Shown piece by piece: positions 1 through 64,000 of a DNA stretch of 64,000 nt (the stretch's first letter is position 1; the number at the start of each line of letters is the position of its first letter). This DNA comes from Holothuria scabra (lineage: Eukaryota > Echinodermata > Holothuroidea > Aspidochirotida > Holothuriidae), in assembly GCA_037179385.1 (NCBI GenBank), contig CM074187.1, positions 7,378,001 through 7,442,000 on the forward strand. Direction: 5' to 3'. Made by a program: the position numbers and the translations under genes. The notes below the pieces were generated by a model. The model saw nothing but the letters and a program-made list of their open reading frames with translations, searched no databases and had not been told where the DNA came from.

Positions 1-155
1 TCGCACGTATGCCACATGGAAGTTTTTTGTCAAAGCACGGCTAGGGGAATTCTATGGTACAGTACATACCTGTACGTGTTGCATGTACTTGCGGCAGGGC
101 ACACATTTTGGTACGCTGGGTTTTCTGATCTGCACGTTTTCCATTTCTTGTTCAG

Positions 156-275
156 GTTCCCCGTGCAGAAAAAATTACAGTCTGGTCATTGACAGATTTG
201 AAAGCAGTTCGAACTACCCAATGGGAGAACCGGATTCGTACAGGGCAATTCCCATTACGTAATGTGATGTCATGA
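156..275 (+). CDS. Candidate terminal coding exon, unidentified gene
   Basis: A pyrimidine-rich stretch ending in TTCTTGTTCAG (acceptor AG at 154-155) precedes an open frame of 39 codons that ends at TGA 273-275. The peptide includes KITVWSLTDLKAV and IRTGQFPLRN, which look protein-like, and the frame would be the last exon of a + strand gene entering from the left. A 39-codon open stretch can occur by chance, and I do not recognise the protein. A second acceptor about 12 bases downstream is also possible. Weak call. Confidence 0.2.
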   Translation, partial: VPRAEKITVWSLTDLKAVRTTQWENRIRTGQFPLRNVMS

Positions 276-1294
276 ATTGGAGAAGGGTGATCTAGTCCGT
301 CATTAGCATTGAATCGGAGGAGAAGATTTTTTGCATTTGATGTGAGGTTTTTTGTTTAAGACAACTTAAAGTTTGTTGTGTTTCTTTAGAAGAAGATGAT
401 GGGAAGGTTCTCGAGAGATATGAAGGGGTAAATGTAGTATGAGGTGAGAAATCATGAACAGTTTTGTGCGAAGCACTGTGTTGGTGTTAGGCGGAGTGTC
501 TTACCTTTTCCTTTTTATACATATACATACTATATATACTATATAACGCTAGGACGACCTGTGAGGCCATGTCACGTAACACACAGCCCTGTTCAAGGGC
601 TAGGGCCTAGGCCTAAGTTACTAAGTATAGCCTAGGCCTAAAGCTTTAATACGCAAGTTCCACACGAAACTCACCCAAATATTGACTTGCCCACAGAAAT
701 TTTCCTGCGTGCAACAAAATCCTTACCCGTAGAGCCTGCCCGGAATAGTGTGACAGGGCCAAGTCTAAATTGCAGCAGGCCTCGGCCTAACGTAAGGCCT
801 AACTGTTAGGCTAGGCCTATAATTAGCCTAAATGATGTTGTTAATGTTAACTTTAGAGGTCTACTGTAGGCCTAACGTTAGCCTTAACTGTTACTGGGAG
901 TGTTAGTAAACAACAGTTTCATCATTCAGCAATACTATACTAGGCCTACCTACGAATACGATCTTCAACGGTTGCGAGGTATATCTTTTCCCCCGTAACC
1001 TACCTCTACATCAAAAGATACCACGCCATTAAAATTTGCGTGTTTCAGTTAAGCAATTGTGTGATCAAACTACCCCGATCCAAATGAAACTCTTGAACGA
1101 AAGGCAAAGAGTTGACAAGCGTTTGCGTACAGCTAGCTGTGCCTTGCTTCACATAAATATAATGTCTCCAAAGCTAGCAGTGGAAATGACGATGTACGTA
1201 CCTAGCCGCTAGCTCTGAATGCCCTAACCCGCGCGCGGTACGTGATTGCCCAGCTCATGGATACTACAACTAGCCCTGAACGGTACCCTGACGT
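276..1294. other. No gene seen; AGGCCTA-rich stretch
   Basis: No convincing exon. Between about 590 and 960 the motif AGGCCTA (and the reverse TAGGCCT) recurs many times, often as touching pairs such as CCTAGGCCTA. Similar clusters recur just inside HYPK intron 1 (16388-16510). This looks like simple-motif enrichment and not a tandem array with a fixed period. Confidence 0.45.
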
Positions 1295-1579
1295 CATGGG
1301 CGCCCGCAGGCATGGGCAAGAGGGGGAACTTGCCCCCCCCCCCTGGAAAATCAAAAATTTGAAAAAACGTATAAAAATCAAAGGAAAAACCCTAGCAAAA
1401 CGTGCTTTCCAAGTTTCTATGCGAAAAATAGGCTTTAGAAATGCCATTTCCGGCGATCTGGGAGGCATTTGGGGCTGAAATTTTCGCATGCTTTGTGTCA
1501 ATTCATGGTGACTTGGAGATTTTGCCCCTCCCTAGAAATTTTGCCCCCCCCCCTGACTTTTTTTCTGCGGACGCCCATG
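1295..1579. mobile_element. Short inverted-repeat DNA element, CATGGGCG family, copy 1
   Basis: The ends match as inverted repeats: CATGGGCGCCCGCAG at 1295-1309 and CTGCGGACGCCCATG at 1565-1579 (14 of 15 complementary). Poly-C tracts lie just inside both ends. The inside carries a reverse-strand copy of a dispersed ~110-bp module (about 1438-1520). The same ends recur at 3782-4575, which defines a family. No target duplication is visible for this copy, and it has no coding capacity. Confidence 0.6.
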
Positions 1580-2399
1580 TAAACCACGCAGCAAGCATCA
1601 GAATTACATGGTCACTGACTTTTCCACCTCAACAAATTCAGGTTTTCACTTTCGAAATTCTGAGTATTTAACTTCCCAAAGTCAGTAAAGTTAGACTTAG
1701 TGTTTCAGGCCATAGGCAGCAGCCGAGTTCCGGTAAACGGTTAGGCTTAGTGATGGACATTATACTAGCCTATGCATGTGTGACATATCCCGGCTAAAGT
1801 TTGTCGATTTGCGAAAAGTTGTGTGTTCTTTTTTCGGACCCATACTTTCAGTTAAAGGATTTTGGTTAATCTGTGGGTAGAATTTTAAAACTGGACTGTA
1901 ATTGGCAAAATATTTGCGGTTTTGATAAACGAAGGCATTGTTTGCTTTATTAAAGGTCAAGAGCAGTCCCCAAAACTTACTTTGAAGTCACAGCTGAATA
2001 ACACATTTTCCTCTTAGTTCTCTTCACATTATCTTTTATCATACTTTATGACTTCAATATTGCATATTTAATATAAAACAAACAGTGGCATCTCATTAAA
2101 TTTCACATTAAAACAGAAAAATTGTTGTCACATGACTCTCAACAGCAAGTCATGAAACAAAAAAGTCTACTAACACTTCGAGTATGGGGTGACTGCTCAG
2201 GCTTGTCCTTTGCCGACTGAGTTGAAGCTTCAGTTTTCTTATGGAAAGGGCAGATGCTTCAATAAAAACCCGAAATTTCTCAGATATTCTTAGCCTTTGC
2301 ATTCAAAATCATTTTGTTTAAGCGTAATTACATTTATGGCAAATATTTGTCATATAACAGACCAAAAATCGCAAAGTGTGCCTCTTTGCCCTTTTAGCA
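1580..2399. other. No feature recognised
   Basis: AT-rich sequence with only short chance frames on either strand. I see no repeat family or exon here. Confidence 0.4.
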
Positions 2400-3632
2400 A
2401 CTCTGATTGAGCGGGATAATTGGCTCTTACTGAGCTTGTTATGTTACAAGGGGCAACGAGAAAAATGCATTCTTTTGGTATATTCATTGATCTTAAAAAT
2501 GCCATTGATACAATGAATCATATTTTATTGTTACAAAGACTTGAATATTATTTCATAAGAGGAGTCATGAACAGTTGGATTGCTATAGCTAACTCTCAAT
2601 CACGCAACAATTTCAAATGATTAGCTCTTCGAATCTTTTACGAATAAATCTGTTAGGTCTTTATATCTGCGGGCCCAAATCCTGTACATTAATGATATCT
2701 GTAATGTGTCAAAAGAGGTTAAATTTATAATTTTTGCGGATAATACAAATATATTCTGCTCTGGGAGGGAAATTCAGCAGTTAAGTTCACGTTGAATAAA
2801 GATTTGGGTAAATGAAGAGTCTGGTTCATGGTTAATAAATTATCATGTTAATAAAACCAATTTCCTGCTGTTCTCAAACGTAAGTGTGACATGGATTTTA
2901 CTATTAAAATTGATAAAAGCATCACAGAAAGTAATTTCATGACAAAATTTCTTGTGGTAGTGTTTGACTGTGATTTAAACTGCAAGGAATATATTGTAAA
3001 CTGAAAAGTAGTTAAAAGCTTTGCAATAATGCACATTTTACGAGATATTTTAACTCTGTAGTCTTCCCTTATTTCAACTATTGTTCTGAGAAGTGTGCTA
3101 AAATCCATACAAAAGTTACACTCACTCTGTCCTTATAAAACATAAGAAAGCTATCCCACTGGTTACTAAAGTTAAATTTAATGAGCATACAAACTTATTT
3201 TTTTATTGATATGAAAATATTGAAGCTTGAAGTAGCCTACTTGTTAACTTTAAGATAGCTCTTTCCTTATACCGAGCCAAAATGGTACATTAACTCCAAG
3301 TATTCATAAGTTATTTATTGAAAAGGAAAGCAAAATTCGTACTCTCCAACTTTTTATGATCTTCATCAATTTCTGCCCGTACAGCCTTGAAACCTATATG
3401 AGTGTCTCAATTAGTAGAGTCAAAATATGTAATAATTTAAGTAACGATCTTAGGAACTCGAACAGTGAACGCAAATTCAAACTGAAGTTCAAGGACCAAG
3501 TGGTCAATATACATAAACAAATAATTTTTGTATCCTCTGTGTAAAACACATGTAAGCTTACAAACGTATACTTGCCTTGATAAGACAAAATGTAACCAAA
3601 AATATTAAATAGATTGAATTGAATTAGATTAA
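2400..3632 (+). pseudogene. Decayed LINE reverse transcriptase and 3' end
   Basis: Pieces of a non-LTR reverse transcriptase can be read across several broken frames in the right order. GIFIDLKNAIDTMNH (near 2480-2520) matches the conserved palm-domain block. A YINDI block follows near 2690. FADNTNIF near 2735 matches the catalytic FADDT box, with the second aspartate changed to asparagine. A VNKTNFLLFSN-like block and WNNLSNDLRN (near 3430) match the C-terminal part of CR1/Jockey-type LINE proteins. The copy ends in an ATTGA-rich tail near 3612-3632. Many stops and frameshifts show it is long dead. The clade assignment is tentative. Confidence 0.7.
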
Positions 3633-3651
3633 GGTGCTCTGAAAACTGATT

Positions 3652-3781
3652 CAGTGGCGTAGCCACGGAGGTGGTTTGGGGGTTAGACCCCCCAGACACC
3701 CCACCTAGCATAATTTTTGACACTAAAATCGGTTTCCCAACCAAGTAAGTCGATTGCTCGTCGTATTGTAGCAACCTTAGG
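3652..3781 (+). mobile_element. CAGTGGCGTAGCC terminus, truncated element
   Basis: CAGTGGCGTAGCCACGGAGG at 3652-3671 matches the ends of the hAT-like element at 7884-9508. It is followed by the G-run/C-run pair typical of that family's ends. No matching opposite end is present before the next element begins, so this is probably an end fragment. Confidence 0.4.
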
Positions 3782-4575
3782 CATGGGCGTCCGGAAGGGG
3801 GGGCAAGGGGGGCACTTCCCCCCCCCCCCCGGAAAATTAAACTTGTGAAAAAATTAATTAAAAATTGAAATAAAAAAATTAAAAATAAATCATCAAAATA
3901 TCTTCACTCACAGCATCATTTTCTACTCGTAAAATATGCGGACATTTGACCAGGATCGATAGCAAAAGAGAAGATGGTATGCTGAATAGTGAAATCGTAA
4001 TTTGGGGACCATCATTCGTGACATCTATTGGAAATTTGTAACTGTAAAAACTATGCCAAAATTGTACTACTTGCCAGGTATGTAGTGTGCATACTGCATC
4101 CGACTATTGATGAATGCGATGGTCTTGGTTTGGTCCCATGCTGATCTCAAGTGGCGACGCGCGGATGAAACTGGGATATACAAGGTGAATATGGGAGTGG
4201 GGGGGGGGGGATTGATTCATAATTTGATTACGGATATAGGCCTATGTAGGCTATTTAAAAGCGTAAGTTTTATCGTGCATAGGCGCGCGGGGCTGTGACA
4301 GAGAAGCAGATTTCCCTTCCACAATTTTTTACATTGAAAATTCTAAAAATCTAAAGACTACAGACATGAAATTCCTGTGTTAGGGCTGCATGGGTACTTG
4401 CAGCTTATAACATTCGCCAAGTGTCGTTTCCGGCCGTCTGGAGGGTTTGTAAGGCCCAAAATTTTCTTGTACGCTCCGCGTCAACTGATGGTGGCGCTCC
4501 GCTTAGATAGTGTCCACAATTCAATCATCCATGAATGACCTTGCCCCCCTGTAAAAATATCTGCGGACGCCCATG
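3782..4575. mobile_element. Inverted-repeat DNA element, CATGGGCG family, copy 2
   Basis: Starts CATGGGCGTCCGGAA and ends CTGCGGACGCCCATG, so the ends are inverted repeats (12 of 15). The flanking 8-mers accttagg (3774-3781) and cccttagg (4576-4583) agree at 7 of 8 positions, consistent with an 8-bp target duplication as in hAT transposons. Long C and G runs lie inside. A reverse-strand ~110-bp module sits at 4423-4508. It is non-autonomous, with no transposase frame. Confidence 0.6.
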
Positions 4576-5061
4576 CCCTTAGGTGGAGCAGTTAACTAGC
4601 CGACTTTGCCCTCAAGGACTAGTGAGGCACCAGCACCTTGAGAAAATTATAGGGCCAGAAGTGACATTTAGTCCCCACAATACTGAGTTAGAAAATCCCT
4701 TTTTATTTTACGGCTAAATTCTCCTCAATTTCCATCAATTTTCCTTGCAGAAAATTCTGTCTTTTCCTTATATGCTAGAGTATACCAAAATGCATTTCAG
4801 GATCTTTGAAATTTTCAAAACTCAGGAGGCTGTGATCCCTTCTGGAAAAAAAACCTTTTGGATTCCCACCTGCATAGCAGTCCGTTGGTCAAGTCCGGAC
4901 ACGGACTCGTGTTTTCAGATTTTGAAGGATTCGTTCAGAAGGGTTGATTTTTCCCAATTGAGAAAGCATTGGGAGACTCGAGTCCATAAAAACTGAAAAT
5001 TGTCGGACTCGTAACCAGTGGCGTACGTCTGTACGTGGGGGAAATAGGTCACCCCCATTTC

Positions 5062-5250
5062 CCAGCCTCCATGAAAGAAAGTAAAGTAAAAAAAAAAGAA
5101 AATAAAAAATCTTCTCTTTATGGGAGTGTTCCCAATACAATATTCCCAATCTCTATGAAAGAAAATGAAGGAAAAAATCAAGAAGAAAAAAACAAAAAAG
5201 AAAAAATAAAAATCTTTCTTTATAGGAACGTGGCAATACAATTTTCACTT
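5062..5250. repeat. Two-copy purine-rich tandem duplication
   Basis: The block from 'ccagcctccatgaaag' (about 5062) to 'ttctctttatggga' is followed by a related block from 'ccaatctctatgaaag' (about 5146) to 'ctttctttatagga'. Two diverged ~90-bp units, very rich in A and G. The open frames here on both strands are products of the low complexity. Confidence 0.5.
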
Positions 5251-6913
5251 CAAAAGGTAGCGTATGTTGCACTATGCAGATTGTACGTAAAGACACCTAA
5301 TTCTTCAAATATTTTCAAAAGAGGGGATCAATGATGCCCTTTTATTTTGACTCCTGAAATACCCAAATTTTTATTCAAATAGTAGCATACATGGAACCAT
5401 ATTGCATAAAAAGATGCATTTGAAGACACCAAATGTTTTTAAAAATGTTCAGTAACACCCCATTAACCGTCACAATTATCAGATTAAGTTTCAATATTAT
5501 TCCAGTCAAATTCCAAGTACGTACACCATTCTGCATCTAGGCCTCTTGAAAAGGCCAAATATTTTCAATGGAAAGGGGGGCCACCTCCCATAAGACCCCT
5601 CCCCGGGTCGACGATCACTGATGCACTTTCATTTTGATTCCTAACGTAAGCAATTTATAAAACCAAATCTTATTTCACGGGTTAGTAGATAACAAGGGTG
5701 GCGCCAGCGTTGGGGCGGGGGCATGTTCCCTGTCTGGCCCCCGTCGGGCAGGAGATTCAATTTCATCGGGGAGCCTTATTTATACGATAAACAAATGTAA
5801 GCCCGATAAAGTTCAGTCTCCACCCCACCCTGACGATCTTTATTTTGCTTACCTGAAGACCATATTCTTCAAGGAAACTCTCACAATTCCTAGTTTCCTA
5901 ACAAATATCCTTTTGTTTTCAAATTAGCTCCGACCAGATTTTCAAACTTTCTGAAAAGAAAATCAGCAAATTTTCCACTTAAACCGTACGACAAAACATG
6001 ATACCTCAACCTCCATATTGGTTTTTGGCAGATTGATTGTCATATCAGTGCTGAAGACTTTTTAAATTATCTTCTGCAAATAAAACCATTTTTTCTCAAA
6101 TATGCTGCTATAAAATTCCTTCAATATACTTAGCCTACTTATGTGTACAAGAAAGGGCCCAGATTACACCAAAATTACGACAAACTTTTGCCTGAAAAAC
6201 GCTATAGTCTATTTAGAGGAAAATTTTCAAAAACATAAAATGATAAAAAGGTTTGAGACACATTCGGACGGCTTAGGCACCGGTGGAAATAACTTTTTTT
6301 CAGCCCAATTTCATACTGTAAAAAATTGCAAGAAAAAAAAAAGCCCGATATGGTGAAATATTCGGGCGAAGGTTGAAAAAATGTTCTGGAATACCGACGA
6401 AAGGAGGTTGCTCAAGTACAGTACATCTGTCTCGCCCGACGTGCTGCTGATTTAAAGCAACGGTAATGGAAATTTGGCAGGCTGTCTTCACTTACCGGAT
6501 ACACATAATGATAAACAGTGTGTGAGAATGTTTCCCCGTAGGTCTGAGTGAATATTCATTTGAACCCTCTTGTCGTGACATATTTTCAAAGACGTTGGAA
6601 GTAAATTATTAATAAGCGGTAGTTCGGACAGTGACATTAGAAAATGTCATCAGTTCAGTGGAACTTGCAATTGAATACAACATAAAGATTCTTAATAGAT
6701 GCAAAACTTTCGGCATCGTGCCAATTCCGTTGTAGTTTTCCAGCGAAAAGAGACAATGAGACAATACCATTTCTTCTAACGGTAGTGCAGTGCATTTAAT
6801 CTGGTAATTTTCTGATCACTTAGCAAGCTGTTTTGTTTTTCTATTGAAGTGAAAATTTTATTGCAAAGGAAAGCTCAAAATACGACCTCTTTATTTCTAG
6901 TTACAAGTCTGAG
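5251..6913. other. No gene or element recognised
   Basis: AT-rich, with scattered G/C runs such as the one near 5574-5605. I find no exon, transposon end or repeat that I can support. It may hold eroded copies of the inverted-repeat elements seen on both sides. Confidence 0.35.
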
Positions 6914-7300
6914 AAATGCCATCTCCCACTGTTTGAGAGGTTAGACTTTTTAAACTTTTTCTGTATGATACGTGCCAACTGATGGTGGCGCTTCACTTAG
7001 TGTTTTGGTCAAATAAATTAGTTAACATAAAAATGCATGCGTACAAACCATTCTTCGTTTGGGGTTAATATTATTCATTGATAGCACTGCATTTTATTTG
7101 GTAATTTTCTATTTCTTAGCAGACTGCTGAGTTTTCTATTGGAGTGGAAATTTTATTGCAAACGAAAGCCCAAAATAACGACTGCTTTGTTTTTTAATAA
7201 TAACGAGCCTGGGGAATGCAATTTCCGGATGTCTGCATGGGAGTTCTAAAATCTTCAAAATTCTCTGTACGTCCCGAGTCAACAGACTGATGGCGACAAC
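6914..7300 (-). repeat. Two copies of the ~110-bp dispersed module
   Basis: Reverse-strand copies of the dispersed module lie at about 6914-7000 and 7214-7300. Each runs in the order 'aatgc(c)atctcc/atttccgg', a spacer with 'ttttaaa', 'ctgtac/ctgtatgatacgt', 'caactgatggtggcg', then 'cttagt/cttagat'. Both are followed by similar text (acctgctta/cttcactta) and stretches with 'ttttctattg(g)a(g)gtg', so about 250 bp around each appears duplicated. Confidence 0.5.
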
Positions 7301-7883
7301 CTGCTTAGATAGTTTTGGGGACAGAATTTCATTTTAGGGCAAAAAATCCCTCTGCCTTTCCAAAAACTGATACACAGCCGTACATCTATGTCAATCCAGG
7401 TAGCTCCTAATTGGAATAACAGCCTTCTGGTCAACTTCAACTAGAAATGTAGGTTAAGATGTACCGTAACCAAACTTTTTCTCGGAATTTTTCAATATCG
7501 TCCGAGGGTACTAACCCTTTACTCATCAGATAGTTTGATAGTTTATGGTTTGGTAATTGATACTGATGATTTTCAAGGACACAATTTAAACTTCCAAAAT
7601 AAAACCCTCAAGACCAGCTTATGTTACAATTGTCTTTGTAATAAATATTGTAAAAACAAAGGATAACATTAGCCATATATGGTAAGTCCCTCCCATGACA
7701 TCACAAGATTTGCATATTGAGCTTAAGCTTTGTCAAGATTCGGCGGTTTTTGATTGGGATTACAACAAATACCTAATTTTGTCATTTTTATGTCACACTA
7801 CCTTTAATCTGCCACATGATATTCAGTAACCCCAACAAACTACAAATCGTCCGGCGACTCATTTAACCTTTCACACAAGAAGG

Positions 7884-9508
7884 CAGTGGCGTAGCCAGGA
7901 TGGGATTTTTTGGGGGCCTAGGTAACAAGTGGGGACCTGGTACCTCCGAAGGTCAGGCACGGCAAGACTATTTAAGCGGAGCGCCACCATCGGTTGGCGC
8001 GGAGTGTACAAGAAAATTTTTGGCTTTAAAAACCCTCCCTGCAGATGGCCGGAAAAGGCACTTCCCATGTGTTTTAAGCTGGATGTACCCAGCCTTGAAA
8101 TACGAATCTCATGTCTGCGACTTCTCAAATTTTGAGAATGAAAAACCAATCTATGAAAAATGGTAATACACACAATTTTTAGGAGCACAAAACTGGGCAC
8201 ATCGGATCTGTGACCTGGGGGATGAGACTAAAGGGAACCGGTATCTCCCTTTTCCTTGAGAAAAATAGTAAACTTCAGAAGGACGTAGATCGCAATTGCG
8301 GCAATATTTGAATCTAAGCGGAGAGCCACCATCGGTTGGCGCGGGGCGTACAAGTGAATTTTAGGCTTTAAAACCCCTCCAGATGGCCGGAAACGGCACT
8401 TCCCACGTGTTTTAAACTGGATGTACCCAGCCGCAAATGCGGCATTGTTGGAATGAATTTCCGTTTACCTAAGGCAGTACCTTACCCTTTAACAGGAAAA
8501 CCAAAAGTAATTGTGTACCCCTCTGAGAAACTTTCTTTGCGTTAGATTTCCTAGATGCAAAATGATGCTCTGTTTGGCAAAACTTTAAAATGATTATAGG
8601 CCTAAGTTTTAGGATTTTCCCTTTTTGGGGAGCATGAAAAACATCAAAGTATTTTTAGTTTTTGTAGAGATTTTTACAAGAGACATACATACTACCAAAG
8701 AAACAATGTGTAAAATGGTTCAGTATTTGTCCATCGGTACATTACGTAGTCAAAATTAAAATACTACGAATACATCTCTCAAAATAATTGAACCGCAAAG
8801 CAGAAGTATGGACCATGTGGGAAACACATGAAATCAGGACCTGGTGGACATTTTACAAATCCCCCGGACGCCAGTGCCAACTAGTAAAAAGAGGACTTGT
8901 CGAAAAAAATCGTCCTACAATGGCACTTGTCATGGGCAGGAGTGAGGCACGACATAGTTTTTAAGGATGGAAGGGAAGAGTTATCCGAGGGCAGTACCTT
9001 ACCCTTACCTGCTTACGGCATATTTTTGTGTACGATAAAGTATGGGAATGGTCGTGTAAGAGTGGTCTCCAGTGTACGATTGCCTTATTTTCAGTAAATC
9101 AATCAGCCATCCGAAAGGCAGAAAAGGTCTTAACCTAACAACTGAACAAAGTCACAATAAAATTTGTCGTCGAGACTTTTGTTTCATCTTCTCAGTGAAA
9201 TGCAATAAACGACAGTGCAGATCACAAACGGTATGTAATTTAGTGAAAGTAGGCATTTTGAAGTTACTACTTGATTACATACGTGCGCACAAAATGTGTT
9301 TTACACACATTCATCCATGTTTTTTTTTTTTAATTTTTACACATTTTGGTGACTGTTTTGAAGGAAATACTTCAAAGTTTATTTCCGTTCAAACATTTTA
9401 TTTTTTTTTCAATTACTTTATCAGGACGCAAAAAATCTGGGGGCGTGAAGAAAATCTGGGGGAGGGGATCCTAGCCCCCCCCCCCCCCCCCCCGTGGCTT
9501 CGCCACTG
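7884..9508. mobile_element. hAT-like non-autonomous transposon with perfect 8-bp TSD
   Basis: Left end CAGTGGCGTAGCCAGG (7884-7899) and right end GTGGCTTCGCCACTG (9494-9508) are terminal inverted repeats. The flanking 8-mer CAAGAAGG is identical on both sides (7876-7883 and 9509-9516), giving a clean 8-bp target duplication, the size typical of hAT. A 19-base C run (9475-9493) sits directly inside the right end. Two + strand copies of the dispersed module lie inside (7973-8080 and 8315-8420). The open frames inside it (such as 9072-9572) show no transposase motifs. Confidence 0.8.
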
Positions 9509-9516
9509 CAAGAAGG

Positions 9517-10250
9517 GTTGGTTCTTTAATAACACCGCAAAGTTCTGTCATAAAATTACACTTTTCTGTTAAATTTAAGCTTCAAATTTCCAAATATTTG
9601 TTTAAAAAAATGACAAAGCACTAACGGACCCCCCCCCCCCAAAAAAAAATCCCAGTATATACCAAAAAGCTCTTAATTTTCAAATCTTTGATCGAAAATG
9701 GGTAAAAGGTTTTCGTGGTAATTTCTAGTTTTATTTAAGAGCCTTAGTACGAAGGCCTACACGTAACCCCAAACGAATTTCAGCTGACGCCCATATAACT
9801 TGTTTGATTTTGCTTAGATGAATGGGATCAAAGCTCCTTAACAGACTCCCCTATTTAATGGTCCTTACAAAAAAGCCAAATTTCTTTCAAAATTTTCAAA
9901 TTTTCTTCAAATCAAGCTTAGAATATTTTAATATTTGTTAAAATGAAAGTCAAAATTTCCGGTTAGGGCTGCAATTCTGCCAAGTGATGTCAGTTTTGGT
10001 CCAGAAGATTTTTGCCCGAAAAAAGTAATTGTGCCCGACAGATTATGTACTGATGTAAGCGGAGCGATAATATCGGTTGGAGTGGAACGTACAGATGACT
10101 TTGAAAAATCTACCACACGGACAGCCGGACATGACATCTCCCAGGCCTAAAGGTAGAATCTAAGTATTCCCTATTTTGGTTTTTCATTCGCTAAAAACTG
10201 TTTAACTTCAAACTTAACTTCTACCAGGAAGAACATCTTTACTAAGAGTA
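9517..10250. other. No gene; one dispersed module copy
   Basis: Contains a C run near 9630. A diverged + strand copy of the ~110-bp module lies at about 10056-10145 (gtaagcggagcgataatatcggttgg, then gtacag, ctttgaaaaat, ggacagccgg). Nothing else is recognised. Confidence 0.4.
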
Positions 10251-10554
10251 TTGACTAGAGTCCAAGGTCAAAATGGCGGAAAAGTTCGACCATGGAGGCA
10301 AAAGAAGGTACGAATTTGCAGTGTCTCGACAAACCTGTCGTTTTCCTTGTGTGCTTTTTCTCTAACAGTTTACAGGCATAGAGCAGGACATAGTTTGCAG
10401 GCTACTTTTTACTGCTTGCCTGCGTATGGGGTGCACAGAATTAGCCTCAACGTAAGTCGTAACGCGTTTCAAAAACCTAAAGGAATAAAACGCGCGCTTT
10501 TTAAATACACGACAAGTATTCTTATTGCGCTCACTAATGAAATCGGGTTATGTA

Positions 10555-11905
10555 CACTGTTAAAAAATTTCTCTGTAAATTAACATAATTTTTATGGCAA
10601 ATTTTTTTCCAACCAAATAATGTTTTTTTTACAGCCAGACTGTAATCATGAAAAAACATTAAGGGTTTGTTTTTTCTTTACAGTTTTTGCATGTAAATTA
10701 GTTTACAAAAGTCTACTGTAAAATCGAATTACAGAATTGTTCTGTTTTGTTTACCTCAATTTTATGTGAATTTACAGCCTACTGTTTTCATTCCCCACGT
10801 TTGAATATTTATTATAATATCGCTTTTTTTACTTTTCATATGTTATTACGTAACATACACTTCACCATTACGTAGATCAGGTATTTGCTTATCAACGTAA
10901 TGTGTCGTTACGAAGTTGTTTTCAATCAAAACACATTGAGGATGCTTTGTTGTCATATTGTTGTTAAGTAGACTGTTATCTCTAGGAACTTTGTAATTGG
11001 AAAGTCACATTTTTTGTACAATATAATAATTGTTTTTAAAATAAATATGACAAAGAATGCAAATACATTGGTTGCAAACATTTCCAGACAAGGTAAACAA
11101 TAAGTTTATCACTTCCTGATTAAAAAACGCCAAAGAAGATATTATTCAAAGCAACAGCAATCCTTTTGTTAGGAAAATGCCTACAAAATAAGCTCCACCC
11201 ATTTATGCAAAATGAGATTTACGTCATAAAGTGGTAAATTTACAGACTCTTTCAAGTAAATTTGTGAAACGTTTTTAATTTGCTCCGATCAAGTGCATGA
11301 GCGCCTGTGGCGATGAATTGACATCAGTATACCAATTGTCAGTGCTCTGAAATTAGGGCCTTACAATTTCTTTTGACTTAAAAATATGTGACAAAACACC
11401 AGTTGTGTGATATTTATAACTAAGAACGTAATAACTAAGTATGCTTATATAATAATTGTAAGTTAATTTTCAAATAGGGCCATAAATTTGCCAGAAATGT
11501 TTTTTTTTTTTAAACTGAAACTTCGCAGAACGATGCATGTTATATATTGAAAATTTTCTGGCTATTTCTTATTTGTTTGTTTGGGCTTATTTTTGTTTCT
11601 TTTTCAGCTTAAAAACAAAACGAATGTTTGTTAAATGACAGTATATTTATGTGAAATCAGAAAAATACAAAATAGAGTTAAAATTTCTGTAAATTTACAG
11701 AAAAAGTTTTACAAAGCAGTAAAATTTGGTTAAAAAAGCAGACAGATATGGTTTTTCAAATAAACAGAAAATACATGTTAAACAACCTTTTTTTATTGTA
11801 GCAATACAAAGTGTCTGTAAAGATACAGAAAATCTCTATTAAAAATAAAATACAAAAAGTTTAAGTTAAAAAAAGTCTGTAAATTTAAAGAAATTTTTAA
11901 CAGTG
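10555..11905. mobile_element. DNA transposon with CACTGTTAAAAA ends
   Basis: The left end CACTGTTAAAAAATTTCT begins at 10555. The right end is its diverged inverse, AGAAATTTTTAACAGTG, finishing at 11905. The ~33-bp inverted repeats are flanked by TA on both sides (10553-10554 and 11906-11907). Inside, near both ends, the palindrome CTGTAAATTTACAG and its variants recur in both orientations, like the subterminal motifs to which transposases bind. No transposase frame is present, so it is non-autonomous. CACTA-like ends would predict a 3-bp duplication, which I do not see, so the superfamily is left open. Confidence 0.6.
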
Positions 11906-14563
11906 TATATGTACAGCGGATAGACGCGCTGCCACAACCAGATAATGATTGGATAACGTTTGAGCGCGGCGTGCTTGCGTGTGCGTCCTTAACATCAACA
12001 AAATTACGCGTGCTTATGAAAGCCTGAGCACGCGCTCAAAATATAATGTGCGTTCTTTTTTGTCATATATAGCCTACATACAAGTTACGTACGTGCAGCT
12101 GTTGTTTTCTCCTTAAAATATTACAATGCGCTGCATATATGTTGATGTGTACGCATAGAGTAGGATAACAGGAACTATCCTGCTCTATGTGTGTACGTCT
12201 TCTCAGCTCAGTAGGGAGCTTTCGATTTGCACGTTCACCTAGTCGACTGCTACGAGATTGCGTCAATTTTAGCCCTTGCGCATGCGTCACGTCGTCTCCC
12301 TCGTCCACTAGCCAAATCGAGAACGTGTCCACCGCGGTTTTGACGTTCGTCCCAAACTGCAACGAACGTTCACATGTGTGACGTCACAGAATGTCTGAAA
12401 ACGGATTAAGTGACAAGAATACATGCTAGTTTCCCTCCTTGTGATTTGTTTTGTACAAATGGGGTCACTTTTTACCTAAAATGCATATGGGATTGATATT
12501 TCATTGGGGAATGTGCTTTATTTTGGACGTTTTCTTGCAACTTCAACAGCAGGAGACTCAAAGTTGAAATATGCTGTATTCTCCATGAAAACATACCAAC
12601 GTACTTAACTGGCGTCCGTGTAGTAGACATGCATTTACATCGTTGAACAAATTTGAAAAATTACACAAGGCTAGACTGCAAATTCGCCATTTTAATACGA
12701 CTCGTCCACGTCGACCCTAGCGCTGGGAAATCGAAACAGGCTTTAACAGTCGACGCACCATAGCAGTGGACGCGTCCAAGAAGGCAAGCTCATCGACTAG
12801 AACGAAGTCCACGTTCACTCAATCGAAAGCTCGGTAGTACATTCAGTGTGAAATACTACGGTATACACTTGGCGTTTTGGATATTTAGCCTATGTGATTT
12901 GTAGTTCGAGGACTCACAAGCGAAGGTAAGTGCCTATTATCTATTCCAGTCTATATGATCTAAGGTGGACTAATATAGCCCTCCATTCGTAATCGACACC
13001 CAGGTTTTAGTAGTGAATCCTGTTGCTAAGGTAACGTTTTGTTAGCTTGGTTTACATTCACGCTATATGCGTTGTTTCAAGTCAAACGAAGACAGTAGTT
13101 AACAGTGTCTATTCTTCAACGAGTCGGCTCAGTAGGCAACTTGGTGTTTTGGTTATTTGGTTATTGGAGCGGAGCGTACAGAAAGTTTTGAAAAATCGGG
13201 CCCGGACAAGTCTTATAAGTAGAACCTAATTTCCCTATGAGTATTCATTTGCGATAAAATATTCATTTTGAACTAATTTAGTGACTGTGGGGGATCAGAG
13301 ATTTATGTTTTTCCGAAAGTTTTAATTCTTCCCGGAAGATTATCAGCGGAAAGCCACCATTGTTGGCACGGGGGAACATAACATTGTGAAAGATAATGGC
13401 CCCTCAGATGGCAGAAAACGGGATCTCCCCCTCCTGTGTAAGCTAAGTGACGTAAAATCGAAGCATTTGCTATTTTTAGATTTCTTTTGTAATTATAGAA
13501 AAATTTATCAACTTGCTAAGTTATCAGAAAATTATCAGAGAAAATTTACCTCTACCTTTGGATGAAAATGGTCTTTTCAATGGAATTGAAGCCATGTTGT
13601 TGTCGTTACCTCTTGAATGCGACTCTTGGCTAAATTCAAGATTAACTGGTTTGATGACATTTTCTATGTGACTGCCTGAACTCCCGACTGTAAACAGCTA
13701 AAAGAACACCTTTTGAAAAATATCACGTTATGAGGTGACTTTAGGAAGGCTGCATGGGAAGACATTATAACTCTGTAACATTAATTATGGTATTGAAAAA
13801 CAGATTACCTGATTTTCTTTACCGGTGACGGAATTCTGCTCTAAGGTCATGCAGGACACACATATCGAAAAGTTTTGTACAAAGACGATCATTTGCTCAT
13901 TCTGTATCAAAATTTTTGAAATGTTTTAATTAAGGTAAGCTAAATCGAATATGCTTTGGAATGATATGTCAAGGTGAGAGGAACTTAAGAAATGCCGATT
14001 TTCATTCGAAATACATTGACGATTTCAAAATTTTATGACGTCATAATTTGGGGAATTTCCCCAAAATAATGGGACATTTTATGCCTTTACTTCACGCGTT
14101 TTACGACAAAAATATAGATTCAAATAAAACCAATTATTCTCCCCTGTTACGGAATACTACATAAAGCGAAAAACCTAAAAATGCTAAATGCGCCAGCACA
14201 CTGTTAACGCATTTCGGAGGTTTATGATCGAAACTTTTCGATATGAGGATAGATGGCAAACTAGGCTATTGGGCACATGCCCCTGAACACCCTCCCGTCG
14301 GCCCGTTTAATTAATTTGGCAATTGAAAATGCCCCAGTACCTTTAAAGGCCCCCACTGAATAAATACCATTTCGGGTAAAGTTTTTGCGCGACTTAAGTA
14401 TGAAGTGAGGCTGAGAAAAAAAATATTTTTCACCAGCTGTCCGAAATTGTCGCAAATCTTAATCATTTTTATTTTCCAGTTTTACTTTGAACTGTTGAAT
14501 AATGTTCCTGTTTTCGTGTGGATCTTTGTGAAAGCATTTTAAGAAAATTGGAGATTTCGGGCC
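11906..14563. other. No gene seen; two dispersed module copies
   Basis: About 2.6 kb without a supported gene. Diverged + strand copies of the ~110-bp module lie at about 13164-13225 (ggagcggagcgtacag) and 13346-13445 (agcggaaagccaccattg, cccctcagatggcagaaaac). A consensus-like donor GCGAAG|GTAAGTG at about 12926 could end a non-coding exon, but nothing pairs with it. Short similar motifs in inverted orientation (gagctttcgatt near 12216 and its reverse near 12820) hint at an eroded foldback. Confidence 0.35.
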
Positions 14564-14880
14564 TTAAAGGCAGTCATTCGTCACCCCAAACTACAGTTTC
14601 AGTATGCAGATACCAAAACTCTCAATTGGTACAACTCTTTGCTTGGCATCACATTCAAACAATGCAACATAGCTAAATTACACAGCATGGGCACTGAGAG
14701 TGACTTGATTACACATTATAGACTACGGTATGGCCACTGGGACAAGCCATGAAGCAATAAACTAGGATTGTGTCTGGATAAAGATGAGTTTTAGATAAAT
14801 GTGGGAGGGGCTAGAAGTAAGTAGGTTGGGAGAATTGGAACTTCTTGGCCAATCTTGGGATGATGAAAATATGCCTTTAA
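14564..14880. mobile_element. TTAA-flanked MITE, copy 1
   Basis: A 317-bp unit bounded by TTAA at both ends (14564-14567, 14877-14880), with short inverted ends AGGC and GCCT. A second copy lies at 46224-46528, and the two align along their whole length, including 'attacacagcatgggcactg' and 'taagtaggttgggagaattg'. The second copy lacks about a dozen bases near the right end. TTAA duplication is typical of piggyBac and Kolobok families. No protein is encoded. Confidence 0.7.
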
Positions 14881-15082
14881 GTTGCATAAGAACTTAAAAC
14901 AGGCTGAGAAATGATTGGAAGACTTCCCACGTATGCCATGAGTTTGTTTTATTTCTTTAATATATCGTAAATATGTTACCCATATGGTATTTTTGTATTT
15001 TTTGAACTTGTTTGAGAGAATTCGGATATCCAGCCATTTCATGCATCGTTTTTTAAGAGACAATGAAGGAAAGATTGTTACA

Positions 15083-15518
15083 ACCGATAATATAAAAATT
15101 GAAAATAATTAAAAAACGGCCGATAATATAAAAACAGCCGATAAAAAAAATACCGATAATGTAAAAACAAATTAACCGATAATGTAAAAACAAATTAACC
15201 GATAATGTAAAAAATCTTTGAAGCGATAATGTAAAAAAATACCGATAATGTAAAAACTGTTCAAAAAAGGGTTCCTTATGGTCCTACCTATAGGCGTGTA
15301 GGTTTGAGAGAGTATGTAGGTAGGCAGGTAAGCTGACAGGCGGCGACAGGCGGCACCGGGCGGGCAAGGCGGGGAAGCAAATAGGTTCGTGGGTGGGCCC
15401 GTGTGTACATGCGTATGCATGTACTCTCTCTGTGTGAATTTATTGGTTTATACACTCTAAACACAGTTGGGCAAACATAGCACATGCTACATTATCGGTT
15501 GTTTTTACATTATCGGTA
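15083..15518. repeat. CCGATAATGTAAAAA motif cluster with inverted copies
   Basis: About eight irregular direct copies of (A/G)CCGATAAT(G/A)TAAAAA lie between 15083 and 15258, spaced 15 to 36 bases apart. Two inverted copies (ctacattatcggtt and tttttacattatcggta) close the other side at 15488-15518. The ~230 bp between is GC-richer and carries 'gtaggtaggcaggtaag' and 'gacaggcggc' runs. The layout, repeated motif facing inwards from both sides, resembles transposon subterminal repeats. Confidence 0.55.
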
Positions 15519-15586
15519 TTTTTTAGGCCACACTACAGTGATATCGGATACTGGATAACGATCCGATTTTAATGTTTTACTTAAGA

Positions 15587-15621
15587 AGCTTTTATCGGAT
15601 TACGTTTATCCGATAAAAGCT
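15587..15621. repeat. Perfect 14-bp hairpin
   Basis: AGCTTTTATCGGAT (15587-15600) and ATCCGATAAAAGCT (15608-15621) are perfect inverse complements around a 7-base loop. The ATCGGAT motif also occurs just upstream (15542-15577). Function unknown. Confidence 0.7.
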
Positions 15622-15785
15622 GTGACGTCAAGGAATAATTAGTATTACTTAGATTTTTGCAGTCCTGTGATCATATATTTGCACAGGACGACATTTTTTT
15701 GTTTCTTTCCGACCAAAGATGGAGGAGATTTTCAGTAAAGCACACCAAAATGGGAACGATATCGCTGTACTGTGATCTGGGGCCT

Positions 15786-15864
15786 GTTCCACAAAGAGTT
15801 ACGCACGATTTACTGTTGTTACTGGTGAATCAAACTTAAGATTGTGCGTAACTCTTTGTGGAAC
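15786..15864. repeat. Small foldback element, 21-bp arms
   Basis: GTTCCACAAAGAGTTACGCAC (15786-15806) is the exact inverse complement of 15844-15864, separated by 37 bases. This is a compact MITE-like foldback about 300 bp upstream of the HYPK start codon, so it may lie in or near the promoter. Confidence 0.7.
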
Positions 15865-16129
15865 TTCCCCTGGACTTTATCCTGAACAGCTGTTTGCTGC
15901 AATACAAGTTTGACAAGACAATTCGTTTTTCTGGAAATATGAATATATTAAATGTCATATAAATTTATGATAGTATTTTATGATTAGGCTCTACACATTA
16001 ATTTGCATGCAACACTTACCTTGGAAGTGAATCTCTCAAAATGATTGAAAGGAGAATCCATTTTCTTCAGGAAACTTGATTCTTGAATGTAGAAGTATAG
16101 CGCAATGACCTCATTTTATCCAAAATAAT

Positions 16130-16197
16130 ACAGACACCCACCCACCCACACACACACACAATACTACAACGAGGCAGCAAATTAATACCGAGTAAAA
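16130..16197 (+). promoter_or_regulatory. HYPK: HYPK 5' flank / probable 5' UTR
   Basis: A CA-rich microsatellite (cacccacccac...cacacacaca, about 16136-16160) lies directly upstream of the HYPK ATG. No TATA box is evident close by. The start context is AAAAATGAC, with A at -3. The transcription start cannot be fixed from sequence alone. Confidence 0.4.
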
Positions 16198-16341
16198 ATG
16201 ACGACAAACGGAGACAGGGATGATGCTGAAAGAGATCCTTCGGCACCGAAGGCTAAAAAACACGACAGTGGGGCTGCCGACCTCGAAAGAGTCACTGATT
16301 ACGCCGAAGAAAAGGAAATTTCAGTGCAGGATATGAGCAAT
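16198..16341 (+). CDS. HYPK: HYPK exon 1 (huntingtin-interacting protein K homologue)
   Basis: Encodes residues 1-48 of a predicted 115-residue protein. The block KHDSGAADLERVTDYAEEKE (residues 21-40) is the hallmark N-terminal segment of HYPK. HYPK binds the NAA10-NAA15 N-terminal acetyltransferase (NatA) at the ribosome and modulates it: its N-terminal helix reaches towards the NAA10 active site and its C-terminal UBA-like domain docks on NAA15. It also has chaperone-like activity on aggregation-prone proteins. The ATG at 16198 is the only upstream start. The exon ends at AAT 16341 before a GTAGGC donor in phase 0. The joined frame across the next three exons keeps the spacing expected between this block and EKELAKV in the family. 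The donor is weaker than consensus, but no better one fits. Confidence 0.93.
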
Positions 16342-17148
16342 GTAGGCTTGAGTATCCTAACGATCCTTTCAATTGACTTATCGTAGCGAGGCCTAGCCTA
16401 GGCTAGCCCTTAACGCTAAGCCGAAACGGCACGGTCCGACACTAGGCCTAACATACGTAACGTACTTAGACCTAACTTTAGGCGGTAAGGCCTACGTAGC
16501 TATGCTATGTAGGTTGCCCTAACACAGTAACAGTGTCTACACTACACATAGTCTGCATCAGGGTTATCGCCAGCTCAGAAAGTTAAGGGGGGATTCCTCC
16601 ATCATCCATGATGTAAAATTTTGAGGGGGATCTGAGAATCTTGGGGGGGGGGAGAGATACTTGAGCAAAGTCAAATCTTGGGAAAAAATGACACATGCCT
16701 TCCAGGGCATAAACCAAAAGTGTTGTAACCCATGCATACCATCAACCCCTCCCCCACCTCTTCCTTTGGGTTACAGTTATTTTCCTCCCTCGCTACTTTC
16801 CGCCCCTCAAAAACTGTGTTTTCGGCCCCTTTTATTTTTAGCAGAAAACATCTTTTTGGGAGGCAAAAAGTAATGGAATGGAATATGATTTCAGTGATAC
16901 TTTTGTCAGATGAAGATTCCATCAACTTTTCCTTAAAGTTTCAAACTTCATCGATGTCTTTTACTATCCAATGTGACGCCTGTTACTGCCATGTTGACGT
17001 CTTTCCAAGCAACATTCTCACTGTAGACTTCAGTATACTAATATGTACTTACGTACAGGTAGGCTATAGCTACGGTATTCAGTGCTGTGAACAATTGTTC
17101 ACACAATCAGCATAAGCCTACCTATAGACAAGCGGACTACTTATACGT

Positions 17149-17316
17149 AAAAAAATACGAGTCGAGTCAAGTCATGTTGAGTCTTCCCTCAGCTCGAGTC
17201 GAGTCACTTCGAGTCTTTGGAAAGCTTCAAGTTGCCTCGAGTCACTTCGAGTCTTTAGCAATTCTAGTCGAGTCAAGTCATGTGGAGTCTTCCCTCAGCT
17301 CGAGTAGAGTCGCTTC
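17149..17316. repeat. GAGTC-motif tandem array, left part
   Basis: Irregular repeats of GAGTC within units such as 'tcgagtcacttcgagtcttt' and 'gagtcgagtcaagtcat'. The array is cut at 17316 by an inserted element and resumes at 20042. A third block of the same motif, more palindromic (gactcgagtca), lies at 21330-21570. Confidence 0.7.
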
Positions 17317-20041
17317 CAGGGTTTTCCCTGGGTTTAGAATTGAACGTCGCGCATCTGATGCGTCCATTGGTGGATCGCCGGCCTGGGGGAGGGGTATAAG
17401 GGGAGGGGGTACCCCCTCCCCTTTTGGAAATTTTGTGACTTATGCAAGTCCCTAGACGCAAAATGGTGACATTTTTCAGCCAAATTAGTCAACACAATTT
17501 TTGTAAGTTGACGCAAAAATATTAGCACCGATACTCACATTCGTACAAATTTTGGTCTACTGATAGCGGTCACATTGGCTTCCATGTCACCGTAATTTCT
17601 GCTTCAAAAGTTTTGGTTCATCAGCATGGCCTTTATTAAGCGCTGGCACCAGAAGATTTTTACCCCCGGTTGGCCGTTATTTCGCGTCCGTTGCTCACCA
17701 AAATTTTGGTGATTGGGCCGGCTTGCAATATTACCAGTTCAGGATAGAAAATATTTGGAAAATTTCCGTTCGTTTCACGAACGGGATATCATTTTTGTAG
17801 GCGTAATATATTTTCACTTCAAAAGTGGAGATGTTAATCAACTGTTAATGCGATAGATTTGTTTGCAGTCGATGCCACATGCCCCAGGCTTTAATAATTT
17901 AGTTCTTAGGCCAACATCATGCTCATTCTATTTTTCATCCCCCAATCATTTTGGAACTATTGCATTCCTTTTCTGCACTGGCCGGTTGTAGTTGCTATAA
18001 TATACTGAAGCGACTCTCCTGCTTTAATACGAACCCCACGTAGAGCAACCATTCATGATAATCTTAGAAGTAGAATCTTAGCAGTTCTGGGCAGCCAACA
18101 ATTGCACCCGATTAACGTATCTTATGGTTCCTTTCGGGTATAAACATCCCCAGAAATTTTAAGCAGTTCTTGTCCAAAACTTACGTCTTGTTTAAAAAGA
18201 ATCTGCAGCTGAAATGCACGTAGGTCAGATCCCCGAAAAATCCATGTACGCAGAGATTTGTGATGCCGTTTCATGTAGGTGAATTTGGCACGGGGCTCGC
18301 CCTGCTTCGCTAGCCGGCTATATAAGCATTGGCAGTGCGATCGTCGTAACACAAACTCAATGGGAAAACTTGTCTCGAGACCGAGTATTTTCACACACTA
18401 AATCACATAGGCGAAGGTGCGAATTGTGATTGGCTGGCTAGAATCAACGCAATCGAACCAATCACGATGCAGGGACCAATTTAAATTTTGAAATGGGTCG
18501 TATGCATATGATGTCACCAAGCAAAACATGATGCCTTGTTTGGCGGAAAAAACGGACACGCACGAAAGTCTACTGCATGCGTGTGCCAAGAATTTTGCTT
18601 CACGAGACCACGTGCATCACGGTTTTTGTTTGCAATGACATTGACGTTGCATGACATCATTGCACAAGTCCTACTGTAAATAACATTACGGAAGGAATGC
18701 TGGGAATTACTTAATTTATGCAAGATAATAATCACCGGACTTCACAAGATTCTAGGAGCTACGTGTACAAAACATCCACAGACATGTATGCCAAGCTTTG
18801 GGATTAAAAAGAGGCGAAACACTGCAGCTCGATAGTCTGCTTTGTGCAGAACAGTTTGTACAGCAACTTTCCCGGCGCTTTTTGCGATAAGCTAGGAAAA
18901 GACATTGAATGCAATTCTAAATCTAATTCCATGTAATACTACAGGGTTATAGCGGAAAATATCAAACGATCACTTCCATGGCAGGGGTAAAAATTTTACG
19001 TTTGTGATTATCAATGCAACCAGTTTTGGCGGGAAGTTAAAGGATTGAGTTTACAGGAATTTAACGAAACTAAAGGCAAGTTTCAAGCATATTTTAACCC
19101 CTTTTTCAGTTTGCAAATAATCGGGAGTAATGATCAAGTGAGTGCCAGAATTTGTAAAAGCAATGGAGCACGTGGCTGCAAGCAATCACAGATTGTGTGT
19201 GTCCCGATCTTTTCATGAAAACATGTTGGGAAAACAAGGGTTCTATGACATCATACACATAGGGTCCATCGCACTTATTTTAAGTTACCTCTAAACATCG
19301 TGATTGGTTCATTATTGCGTTTAATCAGCCAATCATACTTGTGACATCGTCAATGCAGTTTTACTGTGTAGGAAAAACATGTAGAAACCAACCGTCTTCG
19401 CATAGAATTCTAATACTCCCATTGCATTTTTGCTACGATCGAATTTCCCAAACTTTGGTTGTAGCCGGGCAAAACAATCGTGTCGTAAGTTTTAAGAACG
19501 AAGTAACAGGATATATGTGGGATTACATCGTGAAGATACAATGACATGGTTCGTTCGTTTGATTGATAATTTCGCAAATCTGAGACATTAGCCCCGCCTC
19601 TAACCTGCCAAAGGCGGGCGTATGTGTTTTGGTCATGCAAGTCGTGTTATGCCACATAGCTGCTGTGCTCCGGAGTGAGCAAAACATTTTCCTGATACAA
19701 GCCTACGACGACAAGTGCAGGCTAGTTAATTATAATAATACTGTGTTGTTATTCGTTCAATAGTAGGCCCTATGGGATATACATACTGAGCTCCGACTCG
19801 CATGCAGTGGTATGTGCATGGAAATTAAAAAAGTTAGTTGCAGTTTTACAAATAAGTCAATGATTTTGTTGTTTATTGTATTAACAACAAAAGCAGTCGT
19901 TGACAGAAAGAAGAAAAATTATGGAGGCTAGCTGGCAGAAATTTTGAACATCGCGGCCGTTTTTTGAACGTCGCGGCCTCCTTGGTTTTGAAGCTTGAAC
20001 GTCGCGGGCCGCGACGTTCAAAACGCCCAGGGAAAACCCTG
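17317..20041. mobile_element. DNA transposon nested in the GAGTC array
   Basis: Ends are inverted repeats: CAGGGTTTTCCCTGGG at 17317-17332 and CCCAGGGAAAACCCTG at 20026-20041, each followed inward by a GAACGTCGCG motif. The flanking 6-mer cgcttc is repeated exactly (17311-17316 and 20042-20047). Removing the element restores a normal GAGTC array unit. The CAGGG ends recall hAT, but hAT normally makes 8-bp duplications, so the superfamily is open. The 2.7 kb inside shows no transposase frame. It contains several CAATCA/TGATTGG-like motifs (18420-18480, 19300-19330) but no repeat I can name. Confidence 0.65.
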
Positions 20042-20180
20042 CGCTTCGAGTCTTTCGAAAGCTTTGAGGGTCTTGTGAGTGGAGTTGCCTCTGTCAGAAT
20101 GTGTTTATTTTCTTTGAGTCACTCTAGGCTAAGTCATCTTATCTCTTACATGCTGAGTTACCTTGAGTCCATGGTGTGAT
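20042..20180. repeat. GAGTC-motif array, right part
   Basis: Continuation of the array interrupted at 17316: gcttcgagtctttcgaaagc, then gttgcctctgt, tttgagtcactctagg and taccttgagtcc, with increasing decay to the right. Confidence 0.6.
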
Positions 20181-21329
20181 AGGTTGATCTTTTGCAATTG
20201 CAGTACTTTGCTAATTGTGACTGCACACTTTTGTTGGAGGAGTGGGGCATAGGCGTACAGGGGTAATTTTCTATGAGGGAGGAAGAGCATGTTTTGCCCG
20301 AATAATGTCACCGTTTATCATGTTTTGCCCGAATAAACCAACTGCTTTCACCCGAATTGGGAGGGCGAGTGCCCCATGCACCCCAGTCGTGTGGGTCTGT
20401 GGAGGGGGCAGAAGGTGACTGATGTCCACACTTGTACTTTCATGTGAAATGTGACTTCACAACCCTAAATGTGAAGATTGCAATACACACATTAACTTCA
20501 GTATTATATTAATCTTTACACATTGAGCAGTGACATACTGTAATTCATCTAATAATATGTTTGTCATATAAGAACACTCAGATATAATCAAGTACCTTAA
20601 CTGCTACACTATAAAGCCTTCATTGAGTCTCAAGCCATACATGTACAACAAACTTGGCAGTATGCTTCCGCACATATCCTCATCATATAGACCTGCGATA
20701 CACCCTACTGCTGCGAACATATAAACACCATTGCTACCAGTTACACGACACTAAGGCCCCAGTGTTACATAAACAATTCATAATCATAATAGGCCAAAAC
20801 TGTGGTTCATTAGCAGCCACAGGTGTTCCCTTAAACTAACTGATTTCGTTAATCTAAATCCACGAAAGCAATAACATATGTTAATCACCAAATACCAACT
20901 GAATAGGCCTACATGGAAATGAAATTTTGTTTGTCACATCTTCAGCTACTTCAAGTCAAAATACCACATACTAGAACATGAACAGAGGCGAAGGAAATCA
21001 GTCATCTATCTATGGAGCTGAGCGTAGTATACTACGCTACGCACTAACTGAGCTGAGGTCTAGGGAAATCTTAATGTTTACGCGTACCATTATTAGTACT
21101 GCACTAGTCCGTAACTACAGTGCACTCAGGACACTCAGCTTCGCTTCAAGAAGTTTGTTGTATGAGTTATCTCGTGAAGTTTACGGCGCTACACATGTTA
21201 AGCAGAGCTGTATGTTAGGATCCCCTATGTACAGATTTGAGGGCATACAGAACTGGATAAAGCAGGAACGAACGGCCGTTGGTTTGGGTCCGATGATGAA
21301 AACAATTTTTAGTTTCTGTTTTATTACTC
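20181..21329. other. No gene recognised
   Basis: About 1.1 kb within HYPK intron 1 without a supported feature. It contains a 164-codon ATG frame (20978-21472) that runs into the GAGTC block and shows no known motif, so I do not call it a gene. A GCGTAGTATACTACGC palindrome lies near 21022. Confidence 0.4.
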
Positions 21330-21570
21330 TCGGGTGTGACTCGAGTCATTGTAGACAAAGGCTCGAGTCAAGTCGAGTCATTCACTTCTGTGACTCGAGT
21401 CATGTCGAGTCTTTCAAATTTTATTTTATGGTAACTCGAGTCACGTCGAGTCTTTGGCAAGTGGTGACTTAAGTCGAGTCGAGTCCCATGAGTTTGGGAC
21501 TCGAGTCACCGAAATCGTGACTCGAGTCAGACTCGAGTCACATCTTTGACTTGAGTCTTTATAACACTGC
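21330..21570. repeat. GACTCGAGTCA palindromic array
   Basis: Many copies of the palindrome GACTCGAGTC and of CGAGTCTTT, in both orientations, end at 'gacttgagtctttataacactg' (to 21568). Read in reverse, that edge starts CAGTGTTATAAAGACTCAAG, which looks like a transposon terminus with subterminal repeats. The GAGTC blocks at 17149-17316 and 20042-20180 may belong to the same element. Confidence 0.6.
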
Positions 21571-21697
21571 TGACTCCTAAGGAAAGCTCATGTTTTCTGC
21601 ATGTTGTCCTAGCTATATAAAGCTAGGACAACCTGTGGGTTCGATTAGGCCTAACGTTAGTCCTCGAATAGGACTCTATGCTGCGTCCACTTGGTTT

Positions 21698-22070
21698 TAA
21701 CATAATGTCAAGCATAACATAACAGGCTTAAGGGCAGGGAGGGCTGTAAAGACCCCATTAGATGCCCTGTAATCCAAAACCCTCCAAAAAGCAAACCACC
21801 AACAGCTAACCAGCCCAGAAAAATTTGAATCTACCACAATCATGGAAAAACTTGTCAATAGTCACCATAAAACGGTGCACTGATGTGGAGTTAACAACCC
21901 ACTTAGGCAGGTTATTCTACTCAGTAACAACCCTATGAGAGATACTGAACTTCCTTATGTCAAGTCTAGCAAAAGACTTATCAAGCTTTTTATAATGGCC
22001 TCTAATCCGAGGATTGCTTTGGACCTTTAAGTAACTTCAAGCTAATAAAGGATTTCCTTCTGAAAGAAAT
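21698..22070 (-). pseudogene. LINE 3' end, minus strand
   Basis: Read on the - strand, this matches the + strand block at 22400-22600 and another at 36090-36165: 'attgacaagtttttccatga', 'tctgggct', 'ttttggattacagggcatct', 'ctttacagccctcc', ending 'cctgttatgttatg'. It is the C-terminal and 3' UTR part of a CR1/L2-like LINE. A 5'-truncated dead copy. Confidence 0.6.
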
Positions 22071-22399
22071 TTGTATACAGTGTAGGCCTATGCCTACCTG
22101 GAGTTTTTCTCCACACTAGAGTTCTTGGTCACAGTGTGCCAGAAACCCAGCTGTTGCAATATCAGGACATAAGAGGAAAATCGATCACAGCATAAATACC
22201 TAGGGCCTAATTTGTCAGCTAAGTTTACCATGGTATCCATAAACAGTTGGAGTCGGTTTTGTGTTTATTTATAGCTAACAAATATTGGCATACCTACAAT
22301 TTTAGGTCACTCTCTGAGGCAAAATGTTATAGAACACTATTTTGGAGACCTCTTTCAGCAGCAGCCATTTTGTTGTTTTGAGAAATAATGGTGCTACAC

Positions 22400-22603
22400 G
22401 TACAGGACATCAGTGGACCATTTTAAGGTACATATTGACAAGTTTTTCCATGACTGTGGTAGGATCTAATCTTTCTGGGCTCGTTAGGTGTTGTTGGTTT
22501 GCTATTTGTTTTGGGGGGGTTTTTGGATTATAGGGCATCTTATGGGGCCTTTACAGTCCTCCTTTGCCCTTTAACCTGTTATGTTATGTTGTGTTAAATG
22601 TTT
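22400..22603 (+). pseudogene. LINE 3' end, plus strand
   Basis: Same family and region as the minus-strand copy at 21698-22070, placed about 330 bases away in the opposite orientation, so the two form a large inverted repeat. Ends 'aacctgttatgttatgttgtg'. No intact frame. Confidence 0.6.
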
Positions 22604-22810
22604 GGGTAAGTGGTTTTGCTATAACTTGTACTGTGTGTTAGTTCTTCATTTTTGTGTTGTTTGTCAGTCGTGGTTCAGTTGTTGTCCAGGGCTGTACATA
22701 ATTATGTTAGCTGTCTAAATACACCCTTTTGGGGTCAAGTAAACTTCCTCTCTTCCATCTAGTCTTCATTTTTCACCTGTAGCTGAAGGACTACCTTCAC
22801 AAACCTGACC

Positions 22811-23050
22811 GTGTGTTTGGTCTAACGGTAAGAGCATCCGCCTCTCACACGGAAGGCCCAGGTTTGCTTCCCAGGTTGAGTCATACCAAAGACTCTAAAA
22901 TACGAACCTACTGCCATTGTGCGTGATGCTCCGCATAAGCAATGGAGTAGGGAAAAAAATCCAGTGAGCCACAACTGGAAAAAAGGCTGTGGCCGGCTCG
23001 ACTTGAACCAGTAGGTTAGAAACTGGGCCGTAAAACTCTATCTAACTAAC
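22811..23050 (+). mobile_element. tRNA-derived SINE, copy A
   Basis: The 5' head is tRNA-like. TTTGGTCTAACGGTAAGAGC contains an A box (TGGTCTAACGG), and GGTTTGCTTCCC is a decayed B box, 35-40 bases apart. The body has conserved text shared by all copies: 'ctgccattgtgcgtgatgct', 'ataagcaatggagtagggaa', 'agccacaactgg', 'ggctcgacttgaaccagt', and a tail 'taaaactctatctaactaac'. About 240 bases. Pol III transcription from the A and B boxes is expected for intact family members. Confidence 0.8.
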
Positions 23051-23057
23051 TTCACAA

Positions 23058-24125
23058 ACCTGCCAGCCATGCTTATGCTCTCAGTCAGTAGGCAACATGG
23101 TTTCAGACAATGTCATTCTTGTGAACCTCTGTTAATTTTAACAACAAATGACCTAGCTCAGTCTCCGGATGGTAGAGTCGAGACTGACATGAAAATTATG
23201 TGTTTTTCCAATGCTTTAATACTGGTTATCGTAATTGCCTGATTTATAATGCACACTTATCAATTGCAACCCCATCCACCCTAGTCCCAGGGATGGTTGG
23301 GTCATTTTTGGTATTGGTAAATCCCACTGCAGAGCCTGGCAATGTCCCCACACCTGAATGTCCGGCATTACCCACGCCACAAGTAAATGCCCTGCCAGTT
23401 TTCCCAGCCGCCCAGATTGTGTGAAATCAAGTCCTGACCCTTTGGGGACAAAATTATTGTGAAGTCCTAAGCCAAATCCCTGCTCAAAGCTTGACCATCC
23501 CAGGGTCTAGGGGTGTCAGGGTTGGAATTGATAAGTGCACAAGCTCTTCAGACCTAGGGCATTTAGGAGTACTCTTGATTGGATTGCTAACTTTCTCAAG
23601 TTCCATAAACAGAGGTTATTGTGGGGGGTGACTGTTCTGATTGAACTCATCTAATCTCTTGTGTTCCTCAAGACAAGGTCTTAGGTCCCTTGTTATTTCT
23701 AGTCTATATCAACAATTTACCCATCAGTATCTCTTCTGAGGTAGACTGTTCTGATTAATGATGTTTGTGCAATCTGTAGACAAATTACTGTAGGAATGCC
23801 ATTGACCAGGTTCAACTCCAAAATGATCTATACAGAAGGATTTGCAAATGTACTTCAACACCACAAAGCACTTCTATGAGAATTAGCCGCTGAAGAAATC
23901 CGAAACTTTACAATTAAATACTCCTAAGTGGTGATCAACTTGATTCTACATTCTGCCATTCTCATCTCGGAGTTGATATTTGAAACAACCTTACCTGAAG
24001 CATATCAACCATATAACCTCATTAGTCAATATGGTCCTAGGTTTTGTGAAAAGGAATCTTTACTCCTGCTCAAGGAATGTCAAAGCCAATGCTTATCTCA
24101 CATTTGTTTAACCCTTATTAGAGTT
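23058..24125 (+). pseudogene. Decayed LINE reverse transcriptase
   Basis: Broken frames give RT blocks in order: QHGFRQCHSCE, then LLILTTNDLAQ near 23095-23160, a damaged catalytic segment near 23180-23240, and VPQDKVLGPLLFLVYINNLP near 23670-23730. These match the CR1/L2-type 'GFR..sc', 'VPQGSVLGPLLFL.YINDLP' series. About 200 bases near 23265-23470 do not fit the RT and may be an insertion. A later piece (LQNDLYRRICK) is near 23820. Dead copy. Confidence 0.65.
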
Positions 24126-24137
24126 GACCCTTGATCG

Positions 24138-24376
24138 ACTGCATGGTCAAGTGGTTAGAGCATCCAACTTGCAGTCAGGAGGTCAGGAGTTCGAGTCCCG
24201 GCCGGGTTATACCGAAGACTTTAAAAACAGAACCTATTGCCATTGTGCTTTGTGCTCAGCATAAGCAATGGAGTAGGGAAAACAAGCCAGTTAGCCACAA
24301 CTGGGAAAAAAATCGTGGTTGGCTCGACTTGAACCAGTTGGTAAGAAACTGGGCTGTAAAACTCTATCTAACTAAC
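24138..24376 (+). mobile_element. tRNA-derived SINE, copy B
   Basis: Best-preserved head of the family: TGGTCAAGTGG (A box) and GAGTTCGAGTCCCGG (near-perfect B box). The body and tail match copy A, ending 'aactctatctaactaac'. It is inserted in the LINE whose 3' part resumes at 24386. The head is tRNA-like but lacks the paired acceptor stem and CCA-side structure of a functional tRNA gene. Confidence 0.8.
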
Positions 24377-24385
24377 GAACTTATT

Positions 24386-24767
24386 AGAGAATTCTTCTGT
24401 CTGGGATTCTTACACTGCCTCCTTGGTTACTACTGTAATATTGTGGAAAATTCAATGTAGTGCATCTTGGTTTGTTTGTAATTACTTCGCCCACAGTAGT
24501 GTTTCTGAAATGTGAAGGGATTTAGAGTGGGAAAGCCACAAAGGGAGGTCTTTAAATAGGCTTGATACCCTCAGAAAGCCAGATTGAGCCCTCCAGGCCA
24601 TACCTATTGCCAACGTCTCACAACCATTCCAGCAGCCCTCCAGGCATCGCAACTCAAATAAGCTACACAACCATCCAAGCAAACAAGGACTGCAGTAAAT
24701 ACAGTCTCACACTGTCAGAGACAGGAACCTTCCCCAGGATGTTATTGACCTCCAGGACCTCATTTTT
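24386..24767 (+). pseudogene. LINE C-terminal remnant
   Basis: A frame here gives NLPQDVIDLQDLIF just before the next element. It matches the 'WN.LP..vi....l..F' block near the C terminus of CR1/L2-like proteins, and it continues the LINE at 23058-24125 beyond SINE copy B. It is cut at 24768 by a HINE-like element. Confidence 0.45.
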
Positions 24768-26316
24768 GATTCCTTGCCGAAGGCAGGCAAGGAATCTATG
24801 TGATGGTGATGTCGTGTGTATGTGTGTGTGTGTGTATGTGACGCTTTGGCTTGTAAACACGATATCTCAAGAAGGGTAAGTGTGACTAACCTCGTATGTG
24901 GTGTGTAGGTTGGTCATATTGATTAGAAGATCCCTATTGTTTTTGGTGGAGATCAAAGGTCATTTGGGGGCACGAGAGGTCAAAAGGTCAAAACTTTGTA
25001 AACACGATATCTCGAGAACGGTACATATGACTATGCTCATATTTGGTGTGTGGATTGGTCATATTGAGTAGATGATCCCTATCGATTTTCGTGGAGGTCA
25101 AAGGTCATTTGGGGTCTCGAGAGGTCAATAGGTAAATTCCTTAGAAATTGCTTGTAAACACGGTATCTCAAGAAGGGTAAGTGTGACTAATCTCATATTT
25201 GGTGTATGCATTGGCCATATTGAGTAGATGATCCCTACTGTTTTTGGTGGAGATCAAAGGTCATTTCCAGTCACCAGAGGTCAAAAGGTCAAAACTTCGT
25301 AAACATGATATCTTTAGAACGGTACATGTGACTAATCTCATATTTGGTGTGTGGGTTGGTCATATTGAGTAGATGGTCCCTATTGTCTTTGGTGAAGATC
25401 AAAGGTCATTTGTGGTCACAAGAGGTCAAAAGGTCAAAACTTCGTAAACACGATAACTCGAGAACGGTACATGTGACTATGCTCATATTTGATGTGTGGG
25501 TTGGTCATATTGAGTAGATGATCCCTATCGATTTTCGTGGAGGTCAAAGGTCATTTGGGGTCACGAGAGGTCAATAGGTAAATTCCTTAGAAATTGCTTG
25601 TAAACACGGTATCTCAATAAGGGTAATTGTGACTAGTCTCATATTTGGTGTGTGCATTGGCCATATTGAGTAGATGATCCCTATCGATTTTCGTGGAGGT
25701 CAAAGGTCATTTGGGGTCACAAGAGGTCAAAAGGTCAAAACTTCGTAACACGATATCTCAAGAACGGTATATGTGACTATGCTCATATGTGGCGTGTGTT
25801 GGCCATATTGAGTAGATGTTCCCTATTGTTTTTGATGGAGGTCAAAGGTCATTTGGGGTCATGAGAGGTCAAAAGGTCAAAACTTCGTAAACACGGTATC
25901 CCAAGAACGGTACATGTGCCTGTGCTCACATTTAGTGTGTGGATTGGTTATATTTATTAGATGATCCCTTTTGATTTTCCCAAAGGTCAAAGTTCATTTG
26001 GAGTCGGCATGTTCAAAGCCTGACAAGCTTTCCTTCACAGTCTTTCAAGAAAGGTCACTTGTACGGTCCTGTAACTTGTCATGTAGATGGCACATAGTGA
26101 ATACATGGTCCCAGAAGTTTTTGGTGGAGGTCAAATGTCATTTGGGTTCATGACGGGCAAGGGGGATCTCAATGTAGGAAGATTGGATGCCTTGCATGTG
26201 TACTTTGTGCGCACATTATGGAGCCCTGTTAATTGAAAAACATTGCAAAGCAATGTCAATGTGAAAAAAGGCCTTACATTTCAGCAGCAAGGAATCACTA
26301 AGCCTTTTGGCTTTCT
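24768..26316 (+). mobile_element. Helentron/HINE-like element, family 1, copy A
   Basis: Starts with an 11-bp hairpin, GATTCCTTGCC / GGCAAGGAATC (24768-24796), and a (GT)n run (about 24815-24840). A tandem array follows (about 24850-26150). The 3' end repeats GCAAGGAATC (26287-26296), inverse to the 5' end, then a short stem-loop AAGCC-TTTT-GGCTT (26300-26313). Subterminal inverted repeats, an internal microsatellite and tandem repeats, and a terminal 3' hairpin are the layout described for non-autonomous Helentrons (HINEs). It is coding-free. A second copy with the same two ends is at 38397-45043. Confidence 0.6.
24850..26150 (+). repeat. ~145/156-bp tandem array with AGGTCA motifs
   Basis: About nine units. 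The GGTCATTT landmark recurs at about 24958, 25103, 25259, 25404, 25549, 25705, 25848, 25991 and 26136, so spacings are 145, 156, 145, 145, 156, 143, 143 and 145. The 156-bp units carry 'aggtaaattccttagaaattg' in place of 'aaggtcaaaacttcg', hinting at a three-unit higher-order pattern. Most units contain AGGTCAAAGGTCA or GATCAAAGGTCA, plus a second pair AGGTCAAAAGGTCA. Confidence 0.8.
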
Positions 26317-26443
26317 GGTTTTTCAAGAACTCTGTCTTGAGGTTCCTCAGACAGGAAGATTAATTCTTCTCAATGCAAAAACCTCCTGTGTGTTTGACTT
26401 CACCTGGAGTGTTGCACAGTATTTATCCATATCCACAACATAC

Positions 26444-26487
26444 TAAAAACCACTTGGTTAGAAACTTGGCCATAAAACCTCATTTAA
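26444..26487 (+). mobile_element. SINE 3' tail fragment
   Basis: 'cacttggttagaaacttggccataaaacc...' matches the last ~45 bases of the tRNA-derived SINE family. Only this stub remains. Confidence 0.45.
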
Positions 26488-26592
26488 CTGTGATTTATAA
26501 GCTCATTTGTTGGTTTTCCATCTGACAACCATTTCTCTGGTGGTGCAAATTAGAATTGAATGCAGTTTGCTTTTTGGGTCATGAACTCATGA

Positions 26593-26632
26593 TGGTGTGT
26601 GTGTGTGTGTGTGTGTGTGTATTGTGTGTGTT
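26593..26632 (+). repeat. (GT)n microsatellite
   Basis: (GT)n run followed by 'ttgcggtgactttttgcttgttaacacaatatctcaagaaag'. This resembles the start of the HINE-like arrays and may be the left end of the decayed array that resumes at 28130. Confidence 0.6.
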
Positions 26633-27303
26633 TGCGGTGACTTTTTGCTTGTTAACACAATATCTCAAGAAAGAAATGTCTGAAAGTTTCAAACTTAGTA
26701 CATAGATTTTTCCAAATATGATGCAAAAGAGGGCCATTTTGCAGCACGGTATCCATGTAACATCAGTACAATTTTGTGACATTTTGTTCCATAATTCTTA
26801 AACAAGCTGCTTAGGATACATTATACTGTTCCTGTAGCAAATACTAGGACACAGCATTATACAAAATAACAAATTAGACTTCAATTTCTTTCATGTGTTA
26901 ATCAGGCCGTTTTAGATTTTCTGTGTCCTCGTTACATAAGAACACTGATTTAGTTGGATAAAATTATTACAATTGGACACAGTTTGAAATAAAACCTGTT
27001 CCTATAACTTTTGTTCAACATTTTGTTGTTTAAACTTGGAAGTGACATGTTTTGTTTACAAACACATTACACAACTTCCACTTGATTTAAGAGAAGTCCA
27101 GCAGTAATGTTATCATTAAGTAAGTGTCTGTTTTATCAAATTATAACACATGATGTAACATGGACACAGTGTCCATGTTACAATTGTACTCCAACATTTT
27201 CAGACTAATTTCTAAAGAATTAGGAGAAGTTGTTAAGTATGTTTGATACTTTTAAATCTGTGTTACCCAAGGCTATTAACAAATTAAATATAATGATATT
27301 AAT

Positions 27304-27664
27304 TTGTGTTTACAATGGGTAGGAAATTTATACCCGTGTACCGGAACCGCATTACCCGTCGGGTACCCGGGTATAACCTGACCGTAATGTAAACCTTGCA
27401 ACATCTTACTTAAGTGCATGGTGTTTGAATTGTTTCTGGAAAAGTGCAATTTAACAAAAGCGCATTACGGAAACAAATAAAAGAAATTTCATTTCAACAT
27501 AATTGTGGATGAGATGTGGGTAAATACAGTTTGTTAGTTTTAATAACCATGTTATTTTAAGAAGATCAAAAATAAATCACAGGAAAATGCTACCAGGGTA
27601 CTTATTTTCTGCCCGGGTAGTAAAAACGTTGGGCTGGTAACCCAGGTACTCGGTGCAAACACTA
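27304..27664. mobile_element. hAT-type MITE with 8-bp TSD
   Basis: Left end TTGTGTTTACA (27304-27314) and right end TGCAAACACTA (27654-27664) are imperfect inverted repeats. The flanking 8-mers atattaat (27296-27303) and ctattaat (27665-27672) agree at 7 of 8. Inside each end lie GGGTA and CCCGGGT motifs (gtcgggtacccgggtat, ctgcccgggtag). No coding capacity. Confidence 0.65.
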
Positions 27665-28129
27665 CTATTAATAGCACCCAATTTGTCTATTATTAGAGCT
27701 TTAAAAAATTTGCTAGTCTTTATTATACATTAAAATCTAAGTATTTAACCCAGTTTAGTTTTTGGCAACTTTTAGGCTTTGGCAGCAACTCATTTTTATG
27801 GAAATGAACTTATTTAAAAGCAACTAATCAGTTGCTATATTTTTGGAAATGAAACTGCAATATGAAATGTGACCCAAGCTGATTACCCAACTTCAAATTT
27901 GAAATTGGTATCCATGTTACATTAGCACAAATATTTGACACATCTACCTTTTATGGACTATTTTGAAGAACAGTGTTGTTCTACATAAACAACAGTATTT
28001 TATATTAAAAGTTATGTCTGTATAGCATGCTCTGTGATACTGTAAAGTAGTGATATTTAAAGCAATATGAAATTTTCACAACTGTATGTCACACTTTGTG
28101 TCCCAACCTAGTGGAATGACCCATAGATT

Positions 28130-29095
28130 TCATATTTAAGATGTTCATGCATTATGATCAGAAGATGGTCCCAATAGTTTGCAGTGGAGGTCAAAGGTCA
28201 TCTGGGGTCATCAGGGGTCAAAGTCTAAAAACCTTGTTAACCCAATATCTCAAAGTAGCAAACATGGAGACTTTCCATATTTAGTATGTGTGTGCCTTAT
28301 GGTGAGAAGATGATCACTGTTGTTTGGGGGTGGAGGTCAAAGGTCATCTGGGGTTCACCAGGGGTCAAAGTCTGAAAACTTTGTTAACACAATATCTCAA
28401 GTTAGGAAACTTGGATAAGTTCCATATTTAGGTAAGTGGATGTATTATGGTCAGAAGATGGTTCCATTTGTTTTTGGATGGAGGTCACGGTCATCCAGGG
28501 TAACCAGGGGTCAAAGTCTGAAAACCTTGTTAATGCAACACCGCAAGATAGGAAACTTGGATAGCTGTTATTTGGTATGTGAATGCATTATGGTCAGAAG
28601 ATGGTACACTGCTTTTGGTAAAGATCAAAGGTCATCTGAGGTCTACCTATCTATCTATCAATCCATGCATCCTTTGGGTCATACCAAAGGCATAAAAAAA
28701 CACAACCTACTGCCATTGTGCTTGGTGCTTAGCATAAGCAATGGAGAAGGGGAAAACAGGCCGGTGAGTCATATAGTAACTGGATAAAAGGCCATGGCCA
28801 GCCTGACTTGAACCAATTGGTTGGAAACTGGGCTGTTAAACTACATCTAACTTACTAACTTGACCAACCTAACCTATCGCATCCCACTTCAACCGTCAAG
28901 TTCAAAGATACATCATCTGGGGTCATTGGAGGTCAAATCAGTCAAGGGCAAAATGTGAATGAAAACCTTGATAAGTGTTAACGCATCTTAAGGTGGGAAA
29001 CTTAAAATAGATTTTACATGCAGTATGTGGATGCACATTATGGTGAGAAGATGGCCCCCTACTTTTTGGTGGATGTCAAGGGTCATCTGGGCTTA
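28130..29095 (+). repeat. Decayed AGGTCA-type tandem array, SINE inside
   Basis: Units of about 141-148 bp with the landmark GGTCATCT near 28198, 28344, 28490 and 28630, and further units near 28910 and 29085. It is related to the array at 24850-26150 but uses TCATCTGGGGT in place of TCATTTGGGGT, and 'gaagatggtcc' in place of 'gtagatgatcc'. It is split by a SINE fragment at 28674-28857. Confidence 0.7.
28674..28857 (+). mobile_element. tRNA-derived SINE, copy C (5' truncated)
   Basis: Lacks the tRNA head. It begins at 'gggtcataccaaaggc' and continues through the conserved body ('ctgccattgtgcttggtgct', 'cataagcaatgga', 'gacttgaaccaa') to the 'acatctaacttactaac' tail. Confidence 0.7.
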
Positions 29096-31167
29096 CAAAA
29101 GATTTTTTGAACATGTTAGAACATCATTTGACTGAAGAAGGTACAGTACATGGTGGCATTATTTGATATGGACCAGTTACGTATCCACGAAACCTCAGTG
29201 AATTTTTGCATTCTGGTTATCCGAATCATGATTTCTGCTTACTGATCAACTCTCTCAGTTTTATCATCATACTATAATGTTTATAATTTGTTTGTCATTC
29301 CAACATCACATGTATTTATTCTGTCACTAAGACATAATATTTACACTCACTCCGTTAAAAAAAATGGCAACAAAACATCACAATAAGTACTGCATTGTTT
29401 GTAGTTGTGTGAAAAATACTTGGACAACCAAATGTCTCTTTGGCAATTAAAAATAGTGAAATGGTTTGCCCAAAAGACAACCATAAAAATATCTGAAAAC
29501 AAAGGACTAATTGTTGTGTTGCAAGATACCACATGATTTTTTTTTTCATTTTCTTGCATGTAGTCTACAATCTTACAAAAGTATGGGAAAAATGTGATGC
29601 ACTGTGGCTACCAATCTATGAAGACTGCAAGAAAAAGAAGCTTGCAACTGAACTCAAAGGGACTGACAAATATAGGTAGCTAGGTTCATCTTCATCAATT
29701 GAATGCTGAGGAAAATAGGACCAGTGCTTAGAATAGATGTGTTACAGAACAAATAAGCATAACCAATAATAGCACAACGCATAATTAATTTTGGTTCTAT
29801 GTTAATGACGTTTGGTTTTTGCTTACTTGAAAATGGGAGATTGCTGTACAAAATAAGTTTTCTATGCAAAAGCCTCATGTGCTATCTGAATATGGTGCTG
29901 TGCTATTTTAATAAAGGCAAAGTGTCTTGACATTGATTTGAAGTAATACATTAATTACAGGCCTTGAATTTTGAGGCATGTGAGTGTGATTGCATACCAT
30001 CACTCACCTCAAATCACTGTGAGTGTGACTTTTTGCACACCTGAATGAAGAATTTTAAAACTCAAGGTCTGAAATTACAAGCATGCATGTATCAAGAAGT
30101 TGAAAATTTCCTCAGGTCAAAACAGTTTCAGGTCCATAAAATGTGTACAAGTCAAAGTTTTTTTTAGCATATGAAAACCAACCACCATATTTTTCCCTTA
30201 ATACTGTAGCATATTTTGTTATCTTTTCTCAAAAGTTACCAGTACACCTTTGTGTTTATTTGACTACAAAATTAACACAAACAATTGGAATGTTTTTGTT
30301 TTATTGGTTATTTCCTGATTTTAGTTGACTTTGTCTCTATAAGAATCTGGCCTTAAAAAAGTCAAAAGTTCAAATTCTGTGGATGCTTCTTGTAGAGGGC
30401 CCCATGCATCATGACCAAGCCCTTTGCTTTAGTACAACCTTGCGTTAGTGTTTATTTTTCCCTCCACACTGTGGTTGCATTATTTGACTCTTGCATACAT
30501 AAACCGTCCTATAGTTTTATTGGTATCCAGTCAAAATGTCCCAACTTTTTAGTTATCAAAACTTCCCCACATTGAACTCTGACGTTGCTTTGTTTTTTGT
30601 TATGCTAGGGAATCCATATTCCAAGCCCAACAGGGTTTTTCCTGTACTTCCCTTCCCCTCATACATGCATGACTCTATTAAGTTTCATCTTAATGTTTGT
30701 AATTATTTTCTATCTATACATGAAGTGATAAATCAAATAAACAAAACAACTTCGAATTTGAATTTAGGAATCCAAATTCAAACTATTGATTGGAAACTTG
30801 AAGTTGTAGCAAATTCAAAATAAAGAGTGTATAAGGATTGATTTAGTCCTGAAAGCAGGACATTCTCAAGGCTAACTCTAGCATTTACTGATGTTAGACC
30901 TATGGCCCAACTGAGTTTCCACAGACATAACTACCACAATAACTTTGGAAGTTAAAATTTTTCAGGAAACTTCCATTCTGTACAGCAAAGTTATTATAGC
31001 CTAGGCTATGCCCTTACTTAGGCTACTAAATCTGAAAATGTTTTGCACTGGAAAGGTTTGACCAATAGCATTTGTTTCGCTCAGGGGATCTTTGGACTAG
31101 TGAGTGTTTTATTGTCCTTTATTAGTAAGTGATGGTACTGGTACAATAGTGCAACACCTGAGCATTT
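29096..31167. other. No feature recognised
   Basis: About 2 kb of AT-rich intron 1 sequence without a recognisable exon, transposon end or repeat. Frames here are short and lack motifs. Confidence 0.4.
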
Positions 31168-32200
31168 GATGTATAAGGAAGTCACGAAACATTCGTGCGA
31201 AGTTAGTGTGACATTGGTGCAACATTAGTGCTAATTTTGAGCGCATTTGTGGAAATCGACGCTAAACATTCGCCAAAAGTTCGTGAGACATTAGTGCAAC
31301 AGTGGTGCGACTGACATGCTAACATCGCAAACGATGTCTAAATCACCTGCCAGTCTCGCGTCAGTCGTGCGAATGTTGCACTAACATTTCACAAACTTTG
31401 CGACCAAAATACAAATGTTTTGCAAATATTTCAGTTGGACGCCACTTATTAAATCCACAGATTGAAACAATTGAAAATTAGTCTGAATTTAACTTCTTGA
31501 CTAGAGTGTTCTTAAACTCCTTATGGCTTTTGTTATAAAAAACATCATGTTCTTGAAGGAATTCCACCATAGTTTCCTTCTGGGTCTCAGTCCAGCTGTA
31601 GCTGGATGTGGCACCGACAGACTCATCATCACCCTGAGTACCATCAGCAACAGGAACACCATCATCTCCTCCTGCGCCCGAACCGGCAGGCACTAATTCA
31701 GCTGCAGCAGTTACCCTCCTCTGTTTCTTCTTGGCAGGCATGATGGCTGAAGGTGCATATTCAGCTGTGTATGTGCGACATAAGCACATCATACACGAAT
31801 ATGTGTCACGTCCAAACATGACCTTCAAACAGTCGCGAAATATTAGCACTAACTTTGTACTAACTTTGCGCTAATTTCGCAATAACTTAGCACAAATGTA
31901 GTGCGAAAAGAAGAACAAATCCGACCCAGTTAGAATGCACAAAAAGGGCGACGTTAGTGCGATGTTAGTGCAACATTAGTGATAACACTTTGCGAACACT
32001 TTGCTAACATCTCGCGTTTGATCTTTCGCAAATTAGTAGCAGAAAATTTTGAACGTGTTCAAAACTGCTTGCGAAGCTTTTGCAACCTCTGCGAATTGCG
32101 CGACAGACGTGCCACAGTTTTGCTAACATTTTGTGAATCACGCAAATTTTAGTCGTAAACCGGTTGCAAAACGTACGCGTTTTTCGTGAGATTCCACCTT
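31168..32200. mobile_element. DNA transposon remnant with TTAGTGC motif clusters
   Basis: Both flanks (31185-31400 and 31835-32160) are packed with variants of TTAGTGCGACATTAGTGCAAC and their reverse (gcgaatgttgcactaacatt). Outer edges are loosely inverse: 'taaggaagtcacgaaac' on the left and 'tttcgtgagattccacctta' on the right, with a possible TAA at each outer side. The middle encodes a MADF-like protein on the - strand. A PIF/Harbinger-type element would fit, since these carry a second Myb/MADF-like gene, but no transposase is present, so this is an inference. Confidence 0.5.
31478..31741 (-). CDS. MADF/Myb-like DNA-binding fragment, element-encoded
   Basis: 87 codons from ATG at 31741 (an upstream in-frame ATG at 31849 would add 36 residues with no domain). 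The N-terminal part MPAKKKQRRV is basic and could be a nuclear signal. A long Gly/Ala/Asp-rich linker follows. The C-terminal part YSWTETQKETMVEFLQEHDV continues to an FYNKSHKEFKN segment, matching the start of MADF/trihelix-type domains (W, hydrophobic helix, LY/FYxxxHxxYK). Only about the first 40 residues of a usual ~85-residue domain are present before the stop, so the protein is truncated or continues in a lost exon. It lies inside HYPK intron 1 on the opposite strand, surrounded by transposon-style repeats. Confidence 0.5.
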   Translation of the reverse strand: MPAKKKQRRVTAAAELVPAGSGAGGDDGVPVADGTQGDDESVGATSSYSWTETQKETMVEFLQEHDVFYNKSHKEFKNTLVKKLNSD

Positions 32201-32394
32201 AACCTTCATGGTTTGAACAGTGGTGCAATGAAAGGTTTTATCCATCAATCCATACAAAAATTTTGTAGTGCCTATTTACTGCATTTCACCTAATCGTTAT
32301 TTAGAAATTCATACAATGTACATTGTTAAATTTGTACATATTTCTGGTAACAAGTTTACTTCCATTGTGGATTTTTTTTTAATTTTGTTTCCAG

Positions 32395-32450
32395 GCTCTG
32401 GCTGCAGTAAATGCGAAGACAACAGCAATGCGAAAAGAGAAGATTGAATT
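32395..32450 (+). CDS. HYPK: HYPK exon 2
   Basis: Acceptor TTTGTTTCCAG ends at 32394. The exon encodes ALAAVNAKTTAMRKEKIE plus two bases of a Leu codon, and donor GTGAGT begins at 32451. It enters in phase 0 and leaves in phase 2. It corresponds to the variable, basic helix between the conserved N-terminal block and EKELAKV in HYPK. The length of the joined segment fits the family without gaps. Confidence 0.88.
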
Positions 32451-32520
32451 GTGAGTCCTTTAAGTCCTTAGTCCGAATCCTTTAAAAACATTTTTCTGAT
32501 GTGAAGTATTGTGATCATGC

Positions 32521-32715
32521 TGTATCTATCTTTCTGTCTGTTTGTCATTCTTCTCTATTAGTATGTCTGTCTGTTTGATAATCTCTATCTCTCTTCCTGT
32601 CTCTCTGTTCTACTTTTTGTCTGTTTGTATATCTCTGTCTGTCTGTCTGTCTGTCTCTGTTTTTCTGTTTGATTATCTCGATCTTCCTGTCTATCATCCT
32701 GTCTATATCTTAGTC
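32521..32715 (+). repeat. (TCTG)n / CT-rich microsatellite in HYPK intron 2
   Basis: Pyrimidine-rich tract with repeated CTGTCTGT and TCTCTGTCTG runs filling more than half of the 349-base intron 2. The 77-codon frame across it reflects the low complexity. Confidence 0.85.
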
Positions 32716-32799
32716 TTTTTTACTCTCCTGTTTGTTGGAATGGCAGCATGTGAGATCTACCATATGTTTAAATAACATTTTGTCATGTCTCCAAAACAG

Positions 32800-32851
32800 G
32801 GAAAAGGAGCTTGCTAAAGTTACTATAAAGAAGGCTGATGTTGACTTAATC
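32800..32851 (+). CDS. HYPK: HYPK exon 3
   Basis: Acceptor CCAAAACAG ends at 32799; the first base completes the Leu codon begun in exon 2. It encodes EKELAKVTIKKADVDLI, the most conserved core of HYPK and the first helix of its UBA-like NAA15-binding domain. Donor GTAAGT at 32852, phase 0. Confidence 0.93.
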
Positions 32852-33631
32852 GTAAGTTTTATTTTTCTATTCGTATATTTCATATAGTTTTGTTTGGAGG
32901 GGGTACTAAGGGTGCTTTCACACTAGATTGTATTGTGATCTTATGCATGTTATCAGATCTTGTGATTTTTAAGGTTAATATCAACTTAGATCTGGGACTA
33001 ACTCCTTAAAAGGTGATCATGGCAGTGAAGGAGGATTTGACCTCAAGCAAGCAAGGGGTCAATACTCAAAGACCAACAGTGACTAACTGACTACTAGATC
33101 GAGTAGTGAGTTCACAACTCTCTTGGTCAATGGGACATTTGTGTGTGTCTTTATAGTGGACACAGGAAATTTTAAGTTTTAGCCACCAAATGCAGTGGGT
33201 CCTTTGTGGGGAATCAGAATACAAAGAAAGTATTAAGCTGCCAAGATCTCGATCAATGCATGTTTTTCTGTGATATCTCCCCAGTAAGGAGAGGAGATGA
33301 AATGAGTGTCTATTGTAAAACCAACATGACTTTGGTATAGTTTTCACAAGGCTGACAGATCTTAGGAAGCTTACATGCTTGTATGCAAGAAAGTATAATA
33401 CTGAAACCACAATAAGCCACTGTTACACTTTGTTGTATTGCCAGGCAGTGATTCAATTTCTCATATTTTGAAAATGCAACAGAAAAAAAAAACATTTAAA
33501 AGTTTTAAAAAATGTTATTGAACAGAGAGGTTTCATATTTTGCAAATCTTAAAAATAATACACACAGCACACCCTATTCACATCACTGGTTTAGCCTTTA
33601 GAGTGTATTTGGGTCTATGAAACTTAGTACA

Positions 33632-33875
33632 TGGCGTGTTTGGTCTAACGATAGAGCATTCGCCTCTCATGTGGAGGGCTGGGGTTCCATTCCCAGGTCA
33701 AGTTATACCAAAGACTCTAAAATTGGAACCTACTAGTACTGCCATTGTGCGTGATGCTCTGCATAAGCAATGGAGTGGGGAAAACAAGCAGCGAGCCACA
33801 ACTGGAAAAAAGTCTGTGGCTGGCTTGACTTGAACAGTAAGTTGAAAGCTGGGCAGTAAAAATCCATCTTACTAA
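33632..33875 (+). mobile_element. tRNA-derived SINE, copy D, in HYPK intron 3
   Basis: Head GTTTGGTCTAACGATAGAGC (A box) and GGGGTTCCATTCCC (B box-like), then the shared body 'actgccattgtgcgtgatgc', 'cataagcaatggagtgggga', 'gagccacaactgg', and tail 'taaaaatccatcttactaa'. Full length and in sense with HYPK. Confidence 0.8.
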
Positions 33876-34199
33876 GATCTAACTATCTATGAACCTCAGT
33901 GAAATCCTTGTCCAGTTCTCTCTTGTTCAAATTTATCGGAACAATTAATTCTGGAAGTTCCTTGCCACACTGGGCAAGGTTATTATGTTCAGTCCTGGAA
34001 GTACTGCATTTTTGAAAGGAGAAATGTAGTTAAGAATTGTACAAAGGGTTTTTTATTTAATTCTTATCTGAATGTGAACCGAAGTGATTATTTTGGGAGA
34101 TATTTTTGTCGTAAGAAGTCAGATGATGACTTACCAGATTTCCATGGGTGTAATTCTTTAGGCAGGCAGTAAGCATACTTGAATTTTTTTCATTTTAAG

Positions 34200-34295
34200 G
34201 TCAATGAAATGGAGATTAGCAGAACTGAAGCTGAGAGGAGTCTAAGAGTCAACCAGGGTAATGTGGTTGAGGCTCTCCTGCAACTCACAAATTAG
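34200..34295 (+). CDS. HYPK: HYPK exon 4 and stop
   Basis: Acceptor CATTTTAAG ends at 34199. It encodes residues 85-115, including NEMEISRTEAERSLR and GNVVEALLQLTN, then TAG at 34293-34295. This is the C-terminal UBA-like domain that contacts NAA15 in the NatA complex. The ending at LTN matches the family C terminus. The 3' UTR extent is uncertain: the first AATAAA I find is at 35295-35300, about 1 kb on and beyond a SINE-tail-like stretch. Confidence 0.93.
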   Translation, partial: VNEMEISRTEAERSLRVNQGNVVEALLQLTN

Positions 34296-35639
34296 GCAAA
34301 GAACCCTTTATCTAGCCAGCAAGACCCTGCAGGTGACATATGATGATAAGAGTGTCCGCAGATGAGGAATGGTAGATGCTGGAGCAGGATGAAGGCACAC
34401 ATGACCTTTGCAATGATCAACAGAAAAGAAGCGACATCATTTAAATGTAAGGAAACTGACCTGTTTGCCAATGCTGTAGTACTCGGCGACTAAAAGTGTT
34501 TGTGAGTTAGTGTTCAGGTGAAATGACTGTTGATCTGACTACAGTCTGAAGATGAAGAGGTATTTGATAAGGCACTGCTGTCATGGGAATGAAGTATTTG
34601 TGACTTTCAGAATTGGGTCTGAATGTGTTGTAAATCCTTTTGCCTACTCTAAATTGTAGCACTCTGCTGGAAGTACTGTAGCCCACAAAAGTGACTGTTG
34701 GAGAAGAACACTGCTCATTAGGTTTCATCATAAGTCAAATATTTTGACAGTATTGTGGTATTGTTTTGTCTTTTTTTTCTCTTTTTGTTGAAAAACAGTT
34801 AATCGAAAAGGCCACTCATCAATATTTTTTTGTTAAATTTCAATTGTATTGTAAGGTGTTATTGTGGTCATGCATGCTGCCACCCACTGCTAAGTCCTCT
34901 GCCACCCATCCTTGTGACCCCTACAGTCACCAGCCCTAAAAGACCAGCCAACTATGATTGAGAAATTAATTCTATTCCTGATGTGGGGTTGTAAAGCTCT
35001 GTCTTACTATCTGCATATAAACTGATGCAGGGATTAGAGCATAATTGAAAAAAAAATCTTTACACTAATATTTCATTAATTTATTATCATGAATGGTTTG
35101 CATCTATGCCTTGGAATACATGAAGTGAATCACTTGTAGGTTGAATACTGATTGTGACCATGGCTTTCAGCAAAAAACTTGTAAACTGCTTCATGAGTGA
35201 ATCATGAGTCTCAAAATGGTATCTTTGGCTTTCAAATCCAATGGGTGTTCCTGGGAACAAAGTTACATAAGGTAAGTTAGAAACTGAAGTTAGAAATAAA
35301 GCTATCCACTCACTACACGAATTTGCACTCCGCAACTCAACTGGATAGTCTCTACAACTGTGATTTGCAATGTTAAGTCCAGTTTTAAGTTGCACTGACT
35401 TAAGTCAGGAAGAACCAACATGTTGGTTCCGTCTGACTGATGTCAAGGTCACTTAAAACTGGTACTGCAACTGCCAGTCGCAGTCGTAAAAAGTAAAAAC
35501 ATGCACATTACACAACTGTTGGAGATGCGACGATTGAGTTGAGTTGCAGTGTTTAAAGTTGTGTAAGTGTGTGGCTAGCTAAAGGATGATACCTTACTGC
35601 TGCAAAAGAGACTTTGATAGATTATTGTCTACAGACCTA
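34296..35639. other. HYPK 3' flank; no other gene recognised
   Basis: Includes the probable HYPK 3' UTR of unknown length. A stretch 'ggggttgtaaagctctgtcttactatc' near 34985 resembles the SINE tail. Nothing else is recognised. Confidence 0.4.
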
Positions 35640-36165
35640 GCAATTGCCTTTCAGTTGAGGCAAGTGCAAAGTACTTCATTTTGGACCTGAAAGTTCTAGC
35701 TGTACAACATGAACAGAAGTGTTTTGAATTGTTGTAGCATTTAAGGAAGATCTGGGTGTTGTTATAACAGGGGATATGAAGTCATCTGTGTAGTGTGCAG
35801 CAAAGCTGCAAGGGCAAATAGGGTACTGGTATTGATGAAGAGGAATTTTAGTAGTTTTAGTAAAGAATTTCTTCTCAATTTTTATAAGCAGTTAGTAAAG
35901 ACCCCATCTTAACTATCCCCTTCAGGCTTGGAATCCTATGAAAAAAGGTCCAAATTTCTTTTAGAACAAGTTCAGGGGACAGCCACCAACCCTCTGCCAG
36001 ATGTGAAGAATCTATCTTCCCACTAGACTTTGGCATCTCAGGCTTTAACCTTTACCATGGTGGAGTTGAGAAGGGTAAGGGGAGACTTGTTTGCTTTTAG
36101 GGTTTGGTCTACAGTGCATCATATGGGGTTTTAGCCCTCCTTGTCCCTTAAAGCTGTTATGTGCT
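35640..36165 (+). pseudogene. CR1/L2-like LINE 3' fragment
   Basis: Broken frames give KEDLGVVITGDMKSS (near 35745) and, in a shifted frame, YEKRSKFLLEQVQGTATNP (near 35940-35990), the usual end region of CR1/L2 proteins. It ends with the family 3' tail 'ttagccctccttgtcccttaaagctgttatg' near 36131-36160, shared with the copies at 21698-22070 and 22400-22603. Confidence 0.6.
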
Positions 36166-36230
36166 GTTTTATTGAAATTGTTAGCTTTGGATGGTAAGTA
36201 GTAACAACACTTCCCCTTTTCCCTTTCCCC

Positions 36231-36318
36231 CTCATCCGTGAGTCACAGCTGGCAAAAGGCTGTGACCAGTCCAACTTAAACCAGTTGGTAGAAACTGACT
36301 CATAAAACTTCATCGAAC
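36231..36318 (+). mobile_element. SINE 3' fragment
   Basis: 'gtgagtcacagctgg', 'aggctgtgaccagtccaactt' and 'aaaccagttggtagaaactg' match the 3' half of the tRNA-derived SINE family. A C run and CA repeat follow directly (36320-36350). Confidence 0.6.
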
Positions 36319-36760
36319 TGCCCCCCCCCCCCCTACACACACACATCATCCATCCATTGCATTCTCCAAAGGGCAGTCTTTCGTGGCACTATGGAACAAG
36401 AATGTTTGAAAAGTCTCTGGATGATGTATGACTTTACATGAGCTTAAGTGACAAATTAGATCAAATACAGGTTTCTTTTGAAAGTCCATTTCAGGTAAGT
36501 TACTGATAATTTGAAAATCTGAAACACCAAAAGAGGGAATTTGTAACAGTTTCATGAATGTAAATACAAGAATTTGTGCAAAAATGAGTTCCTCTACTGA
36601 CATGCCTTTGATTTGCTTTGTAAATGTCATCATTTGTTTATATAATGCCTTAACATCATGGGACCAGTGAACAGACACAAACTATTCTAGTGTCCATTTA
36701 GGAAGTTACCATCACTGATATGTGATAGGAAACAGTGTTAACATGCCCCAAAGCTCAATG

Positions 36761-37318
36761 TTTAAAGTGTACCTTAAGTCAAAAAATTCAAAAATACATT
36801 AAATACCCATGAAAAATGAATTCTAACAATTCAACTCCCATCATAATAGGACATTTCTGAGCTGAGATATAAAATGTTGAAGTTTATTTACTCAGCTTAA
36901 AATGGTATGTTGTGCAATAATTTGTGATGTCATTGTTGTACTACTCATAGTCAGATCTTTGTATTTCTTTGTTCTTCTAAAAGTTACTGCACCTTGTACC
37001 AAGGTGTGATAGAACTTCTACTCTTATGAGATGATGTAATTAATAAAGCCCTATCTGTACAACATGCTATACAAACAAACAGGAAGTGTTCACGGTCATA
37101 AAAACATTTTTAATTATAAAGGGAAACAAGGCAGTTAATGTGAGTTTTTCAATAAGACAGTCACAAATTATTGGGCAATGGACCAATTTGTTGTAAGTGA
37201 GTAAACTTCAACATTTTATATCTCAGTTCAAGAATGTCATATGAAGATGGGAGTTGGACTGTTAAAATTCATTTTTCATGCTCTTTAAGATATTTTTTGA
37301 CTTGAAGTACACTTTAAA
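36761..37318. mobile_element. Long-inverted-repeat (foldback) element, copy 1
   Basis: The outer ~140 bases are inverted repeats: TTTAAAGTGTAC at 36761 against GTACACTTTAAA at 37318, and inward 'catgaaaaatgaattctaac', 'caactcccat', 'gagatataaaatgttgaagt' against their complements on the right. TTAA lies at each outer edge, so a TTAA duplication is possible. This copy is uninterrupted and serves as the empty-site counterpart of the copy at 46702-48992. Confidence 0.75.
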
Positions 37319-38396
37319 ATGCATTTTGTAAAATATCATTAGTTACAGTGTTATGTCTTGCATAATAATCCAGGGACTATTTCCAGGATTTCCCAGAAGC
37401 TGTTAAGCCCATTAAACCCAAAATTGTGAAATTGTTGCCCTGGACAATGAAATAAAGGGTGAAACAGTGCATTTCAGAAAATCTGTGAATTGTCCAGATG
37501 CAGGCAGAAGTAGAATTCTCACGCCACTGACATTGTCAACCAGCATTAGTTGCATGGTGTGTTCACTTCTGACAAGTAACATGCATGCTTCATTCTTTTG
37601 AAATTTGTGAACTACTTCTCAAAAGTTGTGGCATGACTGACAAGAGCTATGTCAAGCTGGAATTGCAAAGTAGTTAACAAAAGGTATTCATGGCTCACCG
37701 GCCCTGGAAAAATTTTGGTGCCAAATGATCTATTGTACAATTTTAGGCAGTTCAGGACAATTAAATCTATTAAGTGGCTGCTTCCATTTAAGCTCATTGC
37801 ATCAGGTGTTTTGCAAGGCATGAATTCATGCATTTGACCACCGTTTTCATTAGGATTTTGGAAAAAAATGAAGGAGACTATTCCCTCTAATGTCATAAGT
37901 GCTGCGACATGTTCCCTAGCCTATTCCCCTAACTATTGATGCTCATGATCTGGTTCTTTTTAATGAATGGAAAGAGTGTGCTTCTGTTCTTTGTCCAAAC
38001 TATTTTGCTACCAAGGATGGCTTGACTTTAGTCTTTAATAAATTATTTAGAGGTAAAAAAGTGGAATTTAGACAGTGAAGAAACCTCAAATATAGAAAAA
38101 GGGCAATATTTAGTTATTTTCTGCCTATTATTGTTTTTTGTTTTGGTTTTTGCTCTTTGGGGGTTGGGGTGGGGTTTATTGCATAGAAGGTAGATGTAAA
38201 TGCTAACCTCAGCAGCCAGTGTAGCCTGTTGCTGTAGAATCAGCTGCTTTGATGTCCAAACCAATTGTTCATTTAAGAGAAAAGTTGGAATCAAATAGTG
38301 TGTGTGTTTGGGAGGGAGGGTCAGGTGGGAGGTTTTGAGTATTACACAAGGTAAAGTTGGGTTCTATTTTACACTACTGCTTTTTTGATTCCTTGC
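37319..38396. other. No feature recognised
   Basis: About 1.1 kb with no exon or repeat that I can support. Short frames on both strands lack motifs. Confidence 0.4.
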
Positions 38397-39265
38397 CGAA
38401 GGCAGGCAAGGAATCTATGAGATGGTGATGTCGTGTGTGTGTGTGTGTGATGCCCTCTTGTGAACATGATATCTCAAGAAGGGTAACTCTGAGAGGTCTC
38501 AAACTTGACATGTAGATTGCCCACATTGAGTAGAAGGTCCCTATCATTTTTGGTGGAGGTCAAAGGTCATTTGGGGTCACCAGGGGTCAAATGGTAAATA
38601 CCTTTGAAATTGCTTGTAAACACAATATCTCCAGAAAGAAAAGTGTGAGTGATCTCATACTTACCATGTAGATTGCTCATATTGAATAGATGAACTCTAT
38701 TGTTTTTGGTGGAGGTCAAAGGTCATTTGGGGTCACCAGAGGTAAAAAGGTCAAAACCTTGTAAACACTGCATCTCAAGAAGGGTAACTGTGAGGGCTCT
38801 TATATATAGCATGTGGATTGTCCATGTTAGGTAGATGATCCCTATTGTTTTTGGTGGAGGGCAAAGGTCATCTGGGGTCACCAGAGGTCAAAACATCAAA
38901 ACTTTGTACACAGTATATCTCAAGAAGGGTAACTGTGAGGGATCTCATACTTAGCATGTGGATTGTCCATATTGAGTAGATGAACCCTATTGTTTTTACT
39001 GGAGGTCAAAGGGTCATTTAGGGTCATCAGAGGTTAAACCTTGCACATACTATATTTCAAAAAGGGTAACTGTTAGGGTTAATATTCATTAGTGCATAGG
39101 GTGAAGAGTTTTGAATGGCATGGGTAATGTAAGATGCATTTGGTAAGCTTTTGGAATCCACTTAATTAGGTAAATGATCAAGTTGGGTAATTTCAAAGTA
39201 TGTACTGAAGCAATCTCACTGTATTAAGAATGTCTAAAGTGCATAAAAGTGCATTTGGTACAGTA

Positions 39266-39340
39266 TTTTATTTCGTAATATCGTCAGACATTACGTAATA
39301 GATATTAATAGGAGAGCCCGCTAGTGTGCGCATGTCAATT
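39266..39340 (+). repeat. DIRS left terminal repeat
   Basis: The inner 55 bases (39286-39340) are the exact inverse complement of 43282-43336 in the right terminal repeat. The outer 50 bases (39266-39315) are the exact inverse complement of 43046-43095 in the internal complementary region. Confidence 0.95.
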
Positions 39341-39347
39341 ACGCTAG

Positions 39348-39824
39348 TTACTTGCTTACCACTGGAAGCAAGATCTTTTGCGTGTCAATAATCCCCGTTT
39401 TGGGGCATCCTTCAATGTTCGTTACACCCATTTATGTAAACCTTCAAATCCAGTCACCAAGTTCCTCTTTGGAGATGACCTGAGTAAACAGGTTAAGGAA
39501 CTTAAAGATGAGCAGAAGGCCACAGCAGGGTTTATGAAATCACGTGGCAATTTCTCGAGACAGAGACTACAATCACACCCTTATAGAGGCTACAGGCCAA
39601 GTTCAAGGGGAACGTACACTAAACATGCTTACCGTGATGCTGGCTGGGTGTCCAGGTCAAGTGCAGGGACAAGCAGCAACAGCTCATTCACCACTAACAG
39701 GGCTTTTTTAGGCCAAAGCCAGGGGCGAAGAGCTCACCCGCCCAGAATAGGGGCACCACCCCCCCTGGCCAAGGACAAGTCATATCAGAAGCAGCCTCAG
39801 CCCCAGGCACAGAGGAAACACTAG
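39348..39824 (+). pseudogene. DIRS gag, C-terminal part only
   Basis: Open frame from after a stop at 39345-39347 to TAG at 39822-39824, with no ATG before residue ~63. The segment CKPSNPVTKFLFGDDLSKQV matches the conserved C-terminal part of DIRS gag proteins. It is followed by a basic Arg/Ser/Gln-rich tail (YRGYRPSSRG and similar), probably nucleic-acid binding. The N-terminal few hundred residues usual for the family are absent: only ~37 bases separate the left terminal repeat from this segment, so an internal deletion removed the 5' part. The frame overlaps the RT frame by 127 bases, with a slippery heptamer at 39704-39710. Confidence 0.75.
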
Positions 39825-41809
39825 ACTCTGAAAAGGTGAGCAATTGGCACACTGTGCCACTTGATTTGAACTTAGGCTTAGGCCTAGTTACATCTGAAAT
39901 GCACTTAGAATCACAACCAGCAGTTGGAGGTCGACTGAAGTTATTTTACAAAAACTGGTGCAAGATTACATCAGATCCCTTCATTTTAAATGCAGTTAAA
40001 GGCTACAAAATTGAGGTGAGGCATTCAGACCCACCAAAGAACACAGGACCCTTTCGATGCTTTAAACGAGGGCCTAAAGAGGAAATGCAGATTACTGAAG
40101 AAATACAGGAACTGCATAAAAAGCAAGTGATTGAACCCTGCTTGAGAGAAAAAGGGGATTTCCTATCAAATATTTTTACTAGACCAAAGAAAAATGGTGG
40201 TACTCGTCTGATCCTTGACCTATCAGAATTTAACAAATATCTGCCTTACAGACATTTTAAAATGGATAATATCCATTCAGCAACTCAGCTTATTTCACAA
40301 AACTGTTACTTAACCTCAGTCGATCTTAAAGATGCTTACTATTCTGTAGCTATCCATGAAAACTATAGGAAGTACCTAAAGTTTGAATGGCAAAAGCAAT
40401 TCTGGCAGTTTAAAGCCTTACCTAATGGGCTCAGCACTGCACCCAGACTGTTTACAAAACTTCTAAAGCCCCTGCTGTCAAATTTAAGACAGCAAGGTCA
40501 TTTAGTCATTGGCTACCTTGATGATACTCTAATCATCGCAAATACAGAAGCACAGGGCAAAGTGGCCACCAATGCTACAACCCAAAGCCTTACTCAGCTT
40601 GGCTTCATTATCCATCCACAAAAGTCGGTGCTTACACCAACTCAAGAAATTCAATTCCTGGGTTTCATTTTGAACACTAGAAACATGACCATCAAACTCC
40701 CAAAGGAAAAATCAGCTGAAATTCAAAAAGTTTGCAACAGCTTGCTACAGGCTATGAACCCCACTATAAGACAGGTGGCAATGGTTGTAGGGAAACTTGT
40801 TGCTGCTTTCCCAGCAGTTCCACATGGACAATTGTATTATAGGTCCCTTGAGAAGGACAAAACCCAGGCCTTGAAAGCAAACAAGGGACACTTTGATAGA
40901 AAAATGAAACTATCTCTGGGTGCTAAGTGCGAACTGCAGTGGTGGATATCAGAAATTGATTCGGCCTCTAAGCCAATGAGATATCCTAACCCTATTCTAG
41001 AACTGCGCACCGACGCAAGTGGAATTGGTTGGGGTGCCACAGACATGAAAACCCTCACTGGGGGTAGATGGAATGCTTCTGAGTTAAGGGTAGCTGCAGA
41101 CAATAAGATAAACTACCTAGAAATACTTGCAGCAAGTATGGGTATTAAATGTTTTTGTACAGATCTGCATGACGCACATGTGCTTCTACGTGTAGATAAC
41201 AAAACAGCAGTATCATATATAAACAATATGGGTGGAATCAAATCAGAAGATTGTAATAGGGCAGCTAAGGAAATTTGGGAGTGGTGCAAGGAACATGAAA
41301 TTTGGCTTACAGCAGCTTACCTCCCAGGAACACAAAACACTGAGGCAGACCTAATGTCCAGAAACTTCAATGACAGAACTGAGTGGATGCTAAATAGAGA
41401 AATATTCAGAGACATTATTTCCTGGTTTGGACAACCAGAAATTGACCTCTTTGCATCCAGACTGAATAAGCAATTAGATAACTATGTTTCGTGGCTGCCA
41501 GACCCAGAAGCAAAAGCTATAGATGCTTTTACATTAGACTGGAGTCTTTTGAAATTTTATGCCTTTCCCCCATTTTGCCTCATCCCCAAATGCCTACAAA
41601 AGATCCGACAGGATAAAGCTGAGGGGCTCCTGGTAGTCCCAAACTGGCCTACCCAGCCATGGTTTCCACTCCTTAAGCAGATGTTAGTAGGGACTCCCAT
41701 GTTCATAAAACGTGGGGAGAGGGTGATTACTCAACCGGTCTCACAAGCACCACACCCTTTACACATGCATCTTGATCTTCTTTGTTGCAGGTTATCTGTA
41801 AACATTTAA
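39698..41809 (+). CDS. DIRS reverse transcriptase / RNase H / methyltransferase-like polyprotein
   Basis: 703 open codons with no ATG in the overlap, so expression by -1 frameshift from gag is likely. RT region: TSVDLKDAYYSVAI, LPNGLSTAPRLFTKLL and the catalytic box YLDDTLII, about residues 200-330. RNase H: LRTDASGIGWGA (first Asp), INYLEILAAS (Glu), VLLRVDNKTA (Asp) and NTEADLMSR (last Asp), about residues 435-560, so all four catalytic acids are present. The tail EIDLFASRLN ... AIDAFTLDW ... YAFPPFCLI ... WPTQPWFPLL matches the DIRS methyltransferase-like domain; the phage Dam-type NPPY box appears here as FPPF. It acts in the cytoplasm or nucleus to copy the element RNA. It overlaps the recombinase frame at its 3' end. 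The frame is intact. Confidence 0.93.
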   Translation, partial: QGFFRPKPGAKSSPAQNRGTTPPGQGQVISEAASAPGTEETLDSEKVSNWHTVPLDLNLGLGLVTSEMHLESQPAVGGRLKLFYKNWCKITSDPFILNAVKGYKIEVRHSDPPKNTGPFRCFKRGPKEEMQITEEIQELHKKQVIEPCLREKGDFLSNIFTRPKKNGGTRLILDLSEFNKYLPYRHFKMDNIHSATQLISQNCYLTSVDLKDAYYSVAIHENYRKYLKFEWQKQFWQFKALPNGLSTAPRLFTKLLKPLLSNLRQQGHLVIGYLDDTLIIANTEAQGKVATNATTQSLTQLGFIIHPQKSVLTPTQEIQFLGFILNTRNMTIKLPKEKSAEIQKVCNSLLQAMNPTIRQVAMVVGKLVAAFPAVPHGQLYYRSLEKDKTQALKANKGHFDRKMKLSLGAKCELQWWISEIDSASKPMRYPNPILELRTDASGIGWGATDMKTLTGGRWNASELRVAADNKINYLEILAASMGIKCFCTDLHDAHVLLRVDNKTAVSYINNMGGIKSEDCNRAAKEIWEWCKEHEIWLTAAYLPGTQNTEADLMSRNFNDRTEWMLNREIFRDIISWFGQPEIDLFASRLNKQLDNYVSWLPDPEAKAIDAFTLDWSLLKFYAFPPFCLIPKCLQKIRQDKAEGLLVVPNWPTQPWFPLLKQMLVGTPMFIKRGERVITQPVSQAPHPLHMHLDLLCCRLSVNI
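39704..39710 (+). promoter_or_regulatory. Putative -1 frameshift heptamer T TTT TTA
   Basis: In the gag frame the codons read GCT TTT TTA, giving the canonical X XXY YYZ slippery site. The -1 frame has a stop at 39695-39697 and is then open without interruption into RT/RNase H (to 41809). After a 12-base gap, GGGCG at 39723-39727 can pair with the CGCCC that follows ~11 bases later, a possible weak stimulatory stem. Recoding is inferred, not shown. Confidence 0.6.
39836..41790 (+). promoter_or_regulatory. Putative alternative GT-AG intron joining to the recombinase
   Basis: Donor AAAAG|GTGAGC at 39836 and acceptor TCTTCTTTGTTGCAG|G ending at 41790 are both near consensus. Splicing is phase 0. 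The -1 (RT) frame upstream of the donor runs, after removal of 1955 bases, directly into the recombinase frame at 41791. The intron would remove RT/RNase H almost exactly. The recombinase frame itself opens only after a stop at 41773-41775 and has no ATG before its middle. RNA evidence is needed. Confidence 0.5.
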
Positions 41810-42760
41810 AAGAAAAAGGTTTGCAACAGGAAGCCATCAACATTATTTCAGCATCATGGAGGGTATCAACAAAAAAGCAGTATGTTACTTACATTAAGAA
41901 GTGGAAAGCTTTTTGCACGGAAAGAAAGATAAACGAGTTTTGCTCTGATATTAACAATGTGCTTGAATTCTTTAGTAACCTGTACCACAGTCAGGCTTTG
42001 AGCTACAGTGCTATAAACACAGCTCGTAGTGCTTTATCATCTTTTCTGGTTTTAACTGACACTACATTTACCATCGGAAATCACCCTTTAATCTCTAGAT
42101 TTCTAAAAGGAGTTTTCCACTTGAGACCTCCAAAACCCAGATACCAAGCAACATGGGATGTAAACATTGTATTTAATTATCTACGCAAACTGTCACCAGT
42201 TAACGCTCTTACTTTGAAACAGTTAACACTGAAGCTGGTCATGATTTTGGCCCTTATCTCTGCCCAAAGAGTTCAAGCACTAAGGTTCCTCCATTTAGAG
42301 CGCATGAAACTGCAGACTAATCAGGTGACTTTTCAATTTCATGACCTGCTCAAACAAAATAAGCCAGGGAATGTAAGCTCGACACTTGTGATAAGAGGTT
42401 ACCCTCCAGACCGGCGACTTTGCTCCGTCAAATACCTACGCAGCTACATTGAAAGAACTAGCTCAATTAGGGGAGCTGAAAAGTATCTTCTGATAAGCTA
42501 CAAAAAGCCTTTTAAGAGGATAACTACTCAAACTATCTCTCGTTGGTTAAAAGAAGTCATGAAGAACTCTGGCATCAACACAGATGTGTACAAAGCACAC
42601 TCAACGAGGGCTGCGGCTAACTTCAGCGGCAAGCACCAGTGCTGTTCCAGTACAGGACATTATGGCACAGGCTGGTTGGTCTAATGAGAGAACATTTAGA
42701 ACCTACTACAAAAAGCCAGTAAACGCAGCAAGTGACTTTACAGCCGTAATCAAGGATTAG
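41776..42760 (+). pseudogene. DIRS tyrosine recombinase, frameshifted
   Basis: Replaces integrase in DIRS elements: it inserts the circular DNA by site-specific recombination. The N-terminal core-binding part includes WRVSTKKQYVTYIKKWKAFC. The catalytic domain shows SAQRVQAL (first Arg) and the HxxR motif HSTR. Near 42619-42620 one extra base shifts the frame; the reading frame ends early at 42682-42684. The motif containing the catalytic tyrosine (RTFRTYYKK) continues in the +1-shifted frame to a stop at 42758-42760. The damaged copy would lack the nucleophilic Tyr. No in-frame ATG precedes the catalytic domain, consistent with expression by splicing or recoding. Confidence 0.85.
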
Positions 42761-43045
42761 TCTACTGTACAGTATATTGTTATGTATATAGGTTGCAGGA
42801 AAGTTTGTTGTTCACATCAGTTCAGGACAACCCTGCCGTTTGTTGAGAAGTTTTATTTGGTTTCTACAGTATTGGTGGAAAAAAAAAAAAAAAAATAACA
42901 AAAGTGTTGCATAGACATTTGTGACAACATAGAAGTGGATGGATTGCCATTGAAGGGATATAATGCAGCAGTTTCCAAACTATGTCAGGTACCACGGCAT
43001 ACCCACTATACTGTTGTTTTTCGAATGCGCCTACTAGCTTCAAAA

Positions 43046-43170
43046 TCTCCTATTAATATCTATTACGTAATGTCTGACGATATTACGAAATAAAATAGAA
43101 AATTAAACGAGAACTTACCTGTTTGAAGTTTAATTGTTATTTTATGAGTAATAGGAGGAAGACATTACGT
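43046..43170 (+). repeat. DIRS internal complementary region (circle-junction template)
   Basis: 43046-43095 is the exact inverse complement of the element's left end (39266-39315), and 43093-43170 of its right end (43326-43403). The two matches overlap by AAA at 43093-43095, so the region reads, on the reverse strand, as right end, TTT, left end. This is the joined circle junction, as expected if it templates completion of the termini. Confidence 0.95.
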
Positions 43171-43281
43171 CCCTCCTCAGCCCTCCCTTTAGTCATTGAA
43201 CTCAGGGAGTGTCTCACCTTCAAACAACAGTGTAAGTTCTCTATGTTAACTTTAAGACGTAGGCACATTCTCAACTTCCAA

Positions 43282-43403
43282 AATTGACATGCGCACACTA
43301 GCGGGCTCTCCTATTAATATCTATTACGTAATGTCTTCCTCCTATTACTCATAAAATAACAATTAAACTTCAAACAGGTAAGTTCTCGTTTAATTTTCTA
43401 TTT
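43282..43403 (+). repeat. DIRS right terminal repeat
   Basis: 43282-43336 is the exact inverse of the inner left terminal repeat (39286-39340). The outer 78 bases (43326-43403) are complementary to 43093-43170. It ends CTATTT before flanking ATGTTGA. Confidence 0.95.
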
Positions 43404-44690
43404 ATGTTGATTTTGGTTTGAAGTTTTGCCCTATAACATTTAGTGCCAGTATTAATACGCATAAGAGTAAGTGGGTAGAACAAAATCTGAAAAAGTTAAA
43501 AAGGAAAAAAACTGTTCATCAGGCTGACATGTTAGTTAATTTATCTTTGTCATAGGTATGCTGATTTTGCTGTAAGTGTCTCGGCCTATAGATTTTCATG
43601 AAATATGTGAGTTAAACAAAGGCTGTATGAGGGTTATTTGGGGACATAGTCTGAACATATTGGAGAAAGCTTCCATGCCCACAAAGCAGAGGAATTGTTC
43701 AGTGGGGAACTTCATAAGTGTAAACTTTGAACAGATCAAGTGCTCCGGCTGTATGATGCCCAAAATTTCTTTTAGAACATGCAAGCATTGTTTCTTCCAT
43801 AACCCTAAAGAAAATATGAAGATAACATTAAATTTAGTATCAAAGATTGTTAAAAGTTACAGACAAACCTTGTGCCACTGTCCTCATAAGGACATGGAAG
43901 TGGGAACTAGATAATTAAATACACCACGGGTAATTAGTTTTATAAAAAGAACTAAATAACTGATCATTTGGATCAAATACCCTTGAGCATGCTTGAACTG
44001 AGATTGCCTAATTGAATGAATCAAATTGTAACTGACCCACCAGAGTCTGTGAAAATTGCTGGTCACTGTTATCTTTAATACCTAATTCATCACATTTGAC
44101 TGCCACAGTGTCCTGAGGGGTTTTCTCATTGAATCATACAGCTCAATGGCTTTAACCATTTCCTACCTGTCTGGAGATAGTGTCTGACACTTATTTAGCC
44201 CCCTCAGTAAGGCTTGTTTTTCAGAAAGTACTGTAGTTCAGGAAATCAAAACTAGCAAATGGTATCTACTGTGTATCAAACAAAGGACACTTGACTTGTC
44301 CTCTGTTATGTGGTGTTCCTACAAGCAGACAATTTAAGGCAAATTACAAATCTTGTTAATTTCTGGATTATTAGGGTTCCCATTTTTTGTTAATTTTCAA
44401 GGATATCATAGTCATTGGGAAGGGCATTACACCAAAAAACAAATACAAAAGGACCACCACTAATAGCCAAGGTTACACCTTTCTGTTGAGATGTCTCTAT
44501 TGTATGTTCCAATTTATGGATGACTATTAGGATTAGGGCTTGTTGTAACACTAACCTCAATGCAGTCAACTTTTTGGATCATATAGACATCATTATATAG
44601 AGAGCTATCCTCAATACCCAAAATTTTGATTTAAAGGAGCATGTTTCAAAAATATCTCTTTGTCAAGTTAATAGACAACATAGTTTACCA
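43404..44690. other. No feature recognised
   Basis: Between the DIRS right end and the resumed AGGTCA-type units of the surrounding HINE-like element. No exon, transposon end or repeat that I can support. Confidence 0.35.
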
Positions 44691-45189
44691 GCATCATAAC
44701 TGCGTGGGAGATTTCTCTTGTTTGTGAAGGTCAAAGGTTGGGGTCACAAAAGGGCAAAACCTTGAAGACATGACATTTTATGTGGTTATTGAACTGTGGA
44801 GGGATCTCATACTCAGTTTGTGAATTGCTCATATTTAGCATGTTGATGGTCTTTTTAGGTAGTTGCTCCCTATTGTTTTAAGTGAGTGTGAAAGGTCGTT
44901 TTGGGTCACATGATCTCAAAATTTTTTGACCTTACTAGTATACCTCAGTATTTGTGAGGGATCTCATGTTTGTCATGTGGGCATCCATGTTCATTATTAC
45001 AATATATCATATGGCAAGGAATCACTAAGCCTTTTGGCTTTCTATAGTTTGTAATATTCAATTTTGCATCCCCAGATTTTTACAAACAGAAGTAAAGTTG
45101 TTACATTCTTCACATAATGCCACTATTATCGTCACAACTAGCTCGCAAGCATGCTCCCCGTATACATGAACCTATTTGCTAACTACACA

Positions 45190-45690
45190 CACACACACAC
45201 ACACAGTTTCAGTTTCAGTTTCATTTATTCTCTATTTCACCTCGAAGAGGTATAAGATACTTACAAATAGACAAATAGAATATAACAAATGGAAGTGATA
45301 CAACAAAATGCATCAAAGTACAAAAAAGAACGGTTTAAAGAACAAAGCAAAAGTAGAGAAAAAAGGAAAAATGATAACAAACATAACATAATGATAGTAC
45401 CATCTGATACTGCTTTTAACAAACTAAGACAATTCAGACACCAGTCACCTATAGATTTAAGATTACAATTAACCTGAGAATTTATTCATAATTATCGTAC
45501 AAAACTTAAACAAGTTGGACACGATCTTCGTATTTCTACTCTGAAAAAGTTCCTTCAATTTAACAGTTGTGGGCCGTCTTCTAAAATATGGCTTAAGTAA
45601 TAATTTACGTTCTGTGGTAAAGTAAGGGCACTGCAAAATATAGTGGAATTCACACAGACTGTCAAAATGGATCAATGTTTACCTTTTTTG
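45190..45690 (-). pseudogene. LINE 3' end with (GAAACT)n(GT)n tail, minus strand
   Basis: On the - strand, a 68-codon frame (45675 to 45469) gives CEFHYILQCPYFTTERKLLL then KPYFRRRPTTVKLKEL and a FCTIIMNKF end. This matches the C-terminal 'H.l..CP.y...R..l' segment common in Jockey/L1-like LINE proteins. A ~260-base 3' UTR follows, then three GAAACT units and a (GT)n run (45187-45206), a typical LINE terminus. The copy is 5'-truncated near 45690. Confidence 0.65.
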
Positions 45691-46223
45691 AAAGATGAAG
45701 AGCGCCATCTTTTCCTCAGAAAATCGACATTTTTGTCGTAAGGAACACGGTAGGCAATTTTTCACGGTTTTCCGCTTGGAAGTAATTTCGACATGTGAAT
45801 GAATTGACATTGATTCTTTTTCAGGTCAACTCCTTTCTTTTATATGGTCATGTTTTGTTTTCTATGGAACGATTTAGTAAAGATATCTTCAGATAAAGGA
45901 AACTTTGAATTTGACAACACATGGTTAAAGGCATCTTTCCGCGAGTTAAATTGGTCCAATTCTTTCCAAAAGTAGCATTCGGAACTCTATTCGTATAAAC
46001 CCCACGAAAAAATGTCTGAAAATGTGCCCTAGCGTGGATTTAAGTACCCGGATATGCCGTTAAATTGGGCCAGTTATTGTATCGGTTGTTACATTGTCGA
46101 TCACATCTATTAGTTCAGTAAAAGACGTGGAGGAAGTCAGAACAATAAGTTTGAATACTTCTCATTAGTCGAGCTCTCAGATAGTCTCTGCATTTACAAC
46201 AACAATGGCTGATTTTACAGCCC
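45691..46223. other. No feature recognised
   Basis: No exon or repeat that I can support in this ~530-base stretch. Confidence 0.4.
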
Positions 46224-46528
46224 TTAAAGGCAGTCATTCGTCACCCCAAAATACAGTTTCAGTATACATATATCAATACTCTCAATTGGTACAGCTCTTT
46301 GATTGGCATCACATTCAAACAATGCATCTTAGCTAAATTACACAGCATGGGCACTGAGAGTGTCTAGACTACACATTATGGACTTGTATGGCCACTGGGA
46401 CAAGCCATGAAGCAATAAACTAGGATTGTGTCTGGATAAAGAAGAGTTTCAGATAAATGTGGGAGGGGCTAGAAGTAAGTAGGTTGGGAGAATTGGAACT
46501 GTTTGGGATGATGAAAATACGCCTTTAA
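46224..46528. mobile_element. TTAA-flanked MITE, copy 2
   Basis: 305 bp bounded by TTAA (46224-46227 and 46525-46528). It aligns end to end with the copy at 14564-14880, in the same orientation, with about a dozen bases missing near the right end. Confidence 0.7.
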
Positions 46529-46701
46529 CGATGGATGTACGGGTATACCGTTTCCTAGTTAACTATGTAAGATCGTGAAGACAAGATGACTGTTAATTCT
46601 TTCCACTTCTGTGCTACACGTGAGCCAACAGCTCAACACTTTGTAGAACAACTTTCATTTTGCAACCTTTGTGTGTCTATGAAGACGCCTTCGCAGCACA
46701 T

Positions 46702-48992
46702 CTTCAAGTGCATCTCAAGTCAATTCAAAAATATATATATTACACACAATGAAAAATGAATTCTAACAGTCTAACTCCCATCTTCGTAGGACATTCTTGA
46801 GCCGAGATATAAAATTTTGAAGTTCATTCACTCAGACTTAAATGGTACGTTGTGCAATAATTTGTGATGTCATTGTTATACTACTCAAATTACAATCTTT
46901 GTTTTTCTGAAAGTTATTGAAGCTTGTACCAAGGGTGATAGCTCGCTTACTCTCAGTATGGGATGATGTAATTAATGAAACCCTCTTTGTTCAACATGAT
47001 TTGCAAGGAAACACGGAAGTGTTCAAACTTCAAGGTCATTAAACCTTTTTAATTTTTAAAGGGAAACAAAGCAGGAAACGTGAGTTATACAACAAGAAAA
47101 TCACAAATTTTGCGAAATGGACTCATTTTTGGTTCCTTGTGTAACAAAGGAACCTATGCAGTCACCTTGGCGTATGTATGTGTGTGTGTGTATGTGTGTG
47201 TGTGTGTATGTGACGGATTGGAATGCGAGGTATGTGGTGCGATAACTCAATAACCGAGTAATCAATTTTTTTCAAACTTGGTATGTATGTAGATGTTGTG
47301 GAGTAGATGTGCCCTATCGTTTTTGGTGGAGGTCAAAGGTCACTGGTGATCACCAGAGGCCAAAAACTGAATTTCTGTTAGTAGCTGTAACTCAGTATCC
47401 GTTGTTCAAGCAGTGGCATCATTTTAGGATAAGTTAGATTGGTAGGAGGTGAAAATGTTGGTACATTAACCAAAATAATTGGAAAGGGTCAAAAGGTCAA
47501 AAAGTAATGTTTTATTGATATCTTGCCACTGAAACATTTTAGAGGGGTGGTGTAATGGAGATTTCTGTTCGTCTAAGTGAAATGCACGTGATGACCCCCC
47601 TTGACCTCACTTGACCTCATTTGACCTTTGTGACTTTTTCGTGACTTTTTTGTGACGTCAAGATTTGTCTTGATCAGACGAACCAAAAAGGCTATTACAC
47701 TACCCTCCTACAATGTTCGTTACTTGAGTTACTGACATCTAAATGACAGGCTAGTGTGTACATGTAGGTCATATGTAGGCCTATTGCAATGCCAGGTATG
47801 CGGTGCAATTACTCAATAACCAAGTAACATAGTGGAAATAATGGAAAGTTGTGTTCGTCTAAGTAAAGTGCACGTGAAGACTCTTTGGGTCTTTGTTCAA
47901 TTGGTTTAAAAGTCCAGCTGAAGTTTAATGCCTTTAGACAAATGCAATGTATAAAAGAAAAGAAGAATTATAACCCCCTCTCAGTCTAAAAGCAGTTTAG
48001 TTAACAATCAGGACAGTAATGCAATTATTATTAAAAACAACCTTTTCCTCACATACAGTATTGAATAAAGTTATTCACAGTGCAAGCTAAGATTCCAATT
48101 TCAATAGTAAAATATGAAAGCAGTTTCTCTTCTTTACCTCTGCTTTTACCCTAGGGACTACAATGCTGTTTCTAACACCCTCTTTAGGTTAAAAGGTCAT
48201 GTTGAAAGTCATTTATTAGATTCTACAGAGCTATGTTTGTTTCTTGGTCTTCTAGCCAAATTGTGAAGAAGTAATTGGTGGTAATAAATCACTATCGGGC
48301 TGCCGTTAGTAGCAGAATTGTGGGCTTTTCCTTATTTTTGCTTTTCAGGCAAACACATTGGGTAGTCTAAAGGACAACCATGACATAATTTCTAATCATC
48401 CATCATAAATTTGGGTGGTCAGGAATGACCAGATGACTGTTAAATTTCTTTGGTGCAGAAGAGACTGTGTTTATTTAAAATCAGTTTTGATCTACTTTGA
48501 CTGTATTTGACCTTTGTGACTTCTTTTTAAGGTCTGGATTTGAATTGTTGAGATTGACCAAAAAGGCAATTAACTAATCTCCTATACTACCCCAAACTCA
48601 AGTAAATGACATTTTAGTGAAAGGTGATGAATGTATTTGTCGCATGGAAGTGGGCAGTGTGCAGGGTGATAATTTGAAAAGTTTAGTGTTCCATTTCTCT
48701 CAAACGGCAAGTGCTTGTATGATTTTGAAATTTAATGTGCCCCTGTGTTTTTGGGTGATGGCCAAAAGTCATTGGGATTAAAGGTGCAAATTATGCCTTA
48801 CCTTAGGACTACCTTAATACAATATCATCTTTAATGCAAGGAACCATAGTGCCCTTGGGCTCTTGTTTAAGTGAATAAATCCAACATTTTATATCTCGGC
48901 CCAGTGATGTCATATAAAGATGGGAGTTGGACTGTTAGAATACATTTTTCATGATGTTTAATATAATTTTTTTACTTGAGGTACACTTTCAA
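46702..48992. mobile_element. Long-inverted-repeat element, copy 2 (split)
   Basis: The left part (46702-47130) and right part (48867-48992) align with the uninterrupted copy at 36761-37318. The inverted ends are diverged (ttcaagtgcatctcaagtc on the left, gacttgaggtacactttcaa-like on the right). It is interrupted by a HINE-like element of a second family. Confidence 0.7.
47131..48866 (+). mobile_element. HINE-like element, family 2
   Basis: Begins with the hairpin GGTTCCTT / AAGGAACC (47131-47154) and (GT)n runs near 47175-47208. It then has AGGTCA-type text (ggaggtcaaaggtcactgg near 47330) and a long unique body. The 3' end has CAAGGAACC (48837-48845), inverse to the 5' GGTTCCTTG, followed by a GCCC-TT-GGGC stem-loop (48851-48860) and CTCTTGTT. 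Same architecture as the family 1 elements but different terminal sequence. It is inserted in the long-inverted-repeat element, whose other copy gives the pre-insertion site near 37188-37192. Confidence 0.6.
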
Positions 48993-49301
48993 TTTTCAGC
49001 TAGTTACCAGTCTTTTCCGAGACTACTTACTAATGTACTGTGCGCCCTTAGGCTCTTTTTAAGAGCATTTAAGAAGTTACTCAAACGTCTTAGCCAAGAC
49101 TATTAAGTTTAGTTTTATGTTCAGTTTTAGGGAAAACGATTTGCTAACCAGTGACCCTGTAGTAGAGTTAGCGAGAATGAAAACCGGTAGCATTCAACCA
49201 GTGATCAGAGATAAAATCAGTTTTTCGTAATTTCTATACCAATCTTGCTCACAGGACTTCATTTTAACGTCTTTACTCGATGGACGTGCATGAGCCTATC
49301 C
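48993..49301. other. No feature recognised
   Basis: No supported exon or repeat. Confidence 0.4.
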
Positions 49302-49613
49302 CAGGCGCGTAGCCAGGAATTTGTCAATGAAGAGACGAAACGTGCAAACTATCTTGTCGTAGCGTAGCGCCAACTTATAGGTAGTTTGGCGCTAGACTGG
49401 CAAAGCAAAGAAATAAGTTAAAATAAAAAGCTGGCCGAAATACCTTACATACAGATCGACCGGAAATGGTACATTCCAAGCCTTAAAAGATGAATTTATA
49501 AGCATAGGACACGGAATGCTAGCGATTACATGACAACAAATTAATAAAACCAAGAATATGCTCAGAGCGGAGCTGGGGGCAACCCCCTTAGTCCCTCCTT
49601 GGCTACGCGCCTG
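49302..49613. mobile_element. CAGGCGCGTAGCCA inverted-repeat element
   Basis: CAGGCGCGTAGCCAGGA at 49302-49318 and TCCTTGGCTACGCGCCTG ending at 49613 are inverted ends, 14 bases perfect. They are related to the CAGTGGCGTAGCC ends at 7884-9508. GGGGGC/GCCCCC-like pairs lie inside the right end. No clear target duplication. Non-coding. Confidence 0.6.
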
Positions 49614-50453
49614 GTCTTTATAGCCGTTTTCCCAAGAGTTGGATTGGTAGAGGGTCGTTGCTGTGGATACTAGTCCTTCTTTCAGAAAGAACTCAGGAAA
49701 TCCTTTGCCGTATGTAGGCCATATCATCCATGAACCTATTACACTGTTATCTCATATGCACCCTTCAGCAAAACCGCTGATATCGAATCGGACGGTATTG
49801 CAATTGCGGATGTCACGTCATCGTCAAGAGATTGTTCCTTATCATCGACAAGGTTGTACTGTCAGCCCAATCATGTTGTTTAACGTATAAAGACCACTTC
49901 ACCGAAGACAAGGGCTATGGCCAGAGTGGATAAAGCACGAAACCTCAAAACTTGGGGAATTAAATCGAGCCAGAATAACGTTTGGTTAGTTTTTCAAACG
50001 TTGTACTCAAAACTACACGAATGCCTCATTTTGTGAGTTCAAGTTATATCGTGTTAGTGACGCAATGGCATCCGAGGTTTTCGTTTGCGATAAAATCTAT
50101 CAAAATAACAAAGCTAAGTGACCAAAAATTACCAGGTAAAATGTACTTCTATCAATTCATTTTCAGGCTATAACAAAAAAAAATAATTTGGCAATGAGGT
50201 GTCCATTTTACTCGACATCGCATGCAAAATTGGACAAAAGTTCCATTTGGGTAGGAGCATTCCATCTCCCTGACTTAGACATGTAGACGGCAACATTCTA
50301 ATCAATAAGCGCCAGCGCTTCTTTCTCGTGTAAGATGAATGTCTGATGCATTGACGTAGCCAAGACTTTTTATTGAGGCCAACCGCAGGACTTGAAAGCT
50401 GACCTGGGACAGGTGTGTAACAGGAGGGGTTGCTCCGACTCCTTGAGAAATTG

Positions 50454-50484
<31 letters not shown>

Positions 50485-51987
50485 TTCAGTACCCTCACAT
50501 GCAATTTGATGCAACATTTAGCTTCATTTGAAGTTAATTTTTGTCCCATTTAAAAAATAAAAATATTTTGGGAATCCAATGACCCCGTACCCCTTCTGTC
50601 TACGTCAATAACTTGCAGGACTACTATTATGACCGTACGAAAAGAATACAACAAATACCGGATTTCGGGTGAAGCAACCCTAAATTAACATCTCGTTAAC
50701 GGTTACTTGTATCAGTGAGATAGGGCATTCTGTGAGTTGTTGTTTCGGAGGGAAGTTCACTTCTGGGTTGCTTCACACAGCAGCAGTTGTTTCTTCATAT
50801 GGATACGTTACGTGATTCACTATGAGAGTGGGGGAGGGGGCGGAACAGTTTTGGACCATGCACCCTCACCCTACCCCATTGACCAAAATGTACATTTTGG
50901 ATGCTACATTTTCCGCTTTTTCTACGAGCAAGAACCTTTTATTAATTTTAAAAAAAAAATCTTTAGTGTGGACACTACTTACTGTGTTAGGAACGTAATT
51001 TGTGCCGAAAATTTGTTTTCTTTTACATATTTGTAAATATGGAACTTGTATTGCAGAAAATAGTTTAGATTCAGGATTTCCGGTAAGGAAATTTGAATAT
51101 TTGAGGGACTATCGAAGAATCTGCGTTCCCTATTAGTATGTAGCTAAGACAGCATTTCGACTGAAGATCGTTGCTGTTACACTATGTTTTCTAAGGAGTG
51201 CAGATTGGGACTTCTCGGCGACATTCTTGAAGTTCCCGAAAATTTGTTGCCTTTTTTAGACAAAATATTTAAAATTTAAAAAACCTATATATTGAAGAAA
51301 AGTTTAGGGAAACGGCACTGTAGCGGCTCGGAAAAGTTTACCACTGACCGCTTTATGAGCGACCACTAACTGCGTTAGGGTTGCAGTTTAGGGCGCGCGA
51401 AGTGCGCGGAAAATTTTGCCTTTTTTAAAACTAACAATTACAGATATGGAGCTTTTATTTAGAATTCAGAATTTTATGAAGGAAAGGGTGGGAAAACCGC
51501 ACTGTATTTGACTGGTGTCTCAAATGGAAAATTTCCGAATTTTTCACTTTTCGAGCAAGGGGGCAATCACCCCTGCCTCCTGTAGGAATATGAAGTCTTG
51601 TTCGAAAGACTATCTCCGGTTGGCGCGGAGCGTACAGGAAATTTTACAAAATCGCAACCCCTCAGACAGCCGGAAATGGCATGTCTCGGGCTTGTAAGTA
51701 GTAGCTAAGTTTTCTGATTTTTCTGTCAAGTGTGAACATCAGAGCCGTATTGCGACGCGCTATTTTTGCCCCTTTTAAACAAAGATATGTAGATACGGAG
51801 CATAAATTGCAAAAAGCTTTGGATTCTGGGTTTCCTGTAAGGAAATTTAAGGGGATTACTGAAGAATCTGCACTTCCTTCATATATTGAGGGCAAATTTG
51901 AGAATGACTGCTGTTTCTAAAGTCCTCCCGATTCTCTGGCAAAAAGACGTTCGGCGAAACCAAACTATAAACTGCTTCCCGAAGAAG
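49614..51987. other. Mostly unassigned; small elements inside
   Basis: Contains a probable small inverted-repeat unit at about 50350-50609 (ATTGACGTAG at 50350-50359 against CTACGTCAAT at 50600-50609, with a long T run at about 50453-50479 inside). It also contains one + strand copy of the dispersed ~110-bp module at about 51608-51700 (atctccggttggcgcggagcg, cagccggaaatggcatgtc). No gene recognised. Confidence 0.4.
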
Positions 51988-52238
51988 CTACAATCTTGGA
52001 CAAAACTAGTTGGAACACCCCCGCTCCCCCGTGCAATGTTGGAGATAATAAAGCCAATTTGGGACGCACCATTTTCTTTGGGACCCAACATTGTTCTGGG
52101 GGACGGGGGGTTTCGATAATCGTTTTTTTCTGTAGGACCTAACTTTTCAAAGGGGGATAGAGGTCGTGGAAATAGTACTCCGCACCATAAACAACACAAT
52201 GACGTGAGGTGTTCCAACAGTTTTGTCCAAGATTGTAG
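51988..52238. mobile_element. mariner-like MITE with 31-bp inverted ends
   Basis: CTACAATCTTGGACAAAACT at 51988 onwards and its inverse ending GATTGTAG at 52238 are inverted repeats of about 31 bases (one-base indel). With TA taken as the target duplication (51989-51990 and 52236-52237) the ends read CAATCTTGGACAAAACT, in the style of Tc1/mariner MITEs. The 250-bp body is non-coding. Confidence 0.65.
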
Positions 52239-52471
52239 ATTGCACGACGACTAAACAATTGTTGCTACATAATGTTATCTAAGGCCTACGAACTGACACT
52301 CTCCGATGACATTTCAAAAGTTTCCCCAACTTTTTTGTCCTTTTTGGACAAAATATTTCAAAATTAAAAGCTCTAATTGAAGAAAATTTGGAATTCTATC
52401 ATAAACAGTTTCCAAAAAAAAAATAGCAATATAGCTGCCGTTTTCCTCTTGATGATGTAGTGTCACGTGTA

Positions 52472-53790
52472 CAGAGGCGTCACCAGACATTTCATTCTGG
52501 GGGGGCACTGAGGGGGCACAACGATTTTGTGGGGGGCATATATCGACTCCACTCATGGCGCCGTAGGCGCCACCTAGCGCGAAGCGCGAGGCTTAACGGG
52601 TGGGGTCCAGGGGCCCGCCTTAGGGCCCCTGGTGGGGTCCAGGGGCAAAGCCCCTGTGGGGGTCCAGGGGGCGAAGCCCCCGGAAGCTCCTGTGTTTTAG
52701 TGTGTTTGTGAGGTATTAAAGACGTTATTTAAGGGTAATTTTATTGACTAAACACTGGTCTAAAAATTACCTCCAGGGTAACTTCAAGTAAGCCTCTCGA
52801 TAAAGACCACTGATTCAACTACCAAGAGCTTATCCGGCTGACATTTTGAAAATGGGGTAGATGATCTATAGAGTAAAAAGTTGATGGGCACTTCAATTTG
52901 AATTTTGGTGGGGGTCCAGGGGGCGAAGCCCCCGGAAGCTCCCGTGTTTTAACGTGTTTTTGAGGTATTAAAGACGTTATTTAAGGGTAATTTTTTGACT
53001 TAACACTGGTGTAAAAGTTACGTCCAGGGTTACTTTCAAGTAAGCCTCTCTATAAAGACCACTGATTCAACTACCAAGAGCGGATCCGGCTGACATTTTG
53101 AAAATGTGGTAGATGATCTATAGAGAAAAAAGTTGATGGGCACTTCCATGTGAGTTTTGGTGGAGGTCCAGGGGGCGAAGCCCCTGGAAGCTCCTGGGTC
53201 TTTAGCGTGTTTGTAAGGTTTTAAAGTTGTTTTTTTAAAAGGGTTGTTTTACACTGGCCTAAAAAATTACTTACAGGGCAATTTCGAGTAAGATTTTATT
53301 TTTGATAACAACACAAACGTTAGTGAAACTACTCTCAAGAGCGTATCAGGCTGACAATTTGAGGAAGGTGAGCTGCACCGTGACTATAAAGAGAAAGAAA
53401 GGCAGTTGATGGGCAATTAGATGTGATCCTCTGAAGGAAAAATGTAGGCTTAATCCTCCTTGAAGGGTTACCTGAGCTGTGCGCCACCTCCAATTGACGT
53501 AGTCGGAAGTGTAGTCGGAAGTGTGAAGAAAATTTTGAAAAAACGTAACCCCTCAGACAGCCGGAAATGGCATTTCCAAGGTTTTTTGCGATATTTTCAT
53601 TTGGAAAACATGAAAATTTACTGCCTTTTCTTTTCAACAGAGGAATCGAATCCTAAAAAATTCATAGTCACACTCTGACTACAGAAGACATATTTTTTTT
53701 GAAAATCTCAAATCTCAGTTGGGGGGGGGGGGCACACGATTTTTCAGGGGGGCATGTGCCCCCCTGCCCCCTCCCTTGGCGACGCCACTG
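52472..53790. mobile_element. hAT-like element with perfect 8-bp TSD and 252-bp array
   Basis: Ends CAGAGGCGTCACCAG (52472-52486) and CTTGGCGACGCCACTG (53775-53790) are inverted repeats related to the CAGTGGCG family. CACGTGTA flanks it exactly on both sides (52464-52471 and 53791-53798). Inside are a 252-bp tandem array, a dispersed-module copy near 53503-53585 and G/C runs near both ends. No transposase frame. Confidence 0.85.
52570..53420. repeat. 252-bp tandem repeats with GAA-loop hairpins
   Basis: The landmark GTCCAGGGGGCGAAGCCCC recurs at about 52662, 52914 and 53166, exactly 252 bases apart. Each unit continues with 'gtgtttgtgaggtattaaag', 'cactggt' and 'ttgatgggcacttc'. The landmark is a hairpin, GGGGGC-GAA-GCCCCC. 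Just upstream are similar ones, AGGGGC-AAA-GCCCCT and GCGC-GAA-GCGC. The last unit is diverged and incomplete. Confidence 0.8.
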
Positions 53791-53798
53791 CACGTGTA

Positions 53799-54604
53799 AA
53801 TGGTAAATATCCGATTTTGTCATTTTCAGAGCTCGGGAAAGTTTACCAAACTGATTTATGAGCGAGAACCAATGCATTCCACATTGCATTTTGCGGGGCG
53901 CTGGAAATTTTGGCTTTGGGGAAATTGGAAAAATGAAAAAGGGGGTTTTCTGACCCCGAAAGCGGGGAGCGGAAGCATGCTTCCGTCCTCCCTCATTTTT
54001 CACTGGGGCTGTCGTCTCCCAGCCCCCTCCCCCGCTTCTACATGCCATAAATGACAGACCAATGATGTAAATGGTCTGAGGGCCGTGAGATTGGCCAAGT
54101 TTTTGGTCCTTCGTGTGGGAAGCAGTTTAAAGTTTGGTTTCCCCGAACGGCCCTTTGCCAGAGGGTCGGGAGGACTTTAGAAAAAGCATTTAAATTATTT
54201 TAAGCACGCTCATACACGTATCTTTTCCCCGTTTGGTGTTTAATAACACTAAAAATTCCAAAACAGCCACAATTCAAAATCCATCAAATAATGGCCATTT
54301 TACAGTAACGGCGAAGCTAGGGACTTTGGTCAGAGGGGCGTGAATGGTCGACTGCATGACGCTGTGAAGCATTATGCTTAAAATAATGGGCCCCTGCTGG
54401 CAAGTTGGTTCTTCAGAGGACACCCGACCGTATGGACTCTCCGCAAATGTTTTGAAGGATAACTTATATTCTATCTTTTTATCATGCATAATCATCATAA
54501 CAAATTTCAAATTTTTGACCGATGTGGAAATGTTTCTGGTTTTCAGCCCTTATTTAAAAAACACTTTACTCATCGGTAGCCCCTAAGACTTTAGTTTGTA
54601 AGTT
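53799..54604. other. No feature recognised
   Basis: No exon or repeat that I can support. Confidence 0.4.
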
Positions 54605-54674
54605 TATTTTTAATTTTTAAAAATATCAGAATCGCTAACTTTTTTAATTTTTAAAAATATCAGAATCGCTAACC
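54605..54674. repeat. Two-copy tandem duplication
   Basis: 'tttttaatttttaaaaatat' followed by 'cagaatcgctaac' occurs twice in direct succession. Confidence 0.7.
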
Positions 54675-54804
54675 AAACTGTGAACTGATAAGTACAGGTT
54701 TATCAAAATAAATTCTAATAATGTGCAACTCTAACTCAACATCAGTATTTTTCCATAAGTATTTAGAAGGGATTTTTTTCAGATATTTAACTTTGTGTAT
54801 TCTT

Positions 54805-54954
54805 GGGCGATGCGCACTGCTTAACAAGAAGTTATCTAACTGGCTAACGGTACCCCTTATCCAGTTATCCCTAACCTTAAGAAAGAATCCAATCCATACA
54901 AGACAGTAGCAACAACCAAACAAAAACTCCTTGCTAAACAGTCCGCATCTGTCC
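54805..54954 (-). mobile_element. 150-bp hAT-like MITE, copy 1
   Basis: Ends GGGCGATGCGCACTGCTTAA (54805 onward) and TTGCTAAACAGTCCGCATCT...CC are inverted repeats. Flanking 8-mers gtattctt (54797-54804) and atattctt (54955-54962) agree at 7 of 8. It matches the copy at 63092-63243 in reverse orientation. Confidence 0.7.
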
Positions 54955-54962
54955 ATATTCTT

Positions 54963-55746
54963 TAGAACAGTAAATTATATTGCAATTATTCTAACAGACA
55001 ACTTTTTTTGGAAATCCTATTCTTTACTTTCCAAGTGAAAACAAGTTTTGTGTGTGTGTGTGTAAGGGTGTGTCACCATATTTCCATATTTTCCACAATT
55101 AGTTTGTGAGACTAGTGTAACTGGTTGACTAAGTAAAGTGTATCTTTATTTTGACCTGCGGTCATAATCATTGTAACAATCTGCTGAAAGGAGTAACCAA
55201 GTACGGCATACTTCACAACTAAAGTATCCTATGACTATTCATACGTTTCTTACCAAGCTTTATTGACTCAGTGATTTATATATGCCACAGTTGGAGTTTG
55301 TGACAAGTGAAATAATATAAAACAAGCGGAAATTGTTATCACGATTTTTCAAACCCAAGTGCACTCCAGGTCGATGGCGTCAGAGGCTACTTTCTTGATT
55401 GTCGATGTGACATCAGAGAAGTAGAAAACAACAAAGCATTGGACGGTATCCGGCGGATATAGCAATCACGTTTTATGTGGTCAACGCGGGAACCCAATGT
55501 CGACAAATTGGCAACGCCAGTTTCGTAGTTGTGAAAATAGAATTCTAAAATACATCGCTCTACGAGTATAGGTTAGACATGTGAAGCTTAAGGGGTACGT
55601 TTCTCTCCTCAAATCCCTGTCTTTTAATTTTAAAGCATGTAGCTGTGTAGGAAAACATAGAAACGTGGCTGTCTCATTCCGATAGGTGCACACCCAAAGA
55701 CTATGTAATTTAAGAAACGGCATGCACGCAGATATCGCGTGCAACT
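54963..55746. other. No feature recognised; short (GT)n
   Basis: A short (GT)n run lies near 55048. No exon or element that I can support. Confidence 0.4.
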
Positions 55747-56156
55747 AAAGGTACACACAGTCAAGAATAGTCCCGTATGGTCCCTGGAGGCCATCTTCCG
55801 CCATCATTTATTATCGATTTGTTAGTGTTTGGGGCGGTTCGGGAATAAAAGGGCTATTCGGGCTCAAATACGAGACTATACTGGATGCTTCGGGGCTATT
55901 CGGGAATAATCAAGTTCCCGAATAGCCCCGATTTGTCCCGAATAGTACCGAATGGTCCCGAAGAGTCTACATAAGGGACGGTTATTTTGGACATGTTCAA
56001 AAATTTTCGACCTTCCCGAATTTTAGTTTGCTTGCTCCCGAATACCCCCGAACTGTAACGAATCGTCCAGAACTGTCCCGAATCGTCCCGAACTGTCCTG
56101 TATGTATCATTCTGGACGAAATACGGGACTATTCTTGACTGTGTGAGAGTACCTTT
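55747..56156. mobile_element. Foldback element rich in TCCCGAA motifs
   Basis: Ends are inverted repeats: AAAGGTA then CACACAGTCAAGAATAGTCC on the left, and GGACTATTCTTGACTGTGTG then TACCTTT on the right, with a 4-base indel between the two blocks. The body repeats TCCCGAA(T/C) and its reverse TTCGGG many times in both orientations (for example ttcccgaatagccccg against cggggctattcggga). No target duplication evident. Non-coding. Confidence 0.7.
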
Positions 56157-59100
56157 AAGGGCTTGCTTTCAAAGTTACAAAAGTCAGTCTCGTTACAGTA
56201 TATGATAAACTATCAGGACTCGATGATCACGGACGCTAAATAAAGCACATTTGCTCAAAGTAGCAAATTTTGCCGCAACATAGGCCTATCAAATTTTTGG
56301 CCGAATTTTGGGATTTATTGACGAAATGGAAATTTTCTACAGATAACTAAAAAAAACGATTAATACTTTTTATAAACAACGGCTGCAGATTTATTTATAT
56401 GATAGTGGTGGATTCATGATTTCTCGTTACGATCAACTACATACCATAAGAAACAGCGACCTCATAACAAAAGTGAAGTAACCATATTAACAACGGTAAA
56501 TTGGTACAGTGTACACAGGCAATAGGTCTTGACGTATGCGACATCAGGTAGGGATACTTTAAAGCATGCCTTTAAATTGCCCTTTCAACAACTTTCAAAT
56601 ATAATATCCAAACAAGCTACAAGTCAGGAATTCGGAGGAAGGGACATGGGTACTACAAAAACGTTTACACCCCATGAGGTTATTCCGCTTTTTGGCGGGA
56701 CACTCACACCTGGTTGCTTCAAGCTCTGCACTTCTGGTAAAAAAGTGTCAAATGAATGAAAATCCCACGAAATGCTCAGAATATGTTCCTCTATAAACTA
56801 TCGAACATAAATAGAAGTCTGGAGTATTATTTTAATCCTTTCCCCTGGATTATTCGGGGAACACGGCCATAAATGGTTTTTATGTGCCGAACAACTTTTT
56901 GGCTTGTGTAGCACGTACTCAATTTCATGCATACTGCGTCAATTTTTGGAATCCATAATGTTGTACCGTATCAACATCTAATATGGGACCCAGGAGGAGT
57001 ACGCAAATGAGTCACATGACAAAAAGTATTGCGCATCTTATTTTTCCAAAACATGTTTTGTCCAAGTTGTCACTTTATAAGTGTCTTTTTTTTAAATTTC
57101 ATACATTTTGACCCCCCTTTAGGACCCTCTATCACAATTTGTATCCCGATTACTTACTTCCATGCACCCTTCTTTGTGAGCTACGGTACTCGTTTTGTAT
57201 TATTTTGAGAATATCCCAGAGCTTGCAACCCGGCTTAGGAAATCGCAACTCCCTTGCCAAAGACAGTTGAGTTCCCGTCGGCATATACCGGTCTGCCGGT
57301 ACACAAGCGTGTGTTGATTAGGCCTAGTCAAGCATAGGTGTGCCGTTACTCTAACAGTAAAATTGTTACATTCTGAGACATTTTTTTCAATCTTGCCTGT
57401 TCAGACTCATAATTTTCGAGAAAGTTAGCGACAAAACTCTTGGTTCAGTTTTTGCCAGGATTGCATCGCGCCAGGTGAGTGAAAGCTAGGGCAATTCTTC
57501 AAAGAAAAGGTAATTTTACACTCAGATAAGTGGGTTACAGCATGGTATATCACTATCAAGCTCGACGGGGCATCACAACCAAACATTTTAACTCCCAAAC
57601 GATCTATATTTTCAGAAAAAATCCCTTACATTTCTCTTATATTCTTTTAATGAAAAATCAACTTTCCGAGTTTTCTTCACCCGTTGTCTAATATTTTCGA
57701 CCGTCGAAAATATGATTAACCAGCACTCGTCGTTCGGTCCGAGAAATTTGGTGACAACGTCAACCTGATGATCCACTCCCAAACGATATACGTAAATTGT
57801 GAAAACTAAACAAATTGAAGGGTGCTTCAAGAAGTACGTTTAACTTTTCTGTGACATTCTCCAACTAAATGGACATGTCCGAACATTAAAGGGAGAGTTT
57901 AAGCAGAAATTTAATTCCTACATGTCAAAAAAGAACCAAATCTACATAGTGTGGTGAAAGTTCCATTCAAATCGGACATGTATTTCTCGAGATATCAGTG
58001 AATGGAGTCAGTGGATTTGTCAGTTTGTGTTCCAAAGTAAAATTGAGGGCAGCAGAGCTTATATCACTTTCTCACATTGACAAGGAATGTTTTGTTTCCT
58101 TTTGTTTTTTCAGACTGTTTGTATTGACCTTGAAGTAAATAGGAGTAGGGCCTCCTGTGAAACACGCAAAATTTGTGAAGTTTCCATGCCCCTTATGCAA
58201 TCACGTTTTAATAACATGGGATTGTTGAGAAGAAAATCGACTCCAAATGTAAAAAAAAAGAAAGAAAAGACTGCGCATTAATGTCAGGATATAATGCCAT
58301 ATGTGCTTGTTTCAAGTTCACTTTTTGTTGAAAATGTGAGACTTAACGTGCTCATATCTTGAGAACCACACATCCGATTTCAATTCAAATTTAATGAAAA
58401 TGCTTAGAATAAGCACCCCTCTAAGATATTACATCTTGTTGTGACCTTGAACTCTTCTTTTAACTTTCAATTTACATTTAACGATTCTTCTGTGTGCCGT
58501 CCTGTTACAATCGCTTTGCAAGTTCGCATACCGTTTATACGGGTAAGTCCATTTATTTGGTACAGGGAGCTCTTATTCGATTATGACAGCTGCATGTTTT
58601 AACTGTGTTATCTGAGTAAAACCGTTTACTTGAAGTACACACTAATTTCTTTTAGTTTTATCCTCTCACGTTTTGTCTGAGAGTTGGTAGGACCAGGGAG
58701 CTGTTGATAACAGCTCCCTGGAAGGACACTCGTCTAAGTTCCGCTTCCTCCAAACCACCGCAGTTCTCGGCGTCCGTTGGTAAACCGAGTTGCGGGATAA
58801 GGGGGCATGAGGAGCATCTTCCCCCATTCAGAACATTTGCTCGGTTGTCCCCCCCCCCCCCCAACATACACATATACACTCAGCTCCCAATGTGCAGTGG
58901 CCCGATGGGAGTTTTCTTGGCAAAGTGATTCACAAATAATCTTTCAAACAGGTTGAACCCATTCCCAAACATTCAAAGTAAAACTATGTAAGTCAGTAAG
59001 TCATATATTTTTTAATGTTCTGCCATTAAATCTTATCATTGCAGAGCAAGCTTGTGTAGTGGCTATTTCTACGCTACCTAGTGGCCCACTAGCCTGGCAC

Positions 59101-60750
59101 CAACATTTCTACATTGTGTACTCATCCTGACATCACGCATTGGCTTTTGATTCAGATGCTTGCATACACTATTCCTGAATTCAGAAGCGTACCTGCGGTA
59201 AACAGGTAATGCAAAGCAGCGGTACTCACCCAGTAACTAATGATTGTTTGTGAGTACATTTTATATAGGCTACTAGGACGAATAAGAAATTAGGCCTACG
59301 TGTGTAGCTTCACTTAAAGGACATTTGCACCAGGTACACTGTTACATCACATCACAGAACACTGCCGAACGTTATTTATTTCTAGGCCCAACATATTACT
59401 TGTTTTTGGCTTTTTAGTAATGTCTCTTTCCAAATTATCATCATTCATCAACTTACAGGATAGACTTTTTTCTAAAAGTCCCCTCGACTCTCTGGCGAAG
59501 AGCCAAGGTGCGAAAACCAAACATTTACATCCGGAGGAGTTCTGCTCCCTAAAGGAGCTAATCGTCCCAAATGGACAAGTACGCCCTCTAAAGGGCAAAC
59601 ATGTGGGTTCCTGCTCTAGACTGGCTGAATAGACTGAATAGACTTACAAGATTGACTGTTAGGCCTACATTAAAGTCAATTGAAATCGCTGCATTGGAAT
59701 TTGGAATTTGAATGATTGATTATAAACCAGAATATACACATATTCCGAGGCTTAATTTGATGAGATAGAACCTTTAATTAGAGCTTCGTCCCTTCAACCC
59801 CCACCGGGCCTTTACCTCTGGACCCCACTCGCATAGACGTCTTCGCGAGAAATTGTTTGCCCCAAAAGTTCCTTGTGCTCTCCATTTACAACCCCACTTT
59901 TAAAATCTACGCGCCGCCTCTCGATAGACCTTCACTGATACGTCGGGATGTGCCGCGGACGGAGCCATCGCTAGAAAGGGGTTGTTCCTATTTTCAGACA
60001 AATTCAGTCGTCACAACCGGTTTAAGAAGGATAACCTATGGACGTTTTTAGACATAGCAAAGTTTCTTTGTTTCTCTGTCCCTCTTTCTTGGCGGTATAT
60101 AAGCAGATTTTCCAAGTTATTTGAATTTCTCCTAATAAACGTAGCCTACCGTATACTTCATGAGAAATGTGCTTGTCTTCCAATTTGTGAAGTCACACTT
60201 TCAGGAGCATACTGACATCCGATGACAAAATAGAGGGCGGCAGGATACATTTATCTTGTCTTTAAAATAACGCTCTGCTGTCTCGTGATCTTTTCATTAA
60301 ACATGTCAATTTAAAAGTGAATCCTCTGAGGGTAAAGGAAGTTTTGACATCCTGATAGCTCTTCGGGGTTGAAAATAAGCCACATATCTACATGTGTAAT
60401 TGATTATTAATAGGCTAAAACCGTAATTGTTATGCTGCGTAGTCTGCGTTATGAGTCTCCCATTTTGACAGCCGGGCGTCCACTACAACAACCACTAAGG
60501 TATCATGCGCGCGTATCGATAACACACATTCTGCGCTTGTCATTAATTAAGAGATGCGATAAAAGCCGATGAAAAATCTGTAATGCCGTTAGTGCTTCAC
60601 AAATTGACATAAGGGGATAAGGAACCCTTCAGTGGGATCCCTCACATGGTCTCTAAAAGAGGTTATGGAAAAGCACACCTTCGCCTCGAAATACGGCACT
60701 TGTAGAGTTTTTATACGTGCACTTTCTGTGACTTCCCTTGTCTGTTGCAG
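56157..60750. other. Mostly unassigned
   Basis: About 4.6 kb without a supported gene. It includes a perfect 13-bp hairpin at 58693-58721 (listed separately) and a C run near 58850-58862. A 70-codon ATG frame at 59420-59632 has protein-like composition but no recognised motif or splice partner. Confidence 0.35.
58693..58721. repeat. 13-bp hairpin, CCAGGGAGCTGTT
   Basis: CCAGGGAGCTGTT (58693-58705), loop GAT, AACAGCTCCCTGG (58709-58721). The same AACAGCTCCCTGG occurs alone at about 62511-62523, and CAGGGAGCT at about 58563. Confidence 0.7.
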
Positions 60751-60800
60751 TTTCCTGGTCCTTGTCCCACGCCCAATGAAGTCACCGTATTTATCTCAAC
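60751..60800 (+). CDS. Candidate internal exon, unidentified gene
   Basis: TGTCTGTTGCAG at 60750 precedes 50 bases and a GTGAGT donor at 60801. The frame FPGPCPTPNEVTVFIS is open. Both splice signals are consensus-like, but the segment is short and the product is not recognised. Confidence 0.2.
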
Positions 60801-61096
60801 GTGAGTCTTAAGTTAAGGTATGCTTTCATTATTGGGCAAGTGAGAACATTTTCAACACGTTTGAACTGCGTGTTTTTTTTTTTTTTCGAGTAAGTCTTTC
60901 CAATGCATGATTGGTGTGTTGCGACATGTAGACATAGCAAAGCGAAAATCTTTGAAAATGGAACATCCTCGTCGTTACCAGAAATATTGCCACAAAAACA
61001 TTCAAGTAAAAGAATAAGTTCATCACAACAACAGAGCATCCGTATATTTAATGTTCTCTACATTTTACCCGTTCTACTTTGCAGGCAGTTTCTCCT

Positions 61097-61119
61097 CTCG
61101 TTAAACCTGGTTTAACGAG
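61097..61119. promoter_or_regulatory. Grainyhead/CP2-like palindrome
   Basis: CTCGTTAAACC-T-GGTTTAACGAG is a perfect 23-base palindrome centred on AAACCTGGTTT, which fits the AACCNGGTT half-site pairing of Grainyhead/CP2 factors. It lies ~230 bases upstream of the candidate start codon at 61349. Confidence 0.35.
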
Positions 61120-61348
61120 TTTCTTCCTCAATTTCACGAAAGTTTCAACTCACCTGGGGGTCAGCTATTATATGTTCTACGTGCAGCGACGCTGAGCAAT
61201 GAAAGTCTATAACGATTTTTGTATCTTTATACTGTCCAACCTATTTATATACACATACTGGGGTATATGCTACAGCATCGTCAAAATCTCCTCATCTTTT
61301 AGGACTCAGTTTTCTGTGAAACGTAACCTCGGTGGTTGACCTGTCAAC

Positions 61349-61400
61349 ATGGCGGCGGTTACATCAAAGCTATCCAGGTTGACACCCCGTGAAGTTCATG
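61349..61400 (+). CDS. Candidate first coding exon, unidentified gene
   Basis: GTCAACATGGCG is a strong start context (A at -3, G at +4). The frame reads MAAVTSKLSRLTPREVH before a GTATGC donor at 61401 (phase 1); without splicing it would stop shortly after. The Ala/Ser/Arg-rich start could be a mitochondrial targeting sequence. No partner exon is found in the window, and the protein is not recognised. Confidence 0.3.
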
Positions 61401-63091
61401 GTATGCTGCCGCGGATCATATGACGATAAATCGAAACAAACGAGATACGGTCAAAATGGAGACCCGAAATTTACCAACCTCATATCCGTAAAATTTGAAC
61501 TGAGGTGAGGTCTGTTGCAGGTAGATTTGGCCGGATTTAGGAACCTTTAGGCTACTGAATATGTTATGTTGGTGCAACCACAAAGACAACACCTATGCAT
61601 TTGTTTTTTAAAACAGCGTCATGCAGACACTTCCGAGAAGAAATGGAGTCTGGCGTCTCCCGTTTTTCTTCTTTTTTCTAATTCTTTCATTTGCTTTATT
61701 TTTTTATTTTTACTATCACCCGTATGTATGAACGATTCTCAGATACTTCATTCCATAAGTAAAAATGAACGGTTCCGTACACTGGATACTATTGAATGTA
61801 TGTAATATGTTGTCAGTAAATATACAGTTTGGATAGCGATTAGGTAATCGGTATACCATAAATACACCCCCCCCCCCCCAACATCCGCAGTCACTACCTC
61901 AAGGGCTTGTCTAATTTATACCTGCCTACCGTTCGTTCAGAAGAAAGTGCGACAGAGCAGATTCCTGTAGAACTAAGTTAGGACCAGAGGCGTAGCCAAG
62001 GGGAGGCTTTGGGAGGGTTTTGTGGATTAGAACCCCCCCCCCCCACGACCCAAACTTGCAATGCAAAAAACACCTAAAATAGCGATTTTTTTCTCTCTAT
62101 TCGTATACTTTTCCCTCATCGTGCCCCAACCTCCTCCTACCCCATGACACCAAAACCCTCCCCATGACACAGTCCTGCCTATGCGCCTGGGTGGGTCATT
62201 GATTCTGCTAAATTGTTATAAATAAGATGCATTTAAAAAGTTAAAAACAATGTAGTGCCAATGTCAATACAAACGTAATTTTTAGGGGCGTGTAGTTCTA
62301 AGCGAGAAAAAAATGATAGCGAAAAATCAACATTTTAGCTGTACTGGGGACTTTCAATTAAGGCCCACTTGACTGCTTGAAGTTGGAACATGCACATGGT
62401 AGTTCTCATGTTCTACTGCACCCCGCGAGGATAGGCAGAGGGGGGGGGGGGGGGGGCTCTACAGCAAATGTGCACTCGCTTGGTCGAATCGGGAGAGATA
62501 ACTTGGAGTAACAGCTCCCTGGTCGAATTATGAACAGTAACAGTGGTGGAACAAAGGTATTTCCATGGTATAAGTTCATAAAGTCGGGATCAATTAAAGG
62601 TGTTTATATGTCGTTATGTGGCATTAGACCAGGGCCTCACTTTAGTTTGGGTGACGCTTAGGCCGATAGCGTCTAAATACACTTTTAGACAAAATTGATG
62701 ATGGTCGTTTGGATTGGATGAAACTTTGCTTCCAATTTTTTTCTCGCTGTCATTACGCAGTTGCGCGAGTATAGAAAAAGTAGAGAAATTAAATTATACG
62801 CTTTGGGAGCTACCCATAGATGATGAAAGAGAAATTTAACACATGTTCCATGGCTGGGTTGGGGAGGAATCTAAATGAGGGAGTCCTCTTAGTTTTGGGA
62901 AAAGTTTTCTTTTAAATATTAAAGACCCTATATGTGTTCACATTTGTGATATTATTATTCAGAGAGAAGATTATTTCTCGAAAATTGGGCTAAGGAAGGT
63001 ATATTCTTTGGAAAGTAATATTTTTTAAAGCTACTGGGGATGTTCCTTTTGTGGAATAGTATCACTAATAACAGTGTGAAACAAAGACATG
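61401..63091. other. Mostly unassigned; oligo-C/G tracts
   Basis: C runs near 61867-61879 and 62033-62044 and a G run near 62440-62457. A possible CAGAGGCGTAGCCAAGG-ended unit begins near 61986, with a weak inverse near 62192 and no target duplication. No gene recognised. Confidence 0.35.
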
Positions 63092-63243
63092 GGGTAGATG
63101 CGCACTGCTTAACAAGGTGTTTCTTGATTGGTTGTTGTCATTGTATTGTATCGATTGTATTCTTTGTATAAGGGATAAGGTTAGGGATTAGGACTATTGT
63201 TAGCCAGTTAGGAAATTTCTTGTTCAACAGTGTCCATCGCCCC
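63092..63243 (+). mobile_element. 152-bp hAT-like MITE, copy 2
   Basis: Inverted ends GGGTAGATGCGCACTGCTTA and its diverged inverse (...CAACAGTGTCCATCGCCCC). AAGACATG flanks both sides exactly (63084-63091 and 63244-63251), an 8-bp target duplication. The body matches 54805-54954 in the opposite orientation. Confidence 0.8.
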
Positions 63244-63444
63244 AAGACATGAAATGCGTGTAGTCACCTAATTCCTCTAACTAAGGTTACTTACCAAGGA
63301 TGGGTCGTTCATATCGTAAGGTTTACAGACCAATTGCAGTCCTTGGGTCATGCTACAAGCGACGTTTCAATTTCAATTCGCCTTACCTGGATAAAATTTT
63401 AAGTGAAACAGTATATACCCATTTGGATCTAATCAGGGTTTTTC

Positions 63445-63565
63445 CCTGGGTCGGTCATACCAAAACAATTTAGAAGTGGGACCTACTACCGTTATGGGTG
63501 ATGTTCCCACATAAGCAATGAAGTATGGAAAACAATCCGGTACCCCAACCGGGGGCGTAAAACCA
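63445..63565 (+). mobile_element. tRNA-derived SINE, decayed fragment
   Basis: 'ggtcataccaaa', 'gggacctactaccgttatgg' and 'cataagcaatgaagtatgga' match the body of the SINE family. The head and tail are missing. Confidence 0.5.
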
Positions 63566-64000
63566 ATCTTTTCCAATTAAGGGTGGAAAGTGTTCAGAGG
63601 GTGTGGTGAGCAGTAACAGCACCATCTAAGCGGAGCGCCAGCTAGCCTGCGTAGCGCCTCTGTTTCGGCGATCCCCTTTAGTCTGCTGCCGCGTTGATTT
63701 TTTCGTAGCGATGAGCTGGACGAAAAAAGTTCGTCTGCCCCGCGGGCTAAGTGCCAGCTTGAGTTGGCGAGTAGCGTAAAGAGGAAATGTTTGCTGCAGC
63801 AGGCTATTACATTGCAATGGCACTTCCAAACTCTGTGGCCTTTTGAGTTTCAGCTAAGTCTTTTTCGTTAAAAAAACGGAAATTTACACTTCCACGTACC
63901 GTGGCACTAAGTGACTATTGTAGAAGAGTGTTAAAGTGGTTAGATGATCATTTCAAAGAGATTTAAGCAATTTATAAATATAAACAAATTATCGCTATTA
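63566..64000. other. No gene; possible module remnant
   Basis: 'taagcggagcgccagctagc' near 63628 matches the start of the dispersed ~110-bp module, and 'ggcacttccaaactc' near 63820 resembles its end, with about 170 unrelated bases between. No gene recognised. Confidence 0.35.

What the first reader, a model, noticed from the sequence alone, without database searches (positions are those of the whole stretch)
39836..41790. Alternative splicing may switch the element from RT/RNase H to recombinase
A near-consensus donor (AAAAG|GTGAGC) and acceptor (TTTGTTGCAG|G) flank RT/RNase H. Removing these 1955 bases joins the leader, in phase 0 and in the -1 frame, to the recombinase frame, which otherwise has no start codon before its catalytic half. 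Together with the slippery site this gives gag, gag-RT-RH and gag-recombinase from one transcript. I recall introns being reported in some DIRS-like elements, but this arrangement should be compared with them.
Basis: partly seen in the sequence, partly recalled or inferred. Interest (0 to 1): 0.75.

Follow-up and report, generated by a model that had tools for sequence, protein, structure and literature searches.

The report
Jumping gene's spliced-out enzyme block
A DIRS-type jumping gene in an animal genome carries what looks like a removable intron around its copying enzymes, so that one RNA could make either the copying enzymes or the DNA-joining enzyme; the splice signals recur in eight divergent families of the same genome, but no RNA evidence was available.

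Summary
In detail: GT at 39836, AG at 41790, 1955 bases, phase 0, joining the -1 (Pol) frame to the recombinase (YR) frame. The element (39265-43402) has DIRS1-like termini; this copy is dead (gag N-terminus deleted, YR frame broken). Donor and acceptor are kept in the 6 of 6 family copies fetched, and in none does YR have an ATG near its start. Seven more DIRS families of the same genome, with saturated silent sites, have a near-consensus donor in the gag-pol leader, an acceptor near where the YR frame opens, and a slippery TTTTTTA (TTTTTTG in one). Five families have a proximal acceptor (TTGCAG). The other three lack that CAG and have an acceptor further upstream inside the methyltransferase region. 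I therefore think the intron is real and that splicing chooses between RT/RNase H/methyltransferase and YR. That both are made as Gag fusions through one frameshift site is likely but inferred. Weak points: no RNA data; in three families the strongest donor is out of phase and a weaker one 5 nt on is in phase; one more locus (L025) does not fit; the one answered probe for a spliced genomic copy found none.

The parts
39265..43402 (+). DIRS1-like retroelement copy, 4138 bp, beginning and ending with ATT; defective
   Evidence: Inverted and internal complementary repeats; domains
39265..39349 (+). left terminus with inverted terminal repeat (39286-39349 is 94% complementary to 43273-43336)
   Evidence: (I4, I5)
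39348..39824 (+). C-terminal remnant of the gag frame, ending TAG; N-terminal part deleted in this copy
   Evidence: left end to donor is 571 nt here, 1339-1693 nt in four other copies
39704..39710 (+). slippery heptamer T TTT TTA in gag frame, the predicted -1 frameshift site
   Evidence: the same heptamer in families B-G, TTTTTTG in H
39698..41809 (+). Pol frame (703 aa): RT, RNase H, Dam-like methyltransferase
   Evidence: Pfam RVT_1 1.8e-24, weak RVT_3 and Dam matches below cut-off
39833..39841 (+). splice donor AAG|GTGAGC (first intron base 39836)
   Evidence: kept in 6 of 6 fetched family copies
39836..41790 (+). predicted intron, 1955 nt, holding RT, RNase H and methyltransferase
41761..41761 (+). 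possible branch-point A in TTTAC, 29 nt before the intron end, with no AG in between
   Evidence: read by eye; inference
41773..41791 (+). splice acceptor TGATCTTCTTTGTTGCAG|G (last intron base 41790)
   Evidence: best acceptor in the element; kept in 6 of 6 fetched family copies
41776..42684 (+). tyrosine recombinase frame; predicted second exon starts at 41791; no ATG before 42241; frame broken after the HSTRAA motif in this copy
43046..43097 (+). left internal complementary region, exact complement of 39264-39315
43093..43170 (+). right internal complementary region, exact complement of 43326-43403; overlaps the left one at the circular junction
43273..43402 (+). right terminus with inverted terminal repeat and extension

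Best explanation
This is a DIRS1-like retrotransposon whose RT/RNase H/methyltransferase block is a retained-or-removed spliceosomal intron. The primary RNA encodes Gag; ribosomes slip by -1 on T TTT TTA near the gag end and enter the Pol frame. In unspliced RNA they read on into RT-RH-MT. In spliced RNA the Pol frame, 44 codons after the slip and 11 nt past the gag stop, is joined in phase to the tyrosine recombinase. One frameshift site would so serve Gag-Pol and Gag-YR, and splicing would set their ratio. Shown: the sites, the frames, the absence of a YR start codon in the fetched family copies, and the recurrence of donor, acceptor and slippery site in eight families with saturated silent sites and mutually exclusive acceptor positions. 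Inferred: that splicing happens, and that YR is made as a Gag fusion rather than by reinitiation after the gag stop.
For: Donor and acceptor kept in 6 of 6 fetched family copies, YR without an ATG start in all. In the representatives of families A-H a donor of at least 10.0 bits lies in the leader, 6-41 nt after the gag stop in the seven families where that stop was located. The acceptor chosen near the YR opening is in phase 0 in all eight, and exon 1 is open in the Pol frame from before the slippery site to the in-phase donor in all 12 loci examined, covering all eight. Pol proteins are at most 57% identical between families, and four-fold sites agree at 0.23-0.43 over the 21 family pairs without E, so the signals are not mere recent ancestry. 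Families A-E have CAG at the proximal site; F, G, H have CCG/CCT there and an acceptor further upstream. Serine after the donor Val is AGY in A-D although AGY is 19-35% of their Pol Ser codons. In other organisms the proximal CAG is read in 16 of 16 readable near relatives against 17 of 51 of the rest; in 6 of 6 relatives with long N-termini a Gln stands 86-91 residues before the core motif, where the upstream acceptor would be (placed by eye, not aligned). An echinoderm gene model (P0044) joins at the same point.
Against: No RNA or cDNA was available. The weight matrices are recalled, and the 10-bit threshold was set after seeing the scores. In F, G, H the strongest donor is out of phase; the in-phase one is 5 nt further on and weaker. 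In H the acceptor used here (8.1 bits) is not the strongest in the stretch scanned: a 9.1-bit site in another phase lies 227 nt inside the YR frame; family D's acceptor is only 6.5 bits. The six family copies are young (92 of 3150 sites variable), so conservation inside family A says little by itself. A second strong in-phase donor stands at 40016 in 5 of 6 copies. One of 26 copies (L009) has lost the donor. L025 has at best a 7.6-bit donor in its leader and its strongest acceptor is out of phase. The family A spliced junction was not found in the genome, 0 matches with up to 3 mismatches. Fold after the slippery site no better than shuffles, z -0.22.
Confidence: 0.82

Rival explanations
1. 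Splicing is real but YR is not a Gag fusion: ribosomes end Gag just before the junction and reinitiate at an AUG or near-cognate codon at the start of exon 2.
For: Gag stop lies 6-41 nt before the strongest donor in seven families. Family D exon 1 ends ATGCAG|, and family F has an ATG at codon 5 of exon 2. 12 of 50 near relatives have an ATG at the first or second codon after the acceptor (hand count). In F-H the strongest donor is out of phase with Pol, which reinitiation would tolerate.
Against: Families A and B have no ATG in exon 2 for 150 and 63 codons and none in the Pol-frame part of exon 1; no ATG position is conserved.
Confidence: 0.3
2. YR is translated from unspliced RNA from its own start codon, by leaky scanning or reinitiation near the Pol stop.
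For: 28 of 50 near relatives have an ATG within 5 codons of the acceptor (hand count); in families C and E an ATG precedes the acceptor in the YR frame; the Pol stop codon begins 17 nt into the predicted exon 2.
Against: No ATG before residue 156 in 6 of 6 family A copies, nor before residues 72 and 110 in B and D. The conserved Cys codons of Pol create chance ATGs at that place (reasoned). It does not explain the donors.
Confidence: 0.08
3. The splice signals are by-products of protein coding (conserved Cys-Arg and Val-Ser codons) and chance.
For: Cys-Arg at the Pol end is conserved and TGC AGG reads as TTGCAG|G; AGR is the commoner Arg choice (23 of 31 in family A); sites this strong occur by chance about every 5.6-6.4 kb of strand.
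Against: Families F, G, H and L025 have CCG or CCT instead of CAG there, so the AG is not required. The leader is poorly conserved as protein, yet the donor recurs in eight families. No donor of 10 bits or more in 16.2 kb of Pol bodies of nine loci, with the caveat that five family A copies not among them have one at 40016.
Confidence: 0.08
4. A second -1 frameshift near the Pol end makes Gag-Pol-YR.
For: CCCTTTA at 41755 lies in Pol frame, and the YR frame is -1 to Pol.
Against: A slip there meets TGA at 41773 before YR opens; no heptamer of the searched kind in Pol frame inside the 34-nt overlap (heptamers ending in G were not searched).
Confidence: 0.03

Closest known systems
DIRS1-like retrotransposons (Piednoel et al. 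2011, PMC3266345; abstract and passages seen)
   Same: Gag, Pol with RT-RH-MT, YR, inverted terminal repeats, internal complementary regions with a short circular junction, ATT ends; long Pol/YR ORF overlap in half of 28 annotated elements
   Different: No word beginning intron or splic occurs in that paper's main text. Here an intron spans RT-RH-MT, and a shift of its acceptor would account for the long-overlap class.
Arabidopsis Ty1/Copia element EVD (PMC8892269; passages seen)
   Same: One transcription unit; splicing of a long intron divides expression between two products
   Different: There splicing with early polyadenylation makes a short Gag-only RNA; here it would join the Gag leader to a different enzyme downstream and keep the frameshift site.
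Retroviral and gypsy env mRNA (recalled, no call)
   Same: Splicing removes pol to expose a downstream ORF
   Different: The downstream ORF is a recombinase, and exon 1 keeps the end of gag and the slippery site.
Introns reported in some DIRS-like elements
   Same: Would be the nearest precedent
   Different: Could not be compared; I did not look up the older papers of 2001-2005 one by one, and subscription journals are mostly not held.

Membership tests
DIRS1-like retrotransposon | RT, RNase H, methyltransferase-like domain and tyrosine recombinase | tested here: met
   RVT_1 and Phage_integrase above cut-off; RNase H (RVT_3) and Dam below cut-off but in the expected order
DIRS1-like retrotransposon | Inverted terminal repeats and two internal complementary regions overlapping at a circular junction | tested here: met
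   exact complements 39264-39315/43046-43097 and 43093-43170/43326-43403, overlapping at 43093-43097
DIRS1-like retrotransposon | NTT ends and no target site duplication | tested here: met
   ATT at both ends; flanks TTGGTACAGT and TATGTTG share no repeat by eye
DIRS1-like retrotransposon | gag ORF | tested here: met
   470-aa frame in another copy, remnant in the window; no Pfam match to it, so Gag by position only
Spliceosomal intron | GT-AG ends, pyrimidine tract, branch point in range | tested here: met
   branch point by eye only
Spliceosomal intron | Conservation beyond protein need in diverged relatives | tested here: met
   F-H keep an in-phase donor only as the weaker of two, and L025 is an exception
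Spliceosomal intron | Spliced RNA | not testable with these tools
   No RNA data; genomic spliced copy of family A not found; probes for D and F, sent repeatedly, and B, sent once, did not complete
-1 programmed frameshift | X XXY YYZ heptamer in the upstream frame | tested here: met
   TTTTTTA in A-G, TTTTTTG in H
-1 programmed frameshift | Stimulatory structure downstream | tested here: inconclusive
   z -0.22 for 90 nt; pseudoknots not modelled

The most novel reading that the evidence does not exclude
DIRS retrotransposons of many animals share an ancient alternative intron that turns one Gag frameshift site into a two-way switch, Gag-Pol when retained and Gag-recombinase when removed. The long Pol/YR ORF overlap recorded in about half of DIRS elements would be a shift of its acceptor, the second exon simply starting further upstream inside the methyltransferase region.
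Probability: 0.5. Interest if true: 0.8.

Novelty: new variant of a known kind. Interest (0 to 1): 0.68.

Why it matters
How DIRS elements express a recombinase that has no start codon is unclear to me from the passages I saw, and the long ORF overlap is described there without an explanation. A conserved intron would answer both, would tie recombinase dose to host splicing, and predicts junctions that can be looked up in existing animal RNA-seq. Annotation that treats YR as an independent ORF would be giving it wrong N-termini.

Tried and rejected
Pol-to-YR frameshift at CCCTTTA 41755: rejected, it meets TGA at 41773. Structure after the slippery site: nothing beyond composition. Relatives in viral contigs, genome contigs and phages: one distant DIRS-like contig only (L001), its ORFs listed and not compared further. 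Leader search with P0130 residues 1-170: 10 hits, the query included, nothing new. Donor-like [EKQRG]V[GS] in Pol leaders from other organisms: 15 of 51 leaders of at least 12 aa (92 of 120 Pol hits had the anchor) against a mean of 4.2 and a maximum of 13 in 2000 shuffles, but one of the 15 (P0135) is the VGGRL motif itself, and shared ancestry is not removed. Selection inside family A by invariant stretches: uninformative, 12 stretches of at least 71 nt are invariant and most hold neither site. Fused MT-YR protein P0049: taken for a copy with an indel, not tested. P0043 (Holothuria) was at first counted as a second gene model at the same acceptor; its exact junction is uncertain and I do not lean on it. 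L025, first noted as having no donor, was scanned again over its leader: best donor 7.6 bits. Literature: ten searches were answered, seven of them with a DIRS term; their listings showed no title or abstract on an intron in DIRS elements. Beyond listings I saw passages of PMC3266345, PMC4495291, PMC4157794, PMC5633606, PMC8892269 and PMC8556966 and the abstract of the first.

Full report
The observation. The sequence has GT at 39836 after AAAAG and AG at 41789-41790 before G. The 1955 bases between are 2 mod 3. Position 39836 is the first base of a Pol-frame codon and 41791 the first base of a YR-frame codon, so removal joins the Pol frame, which is -1 to gag, in phase 0 to YR. The gag frame stops at 39824, the slippery T TTT TTA is at 39704-39710 in gag frame, and the Pol frame opens only 6 nt before it, without an ATG before the donor. 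The YR frame opens at 41776 and has no ATG before 42241.

What it is. RT, RNase H, a Dam-like methyltransferase and a tyrosine recombinase follow each other, between inverted termini with two internal complementary regions that overlap at a short junction, the element beginning and ending with ATT. These are the DIRS1-like termini described in PMC3266345 (passages). The copy is dead: it lacks the N-terminal part of gag and its YR frame breaks after HSTRAA; at least one other copy has all three frames open.

Chance. With recalled weight matrices the acceptor is the best in the element and the donor the third best; the two stronger donors are 43378, in the right terminus, and 40016, inside RT. 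Sites this strong occur about once per 5.6-6.4 kb of strand, so the pair alone would not convince.

Copies in the same genome. The tool listed 70 matches to the Pol protein in the 1.19 Gb genome (a lower bound by its own account). I fetched six copies of the window's family, the window included; the five others are 96.4-97.5% identical to it. At least two further fragments (C7:15045761, C1:5328685) were not fetched. Donor GTGAGC and acceptor TTTGTTGCAG|G are kept in 6 of 6, and YR has its first Met at residue 156 of its frame in the window and in all 5 others.

Other families. Of the 28 loci L002-L029, 26 fall into eight families A-H by their donor and acceptor surroundings; L010 held too little and L025 fits none. 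Pol proteins of different families are 40-57% identical and four-fold sites agree at 0.23-0.43, leaving out family E, whose translated frame is shifted so that its values (15-18% identity; 26-37 sites, 0.19-0.45) mean little. The donor was found in 25 of 26 copies (missing in L009) and the acceptor in 26 of 26. Donors: A AAG|GTGAGC, B GAG|GTAAGT, C GAG|GTAAGC, D CAG|GTGAGT, E GGG|GTAAGT, all in phase 0 (for E in L015; in L017 the same site is in phase 1 of the longest Pol frame, which is shifted there). F, G and H have two donors 5 nt apart, the stronger out of phase (AAG|GTGAGG, CAG|GTGAGG, AAG|GTAAGG), the weaker in phase; in one of the two H copies (L027) the out-of-phase one is the weaker. 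Acceptors: TTGCAG in A-E at the proximal place; TTTCAG in F and G and TTTAG in H further upstream in the methyltransferase region, all in phase 0; scores 10.9, 9.3, 8.8, 6.5, 11.0, 12.9, 10.7 and 8.1 bits for A-H, and in H a 9.1-bit site in another phase lies deeper in YR. At the proximal place F, G, H and L025 read CCG, CCT, CCT and CCT instead of CAG. The acceptors are thus mutually exclusive, which coding need or chance does not predict. The Pol-frame end of exon 1 is open from before the slippery site to the in-phase donor in 12 of 12 loci read, at least one per family; the predicted exon 2, which lies inside the open YR frame by choice of the site, has its first Met at codon 151 in A, 64 in B, 20 in C, 102 in D, 39 in E, 5 in F, 23 in G, 72 in H. 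L025 does not fit: its best leader donor is 7.6 bits and its strongest acceptor (14.5 bits) is out of phase, though it has a TTTTTTA. L015 has RT, MT and YR in one long frame, which I did not resolve.

Codons. In A-D the residue after the donor Val is Ser coded AGY each time, though AGY makes up 7/37, 13/45, 16/46 and 13/53 of Pol serines; the product of these shares is 0.0047, that for Val GTR in the same four is 0.12, and the Gln before the acceptor is CAG in A, B, C, D, F, G, product 0.010; the Arg AGR share is not informative, product 0.30. These treat families as independent and were computed after the sites were known.

Other organisms. Of 835 YR relatives the best 120 were listed, and 116 of these were aligned (P0043, P0044, P0049 and P0111 left out). 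In the 50 nearest, 16 can be read at the acceptor codon and all 16 have Gln, which with the Cys-Arg of Pol in the other frame means YTGCAG; in the other 66, 51 can be read, 17 Gln and 34 not. The cut between nearest and other follows the hit list and was mine. For three relatives, Pol and YR proteins that I paired by equal contig length decode to YTGCAG[AG]; two more pairs tried do not reach that codon. Counted by hand, 16 of the 50 have an ATG just before the acceptor, 12 just after it and 22 neither, so no start is conserved. Six of six relatives with long N-termini have a Gln 86-91 residues before the core motif, where the upstream acceptor would be, placed by eye. The gene model P0044 (Diadema setosum) joins methyltransferase to YR at the same acceptor.

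How it works. I think the element uses intron retention for Gag-Pol and intron removal for YR, and that both arise through the -1 slip, since exon 1 has no ATG in the Pol frame in the loci read of A, B, E, F and H; in C one of two loci has one, in D it is the codon before the last, in G one lies 27 codons before the donor. That last step is inference; reinitiation after the gag stop is a serious alternative, favoured by the out-of-phase donors of F-H and by the ATGCAG| end of exon 1 in D. No spliced genomic copy of family A was found; the probes for B, D and F did not complete.

Novelty. Alternative splicing of retroelements is known (EVD; retroviral env, recalled). I rate it a new variant of a known kind. 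The host was not identified; a 1.19 Gb genome in 31 contigs, with the nearest named relatives in a sea cucumber and a sea urchin, suggests an echinoderm or other deuterostome, as inference.

Noticed in passing
43375-43383 and the complement at 43113-43121: A perfect donor consensus CAG|GTAAGT lies in the right terminus of the element (best donor in the element) and, in antisense, in the internal complementary region; it could drive splicing of read-through transcripts into host sequence.
   Followed up: no
40013-40021: Second strong donor-like site GAG|GTGAGG inside RT, in phase with Pol, in 5 of 6 fetched family copies.
   Followed up: partly
L007: In this copy the gag and Pol frames run as one open frame across the slippery region.
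   Followed up: no
L019: Two Pol regions of family D stand about 2.3 kb apart head to tail.
   Followed up: no
L015: RT, methyltransferase and YR lie in a single 922-codon open frame.
   Followed up: no
L025: DIRS-like locus with a TTTTTTA but only a weak leader donor and a very strong out-of-phase acceptor; it does not fit the eight families.
   Followed up: partly
38457-39085: Four to five head-to-tail copies of a unit of about 145-156 bp just left of the element, with related copies near 44700-47380.
   Followed up: no
36808-37280: Inverted repeat arms of 178 nt, 74% complementary, with related copies about 9.9 kb to the right (46730-47109).
   Followed up: no
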